Both the position numbers and the translations under genes were made by a program. Source: Dongia sedimenti (GTDB lineage Bacteria; Pseudomonadota; Alphaproteobacteria; Dongiales; Dongiaceae). From it: a stretch of 64,000 bases of DNA. The stretch spans positions 248,001-312,000 of the forward strand of contig JAUYVI010000006.1 of NCBI GenBank assembly GCA_030715195.1, given 5' to 3'. Shown one piece after another: positions 1 to 64,000 of the stretch. The notes beneath the pieces were generated by a model. That model was not told the DNA's origin, ran no database searches, and worked only from the letters and a program-made list of their open reading frames with translations. Positions within the stretch are counted from its first letter, which is position 1; every line of letters starts with the position of its first letter.

Positions 1-611
1 AGATGCGCCAGCAGCCAGTCGGCCTGGGCGGTCGGCCGGCAGAGGCTGTCGCCGAGGCCGGAGCGGATCATCCGCGGCGGCGCCGCGGCGAGCACGCCGA
101 TGTCCAGGAACACGCCGACCGGCGCATGGGCGGTCAGCGACTTCTTCAACCCGCCGACGGTGATCGCCGCATTGACCGAGACATAGCCGTTCATCGAAGG
201 CGCCGTGCCGAACACGACGTAAGGCTTCTTGTCGAGCGCGCTCGCATACTTGCAGAGGTCGTTGATCGTGCCCGAACCGACGGCAATCAGTGCATCTGCG
301 GATTCCGTTGCTGCGCGCAGCCGCTCGACCGTCGCATAGTCGGGATGCGGCCGCGCCGGCAGGACGATGCTGATGAGCTTGTCGCGGCCGGTCAGCGCGC
401 GCTCGACGCGGTCGCCGAGCACGGCATGGGTGGTCTCGTCGCTGACCAAGGCGAGTGTCCGGCCGAGTCCGAGTGCGCGCACAAGCTCGCCCTCGCTTCC
501 CGCCAACGATCGCGCGATCACCACGGACTTGGTATCGACCTGGAGCGGCGGGCCGCCATCCGGATCCGGGAGGGTCCCGGCGAGCAGTCGATCGAGAATG
601 CGGGCGGCCAT
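1..611 (-). CDS. sn-glycerol-1-phosphate dehydrogenase-like protein (AraM/EgsA type), C-terminus off window
   Basis: Reading leftward from an ATG at 611, 203 residues are visible before the window edge. The chain contains the NAD-binding segment VGSGTINDLCKYAS and the following APSMNGYVSVNAAI, the core signature of the AraM/EgsA branch of the iron-dependent alcohol dehydrogenase superfamily (glycerol-1-phosphate dehydrogenases). The metal-binding region is not reached. Its start lies 14 bp after the kinase stop, so it is probably the last or a late gene of the operon led by the DeoR regulator. By family it would oxidise a secondary alcohol of a polyol phosphate or reduce dihydroxyacetone phosphate. 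In a catabolic operon with a kinase and an aldolase I infer oxidation of a phosphorylated polyol. The substrate is not known. Confidence 0.8.
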   Translation of the reverse strand, partial: MAARILDRLLAGTLPDPDGGPPLQVDTKSVVIARSLAGSEGELVRALGLGRTLALVSDETTHAVLGDRVERALTGRDKLISIVLPARPHPDYATVERLRAATESADALIAVGSGTINDLCKYASALDKKPYVVFGTAPSMNGYVSVNAAITVGGLKKSLTAHAPVGVFLDIGVLAAAPPRMIRSGLGDSLCRPTAQADWLLAH

Positions 612-625
612 GGACGAAGCTCCGG

Positions 626-2092
626 TCAGGAATGATGGGCGGATGCAAAGAGCGGCGTCAGGTGCCGGAACAGGTCCCGATACCGCGCATAGGCCGCGTC
701 ATAGGCCGCCGCCGTCTCCGCGCGCGGCTGCAGGCGCCGCAGCTTGCCATCGAGCGCCTGTGCCGCCGCAGGCAGGCTGTCGAAGGCGCGGATCGCCACG
801 GCAGCCAGCATCGCGGCGCCGATCGGCGCGCAATCGACGTTGGCCGGGATTTCGGCGCCCCGCCCGACGATGTCCGCCCGCATCTGGGTCCAGAGCGCGC
901 TCCGCGCACCGCCGCCCAGCAGCAACAGCGAGTCCGTCGCGACACCCAGCTCGGCGAGATGGTCGATGACGTCACGCATCGCAAAGGCACAGCCTTCGAG
1001 CACGGCGCGGATCATATGGCCGCGATCATGTGCCGGTGTGAGGCCATAGAAACAGCCCCGCGCATCGGGCTGCCATTGCGGCGCCATGGCGCCGCTCAAG
1101 GCCGGAATGAAGGTGAGGCCGTCGCAGCCGGGCGCCGCTTCGGCGGCCAGCGCGTCCATCGCCTCGAAGTCGCTCATCGCCAGGATGGATGCCAGCCAGA
1201 CCATCGATCCGCCGCCGAGCCAGCCCGGATTTTCGATGAAATAGGTGCCGCCCGGATAGGCATGCGTCTCGACCAGGGCGCCATGATCGCGCAGCGGCGT
1301 CGCATGCAGCGCGCCGACGACCTCGCCGGTCCCGATCGAGACCGCGACGCGCCCCGGTGTCACCAGGCCGCCGCCCAAAGGTGTCGCAAAATCGTCGCCG
1401 GTGCCGACCGCGACCGGAATGCCGCGCGGCAATCCCGACATCGAGGCACCGCGGCCGGTCAGTCTTCCCGCCACACTCTCCGAAGAGGCGATCCGCGGGA
1501 GCTCGCCGCTGTAAAGTTCGAAGCGGTTGAGCAACGCCGAATCGTAAGCCTTCCGATCCAGGCAGTAGACCATGCTGGTCGAAGCCAGTGAGGGATCGAT
1601 CACCGCCTCGCCAGTCAGCCGTTCCACCATGTAGGATACCGGCTGATGGAAGCGCGCGATCGGACGTGCCGGTCTGGCATGCCGCTTCAGCCAGCGGGCC
1701 TTGGCCGCAAGGTGGCCCGGATCGAGCACCAGTCCGCCGGTCTCGCGGACCGCGGCGGCGGGTACATCGGCAATCTCGGCCGTTGCCCGACGATCGATCC
1801 AGGTGATGCAGGCGGTGAGCGGTTCGCCGGCATCGTCGACGGCGACGCAACCGTCGAGCTGGCCGCAAAAGCCGAGCGCAGTCACATCGCCCGGCGTCGC
1901 GTTGGCGCGCGCCAGGCTCTCGGCGATGGTCGGCGCCAGTGCGAGCTCCCAGAGCCGCGGGTCCTGTTCGACCCAGCCGGGCCGCGGATAGTTGAGGGGA
2001 TAGCGCCGGGCCGCGCGGCCGCGCACCTGCAAGCCGCGGTCGAGCACGCAGACCTTCAGCGTCTGCGTTCCGATATCGACCCCGATGATCAC
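626..2092 (-). CDS. FGGY-family carbohydrate/polyol kinase
   Basis: A 488-residue kinase of normal xylulokinase-family length. It opens with IIGVDIGTQTLKVCVLD (phosphate-1 motif of the actin-like ATPase fold), has GFCGQLDGCVAVDD and CITWIDRRA in the N-lobe, VGTGDDFATPLGGG with the likely catalytic Asp, and LLLGGGARSALWTQMRADI in the C-lobe. The frame is open further upstream, but the longer versions overlap the aldolase gene. The GTG at 2092 directly precedes the conserved first strand and leaves a 31 bp gap, so I place the start there. It would phosphorylate a sugar or polyol with ATP. The branch (xylulose, erythritol, ribulose or other) cannot be decided from sequence alone. Confidence 0.88.
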   Translation of the reverse strand: MIIGVDIGTQTLKVCVLDRGLQVRGRAARRYPLNYPRPGWVEQDPRLWELALAPTIAESLARANATPGDVTALGFCGQLDGCVAVDDAGEPLTACITWIDRRATAEIADVPAAAVRETGGLVLDPGHLAAKARWLKRHARPARPIARFHQPVSYMVERLTGEAVIDPSLASTSMVYCLDRKAYDSALLNRFELYSGELPRIASSESVAGRLTGRGASMSGLPRGIPVAVGTGDDFATPLGGGLVTPGRVAVSIGTGEVVGALHATPLRDHGALVETHAYPGGTYFIENPGWLGGGSMVWLASILAMSDFEAMDALAAEAAPGCDGLTFIPALSGAMAPQWQPDARGCFYGLTPAHDRGHMIRAVLEGCAFAMRDVIDHLAELGVATDSLLLLGGGARSALWTQMRADIVGRGAEIPANVDCAPIGAAMLAAVAIRAFDSLPAAAQALDGKLRRLQPRAETAAAYDAAYARYRDLFRHLTPLFASAHHS

Positions 2093-2123
2093 GCTCGCAC
2101 CATCGCTCGAATGCCCCGATGCG

Positions 2124-2783
2124 TCAGCAGCAGGCCGGGGCCGGTTCCTTGCCCTGGCCGTAGGTCTTGAACCGTTCGATGGTGCGGTCGATCTCCGCCT
2201 TGGAGAGGATATTGGGCTTGCCGACCTGCAGCGCGCGCCAATATTGCGCGGCCAGGGTCTCGACTTCGACGGCAAGCCACATCGTCTTCTTCAGGTTGGG
2301 GCCGACCACGATCATGCCGTGATTGGCGAGCAGGCAGGCGTTGCGGTCCTTCAGCGCCTTGACCGCATTGTCGGCGGTCTCCTGGGTGCCGAAGGTCGCA
2401 TAGGGCGCGCAGCGGATGTTATGCCCACCGGCCGCCGCCACCATGTAATGCACCGCGGGGATTTCCATGCCGAGGCAGGAGAGGGTGGTCGCGAACATCG
2501 CATGGGTGTGCACCACGGACCCGATTTCCGGCCGCGTGGTCATCAGCGCATGGTGGAAGCGCCATTCGCTGGACGGCCGGCACCTGCCCTCGTGGGTCGC
2601 ATCCGGCTTCATCAGCACGATGTCGGCGGGCTTCATCTCGTCATAGGCGATGCCCGAGGGCGTCAGCAGGAAGCCTTCCTTGACCCGTATGCTGATATTG
2701 CCCGAGGTGCCCTGGTTGATGCCGCGCCGGTTCATCTCCTGGCAGGCCGTCACGATTTCCTTGCGCAGTGTCTCGTATTTCAT
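2124..2783 (-). CDS. class II aldolase/adducin family protein (L-fuculose-phosphate aldolase-like)
   Basis: 219 residues, the usual FucA/RhaD/AraD size. Family motifs are present: GTSGNISIR near residue 26 (phosphate binding), PSSEWRFHHAL with the catalytic Glu, VVHTHAMFATTL supplying two zinc ligands, and LLANHGMIV supplying the third His. It should be a zinc-dependent aldolase that splits a ketose or polyulose phosphate into dihydroxyacetone phosphate and an aldehyde. A strong Shine-Dalgarno (GGGGAAG) stands 6 bases before the ATG. The gene lies 15 bp downstream of the DeoR regulator and upstream of the kinase, so kinase, dehydrogenase and aldolase probably act in sequence. AraD/RhaD-type epimerase activity is an alternative reading. 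Confidence 0.88.
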   Translation of the reverse strand: MKYETLRKEIVTACQEMNRRGINQGTSGNISIRVKEGFLLTPSGIAYDEMKPADIVLMKPDATHEGRCRPSSEWRFHHALMTTRPEIGSVVHTHAMFATTLSCLGMEIPAVHYMVAAAGGHNIRCAPYATFGTQETADNAVKALKDRNACLLANHGMIVVGPNLKKTMWLAVEVETLAAQYWRALQVGKPNILSKAEIDRTIERFKTYGQGKEPAPACC

Positions 2784-2798
2784 CGAGTCTTCCCCCGT

Positions 2799-3572
2799 TC
2801 AGTCATTGTCCCTTCCGTCGGCGATCAGCACGTCGAGCGGCAGGGCTTCGAGCGCCGCCATGATCTCGGGATCGGGCGTGCGGTCGGTGATCAGATGCGT
2901 GACTTTCTCGAAATTGCCGACCCGGATCGGCGCAAACCGGCCGAACTTGCCGTGATCGGCCACCACCACGGCGGTGCGCGCCGATTGCAGCATCAGGCTG
3001 TGCAACTCGCCTTCTTCCCTGGTGTAATCCATCAGCCAGCCGGCGGGTGAGACCGCACCGGCGCCGATGAAGACGAAATCGGCGAAATAATTGGCCAACA
3101 TGCCGGTGGTGTCGCGGCCCAGCGTGGCACCGTTGATCGGCTGAACCTCGCCGCCCAGCATGTAGACGCGGTTGCCGTTGTGGCCCATCAGCTTGCCGCA
3201 GACGATCACGCTGTTGGTGAAGACCGTGAGGTCGCGGTGTCCCATCAGCGCCTCTGCGACCGCTTGGGTCGTGGTGCCGCTGGCGATGATGATCGAGGCG
3301 CCGTCGGGCACCAGGCCGGCGGCGGCCGCGCCGATCTTCCGCTTGCCCTCCGGGTTCATCACCTGCCGGACATTCATCTCCGGCTCGCTCTGCTCCATCG
3401 AGACCGCGCCGCCATGGGTCTTCCGGAGCCGCTTGCTCTGATCGAGCGCCATGATGTCGCGGCGGATCGTCTCGCGCGAGACGCGCAGCTTGCGCTTGAT
3501 CTCGGTGATGGAGATCGAGCCACGGGTGTTCACCAGCGACAAAATCAGCCGCTGTCTTTCTTCGGCCAGCAC
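2799..3572 (-). CDS. DeoR/GlpR-family transcriptional regulator
   Basis: 257 residues from GTG at 3572, which has the purine-rich AGAGGGA upstream and gives the standard DeoR length; the open frame extends another 98 codons but that part looks non-coding. An N-terminal winged helix (ISITEIKRKLRVSRETIRRD, residues about 20-40) is followed by LRKTHGGAV, the DeoR linker motif. The C-terminal sugar-phosphate sensor has SGTTTQAVAEAL, FTNSVIV and GGEVQPINGATLG. It heads the aldolase-kinase-dehydrogenase operon and is divergent from the ABC importer, so it most likely represses both and is released by a phosphorylated pathway intermediate, as is usual for this family. Confidence 0.9.
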   Translation of the reverse strand: MLAEERQRLILSLVNTRGSISITEIKRKLRVSRETIRRDIMALDQSKRLRKTHGGAVSMEQSEPEMNVRQVMNPEGKRKIGAAAAGLVPDGASIIIASGTTTQAVAEALMGHRDLTVFTNSVIVCGKLMGHNGNRVYMLGGEVQPINGATLGRDTTGMLANYFADFVFIGAGAVSPAGWLMDYTREEGELHSLMLQSARTAVVVADHGKFGRFAPIRVGNFEKVTHLITDRTPDPEIMAALEALPLDVLIADGRDND

Positions 3573-3747
3573 GGGTTTTCGAGTCCCTCTTGCTCTCGTT
3601 CTTTCGGCGGACGCCGGATTTCGTCTGGCTGCTTTTAGCACTCTCTTGCACTTTCTGGCAATTATGTTGTAATTTGTGGCATCGGATTGAGGGACTTTGC
3701 AACCGTGGACCGGGGCAGCAAGCCGCGGCCGAAACAGGGAGATCAAA
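3573..3747. promoter_or_regulatory. divergent control region between the DeoR regulator and ABC importer genes
   Basis: This 175 bp gap separates two divergent operons and is clearly more AT-rich than its surroundings between about 3630 and 3690. It contains two similar boxes in the same orientation, TTTCTGGCAA (3652-3661) and ATTTGTGGCA (around 3672-3681), about 20 bp apart, plausible half-sites for the adjacent DeoR protein. A ribosome site AGGGAG ends about 9 bases before the binding-protein ATG. Exact -35 and -10 elements cannot be fixed with confidence. Confidence 0.4.
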
Positions 3748-4914
3748 ATGAAGACACGCAGTTTGACGCGCCGCAGCGTTCTCGCGGGCACGGCGGCGGC
3801 AGCCGGTCTCGCCGCGTTCCGGCCCATGGCACCCTTCATCAGCAACGCCGAGGCGGCGGCGACCAAGCTGCGGCTGCTGATGTGGCAGCCCTATGCGATC
3901 AAGGAGACCATCGCCGAGTTCGAGAGCAGCACCGGCGCCTCCTTCTCGCCCACTTTCTTCGACGGCAATTCCGAGGCCTTCAACAAGATGAAGGTCGGCG
4001 GCACCAAGGATTTCGACATCGTGCAGGCGGACGGCTTCTGGCCACGGCTCTATTTCCGCCAAGGCCTGACCCAGGCGGTCGATTACGCCAAGCTGCCGAA
4101 CACCAAGAACGTCTTCCCCGAGTTCCTGCCCGACAAGTTCACCCTGCTGGCGGATGAGAAGGGGGAGCACAACGTGGCGGCCCCGAACTGCTGGGGCGGC
4201 TACGGCATCACCGTCAACACGTCGAAGATCGCGCCGGAGGATGTGGGCTCGATCAGCCTGCTGCTCAATGAGAAGTACAAGGGCCACTTCTCCTCCAACT
4301 CGCGCTTCGAGGAGAACATCGCGCAGATGGGCATCCTGGCCGCGACCAATCTCGGCACCATCGACAAGCCGCGCGAGGACGGCCAGCCGTTCAATCCCTA
4401 TCACCTGACCGATGCGGAACTGGCGGAAACCAAGAAGCTGCTGATCGCCCAGAAGAAGCTGCTGCTGACCCGCTACCAGGATTATGACGCGCTCGATCGG
4501 CTGATGCGCGGCGGTGCGATCTGGGCGGCGCCCGAGTTCGCCGAGACCTACCGCCATCTGAAAGTGATGCGCGCCGAGGGCAAGATCGACTTCGACGTCC
4601 AGCACGTTCTGAAACCAAAGGAGGGCGGGCTCGGCTGGGTCGATACCTGGATGATCAGCTCCGGTGCCGATTCCGAGCAGGCCGAACTGGCCCTCAAATG
4701 GATCAACCTCTATCTCAGCAAGGAGAACTTCGCCCGGGTCGTGCGCTCGACCGGCTATGGTGGCACGGTCGATGTGCGTTCGCTGCTGAAGCCCGAGGAG
4801 ATCGACCTCTACTTCCAGGAAAAGAGTGCGGATGCCAGCCAGCTCCACATGTTCGACCAGCCCTCCTCACCGGAGAAATGGGAGCGCATCTGGTCGGACG
4901 TCGAAGCATCCTGA
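3748..4914 (+). CDS. ABC transporter substrate-binding protein, spermidine/putrescine (PotD) type, Tat-exported
   Basis: 388 residues. I chose ATG 3748, preceded by AGGGAGATCAAA, because it places a Tat-type signal (TRRSVLAGTAAAAGLAAF) at residues 6-23; the open frame starts 17 codons earlier. The mature part begins around TKLRLLMWQPYAI and carries family features such as FDIVQADGFWP and GGYGITVNTSKI. It is the periplasmic receptor for the ATPase and two permeases downstream. Although the family is named for polyamines, the neighbouring kinase, aldolase and polyol-phosphate dehydrogenase suggest a sugar or polyol ligand. Confidence 0.88.
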   Translation: MKTRSLTRRSVLAGTAAAAGLAAFRPMAPFISNAEAAATKLRLLMWQPYAIKETIAEFESSTGASFSPTFFDGNSEAFNKMKVGGTKDFDIVQADGFWPRLYFRQGLTQAVDYAKLPNTKNVFPEFLPDKFTLLADEKGEHNVAAPNCWGGYGITVNTSKIAPEDVGSISLLLNEKYKGHFSSNSRFEENIAQMGILAATNLGTIDKPREDGQPFNPYHLTDAELAETKKLLIAQKKLLLTRYQDYDALDRLMRGGAIWAAPEFAETYRHLKVMRAEGKIDFDVQHVLKPKEGGLGWVDTWMISSGADSEQAELALKWINLYLSKENFARVVRSTGYGGTVDVRSLLKPEEIDLYFQEKSADASQLHMFDQPSSPEKWERIWSDVEAS

Positions 4915-4973
4915 TCGACCCGAAGGTGATAGGATGACGAAGCTCTAAGTTTGCTTCCGCTGAGGGGTTTGTT

Positions 4974-6068
4974 TTGACCGGCGTCACACTGGAGCTTCAA
5001 TCGGTTACTCGCCGCTTCGGGCCGGTGACCGCAGTCGACAAGACCGATCTCGCGATTGAGCAGGGCGAGTTCTTCGCCCTGCTCGGCCCGAGCGGATCCG
5101 GCAAGACCACCTTGCTGCGCATCATCGCCGGGTTGGAACGGCCCGACGAAGGCCGCGTGCTGATCGGCGGTCGCGAGGTCACCGACCTGCCGCCCTATGC
5201 GCGCAATGTCGGCATGGTGTTCCAGAACTTCCTGTTGTTCCCGCACAAGACCGTGGCGGAGAACATCGTATTTCCGCTGCGCATGCAAAGGGCGTCGCGC
5301 GCCCATCGCGACGAGCAGCTGAAATGGGCGCTGTCCTTGCTGCGCCTGGACGGCTTGGGCGGCCGCTATCCGAACGAGCTGTCCGGCGGCCAGCAGCAGC
5401 GCGTCGCCCTGGCGCGCGGCCTGATCGCCCGGCCGGCCTTGCTGCTGCTCGACGAGCCGCTGGCCAATCTCGACCGCGAGCTGCGCTCGGAGATGGAGGT
5501 GGAGATCCGCCGCTACCAGAAGGAGCTCGGCATCCCCTTCATCTACGTGACGCACAACCAGGAAGAGGCGCTCACCATGAGCGACCGCATCGCGGTGATG
5601 CGGAATGGGCGCTTCGAGCAGATCGGTGCCAAGACCGAGATCTATACCAATCCGGCCAGCGCCTTCGTCGCCACCTTCGTCGGCCACGCCAACCGCATCA
5701 GCGGCGGCATCGCCGACATCCAGGGCGATCTGGCGCGCATCGAGTGGGGCGGGGGCTCGGTCCTGGCGCCGCGTCCCGGATCGGCACAGCGGGGCAGCGC
5801 GATCAGCGTTTTCGTCAAGCACGAGGACATGGCGATCCACGGCGCCGGCCTCAACGGCAAGCGGCCGGAGGGCGTCAACCAACTGGCCGGGACCTTGCGC
5901 GACATCATCTTCAAGGGCCAGACCGCGAACTATATCGTGGCGCTGCCGACCGGCGACGATCTGGTGGTCAGCGGCACGCCGCGCGCGGGCGTGGCGCGGC
6001 CGAATGACGCCGTGATCGTTTCCTGGCCGATCGAGGCCGGTGCCTGCTTCCCGCGGGAGGATGCGTGA
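4974..6068 (+). CDS. ABC transporter ATP-binding protein (PotA-like)
   Basis: 364 residues from a TTG start with the Shine-Dalgarno TGAGGGG just upstream. All nucleotide-binding motifs are intact: Walker [11 protein letters not shown]-loop MVFQNFLLF, signature [15 protein letters not shown], Walker [14 protein letters not shown] and switch histidine in THNQEEA. After about residue 235 a TOBE-type C-terminal domain follows ([26 protein letters not shown]), typical of PotA/UgpC importers. Its last codons overlap the first permease by 4 bases, indicating translational coupling. It powers the importer of the locus. Confidence 0.93.
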
Positions 6069-6958
6069 ACGGAATGAGCCTGCGCGCGGCCTCGCGGCGG
6101 CGGCCCGGCCTCCGCTTCGCCGCGCTGGTGGCACCCGGCGCGCTGTTCATCGTGATCGGGTTGATGCTGCCGCTGCTCGCCATCGTGGTCTTCAGTTTCT
6201 GGCGCACCGAGAGCTATGAGCTCTATGCCGACTGGTCGCTGGACAATTACCGCACGCTGCTCGGCGAGGCGGCCTACCGCACCTTCTTCCTGCGCTCGCT
6301 GGTGACGGCGATCCTGGTGACGGTCATCTGCCTGGTCTGCGGCTGGCCGGTCGCCTATTTCATCGCGCGCCATGGCGGGCGCTATCGCCTGCTCCTGGTG
6401 CTGCTGCTGGCGGCGCCCTTCTTCACCGGCGTCATCCTGCGCATCGCGGCCCTGCAGGGCCTGCTGGGTCCGGTCGGGCTGATCAACATGGGCCTGACCA
6501 TGGTCGGCCTGCCGCCGATCGAGGCGCTCATGTACACCAAACTCGCGGCCGGATTGGGCCTGGTCTATCTGTTCATTCCGTTCATGGTGACCGCGATCTA
6601 TCTCTCGCTGGTCAACTTCAACTTCGAGCTCTTGGAAGTCGCCAAGATCAACGGCGCCAGGCCGTGGCGCGCCTTCATCGAGATCACCTGGCCGCTGAAC
6701 TGGATCGGCACCGCCATCGGCATGATCCTGGTGTTCATCCCGTGCCTCGCCAATGCGGTGACGCCGCGCTTCCTCGGCGGGCCGGAGGCGACCTCCCTCG
6801 GTATGAGCCTCGCCGGCCAGTTCGGCGAGACCGGCACCTGGGCGCTCGGCTCGGCCATGGGCGTCTTCCTGTTCGCGGTCTCGCTGCTCGCGATCTTCTG
6901 CATCGCACCGACCATCCGCCTGAAACGGTCGGGCTTCACCGGGACGTCGCTCACATGA
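6065..6958 (+). CDS. ABC transporter permease (PotB-like)
   Basis: 297 residues, starting at a GTG that overlaps the ATPase stop (GTGA); ATG 6074 is an alternative. Six membrane segments are apparent, beginning near residue 19 (ALVAPGALFIVIGLMLPLL). The cytoplasmic EAA-type coupling loop reads EVAKINGARPWRAFIEITWP near residues 190-210. The order binding protein, ATPase, permease, permease is the classic spermidine/putrescine-type importer. It forms one half of the membrane channel with the next gene product. Confidence 0.9.
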   Translation: MNGMSLRAASRRRPGLRFAALVAPGALFIVIGLMLPLLAIVVFSFWRTESYELYADWSLDNYRTLLGEAAYRTFFLRSLVTAILVTVICLVCGWPVAYFIARHGGRYRLLLVLLLAAPFFTGVILRIAALQGLLGPVGLINMGLTMVGLPPIEALMYTKLAAGLGLVYLFIPFMVTAIYLSLVNFNFELLEVAKINGARPWRAFIEITWPLNWIGTAIGMILVFIPCLANAVTPRFLGGPEATSLGMSLAGQFGETGTWALGSAMGVFLFAVSLLAIFCIAPTIRLKRSGFTGTSLT

Positions 6959-7758
6959 GAGCCGGTCCGGCGACACTCTCCATGTCGGCCGCGCTCGGCC
7001 TGCTCTATGTCTTTCTCTATGGGCCGATCGGCTATGTGATCTACACGTCCTTCGCCGTGGACATCGTCTGGCCGTTTCCGCCAAGCTTCACGCTCCAGGC
7101 CTACGTCGACCTCTTCTCCAGCTCGCTTTACAGCGAGGCGCTCACCAACAGCCTGACGCTGGCGACCGGCGCCGCGGTCATCTCGACCTTGTTGGCGGCG
7201 GCGGGCGCCATCGGCATCCTCCGCTTCCGCTCGCGCTATCGCACGGCGGCGCTGCTGATATTCATCGCGCCGCTCTTCGTGGCCGACCTGTTGATCGGCA
7301 TATCGGTGCTAGCGTTCAACGCGCGCGTGCTCGGCTTGCCCGGCAATCTTTTCTCCGCCATGGCGGCCAACGCGATCCAGGGCACGGCCTTCGGTTTCCT
7401 GATCATCCTGGCGCAGCTGGTACGCTACAACTGGGACATGGACGATGCGGCCATGGTGTTCGGTGCGAAGCCGCTGCGCTGCTTCTTCGAAATCACTTTG
7501 CCGACCATCTGGCCGTCCCTATTCGGCGCCTTCCTGATCAGCTTCATTCTGGCCTTCAACAATCTCGAGATCTCGTTCTACACCCTCGGTGCCATTCCGA
7601 CCTTGCCTTCGGTCGCCTGGGGTTCCTTGCGCTTCGGCCTCGGTGCGGAGCTGTTCGCCCTGGCGGCGCTGGTGAATGGCTTTGTCTTCCTGGTCTTCGC
7701 GGTGATGTACCTGCTGATGCGTTTGGGCATCGTCCGCTTCGGCTATCGCGGCGGATAA
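6955..7758 (+). CDS. ABC transporter permease (PotC-like)
   Basis: 267 residues, starting at an ATG that overlaps the preceding stop by 4 bases (ATGA). Hydrophobic segments cover most of the chain (LGLLYVFLYGPIGYVIYTSF at residues 14-33 is the first). The coupling loop DDAAMVFGAKPLRCFFEITL lies near residues 163-182, and YLLMRLGIVRFGYRGG is at the C-terminus. It pairs with the upstream permease. It is the last gene of the importer operon; the convergent regulator gene ends 18 bp away. Confidence 0.9.
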   Translation: MRAGPATLSMSAALGLLYVFLYGPIGYVIYTSFAVDIVWPFPPSFTLQAYVDLFSSSLYSEALTNSLTLATGAAVISTLLAAAGAIGILRFRSRYRTAALLIFIAPLFVADLLIGISVLAFNARVLGLPGNLFSAMAANAIQGTAFGFLIILAQLVRYNWDMDDAAMVFGAKPLRCFFEITLPTIWPSLFGAFLISFILAFNNLEISFYTLGAIPTLPSVAWGSLRFGLGAELFALAALVNGFVFLVFAVMYLLMRLGIVRFGYRGG

Positions 7759-7776
7759 CCAGGATCGTTCCCCCGA

Positions 7777-8886
7777 CTATCCGGAGCGCGTGGCGCGACG
7801 GTTGAGCGCCTCCAGGGCCCATCGCAGCTGCCGATCGGTGGTGCGCAGCCGGACTTCGTCGGAAGCGAGGGCGGCGAGGGCGAGCAGCGTCTGCTCGTCG
7901 TCGGCTTCCAGCCGGCGCGGTTCGTAATCGATCACGCAGAGCGAGCCGACGGCGAATCCGTCGGCATCGGTCACCGGGGCGCCCGCATAGAAACGGAAGT
8001 GCGGGGCGCCGGCCACGGCAGGGTTGGTGTCGAACGGCGGCTTCGCGAGGTCATCGACGGAGAAGACGCCCTTTTGCAGGATCGTGTGGTTGCAGAACGC
8101 CCAGCTCCGCGGCGTCTCCGTCAGCTCCAATCCGACGCGCGACTTGAACCATTGGCGCTGCGCGCTCAGCAGCGAGAGCAGTGCGACCGGTGCCCGCAGG
8201 CTGCGGCCGGCGAGCCAGGTCAGCCGGTCGAAGGCCTCCTCGGGCCCTGTGTCCAGCAGGCCGCTGCGATCCAGGGCGACCAGCCGTTGGCCTTCATTGG
8301 CGGCGATCGGGAACGTCGGATTGCCTTCCATCACCTCGGCGGGCGTTCTCGGATCGCGCAATGCGGCGCGAACAGCCTCCGGCAACTCGCCCGCGCTCTT
8401 CACCAGGACTCGCGGAATCGTGCCGAGTGCCGACAAGCATGTCGGAGTGGCGCTTCCGGTGGCGATCAGCGCGGTCTGCCCGAGCGCGGGATTCTGGGCA
8501 AGGTGCCGCAGGAAGGACATCCGTTCCGGGGCATCGTCGTCGAGGTCGACGACCACGACCGCCGGCAGACGGGAGCCGATGGCGAAAGCCGCCGTATGCG
8601 CATCGCCATAGCCGTCCACCCGGCATTCGGGCACGGCTTTCAGCGCCGCTTCATGGCCGGCCCGGCGCGCCGGCGCGGCGAGCAGGATCACCAGGGCCGA
8701 GATGATCGCGGGCGTAGGGTTGCTCTGCGCCATCATGGCAAGAATGTCGGCGCGATGAACGCGTCGATGCCCGCCGGGCGTCTTCCATGAGTTGAGAGCG
8801 CCGCCTTCGATCAGGAGCTGGGCGGTGCGCACCGAAATGCCCAGCAGCTTCGCCGCCTCCGATGTCGTCAGAATGTCGTCGTTCAT
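7777..8886 (-). CDS. excisionase-type HTH, receiver-like and GAF domain regulator
   Basis: 369 residues from ATG 8886, with GGAGAG just upstream; a GTG four codons earlier is possible. Residues 6-52 form a MerR/excisionase-type helix-turn-helix (TSEAAKLLGISVRTAQLLIE, then TPGGHRRVHRADI). Residues about 65-170 look like a CheY-type receiver: the phospho-acceptor position (VVVDLDDD), the Thr (IATGS) and the Lys (VLVKSAG) are there, but the usual N-terminal acidic pair is missing. Residues about 200-350 form a GAF domain (WFKSRVGLELTETPR, FRFYAGAPVTDADG, GSLCVIDYEPR). This matches no single well-known regulator. It is divergent from the GMC oxidoreductase gene and may control it; the ligand or signal is unknown. 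Confidence 0.8.
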   Translation of the reverse strand: MNDDILTTSEAAKLLGISVRTAQLLIEGGALNSWKTPGGHRRVHRADILAMMAQSNPTPAIISALVILLAAPARRAGHEAALKAVPECRVDGYGDAHTAAFAIGSRLPAVVVVDLDDDAPERMSFLRHLAQNPALGQTALIATGSATPTCLSALGTIPRVLVKSAGELPEAVRAALRDPRTPAEVMEGNPTFPIAANEGQRLVALDRSGLLDTGPEEAFDRLTWLAGRSLRAPVALLSLLSAQRQWFKSRVGLELTETPRSWAFCNHTILQKGVFSVDDLAKPPFDTNPAVAGAPHFRFYAGAPVTDADGFAVGSLCVIDYEPRRLEADDEQTLLALAALASDEVRLRTTDRQLRWALEALNRRATRSG

Positions 8887-9225
8887 CTCTCTCCGCACCG
8901 CACGCGCCGCCCTCGGGCGGCGATCCGATTGTTACCGTCGCCACACGCCGCGACCCTCGGCACCGGGCGATATGACCTAAGGCCATGATGCGCCGAGCTT
9001 CCTGACCTTAGCGGAAGCGCCGCGCGACGCCGATCATGACAAAAACCTGAAATAATTGCTAGTATTGATAAATTCGATAGATTTGATATATTGCCTTCTA
9101 GGGGCGGTTCTAGTGGTTTTCGAGGGCGATATTTTCCATCGCCCCGCCACGGGGTTTTGACGGCGCGTCGTTCCGTGGCACGCGCTGAGGCTTCTTTCGT
9201 GAACAATTTTAGATGGTAATTTCAC
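8887..9225. promoter_or_regulatory. AT-rich divergent intergenic region with 9-bp repeats
   Basis: No gene is supported in these 339 bases. The stretch 9040-9095 is strikingly AT-rich for this genome and contains three near-identical boxes spaced 8-9 bp apart: ATTGATA (9064-9070), ATTCGATA (9072-9079) and ATTTGATA (9081-9088). They sit about 140-160 bp before the GMC oxidoreductase ATG and about 180-200 bp before the divergent regulator. Phased direct repeats like these are plausible activator-binding sites or an A-tract-like promoter element. Small open frames on the minus strand here lack ribosome sites and were left out. Confidence 0.4.
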
Positions 9226-10824
9226 ATGACGAACTCAATTGAGACCAGATCCGCGCCCTTGGCCTCGGAATCCGCTCCGAACCGGACACCCATTCGATTT
9301 GATTTCATTGTTTGCGGCGCCGGGCCGGCCGGCTCGGTGGTTGCCGCGCGGCTGGCGGAAACGTCGGACGTCGATGTGCTGCTGATCGAGGCGGGCGGCA
9401 GCGACGCCTGTCCCGAAGTGATGAACCCCGGTCAATGGCCGCTCAACTTGGGTACCGAGCGCGACTGGGCCTTCGCGGCCGAGCCCAATCCGCATCTCAA
9501 CGGACGCTCCATCCCCCTCAACATGGGCAAGGTGCTGGGTGGCGGATCGAGCATCAACGTGATGGTCTGGGCGCGCGGCCACCGCAACGACTGGGAGCAT
9601 TTCGCCGCCGAGGCGCGCGACCCGGCTTGGGGCTATGAATCCATCCTTGCCCTCTATCGGCGCATCGAGAACTGGCAGGGTTTTCCCGATGCCCGGCGCC
9701 GCGGCAGCGGCGGCCCGGTCTATGTCAGCTCCGCCACTGACCCGCAGCCGATCGCAACGGCAATGGTCGAGGCCGCCGGCGCTTTGGGCTTGCCGGTCTT
9801 CGACAGTCCGAACGGCGCCATGATGGAAGGCCGCGGCGGCGCGGCGATCAACGACCTGATTGTGAAGGATGGCCAGCGCTCTTCCATCTTTCGCTCCTAT
9901 GTGCACCCGAACTTGGGCCGGCCCAACCTGACGGTGCTCACCCATGCCACGGTCAGCCGGCTCATCCTCAGGGGCAGCTCGGTCATCGGCGTGGAAGTGG
10001 TACGCGGCGGCGACCGCACGCACTACATGGCGGATCGCGAAGTCATTCTGTCGCTGGGCGCGATCAATACACCGAAAGTGCTGATGCAGTCCGGTATCGG
10101 ACCGCAGAGCGAGCTCCACAAGCATGGCATCCACGTGGTGCAGCACCTGCCGGGCGTCGGGCAGAATCACCAGGACCATGTATCGTTCGGCTGCATCTTC
10201 GAATATCGCGAGCCGCAGGCAGTCGGCCATGGCGGCTCCGAGGCCACGTTGTACTGGAAGAGCGACGAGCGGCTGGACCTCCCCGATATGTTCCATTGCC
10301 AGGTCGAGTTTCCGGTGCCGAGCGCGGAGACGCGGGCCATGGGCGTGCCCGAGCACGGTTGGACCATGTTCGCCGGATTGGCGCATCCGAAGAGCCGCGG
10401 CGCGCTGCATCTGACCGGGCCGGACGCCGATGATCCCATCCGCATCGAGGCCAACACCCTGTCGCATCCGGACGATCTCAGGACGGCTTTCGCCAATATA
10501 GCGCTCTGCCGCGAGCTCGGCGGCCATCCTGCCTTCGACGGCCTGGTCAAGGGCGAGGCACTGCCCGGCTGGCGCGACCCCGAAGCGATGGAGGCCTTCG
10601 TGCGCAACGCGGCCGTCACCTATTGGCACCAGTCCTGCACCGCCAAGATGGGCTGCGATTCCATGTCGGTGGTCGACGGCCGATTGCAGGTCTACGGGAT
10701 CGACCGGCTGCGGATCGCCGACGCCTCGATCATGCCCGACATCACCAGCGGCAACACGATGGCGCCCTGCGTCGTCATCGGTGAACGGGCGGCCGACCTG
10801 ATCAAGGCGGCGCATCGCCTCTAG
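9226..10824 (+). CDS. GMC-family FAD-dependent oxidoreductase (choline/alcohol dehydrogenase-like)
   Basis: 532 residues. The Rossmann motif FDFIVCGAGPAGSVVAARLA lies at residues 25-44, the GMC signature GKVLGGGSSINVMVWARGH near 103-121, the second signature GAINTPKVLMQSGIGP near 280, and the active-site region VTYWHQSCTAKMG near 464, with the catalytic His in YWHQS. The C-terminus SIMPDITSGNTMAPCVVIGE is standard. The enzyme should oxidise a primary or secondary alcohol using FAD. The sequence does not distinguish choline, polyethylene glycol or sugar-alcohol dehydrogenases, so no symbol is given. The gene stands alone opposite the HTH-GAF regulator. Confidence 0.92.
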   Translation: MTNSIETRSAPLASESAPNRTPIRFDFIVCGAGPAGSVVAARLAETSDVDVLLIEAGGSDACPEVMNPGQWPLNLGTERDWAFAAEPNPHLNGRSIPLNMGKVLGGGSSINVMVWARGHRNDWEHFAAEARDPAWGYESILALYRRIENWQGFPDARRRGSGGPVYVSSATDPQPIATAMVEAAGALGLPVFDSPNGAMMEGRGGAAINDLIVKDGQRSSIFRSYVHPNLGRPNLTVLTHATVSRLILRGSSVIGVEVVRGGDRTHYMADREVILSLGAINTPKVLMQSGIGPQSELHKHGIHVVQHLPGVGQNHQDHVSFGCIFEYREPQAVGHGGSEATLYWKSDERLDLPDMFHCQVEFPVPSAETRAMGVPEHGWTMFAGLAHPKSRGALHLTGPDADDPIRIEANTLSHPDDLRTAFANIALCRELGGHPAFDGLVKGEALPGWRDPEAMEAFVRNAAVTYWHQSCTAKMGCDSMSVVDGRLQVYGIDRLRIADASIMPDITSGNTMAPCVVIGERAADLIKAAHRL

Positions 10825-10826
10825 CA

Positions 10827-10847
10827 GGGATGGCGGGCCGCCATCCC
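10827..10847 (+). terminator. perfect hairpin after the GMC oxidoreductase gene
   Basis: Immediately after the stop codon the sequence GGGATGGCGG pairs with CCGCCATCCC around a single central base, a 21-base palindrome. There is no following T-tract, so it may terminate weakly, protect the 3' end, or act as a Rho-associated pause. Confidence 0.45.
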
Positions 10848-10923
10848 CATCGGGCATTCGCAACCGTCACGAATCATGAGGAGTCGCGGATCCGGAGTCT
10901 CGTCCGGACACGCGGAATGGCCA

Positions 10924-11739
10924 ATGAACGACTCATCTCAGCGATCCGAGCCCGCGCTCGAACATGCGCTGCCGGATCGCGCATGGATCTCGAGGCACAT
11001 GAATAAGACCCACAGCGCCGGTCGCAAGGACCATGCGCACATCCTGCTCGCCGAGGGCGACGATGCGGCGCGAAACGAAGTCACCGCCTATCTTGAAGGC
11101 AACGGAATGCAGGTCGTCGTCGCGCTCGGACGGAGCGAAACCCTGCGTCTGTTGACAGCCGCCGATCCTTGTCTTGCCATCGTCGCGCTGGCGGCTGAGC
11201 GCGAGCACGGCCTCGGTCTTCTGACCGAGATCCGATCCAGCTCGACCCTGCCCATCATCGTGACCGGCCGGCGCTCCGAAGACCTGGTCACCGCGCTCGA
11301 GCTCGGTGCGGACGACGCCATTCTGAAGCCGTTCGGCCTGCGCGAACTCTACGCCCGCGTGCGCAACTTGCTCCGGCGCCGCATCGTCCAGCAGCGCCGC
11401 CAGCAGCGCCTGGTGGTCCGCGAGCGCTTTCAGTTCGGCGGCTGGGAGTTGAACGTCCGGCACCAGCGCCTGACCGCGCCGGACGGCTCTCCGGTCGAGC
11501 TCACCAAAGCGGAGTTCACCTTGCTGGTGGCCTTCCTGCGCTCGCCCAGGCAGCCGCTGACGCGCGATCAGCTGCTGGAAGCCACCCGGATGCACCAGGA
11601 CGTCTTCGACCGTTGCATTGACACCCAGATCTTCAGGCTCAGGCGCAAGCTGGAATGCGATCCGCAGAAGCCGAAGATGATCCGAACGTCGCGCGGAATC
11701 GGCTACGTGTTCGAGCTGGAGGTGCGACGATCGGGCTAG
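10924..11739 (+). CDS. OmpR/PhoB-type response regulator lacking the phospho-acceptor aspartate
   Basis: 271 residues from ATG 10924; ATG 10999 is an equally possible start and removes a non-conserved tail. A receiver domain begins at HILLAEGDDAARNEV and ends at DDAILKPFGLRELYARV. The conserved Lys (LKPF) and Thr (IVTG) remain, but the strand that should carry the phosphorylated Asp reads CLAIVALAAEREHG, with Ala at the acceptor position and only part of the acidic pocket. A full winged-helix DNA-binding domain follows (LTKAEFTLLVAFLRSPRQPL, IDTQIFRLRRKLE, SRGIGYVFE). No histidine kinase is next to it. I infer a phosphorylation-independent, atypical regulator. Confidence 0.88.
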   Translation: MNDSSQRSEPALEHALPDRAWISRHMNKTHSAGRKDHAHILLAEGDDAARNEVTAYLEGNGMQVVVALGRSETLRLLTAADPCLAIVALAAEREHGLGLLTEIRSSSTLPIIVTGRRSEDLVTALELGADDAILKPFGLRELYARVRNLLRRRIVQQRRQQRLVVRERFQFGGWELNVRHQRLTAPDGSPVELTKAEFTLLVAFLRSPRQPLTRDQLLEATRMHQDVFDRCIDTQIFRLRRKLECDPQKPKMIRTSRGIGYVFELEVRRSG

Positions 11740-11833
11740 CGGGAGTGGCAAAGGGCGGGCCGATTGCCGTCGGAGACGTTTGTGTTAAGGTCCGACGCCG
11801 ATCGCCCGCCCACTTCGAGCCCCACCTTCGAGA

Positions 11834-12946
11834 ATGAGTGCAGCCCACGATTTCGAGATTTTCCTTGTGACCGCGCCCGGTCTCGAAGCCGCGCTCTGCG
11901 CCGAAGCGCGGGAACGGCACTTCCGCGAACCCAAAGTCGTCAAAGGCGGCGTCACCGTGCAGGGCGGCTGGCCCGAGGTGTGGCGCGCCAATCTGGAGCT
12001 GCGCGGCGCCAGCCGGGTGCTGGCGCGCATCGCGGAGTTCCGGGCTATGCATGTCGCACAACTCGACAAGCGGTCGCACAAGGTTGCCTGGGGCGAAGTC
12101 CTGCGCGCCGATGTGCCGTTCTCGGTCGAGGCCGCCTGCAAGGCCTCGCGCATCTATCATGAGGGCGCCGCGGCACAGCGGATCACCAAGGCAATCCAGG
12201 ATACGGTCGGCGCGCCGGTGTCGAAAGACGCCGAGGTCGTGGTCAAGGCGCGGATCGATGACGATCTCTGCACCATCAGCATCGACACTTCCGGCGAATC
12301 CCTGCACAAGCGCGGCCACAAGCAGGCGGTCGCCAAGGCACCGATGCGCGAGAACCTGGCAGCCCTGTTCCTGCGCCAATGCGGCTTCGACGGCAGCGAA
12401 CCGGTGGTCGATCCGATGTGCGGTTCCGGCACGTTTGTGATCGAGGCGGCGGAAATCGCCGCGGGACTGAAGCCCGGCCGGTCGCGCCGCTTCGCCTTCG
12501 AGCAGCTCGCCACATTCGACTCACCCGCCTGGTCGCGCCTCCGCGGCAATCCGGAGAAGCGCGAGCCCAGCGTCCGGTTTTTCGGCAGCGATCGCGATGC
12601 CGGTGCCGTGGCGATGAGCCGGGCGAACGCGGAGCGTGCCGGCGTAGCGGCGCTGACCGTGTTCAAGCAGCAGGCGATCAGCGATCTGACGCCGCCGGAT
12701 GGACCGGGTCTGGTCATCGTCAATCCGCCCTATGGCACGCGGATCGGCGATCGGAAGCAATTGAATGCGCTCTACCGCGCGCTGGGGCAGACGCTGCTCG
12801 CACGGTTCAGCGGCTGGCGGGTCGGCGTGATCACCAACGAGGTGCCTTTGGCCGAAGCGACTGGCCTGCCCTTCGCGCCGCCCGGCGAGCCGGTGTCGCA
12901 TGGCGGCTTGCGCGTGCGGCTGTTCCTGACACCGCCACTCGGCTGA
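11834..12946 (+). CDS. THUMP-domain class I SAM-dependent RNA methyltransferase (RlmL/YcbY N-domain type)
   Basis: 370 residues. The N-terminus FEIFLVTAPGLEAALCAEA is typical of the RlmL/Trm14 group. A THUMP domain spans about residues 50-160 (TISIDTSGESLHKRGHKQ at its end). The methyltransferase domain has motif I VVDPMCGSGTFVIEAA near residues 194-209, an acidic motif in FFGSDRD, and the N-methyltransferase catalytic motif VIVNPPYGTRI near 295. It should make N2-methylguanosine in 23S rRNA or tRNA. It lacks the C-terminal RlmK half of the enterobacterial fusion, as is normal outside gammaproteobacteria. It ends back to back with the convergent aldolase gene without a gap. Confidence 0.9.
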   Translation: MSAAHDFEIFLVTAPGLEAALCAEARERHFREPKVVKGGVTVQGGWPEVWRANLELRGASRVLARIAEFRAMHVAQLDKRSHKVAWGEVLRADVPFSVEAACKASRIYHEGAAAQRITKAIQDTVGAPVSKDAEVVVKARIDDDLCTISIDTSGESLHKRGHKQAVAKAPMRENLAALFLRQCGFDGSEPVVDPMCGSGTFVIEAAEIAAGLKPGRSRRFAFEQLATFDSPAWSRLRGNPEKREPSVRFFGSDRDAGAVAMSRANAERAGVAALTVFKQQAISDLTPPDGPGLVIVNPPYGTRIGDRKQLNALYRALGQTLLARFSGWRVGVITNEVPLAEATGLPFAPPGEPVSHGGLRVRLFLTPPLG

Positions 12947-13747
12947 TCAGTAGCGCTTGGCCTCGCCGGGGGCGTTCTTGCCGGAAGGCGCGTGTTCGCG
13001 CACACAGGCCAGTGCCGCGTCGCGCAACAGGGCGACATCGACCGCGAGCGGCACCATCCGGTAGCCGGCGGCGAACAGCTCTTTCGGCGTGGCGCCGGCG
13101 CTTGGCACCGTGCCCATGACACGTCCGGTCTTCTTTAGCGCGGCCTCGGCTTCGGCGACCAGCTTGCGGACATCCGGATGGTCGAGCTGCTCCAGCTTGC
13201 CGATCGAGCCGCCGAGGTCGTTGACGCCGATGAAGGCGACATCGACGCCCTCGACCGAGGCGATCTCCGCGGCGTGCTTCACCGCAGACGCGGACTCGAT
13301 CTGCAGGATCAGCAGCAAGTTGTCATTGGCGCGGTGGATGTAATCCTTGACCTTGCCGTAGGAGGAGGCGCGCACCACGGGTGCTGCGTAGCCGCGGGCA
13401 CCCTGCGGCGGGTAGCGGCAGGCCCGGACCGCGGCTTTCGCCTCTTCGGCGGTCTCGATCTGCGGGATCATCAGGCTGTCGGCGCCGACCTCCAGGATCC
13501 GCTTCAGGAATATGGGATCGTTCGAGGGCACGCGGATGACCGCGCTCATGCCGGTGACCTGCGCGGCGCGGATCATCTCCGTGGCGCTGCCGATATCGCC
13601 CTGGCCGTGCTCCAGGTCGATCACCACGAAGTCGAAGCCGGCATGGCCCAGGATCTCGATGACGGTGGAGCTGCCGGTATCGACCCAGCAGCCGAACACG
13701 GACTCGCCCTTGGCCAGCCGCTGCTTCAGCACATTTTCGCGATACAT
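12947..13747 (-). CDS. HpcH/HpaI aldolase family protein
   Basis: 266 residues, full length for the family. The TIM-barrel aldolase features are FDFVVIDLEHGQGD (residues about 38-51), VIRVPSNDPIFLKRILEVGA with the catalytic Arg, MIPQIETAEEAKAAVRACRY with a metal-binding Glu, and LQIESASAV plus FIGVNDLGGSIG for the second metal ligand. It should cleave or form pyruvate-derived 4-hydroxy-2-oxoacids in a metal-dependent reaction (2-keto-3-deoxy-acid or 4-hydroxy-2-oxoheptanedioate type). No pathway partner is adjacent, so the substrate is open. Confidence 0.9.
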   Translation of the reverse strand: MYRENVLKQRLAKGESVFGCWVDTGSSTVIEILGHAGFDFVVIDLEHGQGDIGSATEMIRAAQVTGMSAVIRVPSNDPIFLKRILEVGADSLMIPQIETAEEAKAAVRACRYPPQGARGYAAPVVRASSYGKVKDYIHRANDNLLLILQIESASAVKHAAEIASVEGVDVAFIGVNDLGGSIGKLEQLDHPDVRKLVAEAEAALKKTGRVMGTVPSAGATPKELFAAGYRMVPLAVDVALLRDAALACVREHAPSGKNAPGEAKRY

Positions 13748-13817
13748 TTCGCCCTGTTGGATGCGGTTACGTTGCGAGAAGTCTTAGCACTCCCGCGCCG
13801 AGTCGATGAGGGGGCGT

Positions 13818-14045
13818 TTAGCGCGCCTTGGCGGCGGTCCAGAGCCGGTGGCCGTTGCGGAACCAGACCGCGATCAGGCCGAGCAGCAGGAAGCAGGCGG
13901 CGACCGCCATGGCGCTGCCCGACTGGTCGGCGTCCAGCCCGTCGCGCCATTGCCGCAGCAGGACGCCGGTCAGCGACCCGAGGGTGACCATGATGACCAG
14001 GGTCCCCAGGGCCCAGAGACGGAATTGATGGCGAAAGTCGCTCAT
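13818..14045 (-). CDS. small two-helix membrane protein of unknown function
   Basis: 75 residues with two clear hydrophobic helices, FRLWALGTLVIMVTLGSLTG (residues 8-27) and MAVAACFLLLGLIAVWF (residues 46-62). They are separated by a short charged loop, and the tail is basic, so both ends are probably cytoplasmic. The ATG at 14045 has no strong ribosome site. The gene lies between the HpcH/HpaI aldolase and the divergent DMGDH-like gene. I do not recognise the family; it resembles the many small uncharacterised inner-membrane proteins of proteobacteria. Confidence 0.55.
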   Translation of the reverse strand: MSDFRHQFRLWALGTLVIMVTLGSLTGVLLRQWRDGLDADQSGSAMAVAACFLLLGLIAVWFRNGHRLWTAAKAR

Positions 14046-14213
14046 GGGGTCGAGTTTATAGGGTGATTCCTAAAAATCCGGAAATTCAGGAAAATCCCTT
14101 ATTCGGCACCGAAAAACGCATTGGCAAGGCGGTTTTGGGCGCTTTAGCCTCTCCCGCCAATGGCCGGAGCGGCCGTTTGTCGTCTTCGATTCAATTCCTT
14201 AGGGACCGCGTTC

Positions 14214-16649
14214 ATGAAATCTCAAGCCCGTGTAGTCGTCATCGGCGGCGGTGTCGTCGGCTGTTCCGTGCTCTACCACCTGACCAAGGCCGGGTGGAAG
14301 GACGTGGTCCTGGTCGAGCGCGACCGCCTGACCTCGGGCTCGACCTGGCATGCGGCCGGCGGTTTCCACACCCTGAACGGCGATCCCAATGTCGCCAAGC
14401 TCCAGGGCTACACGATCGGGCTCTACAACGAGCTGGAAAAGATCTCCGGCGAGAGCTGCGGATTGCACCGGTCGGGAGGCCTGATCCTGGCCGAAACGCC
14501 GGAGCGGCTGGAATGGCTGAAGATGGCCCATGCCCGGGCCCGCTATCTCGGCCTCGAGACCGAGATGCTGAGCATGGCCGAGGCGAAGAAGATGCACCCC
14601 ATGCTGGAGGAGCAGTATTTCGTCGGCGCCATGCTGGACGCCGCCGACGGCAATCTCGATCCCAACGGCACCACCAACGCCTATGCCAAGTCGGCCAAGA
14701 TCGCCGGCGCGGAGATCTACCAGAGCTGCAAGGTCGAGGACCTCAAAGCCCGCAAGGACGGCACCTGGGACGTGATCACGGCGCAGGGCAACATCCACGC
14801 CGAGCATGTCGTGAACTGCGGCGGCCTCTGGGCCCGCGAAGTGGGACGCATGGTCGGCCTGGAGCTGCCGGTGCTCGCCATGGAGCACATGTATCTCGTC
14901 ACCGAGGACATGCAGGAGGTGATCTCCTACAACAAGGAGCGCGGGCACGAGCTGCCGCACATCATCGACTTCAAGTCCGAGATCTACATGCGCCAGGAAC
15001 GCCAGGGCATGGTGCTTGGCACCTATGAGCAGGCCTGCGTGCCCTGGCAGCCGCGGCAGACCCCCTGGGAGTTCGGCCAGGAGCTGCTGCAGCCCGATCT
15101 CGACCGGATCGCGCCCAACCTCGAGCTCGGCTACAAGCATTTCCCCGCGCTGGAACATGCCGGCATCAAGCGGGTGATCAACGGTCCCTTCACCTTCTCG
15201 CCCGACGGCAACCCGCTGGTCGGCCCGGTCCAGGGCTTGAGGAACTTCTGGTGCGCCTGCGCGGTCATGGCGGGCTTCAGCCAGGGCGGCGGTGTCGGAC
15301 TCGCCCTCTCGCAATGGATGGTGAACGGCGATCCCGGCTTCGACGTCTGGGCCATGGACGTCGCCCGTTTCGGCGAATGGGCGACCCGCTCCTACACCAA
15401 CGAGAAGGTGCGCGAGAACTACGCGCGCCGCTTCTCGGTGCGTTTCCCGAACGAGGAGCTGCCGGCGGCGCGCCCGCAGCAGACCACCGCGCTCTATGAC
15501 ACCATGCTGGCGCAAGGCGCGGTCATGGGCGATTCCTGGGGCCTGGAAACACCGCTCTGGTTCGCGCCGAAGGGCGTCGAGCCGAAGGACATCGTCTCCT
15601 TCCACCGCTCCAACGACTTCAAGCATGTGAAGGCAGAAGTGCTCGGCACCCGCAACGGCGTCGGCGTGACCGAGATCGCCAACTTCGCCAAGTACCGGTT
15701 CGAAGGCCCGGGTGCCGAGAGCTTCCTCTCGCGCCTGATGACCAACAAGATGCCGCGAACGGGGCGCATCATCCTGACGCCGATGCTGAATCCTGGCGGC
15801 AAGCTGATCGGCGACTTCACGATTGCCAAAGCGGCCGACGAGCGCTTCTACATGTGGGGCTCCAGCCAGGCGCAGAAGTATCACATGCGCTGGTTCGAGC
15901 AGCATTTGCCGGGCGACGGCTCGGTCCGGATCCACCGCTACGACATGGGCCTGGTCGGCCTCTCGATCGCCGGACCGAAGTCGCGCGACGTGCTGCAGGC
16001 GCTGACCGACGAGGACGTCGCCAACGCCGCGTTCAAGTTCATGGACCATCGGTCGATGGATATCGCCAACGTGCCGGCGCTGATCAACCGCGTCACCTAT
16101 ACCGGCGATCTCGGCTACGAGATCTGGGTCGCGCCGGAATACCAGCGCCGCCTCTATGAGGCGATCATGAAGGCCGGCAAGCCGCACGGCATCGTCAATT
16201 TCGGCATGCGCGCGCTCTTGTCGATGCGCCTGGAGAAGAACTTCCCGACCTGGTATCGCGAGCTGCGGCCGATCTATGGCGTGTTCGAAGCTGGGCTCGA
16301 TCGCTTCATCGACCTCGGCAAGAACGACTTCATCGGCCGCGAAGCCGCGACCGAAGAAAAGCGCACCGGCGGCACCTTGCGCCGCGTCTCGATGATCGTG
16401 GAAGCCGCCGATTGCGACGTGCTCGGCGACGAGCCGATCTGGCACAAGGGCAAGGTGGTCGGCTGGGTCACCTCCGGCGGCTACGCCCATTACGTCGACA
16501 AGTCGATGGCCCAGGGCTATGTGCCGAAGGAACTGGCGACCGACACGTCGAAGGGCGCTTTCGAGATTGAGATCATCGGCGAGAATCGCAAGGCCACGAT
16601 CATCATCGACCCGCCGTTCGACCCCGAGGGCAAAAGGATGCGGTCGTAG
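14214..16649 (+). CDS. FAD-dependent dimethylglycine/sarcosine dehydrogenase-like protein (DAO + GcvT domains)
   Basis: 811 residues from ATG 14214, preceded by TTAGGGA; the frame is open 18 codons further up but the domain begins at ARVVVIGGGVVGCSVLYHL. Three parts can be seen: a D-amino-acid-oxidase-type FAD domain (residues 1-370, with the segment TSGSTWHAAGGFHT where related enzymes bind FAD covalently at His), a short central FAO_M linker domain, and a GcvT-like folate-binding domain from about 420 (VGVTEIANFAKYRFEGPGA, GDLGYEIW, MRLEKNFPTWYREL, GYAHYVDKSMAQGYV). By family it demethylates dimethylglycine, sarcosine or a related N-methyl amine, passing the one-carbon unit to tetrahydrofolate. 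The sox genes nearby support one-carbon metabolism. The exact substrate is not settled. Confidence 0.9.
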   Translation: MKSQARVVVIGGGVVGCSVLYHLTKAGWKDVVLVERDRLTSGSTWHAAGGFHTLNGDPNVAKLQGYTIGLYNELEKISGESCGLHRSGGLILAETPERLEWLKMAHARARYLGLETEMLSMAEAKKMHPMLEEQYFVGAMLDAADGNLDPNGTTNAYAKSAKIAGAEIYQSCKVEDLKARKDGTWDVITAQGNIHAEHVVNCGGLWAREVGRMVGLELPVLAMEHMYLVTEDMQEVISYNKERGHELPHIIDFKSEIYMRQERQGMVLGTYEQACVPWQPRQTPWEFGQELLQPDLDRIAPNLELGYKHFPALEHAGIKRVINGPFTFSPDGNPLVGPVQGLRNFWCACAVMAGFSQGGGVGLALSQWMVNGDPGFDVWAMDVARFGEWATRSYTNEKVRENYARRFSVRFPNEELPAARPQQTTALYDTMLAQGAVMGDSWGLETPLWFAPKGVEPKDIVSFHRSNDFKHVKAEVLGTRNGVGVTEIANFAKYRFEGPGAESFLSRLMTNKMPRTGRIILTPMLNPGGKLIGDFTIAKAADERFYMWGSSQAQKYHMRWFEQHLPGDGSVRIHRYDMGLVGLSIAGPKSRDVLQALTDEDVANAAFKFMDHRSMDIANVPALINRVTYTGDLGYEIWVAPEYQRRLYEAIMKAGKPHGIVNFGMRALLSMRLEKNFPTWYRELRPIYGVFEAGLDRFIDLGKNDFIGREAATEEKRTGGTLRRVSMIVEAADCDVLGDEPIWHKGKVVGWVTSGGYAHYVDKSMAQGYVPKELATDTSKGAFEIEIIGENRKATIIIDPPFDPEGKRMRS

Positions 16650-16657
16650 GAATAGTC

Positions 16658-16729
16658 GTCATCCCCGGGCTTGACCCGGGGATCTTTCTCCAGTTGGCCT
16701 GAGATGCCCGGGTCGAGCCCGGGCATGAC
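16658..16729. repeat. REP-like element of two GC palindromes in inverted arrangement
   Basis: After the DMGDH-like gene the element begins GTCATCCCCGGG and ends CCCGGGCATGAC, giving an outer GTCAT/ATGAC inverted repeat. Inside are two palindromes: 16663-16681 (CCCCGGG TTGA-type loop CCCGGGG) and 16706-16724 (GCCCGGGTCGAGCCCGGGC), 24 bases apart. The GTCATCCCCGGGCTTGACCCGG motif is a widely dispersed intergenic repeat in alphaproteobacteria. Here it can fold as two hairpins or one long one and probably protects or ends the upstream transcript. Confidence 0.8.
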
Positions 16730-16756
16730 GAGCTTGGTGGAAGGAGGAGCTTATCC

Positions 16757-17137
16757 ATGCCGAGCACAGCGGATCTCATCGGCACCTGGCGCGTCATCGC
16801 CTTCCAGGAATGGAGCCCGGACGGGGTTGAGCATCACCCGCTCGGCGACGCGCCCACCGGCTATGCGATCTTCGATGCGGCCGGCCGCATCTTCATCCAG
16901 CTCAGCCGGGGCGCGGGCCGGGGCGTCGCCTCCGATGCGGTGGCGCGATCCTTCATGGCCTATTTCGGCACCTTTTCCGTCGCCGGCGATCAATTGCAGG
17001 TCGCGATCGAATCCGGCAACAATCCCGGCGACGTCGGCACCAGCCAGACCCGCACCGTCACGGTCGACGGCGACGTGCTCACGATCGGCATTCCGAACCA
17101 GCTCCAGGCAACATTGCGGCGCGAGGCGAAACCATGA
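16757..17137 (+). CDS. lipocalin-like domain protein, first of a tandem pair
   Basis: 126 residues with the pattern LIGTWRVIAFQEWSPDGVEH at the N-terminus, GYAIFDAAGRIFIQLSR, and a C-terminal beta strand pair TRTVTVDGDVLTIG. This is the small bacterial lipocalin-like fold (Lipocalin_5 type), a single beta-barrel domain of about 120-150 residues. There is no signal peptide. The Shine-Dalgarno GGAGGAG precedes the ATG. It overlaps the next gene by 4 bases, and the two proteins are clearly related along their whole length, so they arose by tandem duplication. Function and ligand are unknown. Confidence 0.75.
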   Translation: MPSTADLIGTWRVIAFQEWSPDGVEHHPLGDAPTGYAIFDAAGRIFIQLSRGAGRGVASDAVARSFMAYFGTFSVAGDQLQVAIESGNNPGDVGTSQTRTVTVDGDVLTIGIPNQLQATLRREAKP

Positions 17138-17505
17138 CGGCAAACACTCTGATCGGCACTTGGCGCGTCACATCCTTCATGCGCTGGAACAAGGAAGGCG
17201 TCGCCAGCCAGCCGCTCGGGCTCGAGCCCGCCGGCTGCGCGGTGTTCGACGCGACCGGTCATGCGCTCATTCAATTGGGGCGGAGCTCGGTGGATGGCGG
17301 CTTTCCCGATGAGATCGCGAAATCCACGATGTGCTATTTCGGGCCGTATGCCATCGACGGGAACACCGTGAAGGTGACGGTCGAAGGCAGCAATATGGCC
17401 GATTACATCGGCAGCGTGCAGGAGCGGGTGTTCACGGTCGATGGCGATTTGGCGACGATCGGCACGCCGGGCAAGTATCAGGCGAAGCTGCAGCGCGTCC
17501 TCTGA
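17134..17505 (+). CDS. lipocalin-like domain protein, second of a tandem pair
   Basis: 123 residues, starting at an ATG overlapping the upstream stop (ATGA). It aligns with its neighbour throughout: LIGTWRVTSFMRWNKEGVAS, GCAVFDATGHALIQLGR, YFGPYAIDGNTVKVTVEG and RVFTVDGDLATIGTPGKYQA. The pair has diverged well beyond recent duplication. Translational coupling suggests that the two barrels are made in equal amounts and might form a heterodimer; that is inference. No signal peptide is seen. Confidence 0.75.
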   Translation: MTANTLIGTWRVTSFMRWNKEGVASQPLGLEPAGCAVFDATGHALIQLGRSSVDGGFPDEIAKSTMCYFGPYAIDGNTVKVTVEGSNMADYIGSVQERVFTVDGDLATIGTPGKYQAKLQRVL

Positions 17506-17520
17506 CCGGTTGGCACAAGG

Positions 17521-17840
17521 TTTACGGCCTTCGCTCTTTCAGAGGGCACAAACCAACGTCAAGCTGTTGAAGATGAACGCCTTTGTCGCATGCGCGAGGC
17601 GAACGCGTTTCTTCATTCCGTAAACCCTGGGTAAACCTTGCAGTACACGAGGGGCGCTCGAAACGGCGGACGCTTTCGCTTTTACGGCCGGCGCCCGTTT
17701 GGAGCGCGGGAAACCAAATGAAGCCGCTGAAGATCAACGACTTTTTCTGGTCTGCGCGCGCTGAACGGATTCGCGTTCTGTAAAAGCTGGGTACAAACTC
17801 GGCGTGTGTGCGAACACGGTGCGATCGAACGCGCCATGCA
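17521..17840. repeat. diverged tandem repeat, two units of about 160 bp
   Basis: Two head-to-tail units begin TTTACGGCC at 17521 and 17681. Shared landmarks in the same order and spacing are AAACCAA (17550 and 17711), a TGAAGAT-AACG block, a TGCGCG block, a CTGTAAA/CCGTAAA block, CTGGGTA-AAAC, and ACACG followed by TCGAA. Each unit holds a matching short frame ending at the equivalent TAA, about 21 codons: MNAFVACARRTRFFIP in unit 1 and INDFFWSARAERIRVL in unit 2. The frames agree codon by codon but are too short to call as genes. Roughly two thirds of positions look identical by eye. Confidence 0.6.
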
Positions 17841-18103
17841 GGCGTCGACGATCGATGCGTTTCGCTACGCTGAATTTTGCAGACGGTCTTAATGCTGTCT
17901 GTGCCGGGTCTGCGCGCGGAGCAGCAAGCATTGGCCCCTCGGTCCGACATTCGGCGCAACGTTCACGATGTCAAACAGCGCAGCGAATATACCACAAGCG
18001 GCGCCGCGCGTCTTCGGTACATCGCTTGAATTCATAAGTATGCACAGGAAATTTTCCGGAATGGGCGCCGTGCCATCTACCGAAATGTCTCAAGCCGCGC
18101 GGC
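17841..18103. other. non-coding stretch before soxG, no feature recognised
   Basis: Together with the tandem repeat this makes a 598 bp gap between the lipocalin-like genes and soxG, unusual in so tight a window. Beyond about 17850 there is a possible weak echo of the repeat (GGTCTGCGCGCGGAGC near 17910). Near 18092 the palindrome AAGCCGCGCGGCTT overlaps the soxG stop codon and could act in ending the sox transcript. I see no convincing gene. Confidence 0.4.
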
Positions 18104-18631
18104 TTACTTGAATTCGAGCGCCGCGTCTTCGAGCCATTCCCAGACGTTCAGCGCGAAGGTCCGCATCGCGTAGAGCTCGAAGCGCTGTTCGGCGGTGCAA
18201 TGCAGCAGCACCGGCGTGTGGTGCAGGCCGGTCTGGGCGAACATGCCCGGCGTGAACACGCTCTCGTGCAGATCGATCGGGATGCCCTTGCGCAGCACCT
18301 CGCGCGCCGCGCGGCCCTCGATCGAGATGCGGGTGCGGCTGGAAGAGAGAGGGGTGACGATCGCCTTGCCCGCAAGCCTGGCCGCGAGGTCGTCGTTCTC
18401 CGGGCCGACGAACCAGAAAGCGTGCGGTCCGGTGCGGAAGATCGTGCGGCCGTTGCTCTCGACCGCCTGGTTGCTGGTCTCGGGCAGGGCACCGGCGGTC
18501 GCTGCGACATCGGCCGCGAAATTTCCGAAGCCGGCGACCTGGGTCAGGGTGAAGCCGCGCACTTCGCCGAGCGTGAGAGCGGCCCAGGCGAAGGGATGCG
18601 CGACGGCGAGGGCGGACCGGCGCTCAAGCAT
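18104..18631 (-). CDS. soxG: sarcosine oxidase gamma subunit
   Basis: 175 residues, the last gene of the soxBDAG operon, overlapping soxA by 8 bases. It shows the family features LGEVRGFTLTQVAGFGNFAADVA near the N-terminus and RTIFRTGPHAFWFVGP in the middle, with FALNVWEWLEDAALEF at the end. SoxG is a GcvT-like subunit that contributes to the tetrahydrofolate side of heterotetrameric sarcosine oxidase. Identification rests on its position as well as sequence, because gamma subunits are poorly conserved. Confidence 0.9.
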   Translation of the reverse strand: MLERRSALAVAHPFAWAALTLGEVRGFTLTQVAGFGNFAADVAATAGALPETSNQAVESNGRTIFRTGPHAFWFVGPENDDLAARLAGKAIVTPLSSSRTRISIEGRAAREVLRKGIPIDLHESVFTPGMFAQTGLHHTPVLLHCTAEQRFELYAMRTFALNVWEWLEDAALEFK

Positions 18632-21524
18632 GGAGACGCTTCCCTTCCGGATCGATGAAATGCGGACTGACGATCTTCGCCCGGGTCAACTCGTTCTTCA
18701 GCGGGAAGGCGCAGACGATCTCCTCGCCGACATGCTTCAAACCGCCGTTGTATAGGGCGAGGGCGATGGTCTTGCCGAGCTCGACCGACCAGGTGACCGA
18801 GGTGATATAGCCGCGGCCATGGCCCTCGATCTTGTCGTCCTTGGCGAACAGGATGGCGCCGCCGCGCAGCCGCTTCTCCGGCTCCAGCAGCTCGAGGCCG
18901 ACCAGGCTCCAGCGTTCCGGCGCCTGATACATGGGACGCTGGCGCAACGCCTTGCCGACGTAATCCTTCTCCTTGCCGGCCATCTTGCCGAGGCCCAGAT
19001 CGTCGAGCGTGTTGCGGTGGTCGAGCTCAAGGCCCGCCACATGGCCCTTCTCGATGCGCAGACTGGCCAGCGCTTCGAGACCGTAGGGCTTTAGCCCAAG
19101 CGATGCGCCGGTCTTCAGGAAATGCTCCCAGAGCGAGATCGCGTAATCGGCGGATAGATGGACCTCGTAGGCCAGCTCGCCGGAGAAGCTCAAGCGCAGC
19201 AGCCGGATCGGCACGCCGTCGAAGCTGAAATCCAGGCACCCCATGTAAGGCAGCTTTGCATCCGAGACATCGACGCCGGGGAAAGCAAGCTCCAGCGCCG
19301 CCCGCGCCTTCGGCCCGGAGATCGCCATGCCGGCCCATTCATCGGTCAGCGAGGCGACCTGGACCTTGAGGTCGGTCCACTGGGTCTGCAGCAGGAATTC
19401 CAGCCAGGACATGACCTCGCCGGCCTGGGCCGTCGTCGTGGTCATGTAGAACTGGGTTTCCGAGATTCGTGTCGTCGTGCCGTCATCCAGCACGATGCCG
19501 TCATCGTTCAGCATCACGCCGTAGCGCGCCTTGCCGACGGGGAGCTTGGCAAAGCCGTTGACATAGACCCGGTTCAGGAACTCGGCCGCATCCGGCCCCT
19601 GCACGTCGATCTTGCCGAGGGTCGAGACGTCGGAAATGCCGACGCCGCGCCGCACCAGCCCCATCTCCTTGACGTAAGCGGACTCCGGCGTGTCGCCGGC
19701 CCAGCGGTAATACCAGGCGCGCTGCCAGAGCCCCGCCTCGATGAACACGCCGCCATTGGCCGCGTGCCAGTCATGCAGCGGCGAGCGCCGGGTCGGGCGG
19801 AAATGCCCGCCGATCGTGCGCCCAGCGATGGCGCCCAGCGAGACGCCGGTATAAGGCGGCCGGAAGGTCGTGGTGCCGGCCTGCTCGATGGGCAGCCCGC
19901 GCAGCTCGGCCATCTCGGCCAGCGCGATGATGTTCGAGGTCTTGCCCTGGTCGGTGCCCATGCCGAGCGTGGTGTAGCGCTTCAGATGCTCGACCGAGTG
20001 ATAGCCCTCTTGATGGGCGTTCTTGATGTCCTTGGCGGTGACGTCGTTCTGGAAGTCGACGAAAGCCTTGCCCTTGCGCCTCGGCGGCATCCAGGTGGGA
20101 ACGATGGCATAGGGCCGGTCTTCGCCGCCGGCCGCGGCAATCGCGATCGACCCGCCGCCGGCCGCCGCACCCTCGCGGATCGCCGCATTGAGGCCGAACG
20201 TGCCCATGACGGCGCCGGCGCCGGAATGCGTCTTCGCGAAGCCGCCCGGCACGAAGCCGGCGATGGCGGCGTTGTAGACCGGCTTGATCCCGCCATGGCT
20301 GGTGAGATGCACCACCGGCGACCAGCCGCCCGACATGCCGACGACGTCGCAGGTGATGGTGCGTTGCTCGGCGCCGTCCAGCACGGCGTGCAGCGTGTTC
20401 TTGCCTTTCACATCGACCACGGAGGTCCCGGCCAGGATCTCGATGCTGTTGCGCCGCTGCAGGTCCGCGGGGATCTCGGTGCGGCTGTCGGCGACGATCA
20501 CCTCGACGCCCTGCGCCGCGAGATCGAAGGCGGCGGCATAGGCGGTGTCGTTGTTGGTCGCGATCACCGCGCGACCGGTCGGCGCCACCCCAAAACGATT
20601 GAGATAGGTGCGCACCGCCGAGGCCAGCATCACGCCCGGCCGGTCGTTGTTGGCGAAGACCAGCGGGCGCTCGATGGCGCCGGTCGCGAAGACGATCGCC
20701 TTGGCCTGCAGCATGGTCAGCACCTGCCGCGCCTGGCCCTTCGCCGGATCCGGCTGCCGATGATCGTGGCGCTCGACCAGCACCACCATATTGTCGTCGT
20801 AGAGGCCGATCGCGGTCGTATGGGTCAGCGCCTGGATGTTGGATGCGTTGCGGATCTCGCCGAGCCGCGCCTGCAACCAGCCGTCCTGCTCCGGCTCCGA
20901 GAGGAGCCCGCCGCCCAAGGCGGAATCCTGCTCGACCAGCAGGACGCGCCCGCCGCCGCCGGCGGCGCTGAGCGCGGCGGCCAAGCCCGCCGCGCCGGAG
21001 CCGATCACCAGCACGTCGCAGAAATCGAAGCGGGTCTCGTAGCGGTCCGGATCGGCGGCTTCGGTCGCGGCGCCGAGGCCGGCGGCGCGGCGGATGAAGG
21101 GTTCGTAGAACATCCAGGCGCCCTTGGTCGGGCCCATGAAGGTCTTGTAGTAGAAGCCCGATTGGAAGAGCGGGGCCGCCAGCTGGTTGATGCCCATGAC
21201 ATCGAGCTCGACCGAGGGCCAGGCATTCTGGGTCCGCGCGGTCAGCCCGTCGATGAGATCGACGATCGTGCCGGGCATGTTGGCCTCGGTCCGCGCGCCA
21301 TCATGCAGGGTGAAGAGCGCGTTCGGCTCCTCGACGCCCGCCGACATGATGCCGCGCGGCCGATGATACTTGAAGCTGCGCCCGACCAGCGTCACGTCGT
21401 TCGCCAGCAGCGCCGAGGCCAGCGTGTCGCCGGCGAAACCGCGATAGCGCTTGCCGTCGAGCGTGAACCCGACCGGCCGGTTGCGGTCGATGCGTCCGCC
21501 GGAAGGGAGGCGCCGGAAGGTCAC
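18624..21524 (-). CDS. soxA: sarcosine oxidase alpha subunit
   Basis: 966 residues, typical for SoxA. The N-terminal part resembles a ferredoxin-like FAD enzyme (VGFTLDGKRYRGFAGDTLAS, SFKYHRPRGIMSAGVEEPNA). A dinucleotide-binding motif CDVLVIGSGAAGLAAALSAA lies near residue 170 and a second, GRAVIATNNDTAYAAAFDLA, near 330. The C-terminal 380 residues form the GcvT-like folate-binding half (WYYRWAGDTPESAYVKEMG, ISGPKARAALE, GLEALASLRIEKGHVAGLEL). Heterotetrameric sarcosine oxidase converts sarcosine to glycine, feeding formaldehyde to tetrahydrofolate. The start overlaps the soxD stop by 4 bases. Confidence 0.96.
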   Translation of the reverse strand: MTFRRLPSGGRIDRNRPVGFTLDGKRYRGFAGDTLASALLANDVTLVGRSFKYHRPRGIMSAGVEEPNALFTLHDGARTEANMPGTIVDLIDGLTARTQNAWPSVELDVMGINQLAAPLFQSGFYYKTFMGPTKGAWMFYEPFIRRAAGLGAATEAADPDRYETRFDFCDVLVIGSGAAGLAAALSAAGGGGRVLLVEQDSALGGGLLSEPEQDGWLQARLGEIRNASNIQALTHTTAIGLYDDNMVVLVERHDHRQPDPAKGQARQVLTMLQAKAIVFATGAIERPLVFANNDRPGVMLASAVRTYLNRFGVAPTGRAVIATNNDTAYAAAFDLAAQGVEVIVADSRTEIPADLQRRNSIEILAGTSVVDVKGKNTLHAVLDGAEQRTITCDVVGMSGGWSPVVHLTSHGGIKPVYNAAIAGFVPGGFAKTHSGAGAVMGTFGLNAAIREGAAAGGGSIAIAAAGGEDRPYAIVPTWMPPRRKGKAFVDFQNDVTAKDIKNAHQEGYHSVEHLKRYTTLGMGTDQGKTSNIIALAEMAELRGLPIEQAGTTTFRPPYTGVSLGAIAGRTIGGHFRPTRRSPLHDWHAANGGVFIEAGLWQRAWYYRWAGDTPESAYVKEMGLVRRGVGISDVSTLGKIDVQGPDAAEFLNRVYVNGFAKLPVGKARYGVMLNDDGIVLDDGTTTRISETQFYMTTTTAQAGEVMSWLEFLLQTQWTDLKVQVASLTDEWAGMAISGPKARAALELAFPGVDVSDAKLPYMGCLDFSFDGVPIRLLRLSFSGELAYEVHLSADYAISLWEHFLKTGASLGLKPYGLEALASLRIEKGHVAGLELDHRNTLDDLGLGKMAGKEKDYVGKALRQRPMYQAPERWSLVGLELLEPEKRLRGGAILFAKDDKIEGHGRGYITSVTWSVELGKTIALALYNGGLKHVGEEIVCAFPLKNELTRAKIVSPHFIDPEGKRLHA

Positions 21525-21778
21525 TTCGGCTCTCCCACTTCATTGGTGGCGGTGTTGCGCGTCAGGGTGAACCAGCGCCGGCAGCCGAGCACGTGCTGCC
21601 AGTACTCAAGGTGCGGACCCTTCGGATTGTCGAACAGGAACACGAAATCATGCCAGGTCTGGAGATCGCCGGTGCCGTGCCCAGTGGTGCCATGTGGGGG
21701 CCGCTGCTTCGAGGCGTCACCGCCATAGCGGAACTCCGAATAGTCGCGCGGGCCGCAATGCGGGCAGGCCAGTCTCAT
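21521..21778 (-). CDS. soxD: sarcosine oxidase delta subunit
   Basis: 85 residues. The zinc-binding pattern is visible: MRLACPHCGPRDYSEFRYGG at the N-terminus supplies two cysteines, and WQHVLGCRRWFTLTRNT near residue 60 supplies a His and a Cys. Small zinc-binding delta subunits are found only in heterotetrameric sarcosine oxidases, between soxB and soxA as here. It begins 10 bases after the soxB stop and overlaps soxA (ATGA). Confidence 0.95.
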   Translation of the reverse strand: MRLACPHCGPRDYSEFRYGGDASKQRPPHGTTGHGTGDLQTWHDFVFLFDNPKGPHLEYWQHVLGCRRWFTLTRNTATNEVGEPK

Positions 21779-21788
21779 CGAATCGGCC

Positions 21789-23045
21789 TCATTGCTTGTA
21801 GGTCCAATTGCCGATGCCGAACTCGTCGAGCTCGTTGCCCTTCTCGAAGCGGTCGAGGCTGAAGTCGCGGTTCAGTGCGTGCGGCTCGTCGTTCGCGATG
21901 GTGTGGGCATAGGTCCAACCAGAGGCCGGCGTCGCCTTGAAGCCCTGGTAGCACCAGCCGCCGTTGAGATAGAGATTCTTGACCGGCGTCTTGCAGATGA
22001 ACGGGCTGCCGTCCGGCGTCATGTCCTGGATGCCGCCCCAATGGCGCAGCAGGCGAACGCGGCTGGTGAAGGGCATCAGCGAGACGGCGCATTCGGCGAC
22101 GTCGCGGATCTTCGCGAACTGGCCGCGCTGGGTATAGGTGTTGAAGCCGTCGATATGGCCGCCGAACACCAGGCCGCCCTTGTCCGACTGCGAAAGATAG
22201 AAGAGCTCGGCGCCCCAGGAGACCACGTGATGCACGATCGGCTTCAAGGGCTCGGTCACGAAGGCCTGCAGGATGTGGCTCTCGACCGGCAGGCGCAGCC
22301 CCGCCATCTTCGCCACATGCGAGGTATGGCCGGCGACGGCGATCGCGACCTTGCCGGCGTTGATCCGGCCGCGGCTGGTCTCGACGCCGGTGACCTTGCC
22401 GTTCTCGATCGCGAAGCCGGTGACTTCGCAATTCTCGATGATATCGACGCCGGCCATGTCCGCCGAGCGCGCATAGCCCCAGGCGACAGCATCATGGCGC
22501 GCGGTGCCGGCGCGCGGCTGATGGATCGCGCCGCAGACCGGCCAGCGCGCGTCCTTGGAATAGTCGAGATAGGGCAGGAGCTTCATCACCTCGCCGCGAT
22601 CGAGCAGCTCGGCGTCGATGCCGTTGAGGCGCATGATGTTGCCGCGGCGGGCGAACACGTCCATCTGCACCGGGCTGACCGCGACCACCACCTGGCCGCG
22701 CTGCGACACCATGCAGTTGAAGTTGAGGTCATGGCTGAGCCCTTCCCAGAGCTTCAGCGAATGCTCGAAGAACCCGGTATTGGCGCCCATCTGGTAGTTC
22801 GAGCGGATGATGGTGGTGTTCCGCCCGACATTGCCGGAGCCGATATAGGACCGCTCCAGGATGGCGACATTGGTGATGCCGTGGTTCTTGGCGAGGTAAT
22901 GCGCGGTCGCGAGACCGTGCCCGCCGCCGCCGACGATCACCACGTCATAGGACGCTTTCGGCTCGGGCGAGCGCCAGGCCCGGGGCCAGGGCAGGTCCGG
23001 ATCGAGCGCATGGCGGGCGAGGGAGAAGGCGGAATACTTGGACAC
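21789..23045 (-). CDS. soxB: sarcosine oxidase beta subunit
   Basis: 418 residues from GTG 23045, chosen because SKYSAFSLARHAL is the usual N-terminus of SoxB; the open frame continues 11 codons to a TTG. The FAD-binding motif YDVVIVGGGGHGLATAHYLA lies near residues 44-63. GTARHDAVAWGYARS near residue 180 corresponds to the segment carrying the covalently bound FMN His in characterised enzymes. GGWCYQGFKATPASGW near the C-terminus closes the active site. It oxidises the methyl group of sarcosine. It is the first gene of soxBDAG and is divergent from a binding-protein gene only about 95 bp away. Confidence 0.95.
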   Translation of the reverse strand: MSKYSAFSLARHALDPDLPWPRAWRSPEPKASYDVVIVGGGGHGLATAHYLAKNHGITNVAILERSYIGSGNVGRNTTIIRSNYQMGANTGFFEHSLKLWEGLSHDLNFNCMVSQRGQVVVAVSPVQMDVFARRGNIMRLNGIDAELLDRGEVMKLLPYLDYSKDARWPVCGAIHQPRAGTARHDAVAWGYARSADMAGVDIIENCEVTGFAIENGKVTGVETSRGRINAGKVAIAVAGHTSHVAKMAGLRLPVESHILQAFVTEPLKPIVHHVVSWGAELFYLSQSDKGGLVFGGHIDGFNTYTQRGQFAKIRDVAECAVSLMPFTSRVRLLRHWGGIQDMTPDGSPFICKTPVKNLYLNGGWCYQGFKATPASGWTYAHTIANDEPHALNRDFSLDRFEKGNELDEFGIGNWTYKQ

Positions 23046-23139
23046 GGGCGGCAAGGTATCAGACCGAAACGGTCGCAAACAACAATCGGCGCATGGTAAT
23101 GTCGGCCGAGCCTATTCGTTTTTTTCATGCTGGGCCTGT

Positions 23140-24297
23140 ATGTCCTCCTATCGCGCGCTGCTTGCCGTCCTGGCCGCTTCCCTGGCGGCCCTCGTGACTC
23201 CGGCTCATGCCCAAGATGCCCCGGCCCCGTCGCCCCCAGTCCAGGAAAAGCAGCTCAAGCTCTACAGCTGGACCGGATATCTGAGCCCGACCGTGCTCGA
23301 GTCGTTCTCGCGCGTGACCGGCATCAGGACGGTGGTGGAGACCTACGAGACCAAGGACGAGGCGGTGGCCAAGCTCGCCTCCGGCAATACCGGCATCGAC
23401 ATCGTGGTGCTGGAGGCGGTGCCGGCCCTCGCGCAGGCGATCCAGGCCGGCGCCTTCCAGCCGCTCGATCCGGCCAGGCTGCCGGCGCTCTCCGGGCAGG
23501 ATCCGGCTTTGACCAAGCTGCTGGCCGGGGCCGGCTTTCCGGACGGCACGGCCGGAATCTATCTCTGGGGTACGCTGGGCCTCGCCTACCGGACGGATCT
23601 GGTGAAGAAGCGCGCCGAGGATGCGCCGCTCAATTCCTACGCGCTGCTGTTCGATCCGCGCTTCGCCAAGAAGCTGCAGGGTTGCGGCATCGGGCTGATC
23701 GACGATCCGATGATCGTCCTGCCGATGGCGCTGCGCTATCTCGGGCTCGATCCCAACACGGCGGGCCAGCCGGAATGGGAACGCGCCGCCGCGGTGGTGC
23801 AGAAGATCCGCCCCTATGCGAAAGTCATGGACCCGACCAATATGGTGAGCGGTCTTGCCGGCAAGAAGCTGTGCGTCGCCACCGAATGGAACGGCGACGC
23901 GGTGCAGGCGGCCAATCGCCTCGGCGCGAAGGAGCCGGCGCCGAAAGCCGGCCAGACCGCCGCGTCTCTGGACTATGTCGTGCCGCGCGAGGGTGGGCTC
24001 GCGGTCATCGACGCCTTTGCCATCCCGAAGGACGCGCCGCATCCGGACGCGGCCTACGCCTTCCTCAATCACCTGTTGCAGCCGAAGATGATCGCCACCA
24101 CCACGAGCGAGATGGGCTACGCCAATGCCCAGCCCGGAAGCTTCGACCAGGTCTATGCACCGCTGGCGGACGATCCGCGGATCTATCCACCCGACACGGT
24201 CAAGGCCAAGCTCACGCTGGTGAAGCCGGTCGCGCCGGAGCTCCGGCTGGTCATCGACGAGCTCTGGGCGAAGATCAAGAGCGGCGCGACCGAGTGA
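23140..24297 (+). CDS. orphan ABC substrate-binding protein, PotD/PotF-like
   Basis: 385 residues from ATG 23140, which gives a clean Sec signal peptide (ALLAVLAASLAALVTPAHAQ, residues 5-24). The mature protein opens KQLKLYSWTGYLSPTVLESF, typical of spermidine/putrescine-type receptors, and has GIDIVVLEAVPAL and a hinge-region ATEWNGDAV. No ATPase or permease is adjacent. It is divergent from soxB with a gap of only 94 bp, so the two promoters must overlap. I infer a role in capturing a methylated amine or amino acid for the sox/DMGDH system, or a sensory role. Confidence 0.85.
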   Translation: MSSYRALLAVLAASLAALVTPAHAQDAPAPSPPVQEKQLKLYSWTGYLSPTVLESFSRVTGIRTVVETYETKDEAVAKLASGNTGIDIVVLEAVPALAQAIQAGAFQPLDPARLPALSGQDPALTKLLAGAGFPDGTAGIYLWGTLGLAYRTDLVKKRAEDAPLNSYALLFDPRFAKKLQGCGIGLIDDPMIVLPMALRYLGLDPNTAGQPEWERAAAVVQKIRPYAKVMDPTNMVSGLAGKKLCVATEWNGDAVQAANRLGAKEPAPKAGQTAASLDYVVPREGGLAVIDAFAIPKDAPHPDAAYAFLNHLLQPKMIATTTSEMGYANAQPGSFDQVYAPLADDPRIYPPDTVKAKLTLVKPVAPELRLVIDELWAKIKSGATE

Positions 24298-24342
24298 TTG
24301 CGTAACACGTCGCCGATCGCACCGACCGGCAAGAGAGGGACC

Positions 24343-24852
24343 ATGGACGCGTCGGAACTCCGCAATCTGCAAGCGCCGCTCAAGGACCAGTACCGGTCCG
24401 CGCCGGACAGCGCGCTGATCACCCTCAAGGCGCGGGGCAACGTCGATGATGCCCAGATCGCCTGCAAGGTCGAGACCGGCCGGGCCATCGCCACCGCCGG
24501 CCTGCATCCCGCCACCGGCGGGACGGGGATGGAGCTCTGCTCCGGCGACATGCTGCTGGAGGCGCTGGTTGCCTGCGCCGGCGTCACCTTGAAGGCCGTG
24601 GCGACGGCTCTTGAAATTCCGTTGCGGAGCGCCACCGTGAGCGTGGAAGGCGATCTCGATTTCCGCGGCACACTCGGCGTCGCCAAGGATGCGCCGGTGG
24701 GTTTTCGCGCGATTCGCCTGGCTTTTGCGATCGACAGCGACGCGCCGCAGGAGAAGCTGGACACCCTGCTGAAACTCACCGAGCGCTATTGCGTCGTGTA
24801 TCAAACCCTGGCCCAGAAACCTGCATTGAGCGCGGTGCTGACCCGAACCTAG
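24343..24852 (+). CDS. OsmC family protein
   Basis: 169 residues from ATG 24343 with AAGAGAGGGA as ribosome site. The OsmC/Ohr fold signatures are there: GTGMELCSGDMLLEALVACA, with the first conserved Cys, at residues about 63-82, and KLTERYCVVYQTL, with the second, near the C-terminus. The two cysteines are the reactive pair of hydroperoxide-reducing OsmC proteins. It probably detoxifies organic peroxides or binds small thiol-reactive molecules. It is read in the same direction as the binding protein upstream and the HtrA-like protease downstream, with short gaps. Confidence 0.85.
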   Translation: MDASELRNLQAPLKDQYRSAPDSALITLKARGNVDDAQIACKVETGRAIATAGLHPATGGTGMELCSGDMLLEALVACAGVTLKAVATALEIPLRSATVSVEGDLDFRGTLGVAKDAPVGFRAIRLAFAIDSDAPQEKLDTLLKLTERYCVVYQTLAQKPALSAVLTRT

Positions 24853-24894
24853 CGCAGGCTTGCGGCGGTCCGTTTCGACGCCCATCTAACCGTC

Positions 24895-25866
24895 ATGGCG
24901 TACGATTCATTCGATACCGGCTCACCACCTCCCGCGACTGCGGAGGAGGAGCTGGACCCTTATTCGGCCCGGGTGGCCAAGACCTTCGAGACGGTCGGGC
25001 CCGCGGTGGTGCACATCCTGGCCCATCCCGGCGAGAAAAGCCGGGGTGGCACCGGCTCCGGCGTGCTGTTCGCGCCGGACGGCTACCTGCTGACCAACTC
25101 CCATGTGGTCAGCGGCGCCGCGAAGCTTTCCGGCAGCCTGACCGACGGCCGCCAGTACGACGCCCAGCTGATCGGCGACGATCCGGCGACCGATCTGGCC
25201 GTTCTCAGACTGCAGGGCACCGGCCTGCCCCATGCCACGTTCGGCAACTCGGGCAAGCTCAAGGTCGGCCAGCTGGTGATCGCGATCGGCAATCCGCTCG
25301 GTTTTCAGGCGACGGTCACCGCCGGCATCGTCAGTGCGCTCGGCCGCACCCTGCGTTCGCCCAGCGGACGGCTGATCGAAAGCGTGATTCAAACCGATGC
25401 GCCGCTCAACCCCGGCAATTCGGGCGGCGCGCTGGCCGACGGCAGCGGCCGCGTGGTCGGCATCAACACGGCGATGATCGGCCGGGCGCAAGGCCTCTGC
25501 TTCGCGATCGGCATCGACACCGCGGTCGACGTGACCACGCGCCTGATGAAGGACGGCCGCGTGCGCCGCAGCAAGCTGGGCCTGGGCGCACAGACCATCA
25601 TGCTCGACGCAAGGCTGGCACGAAGGCTGCGCCGTGCCGAAGGCTCGGGCGTGCAGGTCCTGGAAGTGCAATCCGGCGGCCCGGCGGCGGAGGCCGGTCT
25701 GGCGAAGGGCGATGTCATTCTCGACTTCGCCGGCAGCCCGGTCTTCACGGTCGACGACCTGCATCGGTTGCTGACCGCGGAGATCGCGGGCCGCAATGCG
25801 CCGGTCACGGTCATCCATGGCGCCGAGATCCGGACGGTCGAACTGAAGCCCGCGCTCGACGCGTAA
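24895..25866 (+). CDS. HtrA/DegP-like trypsin-fold serine protease with PDZ domain, no signal peptide
   Basis: 323 residues. The catalytic triad is readable: His in LTNSHVVSGA (residue about 69), Asp in DPATDLAVLRL, and Ser in APLNPGNSGGALADGSG. Residues about 215-315 form one PDZ domain (EVQSGGPAAEAGLAKGDVI, FTVDDLHRLL). Normal HtrA/DegP proteins are exported or membrane-anchored, but the N-terminus here is acidic and hydrophilic with no signal or helix, so the protein appears cytoplasmic or uses another export route. It sits among stress-related genes. Confidence 0.88.
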   Translation: MAYDSFDTGSPPPATAEEELDPYSARVAKTFETVGPAVVHILAHPGEKSRGGTGSGVLFAPDGYLLTNSHVVSGAAKLSGSLTDGRQYDAQLIGDDPATDLAVLRLQGTGLPHATFGNSGKLKVGQLVIAIGNPLGFQATVTAGIVSALGRTLRSPSGRLIESVIQTDAPLNPGNSGGALADGSGRVVGINTAMIGRAQGLCFAIGIDTAVDVTTRLMKDGRVRRSKLGLGAQTIMLDARLARRLRRAEGSGVQVLEVQSGGPAAEAGLAKGDVILDFAGSPVFTVDDLHRLLTAEIAGRNAPVTVIHGAEIRTVELKPALDA

Positions 25867-26060
25867 GCGGCTCCGAAGATCGGATTTCACTGCACCGCTG
25901 CGCTGAATAACGCCGGCGCGGTGCGGCTCGCTGATGCGTTTTTCGGAGATATCAGGGCCGTTTCTCCGCATTTTTCCGGAACATCGACGCGCGGGCTTCA
26001 TTGGATAAGACAGCGGCGGACGACGTCGCATGTCAGAAATCACGCGCGAAGGAGAAGTGG

Positions 26061-26279
26061 ATGGCGCAGACCCAAGGAGGACGTGGATTCGCCTCGATGG
26101 ATGAAGACAAGCAGCGGGCCATCGCGGCGAAGGGCGGCCATGAGAGCGGCGGCAACTTTCGCAACGATCCGCAGCGCGCGGCCGCGGCCGGACACAAGGG
26201 CGGTCAGGTCAGCGGCGGCAACTTCAAGTTCAACCGCGAACGGGCCGCCGAAGCCGGACGCAAAGGCGGCCTGCGCTAA
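26061..26279 (+). CDS. KGG-repeat stress-induced protein (GsiB/YciG type)
   Basis: 72 residues with three glycine-rich repeats, IAAKGGHESGGNF, GHKGGQVSGGNFKF and GRKGGLR, the con-10/KGG pattern of small hydrophilic stress proteins. ATG 26061 is preceded by AAGGAGAAGTGG. The protein should be intrinsically disordered and cytosolic, and is usually induced by starvation, desiccation or the general stress response. A strong rho-independent terminator follows 64 bp downstream. Confidence 0.9.
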   Translation: MAQTQGGRGFASMDEDKQRAIAAKGGHESGGNFRNDPQRAAAAGHKGGQVSGGNFKFNRERAAEAGRKGGLR

Positions 26280-26342
26280 CGCGCACCCATCCCATCCGGA
26301 GATCTAAGCCGACCTCGTGACAACATCAGGAGGCGAACAAGC

Positions 26343-26381
26343 AGAAGCGGAGAGGCCCATCCTCTCCGCTTCTTGTTTTTT
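26343..26381 (+). terminator. rho-independent terminator after the KGG gene
   Basis: A perfect 13-bp stem (AGAAGCGGAGAGG pairing with CCTCTCCGCTTCT) with the 5-base loop CCCAT is followed on the plus strand by TGTTTTTT. This is the clearest intrinsic terminator in the window and separates the stress genes from the convergent sugar importer. Confidence 0.92.
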
Positions 26382-26398
26382 CACCTCGGCCCGGTGAA

Positions 26399-27328
26399 TT
26401 ACTTGCCGGCGCCGGCGGTCAGGCCCTTGATGATGTAGCGCTCGAGCACGATGCCGATGACCACCAGCGGGGCGATCGCCGAGGTGGCGAGCGCCGCCAT
26501 GGCCCACCAGCTGATGCCCTGGCTGCCGGTCTGGCTGGCGACCATCACCGGCAACGTTTTCGCATTGGTGCCGGTCAGCAAGGCCGCGAAGAAATATTCG
26601 TTCCAGCAGAGGATCAGCGACAGGATGAACGCGGCGACCATGCCGGGCAGTGCTATCGGCAGCACGATCCGGAAGAACACGCCCCAGACCGAGAGCCCGT
26701 CGACCTGGGCCGCCTCGTCGAGCTCGACCGGGATCGTGTCGAACTGGTCGCGCATGATCCAGATGACGATCGGCAGCACCGTCAATGTGTAGAGCAGGAT
26801 GATGCCGATCCGGGTGTCGAGCAGCGCCAACTCCTTGTAGAGCACCAGGAAGGGCAGCGCGAGCACCACCGGCGGCAGGATCAGCTGCGACAGGAAGAAG
26901 AACGAGATGTCCTTGTTCCGCATCCACAGGAACTTGTACTGGAAGCGGCTCAAGCCATAGGCGGCGAGCGAGCCGATCAGCACCGCCAGAAAGGACGCGC
27001 CGCAGGAGGCGATGATGCTGTTCAGGAACCGTCCCAGGAACTCGTCGCGCACGGTCGACACCTGGTCGATCGTGTCGGGCGAGAGGCCGAGGGAGCGCCA
27101 ACCGATCCAGGCCGGCTTGAAGTCCACCCAAGGCACGATGTTGCCCTGGGTCACGTCGCGCGCGGTCTTCAGGGTCGTGGTGATGGTCCAATAGACCGGG
27201 AACAGCGAGACGAAGGCCCAGAAGATCAGCGCGCCATAGATGCCGACGCGCCCCAGGATGCGCTTGTTGCGCTCGGCCGCGGTCTCGCCGGTGTCAACCG
27301 CCATCGTGTTGGGCGTCACGGCCGTCAT
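26399..27328 (-). CDS. sugar ABC transporter permease (MalG/UgpE-like)
   Basis: 309 residues. The first membrane helix lies at about residues 29-50 (IYGALIFWAFVSLFPVYWTI), with a long periplasmic loop after it. The EAA coupling loop reads ELDEAAQVDGLSVWGVFFRI near residue 200, and the C-terminus LERYIIKGLTAGAGK is typical of MalG/UgpE. It begins 1 base after the stop of the partner permease, so the pair is translationally linked. It forms the channel of the importer with that gene and the ATPase at 30525. Confidence 0.92.
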   Translation of the reverse strand: MTAVTPNTMAVDTGETAAERNKRILGRVGIYGALIFWAFVSLFPVYWTITTTLKTARDVTQGNIVPWVDFKPAWIGWRSLGLSPDTIDQVSTVRDEFLGRFLNSIIASCGASFLAVLIGSLAAYGLSRFQYKFLWMRNKDISFFFLSQLILPPVVLALPFLVLYKELALLDTRIGIILLYTLTVLPIVIWIMRDQFDTIPVELDEAAQVDGLSVWGVFFRIVLPIALPGMVAAFILSLILCWNEYFFAALLTGTNAKTLPVMVASQTGSQGISWWAMAALATSAIAPLVVIGIVLERYIIKGLTAGAGK

Positions 27329-27329
27329 C

Positions 27330-28445
27330 TCACGTCACTTTCTTCATGTACTTGCTGACGAAGTTCAGCAGCAGGGTGATGAAGATGATGATCAGCACCA
27401 GGTAGAACATGGCCAGCATCGTGCCGTAGCCGACATTCGAGCGGTCGCGGTACTGGCGGAAAATGTAGCTGGAGACGGAATCGGTGGCGCCGCCGGGACC
27501 GCCATAGGTCATGTTGATGATAATGTCGGCGAGCTTCAGCTTGAAGATGATGCGCAAGATCACCGCGGTCGCCGAAACGGGGAGCATCAGCGGGAAGGTG
27601 ATCCTCCAGAAGGACTGCCAGGGTGTCGCGCCATCGACCCTGGCCGCCTCCTGGACTTCCTTCGGCATGGCCTGCAATCCGGCCAGCAGCAGGATCATGA
27701 TGAAGGGGATCGAGACCCAGGCATCCAGCGCCTCGATGCTGAAGCTCGCGGCCCAGGCCGAGCCGAAGAAGTTGGGCTGGCTCCAGCCGAGCTCCTTGGC
27801 CAGCGCCGCGAGCGGGCCGAAGCGGACTTCCATCAGCGACTTGCCCACCATCCAGGAGACCGCGACCGGGCTCAGCATGAAGGGAATGAGGAAGGCGACG
27901 CGGAAGAATTTGCGGGCGCGGATATCGGCGTTCAGCAGCAGCGCGAGCCCGAACGCGATCGCGTATTCGACCAGCACCATGGCGACGTAGAACACCATGT
28001 TGCCGAGCGCCTTCCAATAGAACGAGTCGTGGAACAGCTCGACCAGGTTGTCGATGCCGTTGAACCGGCGACCCTCGAACGAGCTCAGGTTCCATTCGGT
28101 GAAGGCGATGTAGAGTCCGAAGAAGGTCGGGAAGATCACCACGGCGATGGTGAACAGCGCAGCCGGCAGGATGAACAGCGCACGCTGCCCGGCCTCGCCG
28201 CGAATGATGACTTGCGCGGCGCCGATCGCGATCGCCCAGAGCACATAGGCATAGAGCGCCGGACGCCAGTTGTCGAAATGCATCGGGCCCTGGCCCGCGG
28301 CGCCGAGCGCCTGCACCAGGATGACCAGGCCGAGCAGGATGGTGGCGCCCCAGATCAGGGCCCGGCCCGCGGCCTTGCGCCCCGGTGCGATCGGATCGCC
28401 GAGGATTTCGGTCGTTGATGGGGTTGTTGGGGTCAGGTTCGCCAT
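27330..28445 (-). CDS. sugar ABC transporter permease (MalF/UgpA-like)
   Basis: 371 residues from ATG 28445, which has ACGGAG 4-5 bases upstream; the frame runs 35 codons further up but that part is not conserved-looking. It is longer than a minimal MalF/UgpA permease because of two extra N-terminal hydrophobic segments (ALIWGATILLGLVILVQALG and ALYAYVLWAIAIGAAQVII). The core follows with the EAA loop EVQEAARVDGATPWQSFWRI near residue 265. It lies between the binding protein and its partner permease in one leftward operon. Confidence 0.9.
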   Translation of the reverse strand: MANLTPTTPSTTEILGDPIAPGRKAAGRALIWGATILLGLVILVQALGAAGQGPMHFDNWRPALYAYVLWAIAIGAAQVIIRGEAGQRALFILPAALFTIAVVIFPTFFGLYIAFTEWNLSSFEGRRFNGIDNLVELFHDSFYWKALGNMVFYVAMVLVEYAIAFGLALLLNADIRARKFFRVAFLIPFMLSPVAVSWMVGKSLMEVRFGPLAALAKELGWSQPNFFGSAWAASFSIEALDAWVSIPFIMILLLAGLQAMPKEVQEAARVDGATPWQSFWRITFPLMLPVSATAVILRIIFKLKLADIIINMTYGGPGGATDSVSSYIFRQYRDRSNVGYGTMLAMFYLVLIIIFITLLLNFVSKYMKKVT

Positions 28446-28568
28446 CTGGCTCCGTTCGCATCGCCGCCGATCCGAAGATTTCGAGCGGCGTCCGTTCAAA
28501 TAAACGATCGGCCGGTGACGCTGCAAGCGCCACCGGCCGAAGGGTCTCAATCGTCCGGCGAGAACAGC

Positions 28569-30218
28569 TTAGGCGCCGAGCGAAGCCTTGTAGAGCGCCA
28601 CCTGCTTGTCGCGCCCGATCTGGTCGGTGATCTTCTCCCAGGCCGCCGCGATATTGTCGGCGCCCTGCTGCACCGGCACCTGGCCGGCGAAGATCTTCTG
28701 CAGCTCGTCCTCGGCGGTCGAGTAGTACTGGAAGATGCCGGGGATGCGCGGCTCGATCGCGGCATTCGGATGGTTGTAGGAGTCCTTCTCCGAATTGAGG
28801 TAGCTGGTGATGAAGGCCTCGTCATAGCCCGCCGCCACCCACTCCGCCGTGTTGAAGTGGCTGTTGCGGTAGGGCTGGAAGCCCGAGGGATAGGCCGCGC
28901 ACCACAGCGACAGATCCTTGCCGCCGAGATGGGCCGCCGCCGACCAGGCCGCCTTCTGCTTCTTGGAATCGCTGTCCACGCGGGCCATGACGTACACGCC
29001 CCAGCCGATATAGGCCATGTTGGGCGCGTAGTTCGGACCGCTGGCGAGCTTGTCCCACTTGCCGGTCTTGGCGTTGTAGACGTCGTCCGAGCCGGGCAGG
29101 ATCGAGAAGCCGACCACGTCGCCGATGACCGAGGAATCGCTGGTCTTCGCGTTGGAGCCGACATCGCCCCACCAGGACACCATGCCGCCGACGCCGGCCA
29201 GGAACTGCTGGAAGGCGGTCGTGCCGGGATCGGCGTTGATCTGGTCAGCCGGCTCGTATTGCAGCACATCGACCACGTCCTGGATCGCGCGGACCCAGGC
29301 CGGGTTGTTGATGCGCGGCTTCATGTTGTCGACGTCGAACAGCCAGGCCTTGTCGTCCGGATGCTTCGCGTAAGCCGTGGCGCGCGAGCCCAGGAAGTAG
29401 AAGCCGAAGCCGCCCCAGCCCTTGCACGGGTCGAGATAGCCGAACGCGTCCTGGCCGCCGACCTGCTTGCCCTTGAGGAACTTGGTGACCGCCTGGACCT
29501 GCTGCCAAGTCTTCGGAACGCCCCAATCGCCCTGGCCGCCGCCGTCCTTCCAGGCCTTGGCCAACGCTTCGTCCGTGAAGTAGTCGGTGCGGTAGTTGAA
29601 ATTGTGGCAGTCGCCGTCGCAGGAGATGCGATAGGTCTTGCCGTCCCAGGTGCCGACCGGCGCCTTCAGATAGTCGACATAGTCGTCCATCTCGATCTGC
29701 TTGGCGACCCAGTCCGGCATGACCGAGGCGAGGCCCTTGCCGCAGACGTCGCCTTCGAACGGCGCGCCCATCTCGATGATGTCGAAATCGACGGTACCGG
29801 TCGCGATCGCCTGCTGCAGGCGCGGATTGTAGTCGGCCTGGGCGAGATCGATCCAGGTGATCTTGGCGCCGGTATAGGCCTCCCACGGCTTCAGGAAGCC
29901 GCGATACAGGAAATTATGCTGGTTCTGGTTGTTCAGGCCCATGAAGGTGAGCTCGACGCCCTTGAACTCGCCTTCCTTGATCGACTCCTTGGTCGCGTTG
30001 AGGCACATCTCGCCGACTTTCTGCCAGTCGGCATCGGTCGGCGAACCCGCGCCGACGCCCGGGATCTTCAACAGATCCGCACGGAAATCGGCGCGCGCGT
30101 CCTTGGGGAACGAGCCCAGCGTGGCGGCGCCGGCGGCGAGGGCGGTCGCCCCGGCCATGCCCTTCAGCACCTGCCGGCGGCTTGCCTGCATGGCGAGTTC
30201 ATAGATATGGCTTTTCAT
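28569..30218 (-). CDS. sugar-type ABC substrate-binding protein, Tat-exported
   Basis: 549 residues, long for a family 1 extracellular binding protein. ATG 30218 has a perfect ribosome site (GGGGAGGAAG). The N-terminus SRRQVLKGMAGATALAAGAA (residues 13-32) is a twin-arginine signal. The mature protein has ELTFMGLNNQNQHNFLYRGF, VDFDIIEMGAPFEGDV and GVGGMVSWWGDVG, and paired cysteines in RISCDGDCHNF. Neighbours (two MalFG-type permeases, a MalK-type ATPase, a FucU-type mutarotase and a ribokinase) suggest a sugar ligand, possibly a pentose or deoxyhexose. Confidence 0.9.
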   Translation of the reverse strand: MKSHIYELAMQASRRQVLKGMAGATALAAGAATLGSFPKDARADFRADLLKIPGVGAGSPTDADWQKVGEMCLNATKESIKEGEFKGVELTFMGLNNQNQHNFLYRGFLKPWEAYTGAKITWIDLAQADYNPRLQQAIATGTVDFDIIEMGAPFEGDVCGKGLASVMPDWVAKQIEMDDYVDYLKAPVGTWDGKTYRISCDGDCHNFNYRTDYFTDEALAKAWKDGGGQGDWGVPKTWQQVQAVTKFLKGKQVGGQDAFGYLDPCKGWGGFGFYFLGSRATAYAKHPDDKAWLFDVDNMKPRINNPAWVRAIQDVVDVLQYEPADQINADPGTTAFQQFLAGVGGMVSWWGDVGSNAKTSDSSVIGDVVGFSILPGSDDVYNAKTGKWDKLASGPNYAPNMAYIGWGVYVMARVDSDSKKQKAAWSAAAHLGGKDLSLWCAAYPSGFQPYRNSHFNTAEWVAAGYDEAFITSYLNSEKDSYNHPNAAIEPRIPGIFQYYSTAEDELQKIFAGQVPVQQGADNIAAAWEKITDQIGRDKQVALYKASLGA

Positions 30219-30524
30219 CGACTGCTTCCTCCCCGGAAGAATTTCTGTTTTCGTGCTCCGCAAGGACCGTTCATTCAAAACCCAGGAATGGGCCGAGAAA
30301 ATCGGTTTTGCGGGGAAAGAAGTATTGAAGCAGTTGCGCGGAGTGTCAATAAACTCTCTATTCATCAGCAAAGAGTGACGGCGTGACCGCACCTGCGAAA
30401 TGAACCATGATGGTCCCGTTCCCCAGGGCGTTTCCCGCGGGCGTCGGGCGGTTACCGATAGACTTCGGCCAGGGCGTCGGGTAGTTCAGTTTGGCAAGAA
30501 TCGCTTGAGCGTAAGGGAGGAAGA
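30219..30524. promoter_or_regulatory. divergent control region of the sugar importer
   Basis: 306 bases separate the leftward importer operon from the rightward ATPase-fucU-rbsK operon. The left half (30240-30370) is AT-rich and includes runs such as AAGAAGTATTGAAGC and AATAAACTCTCTATTC, where both promoters probably lie. A short inverted repeat GAGAAAATCGGTTTTG lies at 30296-30311. The right half has a direct repeat GGGCGTCGGG (twice, around 30437 and 30474). No gene is supported and no dedicated regulator gene is adjacent. Confidence 0.35.
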
Positions 30525-31577
30525 ATGGCGCAGGTAACCATCCGCGGGGTGCGCAAGACATTCGGTGCCGTCGATGTGATCCACGGCGTCGATCTCGACA
30601 TCACGGATGGCGAGTTCGTCGTGCTGGTCGGTCCCTCGGGCTGCGGCAAGTCCACCCTGCTCCGCATGATCGCCGGCCTCGAGACCATCAGCGCCGGCAC
30701 GATCCAGATCGGCGACCGGGTGGTGAACCATCTGCCCCCGGCCCAGCGCGACATCGCCATGGTGTTCCAGAATTATGCGCTCTATCCGCATATGACGGTC
30801 GCCGACAATATGGCCTTCGCCTTGAAACTCCGGAAGACCGACGCCGCCACGGTCAACGACCGCGTTCAGCGGGCGGCCGACATCCTCGGCCTGAAACCCT
30901 ATCTCGCCCGCTATCCGCGCCAGCTCTCCGGCGGCCAGCGCCAGCGCGTCGCCATGGGCCGCGCCATCGTCCGCGATCCCCAGGTGTTCCTGTTCGACGA
31001 GCCGCTCTCCAACCTCGACGCCAAGCTGCGCGTGCAGATGCGCACCGAGATCAAGGAGCTGCACCAGCGGCTGAAGACCACCACCATCTTCGTCACCCAC
31101 GACCAGATCGAAGCCATGACCATGGCCGACCGGATCGTGGTCATGCATGACGGCATCATCGAGCAGATCGGCACGCCGCTCGAGCTCTATGACAGCCCGC
31201 GCAATCTGTTCGTCGCCGGCTTCATCGGCTCGCCGGCCATGAACTTCCTGAAAGGCAACGCCAAGGGCGACGGCTCGGTGGAAGTCGGGGGCGCGCGCCT
31301 GCCGGTGGCCGGCCGCCATTCGGTGACCGACGGCCAGCCGGTGGTCTACGGCATCCGCCCGGAACATCTCGAGCTTGCCAATGACGGCTTCCCGGCCAAG
31401 GTCGCGGTGATCGAGCCGACCGGCTCGGAAACCATGGTGGTCGTGCGCGTGGGCGAGGAGGAAGTGGTCGCTCTGTTCCGCGAGCGCCACCAGTTCGCGC
31501 CCGGCCAGACCGTCCATCTGCGTCCGCGCGTCGATCAGGTCCACCTGTTCGACAGCCAGTCCGGGCAGCGGGTCTAA
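30525..31577 (+). CDS. ugpC: sugar ABC transporter ATP-binding protein (MalK/UgpC type)
   Basis: 350 residues, all motifs intact: Walker A GPSGCGKST, Q-loop MVFQNYALYPHM, signature LSGGQRQRVAMGRAIVRDP, Walker B FLFDEPLSNLDAKLR, and the switch His in VTHDQIEAMTMADR. The C-terminal regulatory OB domains follow (GIRPEHLELAND, VVVRVGEEEVVALF). Start ATG 30525 has AAGGGAGGAAG before it. The symbol marks the family (ugpC/malK/msmX type ATPases serve several importers), not glycerol-phosphate specificity. It begins an operon with fucU- and rbsK-like genes. Confidence 0.92.
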   Translation: MAQVTIRGVRKTFGAVDVIHGVDLDITDGEFVVLVGPSGCGKSTLLRMIAGLETISAGTIQIGDRVVNHLPPAQRDIAMVFQNYALYPHMTVADNMAFALKLRKTDAATVNDRVQRAADILGLKPYLARYPRQLSGGQRQRVAMGRAIVRDPQVFLFDEPLSNLDAKLRVQMRTEIKELHQRLKTTTIFVTHDQIEAMTMADRIVVMHDGIIEQIGTPLELYDSPRNLFVAGFIGSPAMNFLKGNAKGDGSVEVGGARLPVAGRHSVTDGQPVVYGIRPEHLELANDGFPAKVAVIEPTGSETMVVVRVGEEEVVALFRERHQFAPGQTVHLRPRVDQVHLFDSQSGQRV

Positions 31578-31606
31578 CCACAAAAAAATCGAGGGGAGTC
31601 TCTGGG

Positions 31607-32065
31607 ATGCTGAAGGGGATCCATCCGCTGTTGAACGCGGACGTGCTCTACGCACTGCGCGCCATGGGCCATGGCGATTATCTGGTCCTGTCCGACACCA
31701 ACTTTCCGTCGGATTCGATCGCCCGCCAGACCACGCTGGGCACGCTGCTGCGCATGGACAACTGCACCTCGGCGGAAGCCGCGGCGGCGGTGCTGAGCGT
31801 CATGCCGTTGGACAGCTTCATCGACGACGCGGCCGGCCGCATGGAAGTCGTCGGCAAGCCCAAGGAGATTCCCGCGGTCCAGAAGGAAGTGCAGAAGGCG
31901 ATCGACGCCGCCGAGGGCAAGTCCTGGCCGCTGGTCCCGATCGAGCGCTTCGCCTTCTATGAGAAAGCCAAGGGCGCGTATTGCGTGATCCAGACCGGTG
32001 AGCGCCGCTTCTATGGCTGCTTCATCCTGACCAAGGGGGTCATCTCGCCGGACGTGAAGTACTAG
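31607..32065 (+). CDS. RbsD/FucU family sugar mutarotase (FucU-like)
   Basis: 152 residues. MLKGIHPLLNADVLYALRAM at the N-terminus, GHGDYLVLSDTNFPSDS with the catalytic His, and RFAFYEKAKGAYCVIQTGER near residue 120 are characteristic of FucU rather than RbsD. The family interconverts sugar anomers (L-fucose mutarotase in E. coli), making the form used by the next enzyme. Its place between the importer ATPase and the ribokinase-like kinase suggests it prepares the imported sugar for phosphorylation or oxidation. Confidence 0.9.
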   Translation: MLKGIHPLLNADVLYALRAMGHGDYLVLSDTNFPSDSIARQTTLGTLLRMDNCTSAEAAAAVLSVMPLDSFIDDAAGRMEVVGKPKEIPAVQKEVQKAIDAAEGKSWPLVPIERFAFYEKAKGAYCVIQTGERRFYGCFILTKGVISPDVKY

Positions 32066-32074
32066 ATCGGCCCC

Positions 32075-33007
32075 ATGTCCGACCCCAACTCCATCGTCAT
32101 CCTCGGCGTCTTCGTCGCCGACACCGCCTATCGCGCGCCGCGCCCGCCGCGTATGGGCGAGACCATTCTCGGCACCAGCTTCGCACTGGGACCGGGCGGC
32201 AAGGGCTCGAACCAGGCGGTGGCCGCGGCCAAGGTGGGCGGCAACGTCACCTTCATCACCAAGCTCGGCACGGATCCGTTCGCCGACATGGCGCTCGCCA
32301 CCTGGAAGGCGGCGGGCGTCACGCCCGCGGTTACCCAGATGACCGACAACTACACCGGTGCCGCCTACATCTTCATCGAGGAGTCGACCGGCAACAACGC
32401 GATCATCGTCTGCCCGGGCGCCGCGACCACGATCAGCGCCGCCGACATGGACGCGCGGGCCGATCTCATCAAATCGGCCTCGGTCTTCGTGACCCAGCTC
32501 GAGCAACCCTTGCCCGCAGCGCTGCGCGCCTTGGAGATCGCCAAGACGGCCGGCGCCACGACCATCCTCAATCCGGCCCCGGCGGCGCCGCTGGAGGATC
32601 GCGTCTTTTCGCTTTGCGACTACGTGACTCCGAACGAGACGGAGACCGAAGCGCTGACCGGCCTGAAGGTGGATTCGGTCGACAGCGCCCGCAAGGCGGC
32701 AGACGTGCTGCTGCGCAAAGGGGCCGGCGCCGCCATCATCACCCTCGGCGAGGCGGGCGCGCTGCTGCACACCGATCGCCGCTCCGAGCTTATTCCCGCC
32801 TTCAAGGTGGGACCGGTGGTCGAGACCACCGGCGCCGGCGACGCCTTCAATGGCGGCTTCGCGACGGCGCTGTCCCGCGGCATGGCGCCGATGGCCGCGG
32901 TGCGCTTCGGCTGCGCGGTCGCCGGCATTTCGGTGACAAGGCCGGGCACCGCGCCCTCGATGCCGAGCCTGGCGGAAGTCGAGCAGGTGCTCGCCGCCGC
33001 GCGGTAG
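32075..33007 (+). CDS. rbsK: ribokinase-like PfkB-family sugar kinase
   Basis: 310 residues. The N-terminus GVFVADTAYRAPRPPRMGET, then GPGGKGSNQAVAAAKVG (PfkB signature 1), and near the C-terminus VVETTGAGDAFNGGFATAL (signature 2, with catalytic Asp in GAGDAF) identify the ribokinase branch. It should phosphorylate ribose or a related pentose or hexose at the terminal hydroxyl. It starts 9 bp after the mutarotase gene and ends the operon. I am sure of the family, less sure that ribose is the substrate, since a FucU rather than an RbsD partner is encoded. Confidence 0.88.
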   Translation: MSDPNSIVILGVFVADTAYRAPRPPRMGETILGTSFALGPGGKGSNQAVAAAKVGGNVTFITKLGTDPFADMALATWKAAGVTPAVTQMTDNYTGAAYIFIEESTGNNAIIVCPGAATTISAADMDARADLIKSASVFVTQLEQPLPAALRALEIAKTAGATTILNPAPAAPLEDRVFSLCDYVTPNETETEALTGLKVDSVDSARKAADVLLRKGAGAAIITLGEAGALLHTDRRSELIPAFKVGPVVETTGAGDAFNGGFATALSRGMAPMAAVRFGCAVAGISVTRPGTAPSMPSLAEVEQVLAAAR

Positions 33008-33014
33008 ACCGCGC

Positions 33015-33200
33015 TCAGGCGTCCTCGAGTGTCAGGGCGCCCGGTGCCGGGATTGCGTTGTCGTCCTGCAGCCAGGCCGGCACGTAATCCGGCACCCGCA
33101 CCGCGTCCCTGCTGATGCAGGCCGAGAGCAGGGCGGCCGCCGCCAGGCAAAGCACGCGCCGAACCCACGCAGAAAGTTCCTGCGTCGCTTCGAATTGCAC
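33015..33200 (-). CDS. small predicted lipoprotein
   Basis: 61 residues. A hydrophobic segment VLCLAAAALLSAC (residues 16-28) ends in a lipobox (LSAC), so Cys 28 would be lipidated. The mature peptide of about 34 residues is ISRDAVRVPDYVPAWLQDDN and a short acidic tail. GTG 33200 is supported by AGGAG eight bases upstream; the N-region is rather long. It is convergent with the ribokinase gene. Short entericidin-like lipoproteins of this kind are common; no function can be assigned. Confidence 0.55.
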   Translation of the reverse strand: MQFEATQELSAWVRRVLCLAAAALLSACISRDAVRVPDYVPAWLQDDNAIPAPGALTLEDA

Positions 33201-33455
33201 GTTTCATGCTCCTTGAAATGCGGTACCGGATCGGCCCGCCGACCGGGTTGAACCTGGATCCCGCCGCCGTCTGGATTCAAGCGCGATCGGCTACGCGTCG
33301 CATAAGGATGGCATAAGGAAGGGTCTTTATGCTGTCACTACGCTGACTGCGGTGCTTCCCGCTCGAACCCTTATGCGGCTTTGCCCAGCTTAGGGGCAGG
33401 CCGGTGCGCGGGCTTCCGAATGCCGGTCGAACAAGGGCAGTTCAGCGGGACAGAC

Positions 33456-34007
33456 ATGTCCATGCGCATTATCACCTCCGCCTTTCGCATCGCGCCGGAG
33501 GCGGCCGTCTCGACCGGTTCGGTCGAGCGGCTCTATGGCCGCGTGTTCGGGCCTGCGCGTTTTCGGAAGGCCTCGCATCGCTACCGCACCGGTCTCGCAC
33601 CGCTTGCCGAATTGAGCTGGATCGCGCGGACCGACGACGCCATCGTCGGCGCCATCCGCTATTGGTCGATCCTGGTGGGCGGGGAGCGCGCGCGCGCGCT
33701 GCTGCTCGGTCCGCTCGCAGTCGCGCCGGATTGCGAGGACCGCGGCATCGGCCGTGCACTTGTCCTGAAGACGTTGGATCTCGCCGCAGCGGCCGGGCAC
33801 GACCTGGTTCTGCTGGTCGGAGATCCGGAATACTACGACCGCTTCGGATTCGTCCCGGCGACGCCTTACGGTTTCGTCATGCCCGGCGAATCCCGGCCCG
33901 AGCGGCTTCAGGTGCTCTCCTTGCAGGGTAGACCGCTCGAGCGCGCCGGCGGCGTGCTCCGGCGAGTCTCCGCGCAACCCGCCGCCCGCCAGTCGCGGGC
34001 GTCCTGA
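33456..34007 (+). CDS. GNAT N-acetyltransferase (YhbS-like)
   Basis: 183 residues from ATG 33456, with AGCGGGA as ribosome site. The acetyl-CoA-binding core is LLLGPLAVAPDCEDRGIGRA near residues 80-99, with the Q/RxxGxG pattern as DRGIGRA. It is followed by LVLLVGDPEYYDRFGFVPAT, the YhbS-type C-terminal half. The substrate of such enzymes cannot be read from sequence. The hypothetical gene at 34022 follows closely. Confidence 0.8.
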   Translation: MSMRIITSAFRIAPEAAVSTGSVERLYGRVFGPARFRKASHRYRTGLAPLAELSWIARTDDAIVGAIRYWSILVGGERARALLLGPLAVAPDCEDRGIGRALVLKTLDLAAAAGHDLVLLVGDPEYYDRFGFVPATPYGFVMPGESRPERLQVLSLQGRPLERAGGVLRRVSAQPAARQSRAS

Positions 34008-34021
34008 TCATGGAGGTCCGT

Positions 34022-34441
34022 ATGCAACTCGGTGCCCATCGCTTTCAATCTTTCTCGCGAGGCTTCATGTCCATGGTCCTGATCGCCGATTCGAAGCACC
34101 ACACGCGGACAGCGGCGCAGCCGGCGACGCTGCCGGTCCGCTGCAAGCTGTTCGGGCCGGGGCGGGAGGACTGGAATCGCGGCCTCCGCGAGCTCCGGTG
34201 GACGATCCTCCGCGAGGGCTGGCTGAGCCGGCTGGCCGATGGTGCCACCCGCCTGCATGGTATCCTCGGCGTCGACCTGCGTCTTGACGCGGCTCAGACC
34301 GCGCGCATCAGCCGCGAGGGGTTGAAGATCACGGCTTCGGAACTGGAGATCGATGTCGGCGCCGATGCCTTCGCCAAGGCGCTGGCGCAGCTACCGCCTT
34401 CCGGGACCGTGCTGCCGTTCCCGCGCCGCGGCGTCAGGTGA
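34022..34441 (+). CDS. hypothetical protein
   Basis: 139 residues from ATG 34022, which has GGAGG five bases before it; an in-frame ATG at 34010 is possible. The chain is basic at the N-terminus and contains REDWNRGLRELRWTILREGW followed by a predicted helix around LSRLADGATRLHGILGVD. No signal, membrane segment or known motif is seen. It overlaps the convergent dienelactone hydrolase gene by 8 bases and probably shares a transcript with the GNAT gene upstream. Confidence 0.5.
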   Translation: MQLGAHRFQSFSRGFMSMVLIADSKHHTRTAAQPATLPVRCKLFGPGREDWNRGLRELRWTILREGWLSRLADGATRLHGILGVDLRLDAAQTARISREGLKITASELEIDVGADAFAKALAQLPPSGTVLPFPRRGVR

Positions 34442-35153
34442 ACAGCACGGCGGAGAAGATCTCCTGCATCGCCGCCCAGGATTCCTTGTCGGCTGCCTCG
34501 GAATAGCGCATCGCCGGATTGTTGCGCTGGTCGGCGTCGCGGCTGGTGAAGCTGTGCACCGTGCCGCCATAGAGATGCATCTGCCAGTCGACCCCGGCAT
34601 TGCGCATCTCCTCTTCAAAAGCCATGCGCTCTTCCGGCTTGATGAACGGATCGTCGGCGCCGATGCAAACCAGGACGCGGCCCTTATAGGCCTTGGCGTC
34701 GCTCTTCGGCGCGCTGGTCGAGAGGCCGCTGTGGAAGCCGACCACGGCTTTCAGGTCGGCGCCCGAGCGCGCCAGTTCCAGCGACATGGTGCCGCCGAAG
34801 CAGAAGCCGATCGAGGCGGTGCGTGCCGGGACGACTTCCTCCCGCGCCTGCAGCATCTTCAGCGCCGCGAGACCACGGGCCCGCATGCGCTTGGTATCGG
34901 CATAGAGCGGCTTCAGCAGGCCGAGCGCCTCGCCCAGATCCGTCACCAGGCGGCCGTCGCCGTGGATGTCGCAGGCCAGTGCCGCATAGCCGAGCTTGGC
35001 CAGGCCCTCGGCCCGGGTGCGTGCGTGATCGCTCAAGCCAAAGGCTTCGGGGAAGACGAGGACGCCGGGCTTCGGCTCGGTGCCGGCCTCGACGTAAAGC
35101 TCGCTCTTGAAGCGCAGGCCGTCGGCCTCATAGGTGATGGTCTCGGTCCGCAT
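34434..35153 (-). CDS. dienelactone hydrolase family protein (cytosolic)
   Basis: 239 residues, standard length. The triad is visible: nucleophile Cys in SIGFCFGGTMSLEL (residue about 117), Asp in CIGADDPFIKPEER, and His in GGTVHSFTSRDAD. FPEAFGLSDHARTRAEGLAK is the oxyanion-hole region. The protein has no signal peptide, unlike the second family member at 58205. It hydrolyses lactone or ester substrates; the natural substrate is unknown. It is downstream of zwf in the same direction, 23 bp after that gene's start-distal end when read on the opposite order, and may be transcribed separately. Confidence 0.87.
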   Translation of the reverse strand: MRTETITYEADGLRFKSELYVEAGTEPKPGVLVFPEAFGLSDHARTRAEGLAKLGYAALACDIHGDGRLVTDLGEALGLLKPLYADTKRMRARGLAALKMLQAREEVVPARTASIGFCFGGTMSLELARSGADLKAVVGFHSGLSTSAPKSDAKAYKGRVLVCIGADDPFIKPEERMAFEEEMRNAGVDWQMHLYGGTVHSFTSRDADQRNNPAMRYSEAADKESWAAMQEIFSAVLFT

Positions 35154-35176
35154 CGCATGCTCCCCTGAAAGATAAA

Positions 35177-36754
35177 TCAGTCGCGCAATTCCGGCGGCAG
35201 TTCGACGGGGCGCCAGGCCCGGCCGCTGCGCTCGATCAACTCGTCGGCGGCGGTCGGTCCATGGCTGCCGGAAGGATAGGTCGCGATCGGTCCCGGATCG
35301 GCGGCCCAGGCATCGATCAGCGGCTGCACGATGCGCCAGGCCTGTTCCACGGTGTCGGCGCGCATGAACAAGGTGGGGTCGCCGATCATCACGTCGTAGA
35401 GCAGCGTCTCATAGCCGACATTGGGTTCGCGCGGGAACCAGTCGTTGTAGTGAAAGTCCATCTTCACCGCGGCGAGCTCGACCACCGGGCCCGGCCGCTT
35501 CACCTCGAACTGCAGCGAGATGCCCTCGTCCGGCTGGATGCGCAGCACCAGCCAGTTCGGCCGGAGGCCGCAATCCGGCATGTCGATGAACGGCGCCGCC
35601 GGCGCCTGCTTGAAGCGGATCGCGATCTCGGTCTTGCGGTCGGAGAGATGCTTGCCGGTGCGGATGTAGAACGGCACGCCCGCCCAGCGCCAGTTATCGA
35701 CCTCGAGCTCGAGGGCCACGTAGGTCTCGACCGTCGAATTGGGCGCCACGTCGGGCTCATGGCGATAGGCGACCGCCTTTTCGCCGCCGATCGTGCCCGC
35801 GCCATATTGGGCGCGGACCGCGTGTTCCGGCGTCACCGGCCGGATCGCGTTCAAGACCTCGGTCTTCTTGTTGCGGATCGAGCCCGCATCGAAGCGCGCG
35901 GGCGGTTCCATGGCGACGAGGGAGAGCAGCGAGAGCACGTGGTTCGGCACCATGTCGCGCAAGGCGCCGGTCGACTCGTAGAACTTGCCGCGCTTCTCGA
36001 CGCCGACCGTTTCCGCCGAGGTGATCTGCACGTGATCGACCCGGTCGCGATTCCAGATCGGCTCGAACAACCCGTTGGCGAAGCGGAACGCCATGATGTT
36101 CTGCACCGTTTCCTTGCCCAGATAGTGGTCGATGCGGAAGACCTGGTTCTCCCGCAGCGTGTTCAGGATCTGGTCGTTGAGGACGCGGGCGGATTCCACG
36201 CTGTTGCCGAACGGCTTCTCGATGACGACGCGGCGCCAGAAGCGCTTGCCGTCGCCGTCGAGATTCTGGTGGGTCAGGCCGGCCTCGCCCAGCTTATCCA
36301 CGATGGTCGCGAAGAACCGGTCGGCGACCGCGAGGTAGAAGATCGCATTGCCGCCGGTCTGGTAGCGGCGGTCGGTCTCTTCGAGGGCGGCGCCGATCTT
36401 CTGGTAGAGAGCCGCGTCGTTGAGGTCGCCGCGGAGATACTGCATGCGCGGTGCGATCTGGTGCCAGACCGCGTCGTCGATCTCGCCGATCCGGCTCTGC
36501 GCCCGCTCCAGGCCGGCGCGGAGGTCCTCGCGCCAGCTCTCGGTCGTGCGGTCGGCAGTGCCGAGGCCGATCAGCGCGAAGTTCTTCGGCAGCAGCTTGG
36601 TCTGCGCCAGATTATAGAGCGCCGGCATCAGCAGCCGGTGGGTGAGGTCGCCGCCGGCCCCGAAGATCACCATGACGCAGGGGTCGGCCGGGTCCGGGAC
36701 CCGGCGTGGCGGGGCATCGACGCGCGCGGTGGGTTTCCTGTGCATCTCGTTCAT
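35177..36754 (-). CDS. zwf: glucose-6-phosphate 1-dehydrogenase
   Basis: 525 residues from ATG 36754, 8 bp after the gnd stop; a much longer open frame is non-coding extension. [20 protein letters not shown] carries the NADP motif GxxGDLxx[19 protein letters not shown] and [20 protein letters not shown] contain the substrate-binding Lys and catalytic His. It catalyses the first step of the oxidative pentose-phosphate and Entner-Doudoroff pathways. It is co-transcribed with gnd, and the SMP-30 lactonase is divergent next to gnd, so glucose 6-phosphate to ribulose 5-phosphate may be fully encoded here. Confidence 0.97.
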
Positions 36755-36762
36755 GGCGCGCC

Positions 36763-37746
36763 TTACTTCTTCGGCCGTTCGAGATGTCCGCCGAAGCCGA
36801 ACCGCATCGCGGAAAGCAGCTTCTCGCCGAAGGTGTGCTCCTGGCGCGAGCGGAAGCGGGCGAACAGCGAGGCCGCGAGCACCTCGGCGGGCACCGCTTC
36901 CTCGATCGCCGCCTCGATGGTCCAGCGGCCCTCGCCGGAATCCTGCACGAAGCCGGAGAAGCCCTCGAGCGCCGGATCCTTCAGCAACGCGGCCGCGCTC
37001 AGATCGAGCAGCCAGGAGGTGACCACGCTGCCGCGCCGCCACACCTCGGCGATGTCGGAGAGGTTGAGGTCCATCCGCTCCGCCTCGGGCAGCTCCTTGG
37101 AGTTCTTCTGGCGCAGGATGTCGAAGCCCTCGGCGAAGGCCTGCATCATCCCGTATTCAATGCCGTTGTGGATCATCTTCACGAAATGCCCGGCCCCGCT
37201 CGGCCCGGCATGGATATAGCCGCGCTCGGCCTGGCTCGGCTCGCCCTCGCGGCCCAGGGTGCGCGCGACGTCGCCGATGCCCGGTGCCAAGGCGGACCAG
37301 ATCGGGTCGAGGTGTTCGACCGCCGCTTTCTCGCCGCCGATCATCATGCAATAGCCGCGATCGAGACCCCAGACGCCGCCGGAGGTGCCGCAATCGACAT
37401 AGCGGATCCCCTTGGCCGAAAGTTCCTTGGCGCGACGGAGATCGTCTTTGTAATAGGAGTTTCCGCCGTCGATGATGATGTCGCCCGCCTCCATCAGCGC
37501 GGCAAGCCGGTTGACCGTGTCCTCGGTGATCTTGCCCGCCGGCAGCATGACCCAGACCGCGCGCGGCTTCTGTTTCAGCCCCGCCACCAGGCGTTCCAGC
37601 GAATCGGCGGCGCTCGCACCTTCCTTGGCGAGGGCTTCGCGGGTTTCCGTTTTGGTGTCGAAGACGACGCATCGATGTCCGGCGCGCATCAGGCGGCGGG
37701 TGATGTTGCCGCCCATATTGCCGAGGCCGATCAAGCCGAGTTCCAT
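36763..37746 (-). CDS. gnd: 6-phosphogluconate dehydrogenase, decarboxylating (short type)
   Basis: 327 residues, the short GntZ/YqeC-type enzyme rather than the 470-residue E. coli form. The N-terminal Rossmann motif is [40 protein letters not shown] and [20 protein letters not shown] are the family signatures, and [20 protein letters not shown] contains the catalytic Lys. It oxidatively decarboxylates 6-phosphogluconate to ribulose 5-phosphate; short forms are often NAD-linked. It starts the gnd-zwf operon. Confidence 0.95.
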
Positions 37747-37859
37747 GGACTGTCCTCATTGCAAGGGGATGCCGCACGTTAGCCCGATGCGATCGGCGCT
37801 GGCAATTTTTCCGCGGCTGAGACTAAGGTATCGGCCCCCGTGCATCCCAGGAACAAAAG

Positions 37860-38750
37860 ATGACAGCTTCCGTCGTGATCGGCGCACCCGCCCTGTTCGG
37901 GGCCCACCGTGCCCTGCTGGGTGAAAGCCCTGTTTGGGATGCGGATAAAGGCAGGCTGCTCTGGTGCGATATTTCGGACCGCGCCATCCTTGCCGCCGAC
38001 CTCAAGGGTACGGTCACCGACCGCTGGGGCTTCCCGGGCAAGGTCGGTTCGTTCGGCCTTTGTGCAAGCGGGCGGTTCATCGTGGGTGTGGCGCGCGCGG
38101 TCATGCTGTTCAACCCGGCCGATGGCGCGCTCAGCACGCTGTGCGCGCTCGAGAGCGAGCCGGAGACCAATCGCCTCAACGACGGCAAGGTCGGGCCTGA
38201 CGGCGCGTTCTGGATCGGCACCATGGACGATCGGCCGGTGCGGGAGGCGCAGGGCACGCTCTACCGCATCACCGCCGACGGCAAGGCGGAGAAGAAGGTG
38301 ACCGGCATGACCGTCCCCAACGGCCTCGCCTGGGGACCCGGCGGCACGATCCTCTATCACTCGGATTCGCGCGGCCAATGGATCGACGCCTATGACTTCG
38401 TGCCCGCGACCGGCGGCTGGTCGAACCGCCGTCGCATCGTTGCCGATATCGCCGAGCAGGCCGGCCGCCCCGATGGCGGCGCCTGCGACGTCGAGGGCTG
38501 CTATTGGAGCGCCGGCGTTTCCGCCGGTGTGCTCAACCGCTACAGCCCCGACGGCAAGCTGCTGGAAACCCTGAAGCTGCCGTTTCCGGCGCCGACCATG
38601 CCCTGCTTCGGCGGCGACGATATGAAGACGCTGTTCGTCACCAGCCTGTCCGACAACAAGACCCTGCCGCCCAACCCCAATTCCGGCGGCATCGCCGTGC
38701 TGAGGCTGGCGGTCGCCGGCGTTCCGGTCGGCAAGTTCGCCGACCGCTAG
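37860..38750 (+). CDS. SMP-30/gluconolactonase family lactonase
   Basis: 296 residues, a six-bladed beta-propeller lactonase. The metal ligands expected for the family are visible: Glu in LLGESPVWD (residue about 21), Asn in NRLNDGKVGPDG (about 104), Asn in TVPNGLAWGP (about 152) and Asp in LYHSDSRGQW. It hydrolyses sugar lactones such as gluconolactone with a divalent metal. Divergent from gnd-zwf by only 113 bp, it may supply the lactonase step between Zwf and Gnd (no pgl gene is seen here); that assignment is inference. Confidence 0.88.
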   Translation: MTASVVIGAPALFGAHRALLGESPVWDADKGRLLWCDISDRAILAADLKGTVTDRWGFPGKVGSFGLCASGRFIVGVARAVMLFNPADGALSTLCALESEPETNRLNDGKVGPDGAFWIGTMDDRPVREAQGTLYRITADGKAEKKVTGMTVPNGLAWGPGGTILYHSDSRGQWIDAYDFVPATGGWSNRRRIVADIAEQAGRPDGGACDVEGCYWSAGVSAGVLNRYSPDGKLLETLKLPFPAPTMPCFGGDDMKTLFVTSLSDNKTLPPNPNSGGIAVLRLAVAGVPVGKFADR

Positions 38751-38753
38751 GAC

Positions 38754-38915
38754 TCAGAGGAAGCGCCAGACCCGCGTGGTCGTGCGGGAATTCATCGGCC
38801 GGATGATCCAATGGCCGAGATGGGCGATGGCCGGCGCGCTGGCGGGGCGGGTCGACGAGACATAATGCGCCTCCAGCCCCTGTTTTGAGGCCTTCCGGCG
38901 CTTGGTGGTCCGCAT
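38754..38915 (-). CDS. small basic hypothetical protein
   Basis: 53 residues from ATG 38915, supported by GGAG eight bases upstream. The N-terminus is strongly basic (MRTTKRRKASKQGLEAHYV), followed by SAPAIAHLGHWIIRP. No signal or domain is recognised. It ends 3 bp from the convergent lactonase stop. The good ribosome site is the main support, and it could still be a chance frame. Confidence 0.4.
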   Translation of the reverse strand: MRTTKRRKASKQGLEAHYVSSTRPASAPAIAHLGHWIIRPMNSRTTTRVWRFL

Positions 38916-39035
38916 GGGAATCTCCGTGAATGGGCCGCGCGGGATCGGCGGCCGCGTCTCAAATCTGGGATGTCGCACCGTCTGGATTCAAGGTGGAGCA
39001 GGAACCTGACGTGTAAAGACGGCGTGAAGACCCCG

Positions 39036-40580
39036 TCAGTCCTCATCGGTCGCGAATTGTTCCAGCACCTTGCCCTTGCCGCGGGCCCGCAGGTACAGCG
39101 GCACGATCACCGCGGCGATCGCCAGGATCCAGAGCACGATCGCGATCCAGGAATGGAACAAGGTCAGCCAGTTGCCCTGGCTGATCTGCAGGGCCTGGCG
39201 GAGACTCTTCTCCGCCATCGGCCCGAGGATCAGGCCGACCACCACCGGTGCGATCGGATAGTGGAAGCGCCGCAGTACATAGCCGAGAATCCCGAAGGCG
39301 AGCAGCAAGCCGAGGCCGAAGGAGACCGGCACCGGTCCGATCATGGTGGTCGACCCGTCGGCGCCGATCGTGCCCAGGGTGGCGAACAGCAGGATCCCGG
39401 CATAGAGCCAGGGCCGCGGAATCGTGAGCAGCTTCACCCAGAGTCCGATCAGCGGCAGGTTCAGGACCAGCAGCATCAGGTTCGCAACCAGCAGGCTCGC
39501 GATCAGGCCCCAGACCAGCGGCGCGTTGGTCGCGAAGAGCAGCGGGCCCGGCTGCAGCCCGAACTGTTGGAAGCCCGCCAGCATGATCGCCGCCGTCGCC
39601 GTGGTCGGCAGGCCGAGCGTCAGCAGCGGCACCAGCGTGCCGGCGGCGGAAGCGTTGTTGGCGGCTTCCGGTCCGGCCACGCCTTCGATGGCACCCTTGC
39701 CGAACTCTTCCGGGTTCTTGGCGAGGTGGCGCTCGACCGAATAGGAGAGGAAGCTCGATACGTCGGCGCCGCCCGCCGGCATGGCGCCGATCGGAAAGCC
39801 GATCGCGGTGCCGCGCAGCCAGGATTTCCAGGACCGCTTCCAGTCCGCACGGCTCATCATGACCGAGCCCTTGATGGTCTCGATCTTGCCGTCGGTCATG
39901 CGGTGCGCGGCGACCACCGCCAGCGCCTCGCCGACCGCGAACAGGGCCACCGCCAGCGTCGTCACCGAGATGCCGTCGAGCAGGTTGGGCAGGCCCATGG
40001 AGAGGCGCGCCTGGCCGGTGAGCTGATCAATGCCGATCAATCCCAGAGTCAGCCCGATCACCAGCGAGGTCAGGCCGCGCAAGGTGGATTCGCCGAACGC
40101 CGCCGAGACGGTCATGAAGGCCAGCAGCATCAGCGCAAAATATTCCGACGGCCCGAAGGACAGCGCGAACTTCACCACCGAGGGCGCGATGAAGGCCAAA
40201 GCCAAGGTCGCCAGCAACCCGGCGACGAAGGAGCCGATCGCCGCGGTGGCGAGCGCCGGCCCGCCGCGCCCCTGCTTGGCCATCTGGTTGCCGTCGAGCG
40301 CGGTGATGATCGAGGCGCTCTCGCCCGGCGTGTTCAACAGGATCGAGGTGGTCGAGCCGCCATACATGCCGCCGTAGTAGATGCCGGCGAACATGATCAG
40401 CGAGCCCGCCGGGTCGAGCTTGTAGGTGACCGGCAGCAGCAGCGCCACGGTCAGCGCCGGCCCGATCCCCGGCAGCACGCCGACCGCGGTGCCGAGCGTC
40501 ACGCCGATCAGCGCGTAGAGCAGGTGGGAGAGCTGAAACGCCGTCTGCAAGCCCTGCCAGAGGAGCGCGAAGGTTTCCAT
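39036..40580 (-). CDS. tctA: tripartite tricarboxylate transporter permease, large subunit
   Basis: 514 residues with about a dozen hydrophobic segments. The TctA signature [20 protein letters not shown] (residues about 34-53) and [20 protein letters not shown] are diagnostic, as is the internal repeat [20 protein letters not shown] and [15 protein letters not shown]. It is the large membrane subunit of a secondary, binding-protein-dependent carboxylate importer. It starts 1 base after tctB and is the last gene of tctC-tctB-tctA. Confidence 0.96.
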
Positions 40581-40581
40581 C

Positions 40582-41067
40582 TCAGAACAGCTTCTCGAGC
40601 GGACCGGCGGGCAGCGTCAGCTGCAGGCCTTTGGCGAAGATGAACCAGACCACGAAGGAAACCACGATGCCGATCGGAATGGTCATCCAGAGTGGGCCGC
40701 GCCCGAAGCCGCGCGCCGCCGCGGCGAACAGCAAGCCGGTCGCGATCGAGAAGCCGACCGTCTTCATGGTCAGCAGTTGAACGGCAAGCCCGCCGACCAG
40801 CCAGAGCATCGGCGGAATGTCCTGCTTCTGCCGTTTCGGGAAATCGCCGCGGAATCCGGCGATGGCGGTGAAGACTCCCAGGACCGCCAGCGCGCCGGCC
40901 ATGATGAACGGCACGGTCCTGGCGCCCACCGGCGAATAGCCCATGGTGGTCGCCTGATGCAGCGTCGCCCAGCGGACCGCGGCACCGGCCAGGACCAGGA
41001 TGACGGCGATGACGAGAACCGCCCGGTCGGGTCTCGACCGGGCGGTGTTCTTTTCTTCCGCGTGCAC
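40582..41067 (-). CDS. tctB: tripartite tricarboxylate transporter small permease subunit
   Basis: 161 residues with four membrane segments ([60 protein letters not shown], and [20 protein letters not shown]). This is the TctB topology, and the gene sits exactly between tctC and tctA without gaps. TctB families are weakly conserved, so the call leans on position and topology. Confidence 0.92.
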
Positions 41068-42030
41068 TTACTTGACCAGGCCGATATCCTTCAGGATCGC
41101 ACCCGTCGCCTCGACATCCTTCTTGAGCTGCGCGGTGAAGGCATCGCCGGCGAGATAGGTGTTGGCCCAGCCCTTGTCGGTCAGCGTCTTCTGCCAGGCG
41201 GGCGAGTTCACCATCTTCTCGATATCCGCGGTGATCGCCGCCTTCTGCTCAGGACTGATGCCGGGCGCCGCGGCGACCATGCGCCAGTTCTGGATCGAGA
41301 CATCGACGCCGGATTCCTTGAAAGTCGGCGCGTCGATCCCGGCCACCCGCGCGTCGGAGGAGATGCCGATCAGGCGGAGCTGCCCGGCCTGGATCTGCGA
41401 GGCGAATTCGCCATAGCCCGAGATCCCGACGGTGACCTGACTGCCGAGAATGGCTGCCAGCGCCTCGCCGCCGCCGGAGAAGGCGACGTAGTTGACCTTG
41501 GTCGGATCGACGCCGACCGCTTTCGCGATCAGCCCCGCGGTGATGTGGTCGGTGCCGCCGGCCGAGCCGCCGCCCCAGGAGACCGCGCCGGGATCCGCCT
41601 TCAGCTTATCGACCAAGCCCTTCATGTCCTTGATGTCGGACGCGGCCGGCACGACGATCGCCTCGTATTCGCCGGTCAGCCGTGCGATCGGCGTCACCTG
41701 ATCGAGCGTCACCGGCGAGTTGTTGGTGAGAATGGCGCCCACCATCACATAGCCGCCGACGATCAGCTGGGAGGGATCACCGCTGGTCTGGTTGACGAAT
41801 TGTGCGAGACCGATCGTGCCGCCGGCGCCGGGGACGTTGGTCACCTGCACGCTCGGCGCGATGCCGCCATCCTGCAACGCCGCCTGCATGGCGCGCGCCG
41901 TCTGGTCCCAGCCGCCGCCGGGCGCCGCCGGGGCCATGATCTTGTACTCATCCGCCGCCCAGGCGACGGACAGGGGGCCGGGCAGGGCAAAGGTCCCGGC
42001 AATGAGAGCCGCAGCAATGTATTTTCTCAC
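41068..42030 (-). CDS. tctC: tripartite tricarboxylate transporter substrate-binding protein
   Basis: 320 residues from GTG 42030, chosen because GGGAGG stands five bases upstream and the protein then begins with a signal peptide ([20 protein letters not shown], then AWA cleavage). The mature chain has [20 protein letters not shown], the TctC/Bug ligand loop, and [16 protein letters not shown], the second. It captures a carboxylate (citrate, tricarballylate or other) in the periplasm for TctAB. No two-component tctDE genes are near. Confidence 0.95.
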
Positions 42031-42151
42031 GAGGTCCTCCCAAATGGACGCCCGCCCTCGTCGTGGCGGGTCTGCTTGCACGCACGGCGGTCCCGTGTCG
42101 CTGTCAGCATCTTGTCAAGTTGGGGGGAGTGCCGCAAGGCTCCGGCGGCGC

Positions 42152-43168
42152 TCAGTCCGCGGCTGTTTTCTCCGAAACCGCGGCGATGATCTCCCCGAGC
42201 ACCGCATGCAGCGCGTCGCGATGCCCGGTGCGGCCGGAGGGCGAGTCTGCATCCGAGGTCATGACCACGGTGAGCCCGAGCGCCGGCACGACATAGAGCA
42301 TCTGGCCGCCATAGCCCCAGCCGTAGCGCACCTCTTGCCCGGCGATCTCGCGCGAGAACCAGCCGTAGCCGTAATCGTCGCCGGTCCAGCGGGATGCCGT
42401 GCGCGGCTTCCAGGATTCCGCGATCCAGGTGGCGGAGATCAGTCTTTTGCCGTCGGGCGTCACCCCGTTCAGCCGAAAGAGCTCGCCGAAGGCCAGCAGG
42501 GAGCGCGGGCTCATCGCCATCAGGTTGCCGCCGACATAGATGCCCTGGGGATCGCGCTGCCAGGAGGCGATGGCGAAGCCTTCGAGCGGCCCCAGCCAAT
42601 CGCGCGCCAGCGCCAGCGTGGAGCGGCCGGTCTGCCGCGTGAGGATCGCCGACAGCAGATGCGAGGAGCCGGTCGAATAGACCATGCGTCCGCCCGGCGC
42701 GTCGTCGAAGGGCTGCGCCAGTGCCGCCTTCACCCAGTTGCCGCGGCTGATCCAGGCGCCGTAGCGCGGGCCGGAGGTCGAGCGCAAACCCGCCTGCATC
42801 GACAGCAGATTGCCGATCGTGACCGTCTTCAGGCGCGGATCCGGTTTCGCCGGCAGTTGGTCGGCGAGCAGCGGCGCAATCGGCTGATCGGTTCCTTCGA
42901 GCACGCCCTTGTCGATGGCGATCCCGACCAGCGCCGCGATGATCGACTTCGATGCCGACATGACGGGCGCCGGCGCCGTCGTCTTGTGGCCGCGATAGCC
43001 GCGCTCGGCAATGATCCTGCCGCCTTGCGCGATCACGACGGTCTCCAGCGGCTCCAGGGCCTGCGCGCGATCCAGCACCGCCCGCAGCGCCGCGGCGGAC
43101 TCGTCCTGGCTGGCGAAGGCGGGCGTCGCCAGCAGGATCAAAGCGAAGAGGGCGGATCGCAACGGCAT
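42152..43168 (-). CDS. beta-lactamase-fold serine hydrolase (class C type), secreted
   Basis: 338 residues from ATG 43168, 2 bp after the AraC-gene stop. A Sec signal peptide ([16 protein letters not shown]) is followed by the serine hydrolase fold. The nucleophile motif SxxK is SASK in [18 protein letters not shown] (residues about 70-87), the Tyr motif is [12 protein letters not shown], and [13 protein letters not shown] near residue 295 is where the third motif lies. It belongs to the EstB/6-aminohexanoate-dimer hydrolase group. It probably hydrolyses an ester or amide in the periplasm; antibiotic resistance is not implied. Confidence 0.85.
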
Positions 43169-43170
43169 GC

Positions 43171-44088
43171 TCAAACCCTCTCGACGGCAGCGCGGCCGTA
43201 TTGCCGCGGGGAACAACCCATCACCCGCCTGAACGCTGCGCCGAAAGCGCTCTCCGATTCATAGCCGAGCGAAGCGGCGATGGCGGCAATGGAGTCCCGC
43301 GTGTTCAGCAGCCGGTCGCCGGCCAGCAACATGCGCCAGCGCGTGAGGTAGTCCATCGGCGCGAGCCCGACCGTCTGCTTGAATTTGACCGCGAAGGCGG
43401 TGCGCGACATGCCCACGTGCCGGGCCAGGTCCTGCACGGTCCAGCGCTGGGCCGGATCGGCATGCATCTGGTCGATCGCGGCGCCGGTCTGCTTGTCGGC
43501 CAAGGCGAACAGCCAGCCGACCCCGGCTTTCGCCCCATCGGTCAAATAGAGGCGCAATGCCTGCACCAGCATCAGATGGGCAAGATGCTCCGCCACCAGG
43601 CTGCTGCCGGGCAGTCCCTCGCGCAGCTCCTGGCGCATCCGGTCCAGCGACCAATGCATGGCGGTCCGGTCCGGCTCGGTCCGCAGATGCACGATCGGCG
43701 GCAGCACACCCAGCAGGATTTCCGCATTCGGGCCGGCCAAGGTGAAACGGCTGCCGAGCAGGAAGAAATCGCCGCCGCCATTGCAAAGCGCGACGCCGCC
43801 CCTGGGCGCCGACGCGAAAATCGGCGCGGCATCGACCGGCGCCAATGCGAGATCACTCGCCAGCCGGAACGGCCGCCCCTTTGGCAGCAGGAAGCAATCG
43901 CCTGCCTCCAGCCGCACCGGCTCCGCCACGCCGTCCATGGCGAACCAGCATTGGCCCGAGACGATCGCGTTGAACTTGATGCCGTCATAGGGCCCGAACT
44001 GCACGGCCCAGTCGCCGCCGGCAGAAAAACCCCGGGAAACCGTGCTGCGGGGCTTCAGCAGAGAGAGAACGTCCGACAGCGGGTCCAT
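43171..44088 (-). CDS. AraC-family transcriptional regulator with N-terminal cupin
   Basis: 305 residues. Residues 20-110 form a cupin_6 ligand domain ([35 protein letters not shown]). The last 100 residues have two AraC helix-turn-helices ([20 protein letters not shown] and [20 protein letters not shown], then [13 protein letters not shown]). It is co-transcribed with the serine hydrolase and divergent from the NmrA-like gene, whose promoter holds an inverted repeat likely to be its site. AraC proteins of this subgroup often control an adjacent NAD(P)-dependent oxidoreductase. Confidence 0.92.
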
Positions 44089-44099
44089 CGGTTACCGGA

Positions 44100-44147
44100 T
44101 TGAACGATCGCAACAATATTGCGAACGCTACAGCATGGATCGTTCAA
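44100..44147. promoter_or_regulatory. nested inverted repeats between the AraC and NmrA-like genes
   Basis: The 106 bp between the divergent starts contains an outer inverted repeat TTGAACGATC (44100-44109) and GATCGTTCAA (44138-44147), 10 of 10 bases complementary. Overlapping the left arm is the palindrome CGCAACAATATTGCG (44109-44123). Both are well placed to be an operator for the adjacent AraC-family regulator. A spaced inverted repeat is a little unusual for AraC proteins, which more often bind direct repeats. Confidence 0.65.
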
Positions 44148-44194
44148 GATCCAAACCTTACCTTGGGGCAACCACTCCATTCGGAGAAGCCCCC

Positions 44195-45073
44195 ATGATC
44201 GTCGTAACCGCACCCACGGGTAATATCGGAAGCCAGGTTCTGGCCCATCTGCTCGACAGCGGGGAGCCGCTCCGCGTCGTTGCCCGCGATCCTTCCAAGC
44301 TGCCGGCGGAAACGCGCCGGCGCGTCGAGGTGATCGAAGGATCCCACAGCCAGCAGGACGTGGTGCTGCGCGCCTTCGACGGCGCCGATCGGGTGTTCTG
44401 GCTGGTGCCGGGCGATCCGCGCGCGGCGAGCGCCGAAGCCGCCTATGTGGACTTCGCGCGGCCGGGCTGCGACGCGATGCAGCGCTGCGGCGTGAAACAG
44501 GTGGTCGGCATTTCCGCGCTCGGTCGCGGCTGGCCGAAGGAGGCCGGCCATGTGACGGCGACCCTGAAGATGGACGACCTGGTTGCAAGCACCGGCGTCG
44601 CCTACCGCGCGCTGGCCTGTTCCTCGCTGATGGAAAACCTGCTGCGCCAGGTCGTGCCGATCCGGGACCAGGGCGTGTTCTTCTGTTCGTCTCCGGCGGA
44701 CTTCAAGCTCCCGTTCTGTGCGACCCGCGATGCCGCCGCGCTCTCTGCCCGACTGCTGCTGGATCGTTCCTGGAGCGGCGTGGAGGCGATCCCAATGATG
44801 GGGCCGGAGGACCTCTCCGGCAACGACATGGCGCGGATCATGACCGAGGTGCTCGGCAAGCCGGTCCGCTGCCAGGAGATCGGCACCGAGGACCTGCGCA
44901 AGACCATGCTCGGCCGCGGCGCTTCCGCCGGCATGGCGCAGGCGATGGTCGAGATGTTCGTTGCCAAGAACGAAGGCATGGACCATCTCGTCGCGCGGCC
45001 GGCTCCGAATCCCGCGCCGACCGGCTTCCGTCAATGGTGCGAAATGCTGTTGAAGCCGGTGGTCGAGGCTTAG
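44195..45073 (+). CDS. NmrA/NAD(P)H-binding atypical SDR
   Basis: 292 residues from ATG 44195 with CGGAGAAG as ribosome site. The N-terminus MIVVTAPTGNIGSQVLAHLL holds the NmrA/QorB-type dinucleotide motif (GxxGxxG variant), followed by LRVVARDPSKLP and ADRVFWLVPGDP. There is no YxxxK catalytic pair, as expected for atypical SDRs of the quinone oxidoreductase 2/NmrA type. It may sense or oxidise NAD(P)H. It is divergent from the AraC regulator and overlaps the convergent EamA gene by 4 bases. Confidence 0.87.
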   Translation: MIVVTAPTGNIGSQVLAHLLDSGEPLRVVARDPSKLPAETRRRVEVIEGSHSQQDVVLRAFDGADRVFWLVPGDPRAASAEAAYVDFARPGCDAMQRCGVKQVVGISALGRGWPKEAGHVTATLKMDDLVASTGVAYRALACSSLMENLLRQVVPIRDQGVFFCSSPADFKLPFCATRDAAALSARLLLDRSWSGVEAIPMMGPEDLSGNDMARIMTEVLGKPVRCQEIGTEDLRKTMLGRGASAGMAQAMVEMFVAKNEGMDHLVARPAPNPAPTGFRQWCEMLLKPVVEA

Positions 45074-45969
45074 GCCTTCTCCACGCGGAGCTCTGCCTTT
45101 GGCACGCGCTCGCCGCGGGCGAGATAGACCCCGCCGAGGCAGAGCAACAGGCCGGCCCAGGTGTATAGGGACATCGGCTGGCCGAACATCGCCCAGGCCC
45201 AGATCAAGGTCACCGGCGGCGTCAGGTAGATGAGGCTGCTGGTCCGGACCGTGCCCGAGCGCATCAGGCAGAGATAGTAGAAGCCATAGCCACCGAGGGT
45301 CGAGAACACGATCGCCCAGCCGACCGCGCCCGCGAACTGCCAGCTCGGCTCGGGCCAGAATACGTCGTTGAAGAGCGCCACCGGAACGAACAGCAGCGCC
45401 GTCACCGTCGTTTGCATGGCCAGGGCCGCGCCGAGATCAGAACCGTCCCAGCGCGCCTTCGCGATCAAGGTGGCGGCCACCATGGCCGCCATCGAGAGGA
45501 AGGAGCAGAGATAGCCGAGCAGCTGGTCGCTGCCGGTGAGGCCGCCCACCGAAAAGAGCACGCCGACGAAGCCGACCGCGAGCCCGATCCACTGGCTGCG
45601 CCGCACGCGCTCACTGAGCAGCGGCCCGGCCAGCACCGCCGCCGCCAAGGGCTGCAAGGCGGAGATCAAGGCGCCGGTGCCGGCCGGCAGGCCGAGATTG
45701 ATCGCCTGGATGCCGAGGCCGACGCAGACGAACATGCCGATGACGCCGAGCAAACCGTGCAGCGCGCACCAGCGCCAGGTGACGGTGCCGCGGCGGAAGG
45801 CGCGCATGAGGAAGGGCGAAAACAGCAGCGCCACGCCGATGAAGCGCCAGAACAGCACGCGGACCACCGAGCCGGTGTCGGAGGCGATGATGGCGCCGAC
45901 ATAGCCGGAGCTCCAGGCCAGGACCAATCCGACCTGGAAGACCAACAACGGGACGCGCGCAAACGGCAT
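45070..45969 (-). CDS. DMT superfamily transporter with two EamA domains
   Basis: 299 residues with ten predicted helices in two EamA repeats. Repeat one includes FQVGLVLAWSSGYVGAIIAS and GLGIQAINLGLPAGTGALIS; repeat two includes GLAVGFVGVLFSVGGLTGSD and SLIYLTPPVTLIWAWAMFGQ. Such proteins export amino acids or other metabolites. It is divergent from the LysR gene at 46178, which may regulate it. Confidence 0.9.
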   Translation of the reverse strand: MPFARVPLLVFQVGLVLAWSSGYVGAIIASDTGSVVRVLFWRFIGVALLFSPFLMRAFRRGTVTWRWCALHGLLGVIGMFVCVGLGIQAINLGLPAGTGALISALQPLAAAVLAGPLLSERVRRSQWIGLAVGFVGVLFSVGGLTGSDQLLGYLCSFLSMAAMVAATLIAKARWDGSDLGAALAMQTTVTALLFVPVALFNDVFWPEPSWQFAGAVGWAIVFSTLGGYGFYYLCLMRSGTVRTSSLIYLTPPVTLIWAWAMFGQPMSLYTWAGLLLCLGGVYLARGERVPKAELRVEKA

Positions 45970-45991
45970 TGTGAAATCAGAGCATGAAAAA

Positions 45992-46020
45992 GGGAGCGCC
46001 GGTGTAACCCGAACGCTCCC
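45992..46020 (-). promoter_or_regulatory. leader hairpin upstream of the EamA transporter
   Basis: GGGAGCG (45992-45998) pairs with CGCTCCC (46014-46020) across a 15-base loop. It stands 23 bp before the transporter start on the minus strand, so it would form in the 5' leader of that mRNA. It could also be a palindromic binding site for the divergent LysR protein. No matching T-tract is present. Confidence 0.35.
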
Positions 46021-46177
46021 GGAGGTCGAGCGGCTTCAGAGTGAAGGGCTGAGCCGGCGAACTCAAACGAATCCTTCTTGCACGTCCCATGAGCGGGATT
46101 GGGGCTCGGATTGAGTTCCCGGCGCTTCTGGCCGACCGCGCTTGCTGCTAGGCTCGCCGCGGCAATGTGGTGAGACG

Positions 46178-47140
46178 ATGAGTCGGTCAATTCGCGGTTT
46201 TGGCGCGCTGCCGTCCTTTGCGGCGGCCGCGCGCTTCCAGAGCTTCACGGCCGCGGCGGCGGAGCTCGGGGTCACCCAGGCCGCGATCAGCCATCAGATC
46301 CGCGAGCTGGAGGAGCAGCTCAAGGTGAAGCTGTTCCACCGCACCGGCCGCGCGGTGCATCTCACCGCTTCGGGCGAGATCCTGAAGAAGGCGGTGGACG
46401 GCGCCTTCGACGAGATCGCGCAGGCGATGAACCAGCTGAAACCGACCAAGCCCAGCCTGCGCGTGACCTCCGCCCCGTCCTTCGCCGCGAAATGGCTGGT
46501 GCCGCGGCTCGATCGGTTCCTGGCCCAGGTGCCCGATGTCGATGTCTTCATCGACATCCAGATCCGCGTCTCGGAACTTTCCAGCCGCGGCCACCATGTC
46601 GCGATCCTGTTCGGCTCGGGCAACTTCCCCGCCCATCAGGCCGATCGCCTCGGCGACGAATACGTCGTCCCGGTCTGCAGCCCGGCCCTGGTGAAGGGTC
46701 TGCGCCGGCGGCGCGACCCGAAGGACCTGCTGCGCCACACGCTGCTGGACGTGGACTGGCATTCCCAGGGCTCGACCTGGCCGAACTGGGAAACCTGGCT
46801 CGACGCCGCCGATCTCAAGAGCCTGCCGCATGGCCGCATCGTGCGCTTCGTGCACTCGTCCCTGGCGATCCAGGCGGCGATCGACGGACAAGGCATCGCG
46901 CTCGGCGATTCCACACTGATCGGCGACGACCTCGCGGCCGGACGGCTGATCAAGCCGTTCGACCTGGTGCTGCAGGGCCCGCCGGAATGCGCCTATTTCC
47001 TGGTCAGCCGCCGCGGCCTCGCCAAAGACGGCATCGAGGCCAGGTTCCGCGACTGGCTGCTCGGCGAGATCGCCTCGCCCGCGCCGTTGAAGCGCGCACC
47101 CAAACGCGGCCGCGCGCGCTCGAAAGCCCCATCGCCTTGA
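46178..47140 (+). CDS. LysR-family transcriptional regulator (GcvA-like)
   Basis: 320 residues from ATG 46178. The N-terminal winged helix is LPSFAAAARFQSFTAAAAEL, then GVTQAAISHQIRELEEQLKV. The effector domain continues with LRVTSAPSFAAKWLVPRLDR, the strand pattern of the GcvA/TrpI/AmpR subgroup, and SSLAIQAAIDGQGIALGDST. The C-terminus is basic (RAPKRGRARSK). It lies 208 bp from the divergent EamA transporter, its most likely target. GcvA in other bacteria answers to glycine, so a link with the sox genes is conceivable but not shown. Confidence 0.92.
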   Translation: MSRSIRGFGALPSFAAAARFQSFTAAAAELGVTQAAISHQIRELEEQLKVKLFHRTGRAVHLTASGEILKKAVDGAFDEIAQAMNQLKPTKPSLRVTSAPSFAAKWLVPRLDRFLAQVPDVDVFIDIQIRVSELSSRGHHVAILFGSGNFPAHQADRLGDEYVVPVCSPALVKGLRRRRDPKDLLRHTLLDVDWHSQGSTWPNWETWLDAADLKSLPHGRIVRFVHSSLAIQAAIDGQGIALGDSTLIGDDLAAGRLIKPFDLVLQGPPECAYFLVSRRGLAKDGIEARFRDWLLGEIASPAPLKRAPKRGRARSKAPSP

Positions 47141-47188
47141 GACAATCCCTGTGCCATGATCGTCGTCGCACAGCGCGGATGATCCTTC

Positions 47189-48034
47189 ATGCCCCGTCTG
47201 ATCGGACGCCTCGCCTGTCTCGGCTTTGTCGTGGCCTTCGCCGTCGGTCTGGCGCCCGGGCCGACACGGGCGCAGGTCGTATCGGCGCAGATCGCCGACC
47301 TCACCTACGATGTCTATGTCGGCGGCCTCCACGTCTTCTCCTTCGATGTCGAGATGGCGCTGCAGCCGGGCCGCTATCGCGTGAACGCGGCGGGCGAAAC
47401 GCGCGGCATGGTCGGCTGGCTGTACGACTGGAATCTGAATCTCGCGGCTGAGGGTGTCGATCGCAACGGCCGCATTCAGTCGCAGCTTTACGTGTCGGAA
47501 AGCGATTGGAAGAGCCGGGAGCGGAAGGTCCAGCTCGGCTTTGCCGGAGGCGGTCGCTACGATCTCAAGCAGGACCCGCCGCCGGAGCCCGACCCCGACA
47601 TCGAAGGTGCGTTGCCGGAAACGCTGCCGGTGGGGACCGTCGATCCGCTGAGCTTTGCCATCGCCGCCAGCAGATCCTTGGCGGAGACCGGCCGCTGCGA
47701 CCAGACCCTGCCGGTCTTCGACGGCCAGCGCCGGTTCGACGCGATCGTGAAGCATCTCGGCGCGGCGACGCTGACCCCGAACAAGTATTCGATCTATCAG
47801 GGCCCGGCGGTGCGTTGCAGTCTCGGCATCGCGCGCATCTCGGGCTTTCGCAAGAGTCTGCGCGCGAGCTCTGGATCGGACGCGGCGCCGCCGATCGTCT
47901 GGATGGCATCGATCCGGCAGGACCTGCCGCCGGTGCCGGTACGCTATGAAGGCGATATCAGGCTCGGCAAGATGGTGGTGCATCTGACCGACGCGAAGTT
48001 TCGCGTCGAATCCGCCGCGGCAGCGGCGGATTGA
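47189..48034 (+). CDS. DUF3108 domain protein, secreted
   Basis: 281 residues. The signal peptide (LACLGFVVAFAVGLAPGPTRA) ends near residue 28. The mature part has LTYDVYVGGLHVFSFDVEMA and GETRGMVGWLYDWNLNLAAE, then LYVSESDWKSRERKVQLGFA, the pattern of alphaproteobacterial DUF3108 proteins, and a late disulfide-capable pair (GRCDQTLP and VRCSLGIAR). The domain is predicted to be a periplasmic beta-barrel-like fold of unknown function. It follows the LysR gene at a 48 bp gap. Confidence 0.8.
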   Translation: MPRLIGRLACLGFVVAFAVGLAPGPTRAQVVSAQIADLTYDVYVGGLHVFSFDVEMALQPGRYRVNAAGETRGMVGWLYDWNLNLAAEGVDRNGRIQSQLYVSESDWKSRERKVQLGFAGGGRYDLKQDPPPEPDPDIEGALPETLPVGTVDPLSFAIAASRSLAETGRCDQTLPVFDGQRRFDAIVKHLGAATLTPNKYSIYQGPAVRCSLGIARISGFRKSLRASSGSDAAPPIVWMASIRQDLPPVPVRYEGDIRLGKMVVHLTDAKFRVESAAAAAD

Positions 48035-48402
48035 CTTCACGAATCGGGCAGCCGCTTCCGGAGCCTGGTTTCCGCTTTCGCGACCCGGATCTTCACATCG
48101 TGCCGAAGCCGAAGCCGTGCCGCTGCAAAGCGGGAAAAACGACCGGTCCTAAGTCGAGACTTCATCGACGCGCGCGATCTCATTGAAACCGCTGCATCGA
48201 CTTTGCGGTGAATGTTCCCGTGCGCGTCGGAAGCGCGGAAAGCATCCCTAGCGCAGGCGTCCGCGTTAACGACGATACGCAGATTTCCCGGCTCGTCGAA
48301 ACGATGCAGCGACCGCTACTTTGACTCGGCGCAGCGTCCGGCTGCCTTGCGCAGCGGATCGCCGCCCGACCATCCCGCAACTGAAGTCAAAGAGAGCGCA
48401 TC
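48035..48402. other. intergenic stretch, no gene seen
   Basis: 368 bases between the DUF3108 gene and the carbamoyltransferase gene. The base composition is only slightly lower in G+C than the genes, and the short minus-strand frame at 48180-48380 has no ribosome site or recognisable sequence. The promoter of the carbamoyltransferase gene is probably in the last 100 bases, and AAAGAGAG serves as its ribosome site. Nothing else was recognised. Confidence 0.4.
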
Positions 48403-49452
48403 ATGACGATCCAATCATCGAATCGCGCGCAAGCGAGCCTGTCGCAATTCGCACGGCGCGAGGTCAACTGGTCGAACCCGGCGATCCGACCCGAGCGGGC
48501 GCTGGAAGCCTTCAGGGACGCCGACCTGCTCGGCATGCGCGGCATGTCCCGTGATCCGATCGAGGCGCTGATCGACAGCGCGGCGGCGATCAAAGCGCGC
48601 TTCCAGGACGTCGTCGCCGCACGGCCGCTTTCGGGCAAGATTCTCGGCAGCTTCTTCTTCTCGACCAGCACGCGCACCAGACTGAGTTTCGAAGCGGCCA
48701 TGCTCCGGCTCGGCGGCGGCGTGGTCGGATTCAGCACCAAGGAGGCGTCCCGTCTCGGTGCGCTGCAGCCGGAAAGTCTCGAGGATACCGCCGCGATGAT
48801 GTCCGCCTATTGCGACGTCGCGGTGATCCGGCACTCGGACGTGGGTGCGCCGAAGCTGTTCGCCGAGCATTGCGCCGTGCCGGTGATCAACGGCGGCGAT
48901 GGGATCGGCGCCGGATCGGAGCATCCGACCCAGACCCTGATCGACCTCTTCACCATGCAGGAACGCTTCGGCCGGATCGACGGGCTGCGCATCCTGATGA
49001 TCGGCGGCCTGCATCTCCGCGCCGCCCATTCCCTGCTGTTCGCGCTCTGCGCCTTCGACAACGTCAAGGTCTACCTGCTGTCGGACGCGCCGGGCCGTCT
49101 CCCGGAAGAGGAGCAGCGCGCGATCCAGGCCGCCGGGCTCGACTGCGAGTATGTCTCCGACACTCGCGACGTCGTCTCCGAGGTCGATGTCATCTATCAC
49201 AACGCCATGGGCGAGCACGCCTATTACGTCGTGAAGCCGGAATTCCTGGTGGACCATGCCAGCGTCGCCCAGGCAAAGCCGGAACTGATCGTCATGCATC
49301 CGCTGGACCGGCGCTGCGAGATCCCGCCCAGCTTCGACAGCAGCCCGCATTCGATCTATTTCCAGCAGGCGGCGAACGGCGTGCCGGTCCGGATGGCGCT
49401 CCTCAACGCGATCATCGGCGAGGCGAGCGGCGCCCTGCGGATGGCCGGATGA
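48403..49452 (+). CDS. aspartate/ornithine carbamoyltransferase family protein with altered amino-substrate site
   Basis: 349 residues. The carbamoyl-phosphate site is complete: FFFSTSTRTRLSFEAAMLRL (STRT at 89-92), R143 in VIRHSD, and H174 and Q177 in EHPTQTLIDLF; HPL at 299-301 and YFQQAANGVPVRMALL follow aspartate carbamoyltransferase. However, the mobile loop that should carry Ser and Lys (SLGKK in E. coli PyrB) reads SRLGALQPES, and the aspartate-binding RVQ motif is replaced by IYHNAMGEH, which has an ornithine-transcarbamylase-like MG. It therefore probably does not use aspartate. No pyrimidine or arginine gene is near. I call family only; symbol withheld. Confidence 0.85.
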   Translation: MTIQSSNRAQASLSQFARREVNWSNPAIRPERALEAFRDADLLGMRGMSRDPIEALIDSAAAIKARFQDVVAARPLSGKILGSFFFSTSTRTRLSFEAAMLRLGGGVVGFSTKEASRLGALQPESLEDTAAMMSAYCDVAVIRHSDVGAPKLFAEHCAVPVINGGDGIGAGSEHPTQTLIDLFTMQERFGRIDGLRILMIGGLHLRAAHSLLFALCAFDNVKVYLLSDAPGRLPEEEQRAIQAAGLDCEYVSDTRDVVSEVDVIYHNAMGEHAYYVVKPEFLVDHASVAQAKPELIVMHPLDRRCEIPPSFDSSPHSIYFQQAANGVPVRMALLNAIIGEASGALRMAG

Positions 49453-49513
49453 GGCGAGGCAAGCGTGGGCTCCGGGCGCGGTGCCGCACCGCGCGGTGTG
49501 GCACAATGCCCGG

Positions 49514-49957
49514 ATGACCGACCCGAATGCGCCGATCCGGCTGGCCCGCGAGGGCGACATTGCTGAACTCGTGGAGCTGCGTGCGGCCGTCCATGAAAAC
49601 CGGCTGTCCGACCCCAGCCGCGTGACCCCGGACGATCTCCGGAGGTTCATCCGCGAGGGCGAGATCTGGGTCTGGGAAGAAGGCGGCCGGATTCTGGGCT
49701 TCTCCGCCGGCGACGAGCGCAATGGCTGGATCTTCGCGCTCTTTGTCAGGCCTGAATCGGAGGGCCGGGGGATCGGCCGGGCGCTCTTTCAGCAGGCATG
49801 CGACACGCTGCGGCGCAGCGGGCATGGCGTGATGCGGCTCAGCACGGATCCAGGCACCCGCGCCGAGCGCTTCTATCACAAAGCCGGATGGCGGGAGACC
49901 GGCCGCAACGTTCAGGGCGAAATCGTGTTCTCTCGGAGCTTCGCCGAAATTTCATGA
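49514..49957 (+). CDS. GNAT N-acetyltransferase
   Basis: 147 residues from ATG 49514. IRLAREGDIAELVELRAAVH is the typical N-terminal strand and helix, and FALFVRPESEGRGIGRALFQ (residues about 77-96) is the acetyl-CoA motif with RGIGRA. STDPGTRAERFYHKAGWRET completes the fold. It follows the carbamoyltransferase by 61 bp and may share its transcript. The acceptor is unknown. Confidence 0.85.
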   Translation: MTDPNAPIRLAREGDIAELVELRAAVHENRLSDPSRVTPDDLRRFIREGEIWVWEEGGRILGFSAGDERNGWIFALFVRPESEGRGIGRALFQQACDTLRRSGHGVMRLSTDPGTRAERFYHKAGWRETGRNVQGEIVFSRSFAEIS

Positions 49958-49994
49958 TAGAACGGCGGCAAGCCTCATTTCGGGAGACTAGGGC

Positions 49995-50477
49995 GTGAGC
50001 AGACCCAGACCATCGATCGTTCTCCTTGCGAGCTTCGGCGTCGCGCTGCTCGCAGCGGGCGCTGCCGCTTCCGCCCAGGAGCGGATCGGCGCGGTATCGA
50101 CCACCTTCCGCTGGGTCGGTCCGAACGACAAGGTGGTGATCGACCGCTACGACGATCCCAAGGTGGAGAACGCCGCCTGCTATGTCAGCCGGGCCGAGAC
50201 CGGCGGTATCGGCGGCGCGGTCGGCCTGTCGGAGGATCCGAGCCGGTTCTCGATTGCCTGTCGGGCGGTCGGCCCGTTGCGGATGATCGGCAAGATCGAC
50301 GAGAGCAAGGATGGCGAGGTCGTGTTCTCCGAACGGACCTCTGCCGTCTTCAAGGCGATGCAGGTGACGCGCTTTCTGGACAAGACCAAGAACGTCCTGG
50401 TCTATGTCGTCACCTCGACCAAGGTGATCGAAGGCTCGCCCTTCAACTCGATCTCGGTCGTGCCGCTCAATCAGTAG
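49995..50477 (+). CDS. creA: CreA family periplasmic protein
   Basis: 160 residues from GTG 49995. A signal peptide (SIVLLASFGVALLAAGAAAS) ends near residue 27 (ASAQE). The mature protein has RIGAVSTTFRWVGPNDKVVI, YDDPKVENAACYVSRAETGG and FSIACRAVGPLRM, which match the CreA family closely, including the two conserved cysteines. CreA is a small secreted or periplasmic protein of uncertain role. It stands between the GNAT and the molybdopterin oxidoreductase genes. Confidence 0.88.
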   Translation: MSRPRPSIVLLASFGVALLAAGAAASAQERIGAVSTTFRWVGPNDKVVIDRYDDPKVENAACYVSRAETGGIGGAVGLSEDPSRFSIACRAVGPLRMIGKIDESKDGEVVFSERTSAVFKAMQVTRFLDKTKNVLVYVVTSTKVIEGSPFNSISVVPLNQ

Positions 50478-50586
50478 GCGCGCGCGCCGGCGATACCTAA
50501 GTATAAGCGCCTTCGACCAATGTTCAGGTGACGGCCGGCCTCCGCTGTTGCACGCTCGCGATGAAGCGATGCAGTCCGGAGGAACC

Positions 50587-52884
50587 ATGGACAAACGCAA
50601 GGTGCCCTGCGTCAGGCCTTATCACGGGGCGGCCGGCGGCTGGGACGCGCTGGCCGCCGTGGCCTCCGCCTTACGCAGCCAGGAGGTCATCGTCGATGGC
50701 GTCAAGACCCTGCTGCGCAACAACCAGCCGGAGGGCTTCGATTGCCCGGGCTGCGCCTGGCCCGACCCCAAGCACACCTCGCAGTTCGAGTTCTGCGAGA
50801 ACGGCGCCAAGGCGGTCACCTGGGAAGCGACCTCGAAACGGACCAATCCCGAATTTTTCGCCGCGCATACCGTCTCCGAGCTGCTGACCTGGTCGGATTA
50901 CGACCTCGAGAACGAGGGGCGGCTCACCCATCCCATGGCCTATGACGCGGAGACCGATCGCTTCGTGCCGGTCGGATGGGACGAGGCCTTTGCGCGCATT
51001 GGCACCGCCCTGAACGCGCTCCCGGATCCCGACCTTGCGGAGTTTTACACCTCGGGCCGCGCCTCCAACGAGGCGGCGTTCCTCTATCAGATCTTCGTGC
51101 GGGCTTACGGCACCAACAATTTCCCCGACTGCTCGAACATGTGCCACGAGGCGACCAGCGTCGGCCTGCCGGTTTCGATCGGCGTCGGCAAGGGCACCGT
51201 GACGCTCGAGGATTATGACCAGAACGACCTCTTGCTCAGCTTCGGCCACAATCCCGGCACCAACCACCCGCGCATGATGACCACCCTGCGTGCAACCGCG
51301 CGGCGCGGAGTCCCGATCATCGTGTTCAATCCGCTGAAGGAGCGCGCCCTCGAGCGCTTCACCGCGCCGCAGGACCCGATCGAGATGGCGACCCTGAGCT
51401 CCACGCCGATCGCGTCCCGGATTCACCAGCTTCGGGTCGGCGGCGACGTCGCCGTGCTGAAGGGGATGATGAAACGCGTGCTGGAGCGTGACGCCCGGGA
51501 TCTGGCCGAAGGCGGCCCCGGCAAGCTCGACCGGGCCTTCATCGCCGCGCACACCACGGGCTTCGAGGCGCTCAAGGCCGATCTCGACGCGACCGACTGG
51601 ACCGACATCGAGCGGGTCGCCGGCCTTTCCCGCGCGGCGATCGAAAGCGCCGGCGATGCCTATGTCGCGGCCGAGCGGGTGATCATCGCCTATGGCATGG
51701 GCATCACCCAGCACCGCAGCGGCACGGCCAACGTCCAGCAGATGATGAACCTGCTGCTGCTCCGGGGCAATGTCGGGCGCCCGGGCGCCGGCATCGCCCC
51801 GATCCGCGGGCATTCCAACGTGCAAGGCGATCGCACGGTCGGCATCACCGAGATCCCGAGCGCCGCCTTGCTCGACGGCGTCGAGCGCGCCTTCGGCTTC
51901 CGGCCGCCGGCACGGTTCGGCCACAACGCCGTGGAGGCCGGAAAGGCCATCATGGAAGGCCGGGCCAAGGCGATCGTCTGCCTGGGCGGCAATTTCGCCG
52001 TCGCCATGTCGGATCCCCGCGCGATCCAGGCGGGCATCCGCCGGCTGGACCTCGCCGTGCATCTCGCCACCAAGCTCAACCGCACGCATCTCATGGCGGC
52101 GCGTGAGAGCTTCATCCTGCCCGTGCTCGGCCGCACCGAGCTCGATCTGCAGGCGTCCGGCCCGCAATCCGTGACGGTCGAGGATTCGGTCTCCATGGTG
52201 CACGCCTCCCGCGGTTTGCTGAAACCGGCGTCCGATCAGCTGCGCTCGGAACCGGCCGTCATCGCGGCCATCGCCAAGGCGACCATCGGGCGGCGCTTCG
52301 ACATCGATTGGGACGGGCTGGTCGCCGACTACGACCGCATCCGCGACAAGATCGAAGCCGTGTTCCCGGAGTTCAAGGATTACAACGCGCGCATCCGTCA
52401 GCCCGGCGGCTTCCTGCTCGACGTCCCCGCCGCGCGCCGCGTGTGGCGCACGCCGAGCGGGAAGGCGAACTTCCTGCTGATGGACGGGCTGTGCGAGGAT
52501 CCGCGGGCGCGGGAATCCGGCGTCCTGACGCTGACCACCTTGCGGGCGCACGATCAGTACAACACCACGATCTATGGGCTGAACGACCGCTATCGCGGAA
52601 TCTTCGGCCGCCGCGACGTGCTGTTCATGAACGAGGCGGATCTCGCCGCCCGCGGATTGGCGCATGGCGATCGGGTCGATCTCGAATCGATGCCGCCGGC
52701 CGGCGAAGCGCCGGCGCAGGGGGCCGCGCTGACCCTGACCGCGATCGCCTATGACGTCCCCAAGGGCTGTGTCGCGGCCTACTATCCGGAGGCCAATGTG
52801 CTGATCCCACTCGCGCACCACGACCCGGAATCCGGGACGCCGTCCTATAAGTCGATGCCGGTCCGAATCCGCCGCGCCGCGTAG
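50587..52884 (+). CDS. ydeP: YdeP-type molybdopterin-dependent oxidoreductase (FdhF family)
   Basis: 765 residues from ATG 50587, with a perfect GGAGGA. The paired cysteines in FDCPGCAWPDPKHTSQFEFC (residues about 50-69) are the YdeP/FdhF variant of the iron-sulfur region. FYTSGRASNEAAFLYQIFVR and NNFPDCSNMCHEATSVGLPV lie near the cofactor, DLLLSFGHNPGTNHPRMM and GNVGRPGAGIAPIRGHSNVQ are further bis-MGD contacts, and the C-terminal domain has LTTLRAHDQYNTTIYGLNDR. In E. coli YdeP is linked to acid resistance. The physiological electron partner is not encoded here. Confidence 0.9.
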   Translation: MDKRKVPCVRPYHGAAGGWDALAAVASALRSQEVIVDGVKTLLRNNQPEGFDCPGCAWPDPKHTSQFEFCENGAKAVTWEATSKRTNPEFFAAHTVSELLTWSDYDLENEGRLTHPMAYDAETDRFVPVGWDEAFARIGTALNALPDPDLAEFYTSGRASNEAAFLYQIFVRAYGTNNFPDCSNMCHEATSVGLPVSIGVGKGTVTLEDYDQNDLLLSFGHNPGTNHPRMMTTLRATARRGVPIIVFNPLKERALERFTAPQDPIEMATLSSTPIASRIHQLRVGGDVAVLKGMMKRVLERDARDLAEGGPGKLDRAFIAAHTTGFEALKADLDATDWTDIERVAGLSRAAIESAGDAYVAAERVIIAYGMGITQHRSGTANVQQMMNLLLLRGNVGRPGAGIAPIRGHSNVQGDRTVGITEIPSAALLDGVERAFGFRPPARFGHNAVEAGKAIMEGRAKAIVCLGGNFAVAMSDPRAIQAGIRRLDLAVHLATKLNRTHLMAARESFILPVLGRTELDLQASGPQSVTVEDSVSMVHASRGLLKPASDQLRSEPAVIAAIAKATIGRRFDIDWDGLVADYDRIRDKIEAVFPEFKDYNARIRQPGGFLLDVPAARRVWRTPSGKANFLLMDGLCEDPRARESGVLTLTTLRAHDQYNTTIYGLNDRYRGIFGRRDVLFMNEADLAARGLAHGDRVDLESMPPAGEAPAQGAALTLTAIAYDVPKGCVAAYYPEANVLIPLAHHDPESGTPSYKSMPVRIRRAA

Positions 52885-52894
52885 CGGCCCGGGA

Positions 52895-53293
52895 TCATCC
52901 GCCGGAGGCGCTCCTCTCCAGGCAGCGATAGATCGTGTCCACCAGGAAGGCGGCGCTGAACGGCTTCTCGATGGTCGCGTTCGCGCCGAGCTTGGCCGCC
53001 TGGGCCAGCACGTTGAATCCGGCGCGCCCGCCCGAGATCGCGATGATCGGCACTTCGGAATCCCCGGCCCGGATCGCCTCGATCAGCGCGAACCCGTCGC
53101 TGCCGCCGAGGAAGATGTCGGTGACGATGACATCCGGCTTCCGCGCGGTGAACGATTTCAGCGCGGCATCGACGCTCGCGACCGCCTCGGCCGCATAGCC
53201 GGAGGCCTCGAGATAGCGGACCATGACGCTGCTGATCGCCGCTTCATCCTCGACGAACAGGACGCGGAGGGTTCGTTCTGTTGTTGGGTCCAT
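52895..53293 (-). CDS. single-domain response regulator (CheY-like)
   Basis: 132 residues from ATG 53293; the open frame runs on but the receiver starts at LRVLFVEDEAAISSVMVRYL. It has the acidic pair (VEDE), the phospho-acceptor Asp in DVIVTDIFLGGSDGF (residue about 57), a Ser at the Thr position (IAISGG) and the Lys in ATIEKPFSAAFLVD, so phosphorylation should be normal. There is no output domain. It would act as a phosphorelay intermediate or by protein contact. No kinase gene is adjacent. It is convergent with the YdeP gene. Confidence 0.9.
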   Translation of the reverse strand: MDPTTERTLRVLFVEDEAAISSVMVRYLEASGYAAEAVASVDAALKSFTARKPDVIVTDIFLGGSDGFALIEAIRAGDSEVPIIAISGGRAGFNVLAQAAKLGANATIEKPFSAAFLVDTIYRCLERSASGG

Positions 53294-53524
53294 GACCGGG
53301 AATGCACTCCTTCTCTGTCGCCACTCTAGATGAGGCGCGGGGACCGGTGGAGGCACGGATGAGTGACATCCGTCACCCGCCGCGAACAAAGCCATCGCGC
53401 ACTGCCGCCGCGATGCGCACCGCACACCTGCATGGTCGCTGCGCGATTGACCGGGCCGAAGCCGGGATGCGAAGGCTGGCGACGATCTCGGCATCCGTGG
53501 GGCGATGATGCAATCGAGGCGGCT

Positions 53525-53830
53525 ATGGCCACGGACGATGACAAGGACAGGGTATTCGACCGGCGCACGATTTCGGTCGGCGACAGCGCGGTCTGGGACG
53601 CGCGGCTCGGTGTCTTCCGCGTGAAGGTGCAGGGCAATCGCGATGTCGGCTCGATCACCATTCTCAAAAGTGCACCGCTGCCGATTTCCCATCTAAATGA
53701 CAGCGCTCCGGCGCGCAAGACCAGGCTCGGCGACATCCTCCGTACCCGGCTGGAGATCGAGGTCAATGCCGCGATCGCGCGCGGAGAACGACAAGTGCCG
53801 GGCAGCCTGACGCTGCTGGCGCGTGAATGA
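53525..53830 (+). CDS. hypothetical protein
   Basis: 101 residues from ATG 53525, with GAGG upstream. The chain has RRTISVGDSAVWDARLGVFR and GNRDVGSITILKSAPLPISH, then a helical part TRLGDILRTRLEIEVNAAIA. No signal, membrane segment or catalytic motif is visible. It lies in a region of small genes between the response regulator and msr genes. The family is not recognised. Confidence 0.5.
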   Translation: MATDDDKDRVFDRRTISVGDSAVWDARLGVFRVKVQGNRDVGSITILKSAPLPISHLNDSAPARKTRLGDILRTRLEIEVNAAIARGERQVPGSLTLLARE

Positions 53831-53930
53831 AGGGGCGATTCCCAGCCGGTGAACTCTGCCTTGCGAAGCTTCGGGATCGCTCCCATGTCTGCGGTGTTAT
53901 GCCTGGGCACCGCCACGACAAAGGTGAACG

Positions 53931-54170
53931 ATGACCAAAATCACGTATGAAATCGTCGAGCATGACGGAGGCTGGGCCTACCGCATGAACGGTGTGTATT
54001 CCGAGACATTCGTCTCCCATGACAGCGCTCGCAAGGCGGCCGAGCGCGCGGCCCGGGAACAGGTCGTGCCCGGCGAGACGACCGGCATCAGCTACGAAGA
54101 CAAGGATGCCCATTGGCATGACGAGACGGCATCGGGCGACGATCGGCCCGAGACCGAGGTCAAGGGCTGA
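53931..54170 (+). CDS. small DUF2188-like protein
   Basis: 79 residues. KITYEIVEHDGGWAYRMNGV at the N-terminus, FVSHDSARKAAERAAREQ and GISYEDKDAHWHDE resemble the small DUF2188-type proteins (a beta strand pair, one helix with alternating Ala-Arg, and an acidic tail) common in Hyphomicrobiales. It is hydrophilic and cytosolic. Function unknown. It is convergent with the msrA gene that follows. Confidence 0.65.
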   Translation: MTKITYEIVEHDGGWAYRMNGVYSETFVSHDSARKAAERAAREQVVPGETTGISYEDKDAHWHDETASGDDRPETEVKG

Positions 54171-54205
54171 CCGTCGGGGTGCCGCCGAGCGGCGCGCCGG
54201 GCCGC

Positions 54206-54724
54206 TTATTGCGCCGCCTGCGTCTTCTTCCGCTCCGGCAATTTCCAGTCCGGCCGGATGAAGTGGCAGGTATAGCCGTTGGGGATACGCTCCAGGTAAT
54301 CCTGGTGCTCCGGCTCGGCCTCCCAGAACGGGCCGGCGGGTGCCACTTCGGTCACCACCTTGCCGGGCCACAGGCCCGATGCATCGACATCGGCGATGGT
54401 CTCCTCGGCGACATGCTTCTGTTCCGGGCTGGTGTAATAGATCGCCGACCGGTAGCTCATGCCCCGGTCATTGCCCTGGCGGTTGAGCGTGGTCGGGTCG
54501 TGGATCTGGAAGAAGAACTCCAGCAGCCGCCGATAGGTGATCTTCGTCGGATCGAAGGCGATCTCGATCGCCTCGGCGTGGGTTCCGTGGTTGCGATAGG
54601 TGGCATTGGGCACATCGCCGCCGGTGTAGCCGACCCGCGTCGCGATCACGCCGTCGTAACGGCGAATCAGATCCTGCATGCCCCAGAAGCAGCCACCGGC
54701 CAGAACCGCGCGTTCCTGTGTCAT
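54206..54724 (-). CDS. msrA: peptide-methionine (S)-S-oxide reductase MsrA, cytosolic
   Basis: 172 residues from ATG 54724, which overlaps the msrB stop by 4 bases. The catalytic motif is [14 protein letters not shown] near residue 10, followed by [40 protein letters not shown] and [14 protein letters not shown]. It reduces the S epimer of methionine sulfoxide in proteins. There is no signal peptide, so it acts in the cytosol. It is the second gene of a cytosolic msrB-msrA operon; a second, exported pair lies at 56792-58061. Confidence 0.96.
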
Positions 54725-55170
54725 CGGACTTCCTCCACCTGGTTGAGATAGGCCCCGTAGCCCTCGGCTTCCATCCGGTCGCGATGGACGAACCTGAGCG
54801 AAGCCGAATTGATGCAATAGCGCAAGCCGCCGCGATCCCGCGGCCCGTCGTCGAACACATGGCCGAGATGGCTGTCGCCGAATTTAGAGCGCACCTCGAC
54901 CCGCCGCATGCCATGGCTGGTATCGGTCAGTTCCTGCACATTCTCATGCTCGATCGGCTTGGTGAAGCTCGGCCAGCCGCAATGGGAATCGAATTTGTCC
55001 GCGGAGGCGAACAGCGGCTCGCCCGAGACGATATCCACATAGATCCCGGGTTCTTTGTTGTGGAGCAGCGGGCCGGTGCCGGGGCGCTCGGTTCCGCTCT
55101 CCTGGGTCACGCGGTACTGCTCGGGCGTCAATTTCGCGACGGCTTCGGCCGTCTTCCGATATTCGGGCAT
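54721..55170 (-). CDS. msrB: peptide-methionine (R)-S-oxide reductase MsrB, cytosolic, without zinc cysteines
   Basis: 149 residues. The catalytic Cys lies in [17 protein letters not shown], and [13 protein letters not shown] and [16 protein letters not shown] are standard. The two CxxC zinc pairs found in most MsrB proteins are absent: the first place reads [18 protein letters not shown] and the second [12 protein letters not shown]. An extra Cys in DSHCGWPSF is at the site of the resolving Cys in type-1 enzymes. It reduces methionine R-sulfoxide. The ribosome site is CTGGAGCGACCC. Confidence 0.95.
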
Positions 55171-55496
55171 GGGTCGCTCCAGCGATTTGGGCTTTGGCGC
55201 CTATATATGGCCACGCCCCGCAGGGGGCGCAAGAACCTCGGGCAGTACGTTCCGCCGAGAACGAAGGTTACACCCTCAGCCGCGCACGCGGCGGCAGCTC
55301 TCCGTTCGACGACGCCATGGAAGTGTCGATACAATTCAACCTAGCCCGGTCCGCATGCAACCGGTAGCATCGCGACGAGATGATCGGGTTGCTTGGCGGC
55401 GGAAACCAACCGGGCGACGCCGACGGCTCCGGCCTGAATCGGAAGACGCCGCTCTGAATCGCCGATCGGCAAGACTCCAACCATGGAGTGACGTGT
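55171..55496. promoter_or_regulatory. divergent promoter region of msrBA and cbpA-cbpM
   Basis: 326 bases with no gene. On the minus strand, CTATATATGG near 55201-55210 is the most promoter-like element, about 35 bp before the msrB start. Next to it, CGCCCC/GGGGCG (55214-55229) can form a small leader hairpin. The right end holds the GGAG (55485-55488) that fixes the cbpA TTG start. I see no heat-shock consensus with confidence. Confidence 0.35.
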
Positions 55497-56414
55497 TTGG
55501 ACGATCCCTACAAGACGCTTGGCATCGCACGCGATGCCGGTGCGGAGGAGATCCGCAAGGCGTATCGCAAGCTCGCGAAGCAATTCCATCCCGACCTCAA
55601 CCCCGGCAATGCCAAGGCGGAGGAGCGATTCAAGGCGGTCGCCGCCGCCAACGCGCTGCTGTCCGATCCGGTTGCCCGCGGCAAATTCGATCGCGGCGAG
55701 ATCGACGCCGAAGGCCATGAGCGCCACGCCCAAAACAGCGCGCGCGGGCCTTCCTATCGCGAATATGCCGAGGCCGGGCCCGGCCATCGCTATACCTGGC
55801 ACGAAGACGATCTCAGCGACCTGTTCGGTTCGGTGTTCGGGGAAGGCGACGGGTCCGGTGCCAAGCGGCCGCGGCGCGGGCACAACGAGCATTATGCATT
55901 GGCGGTCGAGTTTCTCGACGCGGTCAATGGCGCCATGCCGCGGCTGACCCTGCCCGATGGGCGGGTGCTGGATGTGAAGATCCCGCCCGGAACCGGCGAT
56001 GGCCAGACCTTGCGCCTGCGCGGGCAGGGTGGTCGCGGCATCAATGGCGGGCCCAACGGCGACGCCCTCATCGATATCCATGTGAAACCGCACCCGTTCT
56101 TCACCCGCGACGGCCAGGACATCCATCTGAACCTGCCGGTGAGCGTGTCGGAGGCCGTGCTGGGTGGCCCGGTCGAAGTGCCGACGCCACGGGGCAGGGT
56201 GCGGATGCAGATTCCGAAGCATTCCGACACCGGCACCAAACTGCGCCTCCGCGGCCGCGGCGTGGCCGCGCAGGGCAAGCACGCGGCCGGCGATCTCTAC
56301 GCCACGTTGCGCGTGGCGGTCGGCCAGCCGGACGCGGCGCTCGAAGAGTTCCTGCGCGGCTGGAAGCCGGATCCTGCTCCAGATCCGCGGCGCACGATGG
56401 AGACCGGCACATGA
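55497..56414 (+). CDS. cbpA: DnaJ-type co-chaperone CbpA
   Basis: 305 residues from TTG 55497, chosen because GGAG stands 8 bases before it and DPYKTLGIARDAGAEEIRKA then begins at once; GTG 55488 is the alternative. The J domain occupies residues 3-67 with the HPD tripeptide in KQFHPDLNPGN. There is no zinc-finger region. Two C-terminal substrate-binding domains follow (ALAVEFLDAVNGAMPRLTLP, LRLRGQGGRGINGGPNGDAL and IHLNLPVSVSEAVLGGPVEV), as in CbpA. It recruits DnaK. It overlaps cbpM by 4 bases. Confidence 0.94.
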   Translation: MDDPYKTLGIARDAGAEEIRKAYRKLAKQFHPDLNPGNAKAEERFKAVAAANALLSDPVARGKFDRGEIDAEGHERHAQNSARGPSYREYAEAGPGHRYTWHEDDLSDLFGSVFGEGDGSGAKRPRRGHNEHYALAVEFLDAVNGAMPRLTLPDGRVLDVKIPPGTGDGQTLRLRGQGGRGINGGPNGDALIDIHVKPHPFFTRDGQDIHLNLPVSVSEAVLGGPVEVPTPRGRVRMQIPKHSDTGTKLRLRGRGVAAQGKHAAGDLYATLRVAVGQPDAALEEFLRGWKPDPAPDPRRTMETGT

Positions 56415-56764
56415 GCGAAGAGCAGATGACGATCACCATCGACGCCCTCATCACCCAGGTTTCCGGTCTGCAGCGCGAAGACCTGGAGCACTGGATCGCC
56501 AATCAATGGGTACGGCCGGAAGATGCGGGGAGCGGCGGCGACTACGTGTTCCATGCGATCGACGTGGCCCGGGTGCGGCTGATCCAGGAACTGCACCACG
56601 ATCTGCAGATCAACGAGGATGCGCTGCCGGTCGTGCTCTCGCTGCTCGACCAGCTCTACGACCAGCGCCGCCGCCTGCGCGCGCTCAACGACGCGATCGC
56701 CGCGGTCGCGCCCGAAGATGTGCGTCGCGATCTCGCGCGGCATCTCGCCGAACACGAGAAATGA
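56411..56764 (+). CDS. cbpM: CbpA modulator CbpM
   Basis: 117 residues, ATG overlapping the cbpA stop. It has a MerR-like start (LQREDLEHWIANQWVRPEDA, residues 20-39), VARVRLIQELHHDLQINEDA and VVLSLLDQLYDQRRRLRALN, matching CbpM, which binds and inhibits the CbpA J domain. Its overlap with cbpA supports the call and equal translation of partner and inhibitor. Confidence 0.92.
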   Translation: MSEEQMTITIDALITQVSGLQREDLEHWIANQWVRPEDAGSGGDYVFHAIDVARVRLIQELHHDLQINEDALPVVLSLLDQLYDQRRRLRALNDAIAAVAPEDVRRDLARHLAEHEK

Positions 56765-56791
56765 ACGCGTGCGCTTTGCGCATTCCGCACC

Positions 56792-57544
56792 TCAGTTCAC
56801 CGCCGCGCCCGCCATCACCAGCACCGGCTCCGCCCGCCAGCGCTCCGGGTAGAGCTTTTCCAGGTTCCGCACCTTCGGCAGGTCGTTGATGGCGATATAG
56901 GGCTGGTCCGGGTGCAGCGTCAGGTAATCCTGGTGATAGTCCTCGGCCGGATAGAACGCCTTGCCCGGCTCGATCGTGGTGACGATGTCGTTGCTGAAGA
57001 CCTTCGCTGCCTGCAGCTGGTCGATATAGGCCTTGGCGATCCTGGCCTGCTCTTCCGAGGTCGGGAATACGGTCGAGCGGTATTGCGGCCCCATGTCCGG
57101 ACCCTGGTAGTTGAGCTGGGTCGGATCATGCGCCACCGAGAAATAGATCTGCAGCAGCTGCCCGTAAGTGACTTTGTGCGGGTCGAAGGTGACCTGCACC
57201 GATTCCGCGTGGCCGGTCTCGCCGCTGCCGACCATCTCGTAATGCGCCGTATCGGCCGCGCCGCCGGCATAGCCGGAGACCGCCTTGGTGACGCCTTCGA
57301 CATGCTGGAACACGCCCTGCACGCCCCAGAAGCAGCCGCCGGCGAATATCGCGGTCTCCGTGTTCATCGGCGACGTGGCCGCCGTCTCGTCGAGCACCGG
57401 AGCGGGGATCACCGTTGCATCCTCCGCGGCCGAGGGCGTCACCCGCAAGCCGAACGCCGCCGCGCCGATGGTCCCGGCGACCAGCAGGGCGGCGCCGAGC
57501 CGCGGCAGGCTCCAGCCGGTCTTGATCATGCGGTTCTTCATCAT
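56792..57544 (-). CDS. msrA: exported peptide-methionine (S)-S-oxide reductase MsrA
   Basis: 250 residues. The first 45 residues carry an uncleaved or Sec-type signal (LGAALLVAGTIGAAAFGLRV) and a Pro-rich linker. The catalytic domain has AIFAGGCFWGVQGVFQHVEG, GYAGGAADTAHYEMVGSGET and GPQYRSTVFPTSEEQARIAK. Compared with the cytosolic copy at 54206 it is a different subtype, with a longer C-terminal tail (DLPKVRNLEKLYPERWR). Localisation suggests repair of periplasmic proteins. It is 22 bp downstream of the exported msrB. Confidence 0.93.
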   Translation of the reverse strand: MMKNRMIKTGWSLPRLGAALLVAGTIGAAAFGLRVTPSAAEDATVIPAPVLDETAATSPMNTETAIFAGGCFWGVQGVFQHVEGVTKAVSGYAGGAADTAHYEMVGSGETGHAESVQVTFDPHKVTYGQLLQIYFSVAHDPTQLNYQGPDMGPQYRSTVFPTSEEQARIAKAYIDQLQAAKVFSNDIVTTIEPGKAFYPAEDYHQDYLTLHPDQPYIAINDLPKVRNLEKLYPERWRAEPVLVMAGAAVN

Positions 57545-57566
57545 AGGCTCCTTTCAGGCGATACGT

Positions 57567-58061
57567 TCAGGCGGCGGTCGGTCGGAAGGTGAGCGCGACG
57601 CCGTTCATGCAGTAGCGCAATCCGGTCGGCGGCGGACCGTCGTCGAACACATGGCCGAGATGGCCGCCGCACTGGCTGCAATGGACGGCGGTGCGCACCA
57701 TCATGAAGCTGGTGTCGCTGACCTCGCCCACCGCCTTGTCGAGCGGTTTCCAGAAGCTCGGCCAGCCGGTCCCGCTGTCGAACTTGGTCTCCGAGGCAAA
57801 GAGGTCGAAGCCGCAGCCGGCACAGCCGAAAACGCCCGTGCGGTGCTCCTCGAGCAGCGGGCTGGTGAACGGCCGCTCGGTGCCCTCCTGCCGCAGCACG
57901 GCATATTGCTCCGCGGTCAGCCGCGCCCGCCATTCCGCGTCGCTGTGCGTCACTGGGAAGACCTCGGCGGCCCGCGGGGCCTCGGGTCGCAGGAAGCGGT
58001 GCGCGGCCAGGGCGGCCACGCCGAAAACGCCGCCCGTCAGTAACCATCGCCGGCTGATCAT
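57567..58061 (-). CDS. msrB: exported zinc-type MsrB (Tat signal)
   Basis: 164 residues from ATG 58061, preceded by CGGAGAAACCA; an ATG 14 codons earlier is possible. [20 protein letters not shown] is a twin-arginine signal. The zinc pairs are [13 protein letters not shown] and [12 protein letters not shown], and the catalytic Cys is in [13 protein letters not shown]. This differs from the zinc-less cytosolic copy at 54721. A folded zinc enzyme fits Tat export. It forms an operon with the exported msrA. Confidence 0.94.
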
Positions 58062-58204
58062 TGGTTTCTCCGAAACGGTTGGTGTCGTGGACACTTCGTT
58101 CATGCGACCCGTTTGGTTTCGCGGTGCTCACGCCAATGTGTACGCGCCCAGCCGGGGTTCTTGGCAAACTCCTTCGCTTCACAAAAGCTTGAGGAGTGCC
58201 GAGG

Positions 58205-59065
58205 ATGAACCAGACCATCATCGACCTCTATGACCGCTTCACCCATGGTCAGATCAGCCGGCGCCGGTTTCTCGACCGGCTGGCGGTGCTGGCGGGCGGC
58301 AGTGCCGCGGCGACCGCCCTCCTGCCGCTGCTGCAGAACAACTACGCCCTGGCCGAGACCGTCCCGGAAAGCGACAGCCGGATCAAGACCGAGGCGGCGA
58401 CCATTGCCGGCATCAGCGCCTACGTCGCCAAGCCGGCCCAAGGGACGTCAGGGGGCGGCGACAAATTCCCGGCCGTGATCGTCATCCACGAGAATCGCGG
58501 CCTCAACCCGCATATCAAGGATGTCACCCGCCGCTTCGCCACCGCAGGCTATCTCGCGGTCGGCGTGGACATGCTGACCCCGCTCGGCGGCACGCCCGCC
58601 GACGAAGACAAGGCGCGCGAGATGTTCAGCCAGGTGAAGCCGGACGACGTCGCCGCGCAGCTGACCGCGGTGGTCGCCGCGGTCCGTGCCCGTCCCGATT
58701 CCAACGGCAAGGTCGGCGCGGTCGGCTTCTGCTGGGGCGGCGGCGCCGTGAACAATCTCGCGGTCGCCGACCCGACGCTCGATGCCGGCGTCGCTTATTA
58801 CGGCCGCCAGCCAGATGCCGCCAAGGTCGCGTCGATCAAGGCGCCGCTGCTGCTGCATTACGGCGGTCTCGACACCAACATCAACCCCGGCATTCCCGCC
58901 TATGAGGCGGCGCTGAAGGCCGGCGGCAAGGACTACAAGATTTATGTCTACGACGGCGCCAACCACGCCTTCAACAACGACACCAACGCCGCCCGCTACG
59001 ACAAGCCAGCCGCCGACCTCGCCTGGGGCCGGACGCTGGACTTCCTCAAGCAGCACTTGGCCTAG
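58205..59065 (+). CDS. dienelactone hydrolase family protein, Tat-exported
   Basis: 286 residues from ATG 58205. SRRRFLDRLAVLAGGSAAAT (residues 17-36) is a twin-arginine signal. The hydrolase part has the triad: Cys in VGAVGFCWGGGAVNN, Asp in LLLHYGGLDTNINPGI and His in YDGANHAFNNDT. HENRGLNPHIKDVTRRFATA is the oxyanion region. It belongs to the YghX-like Tat-exported group. Its function in the periplasm is unknown. It lies just downstream of the divergent exported msrBA pair. Confidence 0.9.
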   Translation: MNQTIIDLYDRFTHGQISRRRFLDRLAVLAGGSAAATALLPLLQNNYALAETVPESDSRIKTEAATIAGISAYVAKPAQGTSGGGDKFPAVIVIHENRGLNPHIKDVTRRFATAGYLAVGVDMLTPLGGTPADEDKAREMFSQVKPDDVAAQLTAVVAAVRARPDSNGKVGAVGFCWGGGAVNNLAVADPTLDAGVAYYGRQPDAAKVASIKAPLLLHYGGLDTNINPGIPAYEAALKAGGKDYKIYVYDGANHAFNNDTNAARYDKPAADLAWGRTLDFLKQHLA

Positions 59066-59095
59066 CGTTCAAAGCCTTCGCTCATCGCTGGCGGG

Positions 59096-60073
59096 TCAGC
59101 GCGGGACTGGTGCGCGCCGATCGACCAGGCCGTGTTCCTGAAGCTCGGCCCACAGCTTGCGCGGAATGTCGATTTTGCTCATTCCCGCACTGTCGGCCAG
59201 CTCGGTCGGGTTCCGCGGGCCGATGAGGACCGCGGTGATGGCGGGATGGTGCAGGGGAAACTGAACGGCCGCGGCCTTCAGCGGAACGCCATGGCGCGCG
59301 CAAGCCGCCGCCAGTTCCTGCGCCCGCGCGACCAGACCTGCATCCGCGTCCTCGTAGTTGAACTTGGCGTGCGCGGAAGGGTTGGCGAGCAGGCCGCTGT
59401 TGTAGACGCCGCCGGCGAACACCGAGATGCGCTTCTCCAGGCAAAGCGGCAGGAACTCATCGAGCGCGCGCTGCTCGAGGAGGGTGTAGCGGCCGGCCAG
59501 CAGGAAACAGTCGAACCGGCCCTCGCGCGCGAAGCGCGTCAGCATCTCCGACTGGTTCATGCCGGCACCCACGGCCTTGATGACCTTTTCGCCGCGCAGG
59601 CGATCGAGCGCCTTGTAGGCGCCCGCCAGCGCTTCCGGATAGTGATTGTCGGGATCGTGGATGTGCAGGATGTCGATCCGGTCCAGCGACAGCCGCTGCA
59701 GGCTCTCCTCGAACGACCGCATCACGCCGTCATAGGAGAAGTCGAACACCGGCCGTTCCGGCGGCGTGCCCTTGTAATACGCATCCTCACCTTCATCCCT
59801 CGGCGGAATCCGCAGCAGCCGACCTACCTTGGTTGCGATGACGAAGTCCGCGCGCGGCTTCCCGCGCAGGAATTCGCCCAGGCGGCGCTCTGACAGTCCG
59901 TTCCCGTATTGCGGCGCCGTATCGAAGAAGCGGATGCCGTCGTCCCAGGCCTGCTGCATGGTGGCGAAGGCGTCCTCGTCCGCGACCGGGCTGTAGAGGC
60001 CGCCGAGCGGCGCGGTGCCGAGACCGAACCGCGTCACTTCCAGATCCGTCGTGCCGACCGTCCTGCGTTCCAT
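59096..60073 (-). CDS. aldo/keto reductase (D-threo-aldose 1-dehydrogenase-like)
   Basis: 325 residues from ATG 60073, with AGGAGC seven bases upstream. The tetrad is readable: Asp and Tyr in IRFFDTAPQYGNGLSERRLG, Lys in FVIATKVGRLLRIP and His in IDILHIHDPDNHYPE. The NADP-binding C-terminal part is VLIGPRNPTELADSAG. The sequence resembles the L-fucose/D-threo-aldose 1-dehydrogenase branch of the family. It is divergent from the DegT-type gene with a 101 bp AT-rich gap. I infer oxidation of a sugar or cyclitol in the pathway of this locus. Confidence 0.9.
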   Translation of the reverse strand: MERRTVGTTDLEVTRFGLGTAPLGGLYSPVADEDAFATMQQAWDDGIRFFDTAPQYGNGLSERRLGEFLRGKPRADFVIATKVGRLLRIPPRDEGEDAYYKGTPPERPVFDFSYDGVMRSFEESLQRLSLDRIDILHIHDPDNHYPEALAGAYKALDRLRGEKVIKAVGAGMNQSEMLTRFAREGRFDCFLLAGRYTLLEQRALDEFLPLCLEKRISVFAGGVYNSGLLANPSAHAKFNYEDADAGLVARAQELAAACARHGVPLKAAAVQFPLHHPAITAVLIGPRNPTELADSAGMSKIDIPRKLWAELQEHGLVDRRAPVPR

Positions 60074-60174
60074 CCCGTGCTCCTGCATCCCATCGCGGCG
60101 GCAGAAATACATTGCACTATAAGAAAAATCCATGATAATCGGAAAATTACGCCGCAAGTCATTGCGGCTGATGC

Positions 60175-61449
60175 ATGACGCTGCGAACGGAGTGGGGCTT
60201 GGACAAGCTTGCGGTAGACGGCGGAGCGCCGGTGTTTTCGGCGCCCTACCCCTCGATCAGGAACGCCGCGGGGCGGACCATCGGCGCCGAGGAGATGGCG
60301 GCGGTGGCCGACGTGATGAACTCGGGCTGCCTCGCCTATATCTACGGCAAGTATGTCGGGCAGTTCGAGGAAGATTTCGCCCGGCTGATCGGCGTCAAGA
60401 CCGCGGTCGCCACCAGCAGCGGCACCGCGGCGCTGCACACCGCACTCATCTATCTCAATCCGGAGCCGGGTGATGAGGTGATCGTCTCGCCGCTGACCGA
60501 CATGGGCAGCGTCATCCCGGTGGTCTCGCAGCTGGCGGTGCCGGTCTTCGTGGACGTGGATCCGTTCGACCAGAACATCGATCCGAAGGCGATCGAGGCG
60601 GCGATCACGCCGCGCACCAAGGCGATCATCGTCACCCATCTGTTCGGCGCGCCGGCCGACATGGACGCGATCATGGCGATCGCGCGCAAGCACGACATCT
60701 TCGTGATCGAGGATTGCGCCCAGGCGCATCTCGCGCGCTACAAGGGCCGCACCACCGGGGCCATCGGCGACATGGCCTGCTACAGCTTCCAGCAATCCAA
60801 GCACATCACCACCGGCGACGGCGGAATGGTCGTCACCAATCAGGACGGCAAGTTCGGCCGCGCGCTGCGGCTGTGCATGGACAAGGGCTGGCCGCGCGAC
60901 CGGCCCGGACGGGACCACCTGTTCCTGGCGCCGAACTATCACATGACCGAGCTGCAGGCGGCGGTCGGCGTCGCGCAGCTCCGCAAGCTGCCCGATGTGG
61001 TCGAGACGCGCCGCCGGGTCGCCCAATTGCTCGATGCGGAAATCAACCAGATGCCGTCGGTGCGGCTCCTCGGCGTGCGTCCGAATTGCGAAGAGGTGCG
61101 CTGGGCCTATGCCTTCACCCTCGATCTCGCAAGGCTCACCGTTCCCGGCGCGAAGGTCGTCGAGGCTTTGCGGGCCGAAGGGATCGATTGCTTCCTTGGC
61201 TATCCCGGCCAAGTTCCGCTCTACCGCTATCCGATGCTGAAGGACCGCCTGACCTTCGGCAGCTCGGGCTGGCCGTTCACCTTGCCCGGAGTGCTGACGC
61301 AGCAGGATTTCGGCGCGTCACTTTGCCCGATCGCGGAAGCCGCCTGTCTGAGCACCGTCGTCCTGTGGTGGACCGAGCGGATCACGGAGGCGGATGCCAG
61401 GCGAATCGGCGCGGCGATCCGCAAGGTGATCGGCAACTACGAGGCCTGA
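60175..61449 (+). CDS. DegT/DnrJ/EryC1-family PLP aminotransferase
   Basis: 424 residues from ATG 60175; a TTG at 60199 has a better ribosome site (CGGAGTGGGGC). LAVDGGAPVFSAPYPSIRN is a typical N-terminus. SSGTAALHTALIYLNPEPGD binds the cofactor phosphate, D180 lies in FVIEDCAQAHLARYKG, and the Schiff-base Lys 209 is in CYSFQQSKHITTGDGGM. DegT enzymes transfer amino groups to keto-sugars or inososes. Cell-wall or antibiotic genes are lacking; instead it is flanked by dehydrogenases, a regulator and a binding protein, so a catabolic or salvage role on an aminocyclitol or amino sugar is possible. Confidence 0.9.
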   Translation: MTLRTEWGLDKLAVDGGAPVFSAPYPSIRNAAGRTIGAEEMAAVADVMNSGCLAYIYGKYVGQFEEDFARLIGVKTAVATSSGTAALHTALIYLNPEPGDEVIVSPLTDMGSVIPVVSQLAVPVFVDVDPFDQNIDPKAIEAAITPRTKAIIVTHLFGAPADMDAIMAIARKHDIFVIEDCAQAHLARYKGRTTGAIGDMACYSFQQSKHITTGDGGMVVTNQDGKFGRALRLCMDKGWPRDRPGRDHLFLAPNYHMTELQAAVGVAQLRKLPDVVETRRRVAQLLDAEINQMPSVRLLGVRPNCEEVRWAYAFTLDLARLTVPGAKVVEALRAEGIDCFLGYPGQVPLYRYPMLKDRLTFGSSGWPFTLPGVLTQQDFGASLCPIAEAACLSTVVLWWTERITEADARRIGAAIRKVIGNYEA

Positions 61450-61450
61450 C

Positions 61451-61468
61451 CGTTTCCGATCGGAAACG
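61451..61468. promoter_or_regulatory. perfect 18-bp palindrome before the XRE-cupin gene
   Basis: CGTTTCCGATCGGAAACG is fully self-complementary. It lies 1 bp after the aminotransferase stop and 74 bp before the regulator ATG. The form TTTCC-N4-GGAAA recurs in modified form before the binding-protein gene at 63227, so it is a strong candidate operator for the XRE-cupin regulator. A T-tract is absent, so it is unlikely to be a terminator. Confidence 0.75.
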
Positions 61469-61542
61469 TTTGTCTTGCCGAATCCGGCCGACACCGGGAA
61501 GATGGACCACAACCCTTGTCTGAGCAGAGAAAGCCGAAATCC

Positions 61543-62289
61543 ATGGCGAGCAGTGCATCCAAGCGGGCGAGCGCAAGCTGGGTCGGCAATCACCCCCAGA
61601 TCGGCAGCCTGCTGCGGGACCGGCGCGCCTATCACAACTGGACGCTGACCGACGTCTCGCAGATGACGGGGATCTCGGTCTCGGCCCTGTCGAAGATCGA
61701 GAACGACGCGATGTCGCCGACCTATTCGACCATCCTGCAGCTGTGCGAAGGGCTGAAGATCGAGATCGCCGACCTGCTCAATCCGTCGGTGGGCGGCACC
61801 CAGGCCAGCATCATGGGCCGCCGGAGCATCAGCCGCCAGCACGAAGGCAGCTCGCTCGCCGACGACAACTACGCCTACACCTATCTCTGCTCCGACGTGG
61901 CGCACAAGCGGATCATCCCCATGGTCGTGACCGTACATGCCCGCTCGCTCGACGACATCGGCGAGCTGTGGTCGCATGTCGGCGAGGAATACATCTACGT
62001 CCTCTCCGGCCGCCTGACCTTGCTCACGTCGCTCTACGAGCCGACCGAGCTCATGCCCGGCGATAGCGTCTACATCGACAGCACGATGCCGCACGCCTAC
62101 CTCTCCTCCGGCGACGCGGACGCGCAGATCCTGGTGAACTGCTCCAGCGCGACCCCGAACCTCGCCCAGACCCTGCGCGAGATTCTGAAGGAGCGCCTGA
62201 CCCGGGGCGGTGCCGTCGCGGCAGGAAGTGAGGCAGCGGACGTCGCCAAGACCGCGCGGACACCGCGCGCGAAGAAACGCGGCGCCTGA
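61543..62289 (+). CDS. XRE-family regulator with C-terminal cupin domain
   Basis: 248 residues from ATG 61543; TTG 61516 is an alternative. The helix-turn-helix spans residues about 20-75 (GSLLRDRRAYHNWTLTDVSQ, then MTGISVSALSKIENDAMSPT). The cupin at residues about 130-200 has ELWSHVGEEYIYVLSGRLTL and LMPGDSVYIDSTMPHAYLSS. This HTH-plus-cupin layout is found in regulators of amine, amino-acid and sugar use, with the ligand bound in the cupin. It lies between the aminotransferase and SDR genes. The palindrome just upstream suggests autoregulation. Confidence 0.93.
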   Translation: MASSASKRASASWVGNHPQIGSLLRDRRAYHNWTLTDVSQMTGISVSALSKIENDAMSPTYSTILQLCEGLKIEIADLLNPSVGGTQASIMGRRSISRQHEGSSLADDNYAYTYLCSDVAHKRIIPMVVTVHARSLDDIGELWSHVGEEYIYVLSGRLTLLTSLYEPTELMPGDSVYIDSTMPHAYLSSGDADAQILVNCSSATPNLAQTLREILKERLTRGGAVAAGSEAADVAKTARTPRAKKRGA

Positions 62290-62317
62290 GGCCGAAGAAC
62301 ACCCGGGAAGCGTATCA

Positions 62318-63022
62318 GTGCTGCAAAAACAGGCTGTCGTCATCGGCGGGACCAGCGGAATCGGCCGGGCCATCGCGGACCGTCTGCTGGATTCCGGATT
62401 CGAAGTCGTGATCACCGGAGTGAGCGGCAAGGGCGGAGACGGCCTCAAAGCCGGCATGCGCGCGGCGCGGCTCGACGTCTCCGATCTCGCCGCGATCGAC
62501 ACGTTCTTCGCCACGCTGGAGCGCGCCGACGTGCTGGTCAATTGCGCCGGCACGAACCGACGCCGCGGCCAGGAGTTCGATCCGGCGGTGTTCGAATACA
62601 TCGTCCGGGTCAACCTGCTGGGGACGATGCGGGCCTGCTATGCGGCCTATCCGCTGCTGAAGCGCCAGGGCGGCTCGATCGTCAACATCGCCTCGATGTT
62701 CAGCACCTTCGGCTCGGGCAGCATTCCCGCCTATGCGTCGAGCAAGGCGGCGGTGGTGGCGCTCACCAAGTCGCTGGCGATCGCCTGGGCGGCCGACAAC
62801 ATCCGCGTCAACGCGATCGCGCCCGGTTTCATCGAGACCAAGCTGACCGCCGACGTCCTCGAGGACGGCGGGCGCGTGGCCGAGATCGTGGGCCGCACCC
62901 CGATGCGGCGCTGGGGCAAGCCGGACGATCTCAGCGGCACCGCGAACTTTCTCTGCTCGGCGGACGCCGCCTTCATCACCGGCGCGACCATGACCGTGGA
63001 CGGCGGCTACTCGATCGCCTGA
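62318..63022 (+). CDS. short-chain dehydrogenase/reductase
   Basis: 234 residues from GTG 62318, with GGGAAG upstream. It is a classical SDR: VVIGGTSGIGRAIADRLLDS (cofactor motif GxxxGxG), DVLVNCAGTN, the catalytic Ser in SIVNIASMFSTFGSGS, Tyr and Lys in AYASSKAAVVALTKS, and RVNAIAPGFIETKLTADVLE. The acidic stretch after strand 2 is not obvious, leaving NAD or NADP preference open. It probably oxidises a hydroxyl of the substrate brought in by the transporter encoded next. Confidence 0.92.
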   Translation: MLQKQAVVIGGTSGIGRAIADRLLDSGFEVVITGVSGKGGDGLKAGMRAARLDVSDLAAIDTFFATLERADVLVNCAGTNRRRGQEFDPAVFEYIVRVNLLGTMRACYAAYPLLKRQGGSIVNIASMFSTFGSGSIPAYASSKAAVVALTKSLAIAWAADNIRVNAIAPGFIETKLTADVLEDGGRVAEIVGRTPMRRWGKPDDLSGTANFLCSADAAFITGATMTVDGGYSIA

Positions 63023-63046
63023 TCCGGGCCGGGGCCGCGCGCCCGC

Positions 63047-63122
63047 TTCCTTTCGGAAAATCCGGTGAATTGCGTTTGACAGAAAATATGTCCGATGCAA
63101 TATTTATTTTCCGATAGTAAAA
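63047..63122 (+). promoter_or_regulatory. promoter and two operator-like sites of the binding-protein gene
   Basis: A near-consensus promoter is present: TTGACA (63076-63081), a 17-base spacer, and AATATT (63099-63104). Upstream is TTCC-TTTC-GGAA (63047-63058) and directly downstream of the -10 box is TTTTCC-GATA-GTAAAA (63107-63122), an imperfect palindrome of the same TTTCC-N4-GGAAA form as at 61451. A site over the transcription start is what a repressor would use. Confidence 0.65.
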
Positions 63123-63226
63123 ATCTTCACACTGTCGGTCCGCGCGCTCCGTATCGCGGCGCGTGGCTCACGGCAGGAAGAACCGGGTCCGGCCTCGACC
63201 GGCCCGCTCAACAGGGAGTGTGCAAC

Positions 63227-64000
63227 ATGAAGAACAGATTGGCGTCCTTGATCGCCTCCGCCGCGCTGACCGCGGTGGTGGCGTTTTCCGCAAGCGCCCG
63301 CGCGGAGGAACTGCGCATCCTCACGTGGGAGGGCTATGCGGACGATCAGTGGGTGAAGGAGTTCGAGAAGCAGACCGGCGCGACCGTCAAGATCTCCTAT
63401 ACGGGCAGCGTGGACGAGATTTTCGCCAAGATGGAAGGCTCCAAGGGCGCGGACTTCGACGTGGTCGCGATCGAGACCTCTTCCTACAAGCGGCTCTATG
63501 AGCAGAAGCTGATCCAGCCGCTGGATCTGGCGAAGCTGCCGAACTACAAGAATCTCAGCGACGTCTTCCAGCATATCGACTCCATCCAGTTCGACGGCAA
63601 GCCCTATGCGGCGCCTTACGCCTGGGGCTCGCTGCCGCTGATCTATGACAAGAAGGCGTTCCCGACGCCGCCCGACAGCTGGGCCGTGCTTTGGGACCCG
63701 CAATATGCCGGTCATGTCCTGGCGATGGACGACGCCAACAACGAGATCTCGACCGCCGCCATGGTTCTGGGCTTCAAGAATCCCTTCAACCTCAGCGATG
63801 CGGAGTTCGCCGCGGTCAAGAAGAAGCTGCTGGAGCAGAAGGCCAATGTGCTCAGCTACTATGCCGGCTTCGACGACGGCATCAGCATCTTCGCGCAGAA
63901 CGACGTCTCGCTGATGTTCTCCATGGGCGAGCCGCAGGTCGGCATGCTGCAGAAGAAGGGCGTCGATGCGGCGATGACCATCCCGAAGGAAGGCGCCATC
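63227..64000 (+). CDS. ABC substrate-binding protein, spermidine/putrescine type, C-terminus off window
   Basis: 258 residues visible. ATG 63227 has CAGGGAG upstream. A Sec signal (LIASAALTAVVAFSASARA) is followed by EELRILTWEGYADDQWVKEF, the family's first strand, then KGADFDVVAIETSSYKRLYE and YAAPYAWGSLPLIYDKKAFP. The rest of the gene and presumably its ATPase and permeases lie beyond the edge. With the aminotransferase, two dehydrogenases and the XRE-cupin regulator it forms an uptake-and-processing locus. It is the third binding protein of this type in the window. Confidence 0.9.
   Translation, partial: MKNRLASLIASAALTAVVAFSASARAEELRILTWEGYADDQWVKEFEKQTGATVKISYTGSVDEIFAKMEGSKGADFDVVAIETSSYKRLYEQKLIQPLDLAKLPNYKNLSDVFQHIDSIQFDGKPYAAPYAWGSLPLIYDKKAFPTPPDSWAVLWDPQYAGHVLAMDDANNEISTAAMVLGFKNPFNLSDAEFAAVKKKLLEQKANVLSYYAGFDDGISIFAQNDVSLMFSMGEPQVGMLQKKGVDAAMTIPKEGAI

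Follow-up and report, generated by a model that had tools for sequence, protein, structure and literature searches.

In Paraburkholderia, the gene of a UxaA/GarD-type dehydratase adjoins that of a COG0667 aldo-keto reductase (AKR) that oxidizes D-arabinose and L-fucose, and biochemical work has shown that the UxaA/GarD family includes a D-arabinonate dehydratase (available portion of Watanabe et al., 2019, PMC6336799). The same portion gives D-arabinonate, D-altronate, L-fuconate and L-galactonate as UxaA/GarD substrates. For L-2-keto-3-deoxyarabonate dehydratase, Lys171 and Gln143 are named in the accessible part of PMC9795676.

We analyzed a 64,000-nucleotide stretch of Dongia sedimenti DNA (the window), which ends within an operon for an AKR, a DegT/DnrJ/EryC1/StrS aminotransferase (DegT), an XRE-cupin regulator, a short-chain dehydrogenase (SDR) and a PotD-type importer. 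This operon would take up a basic amino sugar, in all likelihood with five carbons, and begin its breakdown, a reading to which we assign a probability of about 0.5. Apart from that of the common 2-amino hexoses, amino sugar breakdown seems to have been little studied. The literature searches made here listed no paper describing such an amino-pentose pathway, in agreement with an earlier note on this DNA that could name no pathway with this gene set.

The larger clusters of relatives (see below) read like a pentose pathway of the non-phosphorylative "Route II" type with an amine-removing module added. With the Route II D-arabinose pathway of P. mimosarum (cluster 4), as far as the available portion of PMC6336799 sets it out, they share a COG0667 AKR, in the clusters a predicted aldose 1-dehydrogenase, a UxaA/GarD pentonate dehydratase, a KDP dehydratase and, as predicted end product, α-ketoglutarate. 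When compared to that portion of PMC6336799, however, DegT, the SDR or AroE-like dehydrogenase and the PotD-type importer are extra, the relatives' KDP dehydratase is of the DHDPS (L-specific) type, and the window locus is without both dehydratases. The L-arabinose Route II of Azospirillum brasilense (3fkk, 7c0c) has an L-KDP dehydratase of the same subfamily as the relatives' DHDPS protein, judged by score and key residues, but the relatives' pentonate dehydratase is UxaA/GarD rather than IlvD/EDD, and their amine-handling genes are extra. Fic25, the 2-deoxy-scyllo-inosose aminotransferases and ArnB are biosynthetic enzymes; they have the fold and PLP lysine of DegT, at ∼28–34% identity, whereas DegT lies here among uptake and degradation genes.

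Layout of the operon and its intergenic sites

Gene content, the enzyme family of each gene and conservation were established by computation. Between 59096 and 64000, five reading frames run without internal stops, the fifth being open at the window edge, and all five families scored above their Pfam cut-offs, which confirms that the genes are intact and the last one cut, as the earlier note had held. The five genes are, however, not a unit of their own, as had been supposed, but part of a longer operon that continues in the source genome to the window-equivalent position 68121. Past 64000 come the end of the binding-protein (SBP) gene, an ATPase, two permeases, RbsD/FucU and DUF1349. At the starts that we assume, neighboring genes overlap by 4 bases or, in one place, lie 24 bases apart.

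The AKR gene (59096–60088, minus strand, start at 60088 or 60073) diverges from the DegT gene (60175–61449, plus strand), with ∼90 bases between them. On its minus strand, this divergent promoter region (60089–60174) carries TTTTCCGAT, close to position 60137. The 64-kb window has two copies of the element, the other one lying upstream of the SBP gene, and it is a putative operator. The spacing between DegT and the regulator gene (61516–62289, plus strand, alternative start ATG 61543) is 66 or 93 bases, depending on the start codon. A perfect 18-base palindrome, CGTTTCCGATCGGAAACG, was read directly there (61451–61468) and is a candidate operator upstream of the regulator gene; it was also scored as a terminator-like stem (4 found vs. 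4.0 expected). The two remaining intergenic sites have its core, TTTCCGAT, in common with it. No TTTCCGAT sites were seen in those promoter stretches of relatives that were inspected.

The SDR gene (62318–63022, plus strand) follows the regulator gene at 28 bases, and ∼204 bases separate it from the SBP gene, whose N-terminal part occupies 63227–64000 (plus strand). Joint reading of the last four genes, as proposed earlier, thus holds only in part. A promoter-like site ahead of the importer genes (TTGACA-17-AATATT, 63076–63104, plus strand) is weak, because one was found when 1.1 are expected by chance. The SBP gene is complete in the stretch of this genome that reaches past the window (L009:7228–8259), where PotA-, PotB- and PotC-like genes, RbsD/FucU and DUF1349 succeed it.

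Enzyme families

DegT matched DegT_DnrJ_EryC1 (PF01041) with 300 bits (cut-off 19.8). Its PLP lysine, Lys209, lies in SFQQSKH-TTGDGG and is invariant in 12 aligned sequences. Among the best 25 of 40 NCBIfam families, no equivalog of sugar-nucleotide biosynthesis (ArnB, PseC, WecE and others) reached its cut-off (TIGR04181, the best, 211 of 420; PseC 199 of 423; ArnB 179 of 631). The predicted fold (pLDDT 87.9) had as top match Fic25, whose structure was solved with an N-acetyl-DADH adduct; DADH is a linear hydroxy acid with the amine beside a terminal CH2OH. In the fold search, Fic25 could not be told apart from ArnB and other sugar-nucleotide aminotransferases, nor were substrate classes distinguished. 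We predict that DegT acts as a deaminating transaminase on a linear amino-aldonate.

The AKR (PF00248, 153 bits) has L-galactose dehydrogenases as its best solved relatives (E 2.2e-31). It is 63–69% identical to AKRs near the same DegT in other genomes, and 46% to the AKR of its own genome's L-fucose-type cluster. It is a predicted NAD(P)-dependent aldose 1-dehydrogenase and resembles C1-oxidizing enzymes rather than one for a ketone-forming step, which argues against the oxidation to a ketone put forward in the earlier note. The catalytic residues claimed there were seen directly in DegT (Lys209), the SDR (YASSK, the Y-x3-K motif) and the AKR (FFDTAPQYG, ATKVG and HIHDP, to which we assign the catalytic D/Y/K/H).

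The SDR (adh_short_C2, 181 bits, scored on a longer frame from 62210) is the predicted reductase for the keto acid that DegT would leave, and is a possible stand-in for the relatives' AroE-like enzyme. It is 46% identical to the SDR adjoining DegT in a Rhodomicrobium locus, which is weak evidence of orthology. A second SDR of the source genome shows a 46% match, too, along part of its length. The XRE-cupin protein (Cupin_2 41 bits, HTH_3 40 bits), likely the local regulator, is 51–60% identical to the regulators of relatives' loci and was not found in 7 of 18 DegT loci.

The importer has the four-gene architecture of PotABCD, and its binding protein matched SBP_bac_8 with 92 bits. Several Trp, Tyr and Asp positions that we take to be part of the PotD pocket are kept, but those presumed equivalent to Trp229 and Glu171 are not. 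The RbsD/FucU protein exceeded the Pfam RbsD_FucU cut-off (113.9 vs. 25), and stayed below that of L-fucose mutarotase FucU (PRK15420, 89.6 of 141 bits). A fold search with DUF1349 matched two functionally uncharacterized structures (3o12, 3mep) and GH43 family beta-xylosidases, and gave no enzyme clue.

Distribution and the relatives' additional enzymes

Close DegT relatives are rare: the source genome was the sole match among 96, 385 and 397 genomes sampled. Conservation across close kin, which the earlier note had suggested checking, was not found (1/96 relatives, the genome itself; 0/6 congeners; 1/385 genomes of the class). The cluster nevertheless has a patchy occurrence among rhizobia, Pseudomonas and Rhodomicrobium. 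Among 18 DegT loci, window included, AKR, FucU and DUF1349 were each present in 13 and the importer binding protein in 14, and DegT, AKR, PotD importer, FucU and DUF1349 occurred together in 13; by this count, the condition under which the earlier note would have been refuted, a set not conserved in other genomes, does not hold.

The relatives' clusters mostly add a lactonase (12/18 loci), a UxaA/GarD-family dehydratase (15/18), a DHDPS-family protein (13/18), an AroE-like dehydrogenase and an aldehyde dehydrogenase (ALDH). Rhizobium plasmids carry the full cluster, including lactonase, altronate-dehydratase-family, DHDPS-family, 'shikimate dehydrogenase' and ALDH genes. In Azospirillum and Chelativorans, DegT, the AroE-like protein, both dehydratases and ALDH are accompanied by an amino-acid-type importer, as expected if an already oxidized amino acid is taken up; Azospirillum, listed under Rhodospirillales, has this second module only. 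Some clusters sit on Rhizobium and Azospirillum plasmids, and the pathway may therefore be a trait that root-associated bacteria can pass on by transfer.

The DHDPS-family protein of one relative (L095) scored 367.6 bits (E 4.5e-109) against L-2-keto-3-deoxyarabonate dehydratase 3fkk, the next different protein scoring 91.5 bits, and an alignment showed that Lys171 and Gln143 are both kept. By these features it is clearly of the L-2-keto-3-deoxypentonate (L-KDP) dehydratase type. The AroE-like proteins retain Lys81 and Asp118, and have an HVKAP motif at what we take to be the place of S-x-S in shikimate dehydrogenases. The window enzymes stayed below the NCBIfam equivalog cut-offs, as did the lactonase (235 of 400), the UxaA/GarD proteins (378–386 of 731) and the KGSADH-like ALDH (550 of 770).

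In the window operon a lactonase was not seen, and acid-sugar and KDP dehydratases are absent. Searches of the source genome found no orthologue of the lactonase (best 35%), the DHDPS-type dehydratase (best 31%) or the AroE-like protein (best 38%). Its UxaA/GarD homologue (59%) was considered as the missing step but counts little: it lies on another contig, unlinked to the operon, and is also present in 4/4 congeners tested, all without a DegT match, and so shows no tie to the operon. The genome further has an AraD1-containing pentose locus. Here, unlinked genes would carry out the dehydratase steps.

Proposed route and alternative readings

A reducing pentose is suggested by the relatives' FucU, lactonase, UxaA/GarD and L-KDP dehydratase neighbors. 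The source genome also has a paralogous importer (44–54%), beside XylB-like, AraD1 and L-arabinonate dehydratase genes, the last passing its cut-off (884 of 882 bits), which speaks for the main reading. The earlier reading is partly supported: a catabolic uptake-and-processing locus holds, and of the substrates then listed the amino sugar is favored over the polyol and the aminocyclitol. Substrate, DegT direction, stereochemistry and step order are given here as we infer them. The PotD-type importer would bring in a cationic amino sugar, the FucU-like mutarotase would provide the correct anomer, and the AKR would oxidize C1 to a lactone (or lactam), which in relatives a lactonase would open to the amino-pentonate. 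DegT would then transfer the amine, probably at C4, to a keto acid, for instance α-ketoglutarate, as acceptor. The ketone so formed would be reduced by the SDR (AroE-like in relatives), which gives a pentonate without an amine. Dehydration by the relatives' UxaA/GarD-type enzyme, a second dehydration by L-KDP dehydratase and an oxidation would yield α-ketoglutarate.

A narrower version is doubtful. It holds that no catabolic route was described before this one for a 4-amino-4-deoxy-pentose or the corresponding pyrrolidine iminosugar (e.g., an arabinitol-derived plant iminosugar), with DegT deaminating the open-chain acid and two unrelated reductases setting C4: the AroE-like enzyme to an L-pentonate suiting the DHDPS-type L-KDP dehydratase, and the window SDR to a D-pentonate suiting a FAH-type D-KDP dehydratase encoded elsewhere in the genome.

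The gene set (i) offers a candidate enzyme for most steps and a testable substrate class; (ii) places DegT, of a family known from biosynthesis, in degradation; and (iii) presents a candidate new activity in the AroE-like protein, which lacks the serines that usually bind shikimate.

Members of the UxaA/GarD family act on hexonates and hexarates, and the family-level annotation would fit a hexose-based amino sugar or amino uronate pathway. There, UxaA/GarD would dehydrate a substrate of the galactarate or altronate type, and the DHDPS protein would be KdgD or an aldolase. This is unlikely: the DHDPS protein of locus L012 reached 53 of the 374 bits that the KdgD model requires and 94 of the 206 bits for DapA, while that of L095 has 368 bits to L-KDP dehydratase, and galactarate dehydratase scores are about half of the cut-off. 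A glucarate/galactarate route was set aside on the low KdgD score, and kanosamine or other 3-amino hexoses, our first idea, were dropped once the KDP dehydratase was found.

DegT resembles the 2-deoxy-scyllo-inosose aminotransferase 5w70 over nearly its full length (residues 10–419), some carriers are rhizobia, and the AroE family, to which the relatives' reductase is likened, acts on rings. These features suit catabolism of an aminocyclitol (inosamine, rhizopine-like) with DegT as an inosose aminotransferase in reverse, which we nevertheless find quite improbable. No inositol catabolism genes are named beside DegT in the gene tables of four annotated loci (the PLSDB tables being incomplete); mutarotase, C1-oxidizing AKR and lactonase require a reducing sugar, and KDP dehydratase is for open-chain acids.

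Equally improbable is an ordinary D-arabinose/L-fucose-type oxidation locus to which DegT and SDR, with a separate and perhaps biosynthetic job, are linked by chance. AKR, FucU, lactonase and UxaA/GarD suit plain D-arabinose or L-fucose use (available portion of PMC6336799), and the source genome has a separate L-fucose-type cluster. However, AroE-like and UxaA/GarD genes accompany DegT in 15/18 loci, three of them without AKR in the stretch covered, the importer is of the amine-binding PotD type, and sugar-nucleotide genes were not noticed nearby.

Polyamine uptake and use (PotFGHI/PuuR-like), although importer and regulator families and NCBIfam matches point that way, was set aside as highly unlikely, with every model below cut-off (PotD 73 of 582 and PotF 65 of 636 for the N-terminal part of the binding protein in the window, PotA 349 of 482, PotB 148 of 348, and PuuR 35 of 211, for which reason the regulator is not named PuuR) and mutarotase and aldose dehydrogenase left unexplained.

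The C2/C3 configuration of L-Ara4N presumably differs from that of D-arabinonate, D-altronate, L-fuconate and L-galactonate. L-Ara4N was set aside as a less likely substrate on its unlikeness to the UxaA/GarD substrates in the available portion of PMC6336799.

In a wider DegT clade at 40–45% (Paenibacillus and others), eight loci inspected by eye gave nothing firm. The relatives' AKR promoters have AATTTC/GAAAATT half-sites in common (seen by eye only) instead of the candidate operator sites of the window.

Extent and layout of the operon

The five genes named in the earlier note (AKR, DegT, XRE-cupin, SDR and PotD-type binding protein; 59096-64000) were all intact, and the ORF list and family profile searches confirmed their families. 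Read on in the same contig (L009, a longer stretch; the window occupies G000:C23:248001-312000 in a genome of 6.13 Mb), the binding-protein gene was complete at window-equivalent 64258 and was followed, to 68121, by genes for a PotA-type ATPase, two permeases (PotB- and PotC-type), a member of the RbsD/FucU family and a DUF1349 protein, spaced by 4-base overlaps or a single 24-base gap. Since the operon goes on past the window edge, the unit is a divergent AKR gene and a nine-gene rightward run (DegT-XRE/cupin-SDR-binding protein-ATPase-permease-permease-FucU-DUF1349). The ~204-base gap ahead of the binding-protein gene holds one promoter-like site, a count not above chance expectation. A perfect 18-base palindrome (61451-61468) lies ahead of the regulator gene, and TTTTCCGAT is present at the operon's two other promoter regions (60137 and 63107), its only occurrences in the 64 kb.

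Distribution and conserved neighbours of the DegT gene

Scanning genome contigs with DegT as query yielded 546 relatives; of the 80 loci kept, the 12 closest by identity (L012-L023) shared 57-61% and the remainder ≤45%. The gene was detected in 1 of 96 sampled relatives (E 1e-60), 1 of 385 sampled genomes of the class and 1 of 397 of the phylum (E 1e-90 for both overlapping samples, ≤4 candidates scored per listed genome), each time the window's own genome. None of the six other genus members had a match at E 1e-60, and 3 of 148 genomes of the genus of L023 did at E 1e-100. Cluster copies on Rhizobium and Azospirillum plasmids accounted for nine records, four of which were fetched. Overall, carriers are few and scattered, and some copies are plasmid-borne.

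Neighbours were compared, with extra flanks added, at 18 loci (the window's, L012-L023, four plasmid loci and one of a further genome, G446), which are not 18 independent cases, near kin such as four Pseudomonas and two Azospirillum being among them. DegT was present in 18/18 by construction, a UxaA/GarD-family dehydratase and an AroE-like protein in 15 each, and a DHDPS-family protein in 13. With the window counted, the PotD-type binding protein was found in 14, AKR, FucU and DUF1349 in 13 each, and XRE-cupin in 11. A lactonase-family protein occurred in 12 (just 35% identity in L022, from Rhodomicrobium) and a class IV aminotransferase in six. The L016 stretch is too short upstream to reach AKR, and L021 ends at the contig end; no DHDPS gene was seen inside the stretches compared for L015 and L017. 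The AroE-like gene is absent from the window's locus, L021 and L022, and genome-wide searches found no close copy in these genomes (best 38, 31 and 37%, respectively); the window and L022 instead have an SDR gene beside DegT. In the DegT tree the 15 AroE-type proteins form one group (support 94/98, just below the tool's starred level), outside which lie the window, Woeseiaceae and Rhodomicrobium; the window pairs there with Woeseiaceae, but through long branches, and this grouping may be spurious.

The DUF1349 protein (L009:11535-12122), present in 13/18 loci, is a predicted beta-sandwich (pLDDT 87), 42% identical to a yeast structure (3o12, function unknown), and resembles part of GH43 beta-xylosidases.

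A putative amino-sugar pathway

Against solved structures, the cluster DHDPS-family protein scored 367.6 bits with L-2-keto-3-deoxyarabonate dehydratase vs. 91.5 with the next different protein. Alignment to the solved structure showed that it retains Lys171 and Gln143, which passages of PMC9795676 describe as the Schiff-base lysine and the replacement of the aldolase tyrosine. The UxaA/GarD proteins scored roughly half the cut-off for galactarate dehydratase; their superfamily includes a biochemically shown D-arabinonate dehydratase, and in Paraburkholderia a gene of that type is clustered with a COG0667 AKR oxidising D-arabinose and L-fucose (parts of PMC6336799). The lactonase was nearest to L-fucono-1,5-lactonase (235 bits, cut-off 400) and the window operon's mutarotase to L-fucose mutarotase (90 bits, cut-off 141). 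From these assignments, of which that of the DHDPS-family protein is the key, we read the larger cluster as a Route II pentose pathway with additions, namely DegT, a reductase and a PotD-type importer.

The Azospirillum and Chelativorans loci retain DegT, AroE-like, both dehydratases and ALDH, with an amino-acid-type importer; AKR, FucU and lactonase were not seen inside the fetched stretch. They would import an already oxidised amino acid, and the other carriers would import the amino sugar and then oxidise it. Because their gene content fits such import, we infer that DegT goes with the acid and AKR with the sugar. The ketone left by DegT would have to be reduced before 2,3-dehydration, requiring an extra dehydrogenase for which the AroE-like protein or the SDR is a candidate. 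The AroE-like proteins retain Lys81 and Asp118, which we take to be catalytic, and HVKAP stands where shikimate dehydrogenases have two serines.

Our best reading, at about even odds, is that the operon imports and breaks down an amino sugar, which is probably an amino-pentose. Against this reading, the gene set is incomplete in the window's genome, family cut-offs were missed, and the substrate is deduced indirectly. The literature searched, with subscription journals mostly outside its scope, yielded no description of such a pathway. Two bolder guesses concern its details. First, a fold search with the predicted DegT structure gave Fic25 as best match (E 6.8e-35, 34% identity), whose structure was solved with an N2-acetyl-DADH adduct (DADH, a linear hydroxy acid with the amine next to the terminal CH2OH). 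By analogy the amine might be at C4 of the pentonate, a hint only, because the sugar transaminase 7b0m, perosamine synthase and ArnB follow close behind. Second, the AroE-like enzyme might deliver L-pentonate to the DHDPS-type, and the SDR D-pentonate to an FAH-type, KDP dehydratase. According to passages of PMC7374468, the L-specific enzymes studied there carry a DHDPS-family annotation and the D-specific ones an FAH-family annotation.

Searched as a whole, the window's genome yielded no close copy of three enzymes of the larger cluster, namely the lactonase, the DHDPS-type dehydratase and the AroE-like enzyme. It carries an unlinked UxaA/GarD homologue (59% to that of the Pseudomonas cluster), also present in 4/4 tested congeners, all without a DegT match, and an ALDH 68% identical to the KGSA-dehydrogenase-like ALDH of Azospirillum. 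A pentose locus (L011, G000:C20:700000-718000) encodes L-arabinonate dehydratase and AraD1/GguC, both above cut-off, a XylB-like SDR (335 bits, under the cut-off of 400) and a second PotD-type importer operon, 44-54% identical to the window's, so that this importer type seems tied there to pentose use. A separate L-fucose-type cluster (L010, pathway assigned by eye) encodes a 2,4-didehydro-3-deoxy-L-rhamnonate-hydrolase-like protein (448 bits vs. 500) and an AKR 46% identical to the window's. These unlinked genes might supply the steps missing from the operon.

Associated and adjoining genes

On three Rhizobium plasmids a set of hydantoinase/oxoprolinase A-B, SDR, sugar-type ABC importer and LacI genes (L095 18423-27897, L096 1057-10542, L097 1055-10535) accompanies the DegT cluster, on varying sides of it, and hydantoinase genes occur in G446 too (L126 1-3000). 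This linkage, on differing sides, and the presence in G446 suggest a functional tie, perhaps lactam opening. In two of these loci (L096 19481-20770, L097 18518-19800) a second AroE-like gene precedes DHDPS-like fragments for which no gene is listed, and these look like a remnant duplicate of the AroE-like/DHDPS pair.

Adjoining AKR in the window is a gene for a YghX/dienelactone-hydrolase-family protein (58196-59065; YghX 305 bits, cut-off 460), without a match in the relatives' loci searched. Two MsrA-MsrB pairs (54206-58103) stand on either side of a J-domain protein resembling CbpA (55488-56414) and its CbpM-like partner (56411-56764), all recognised by eye in the ORF list.
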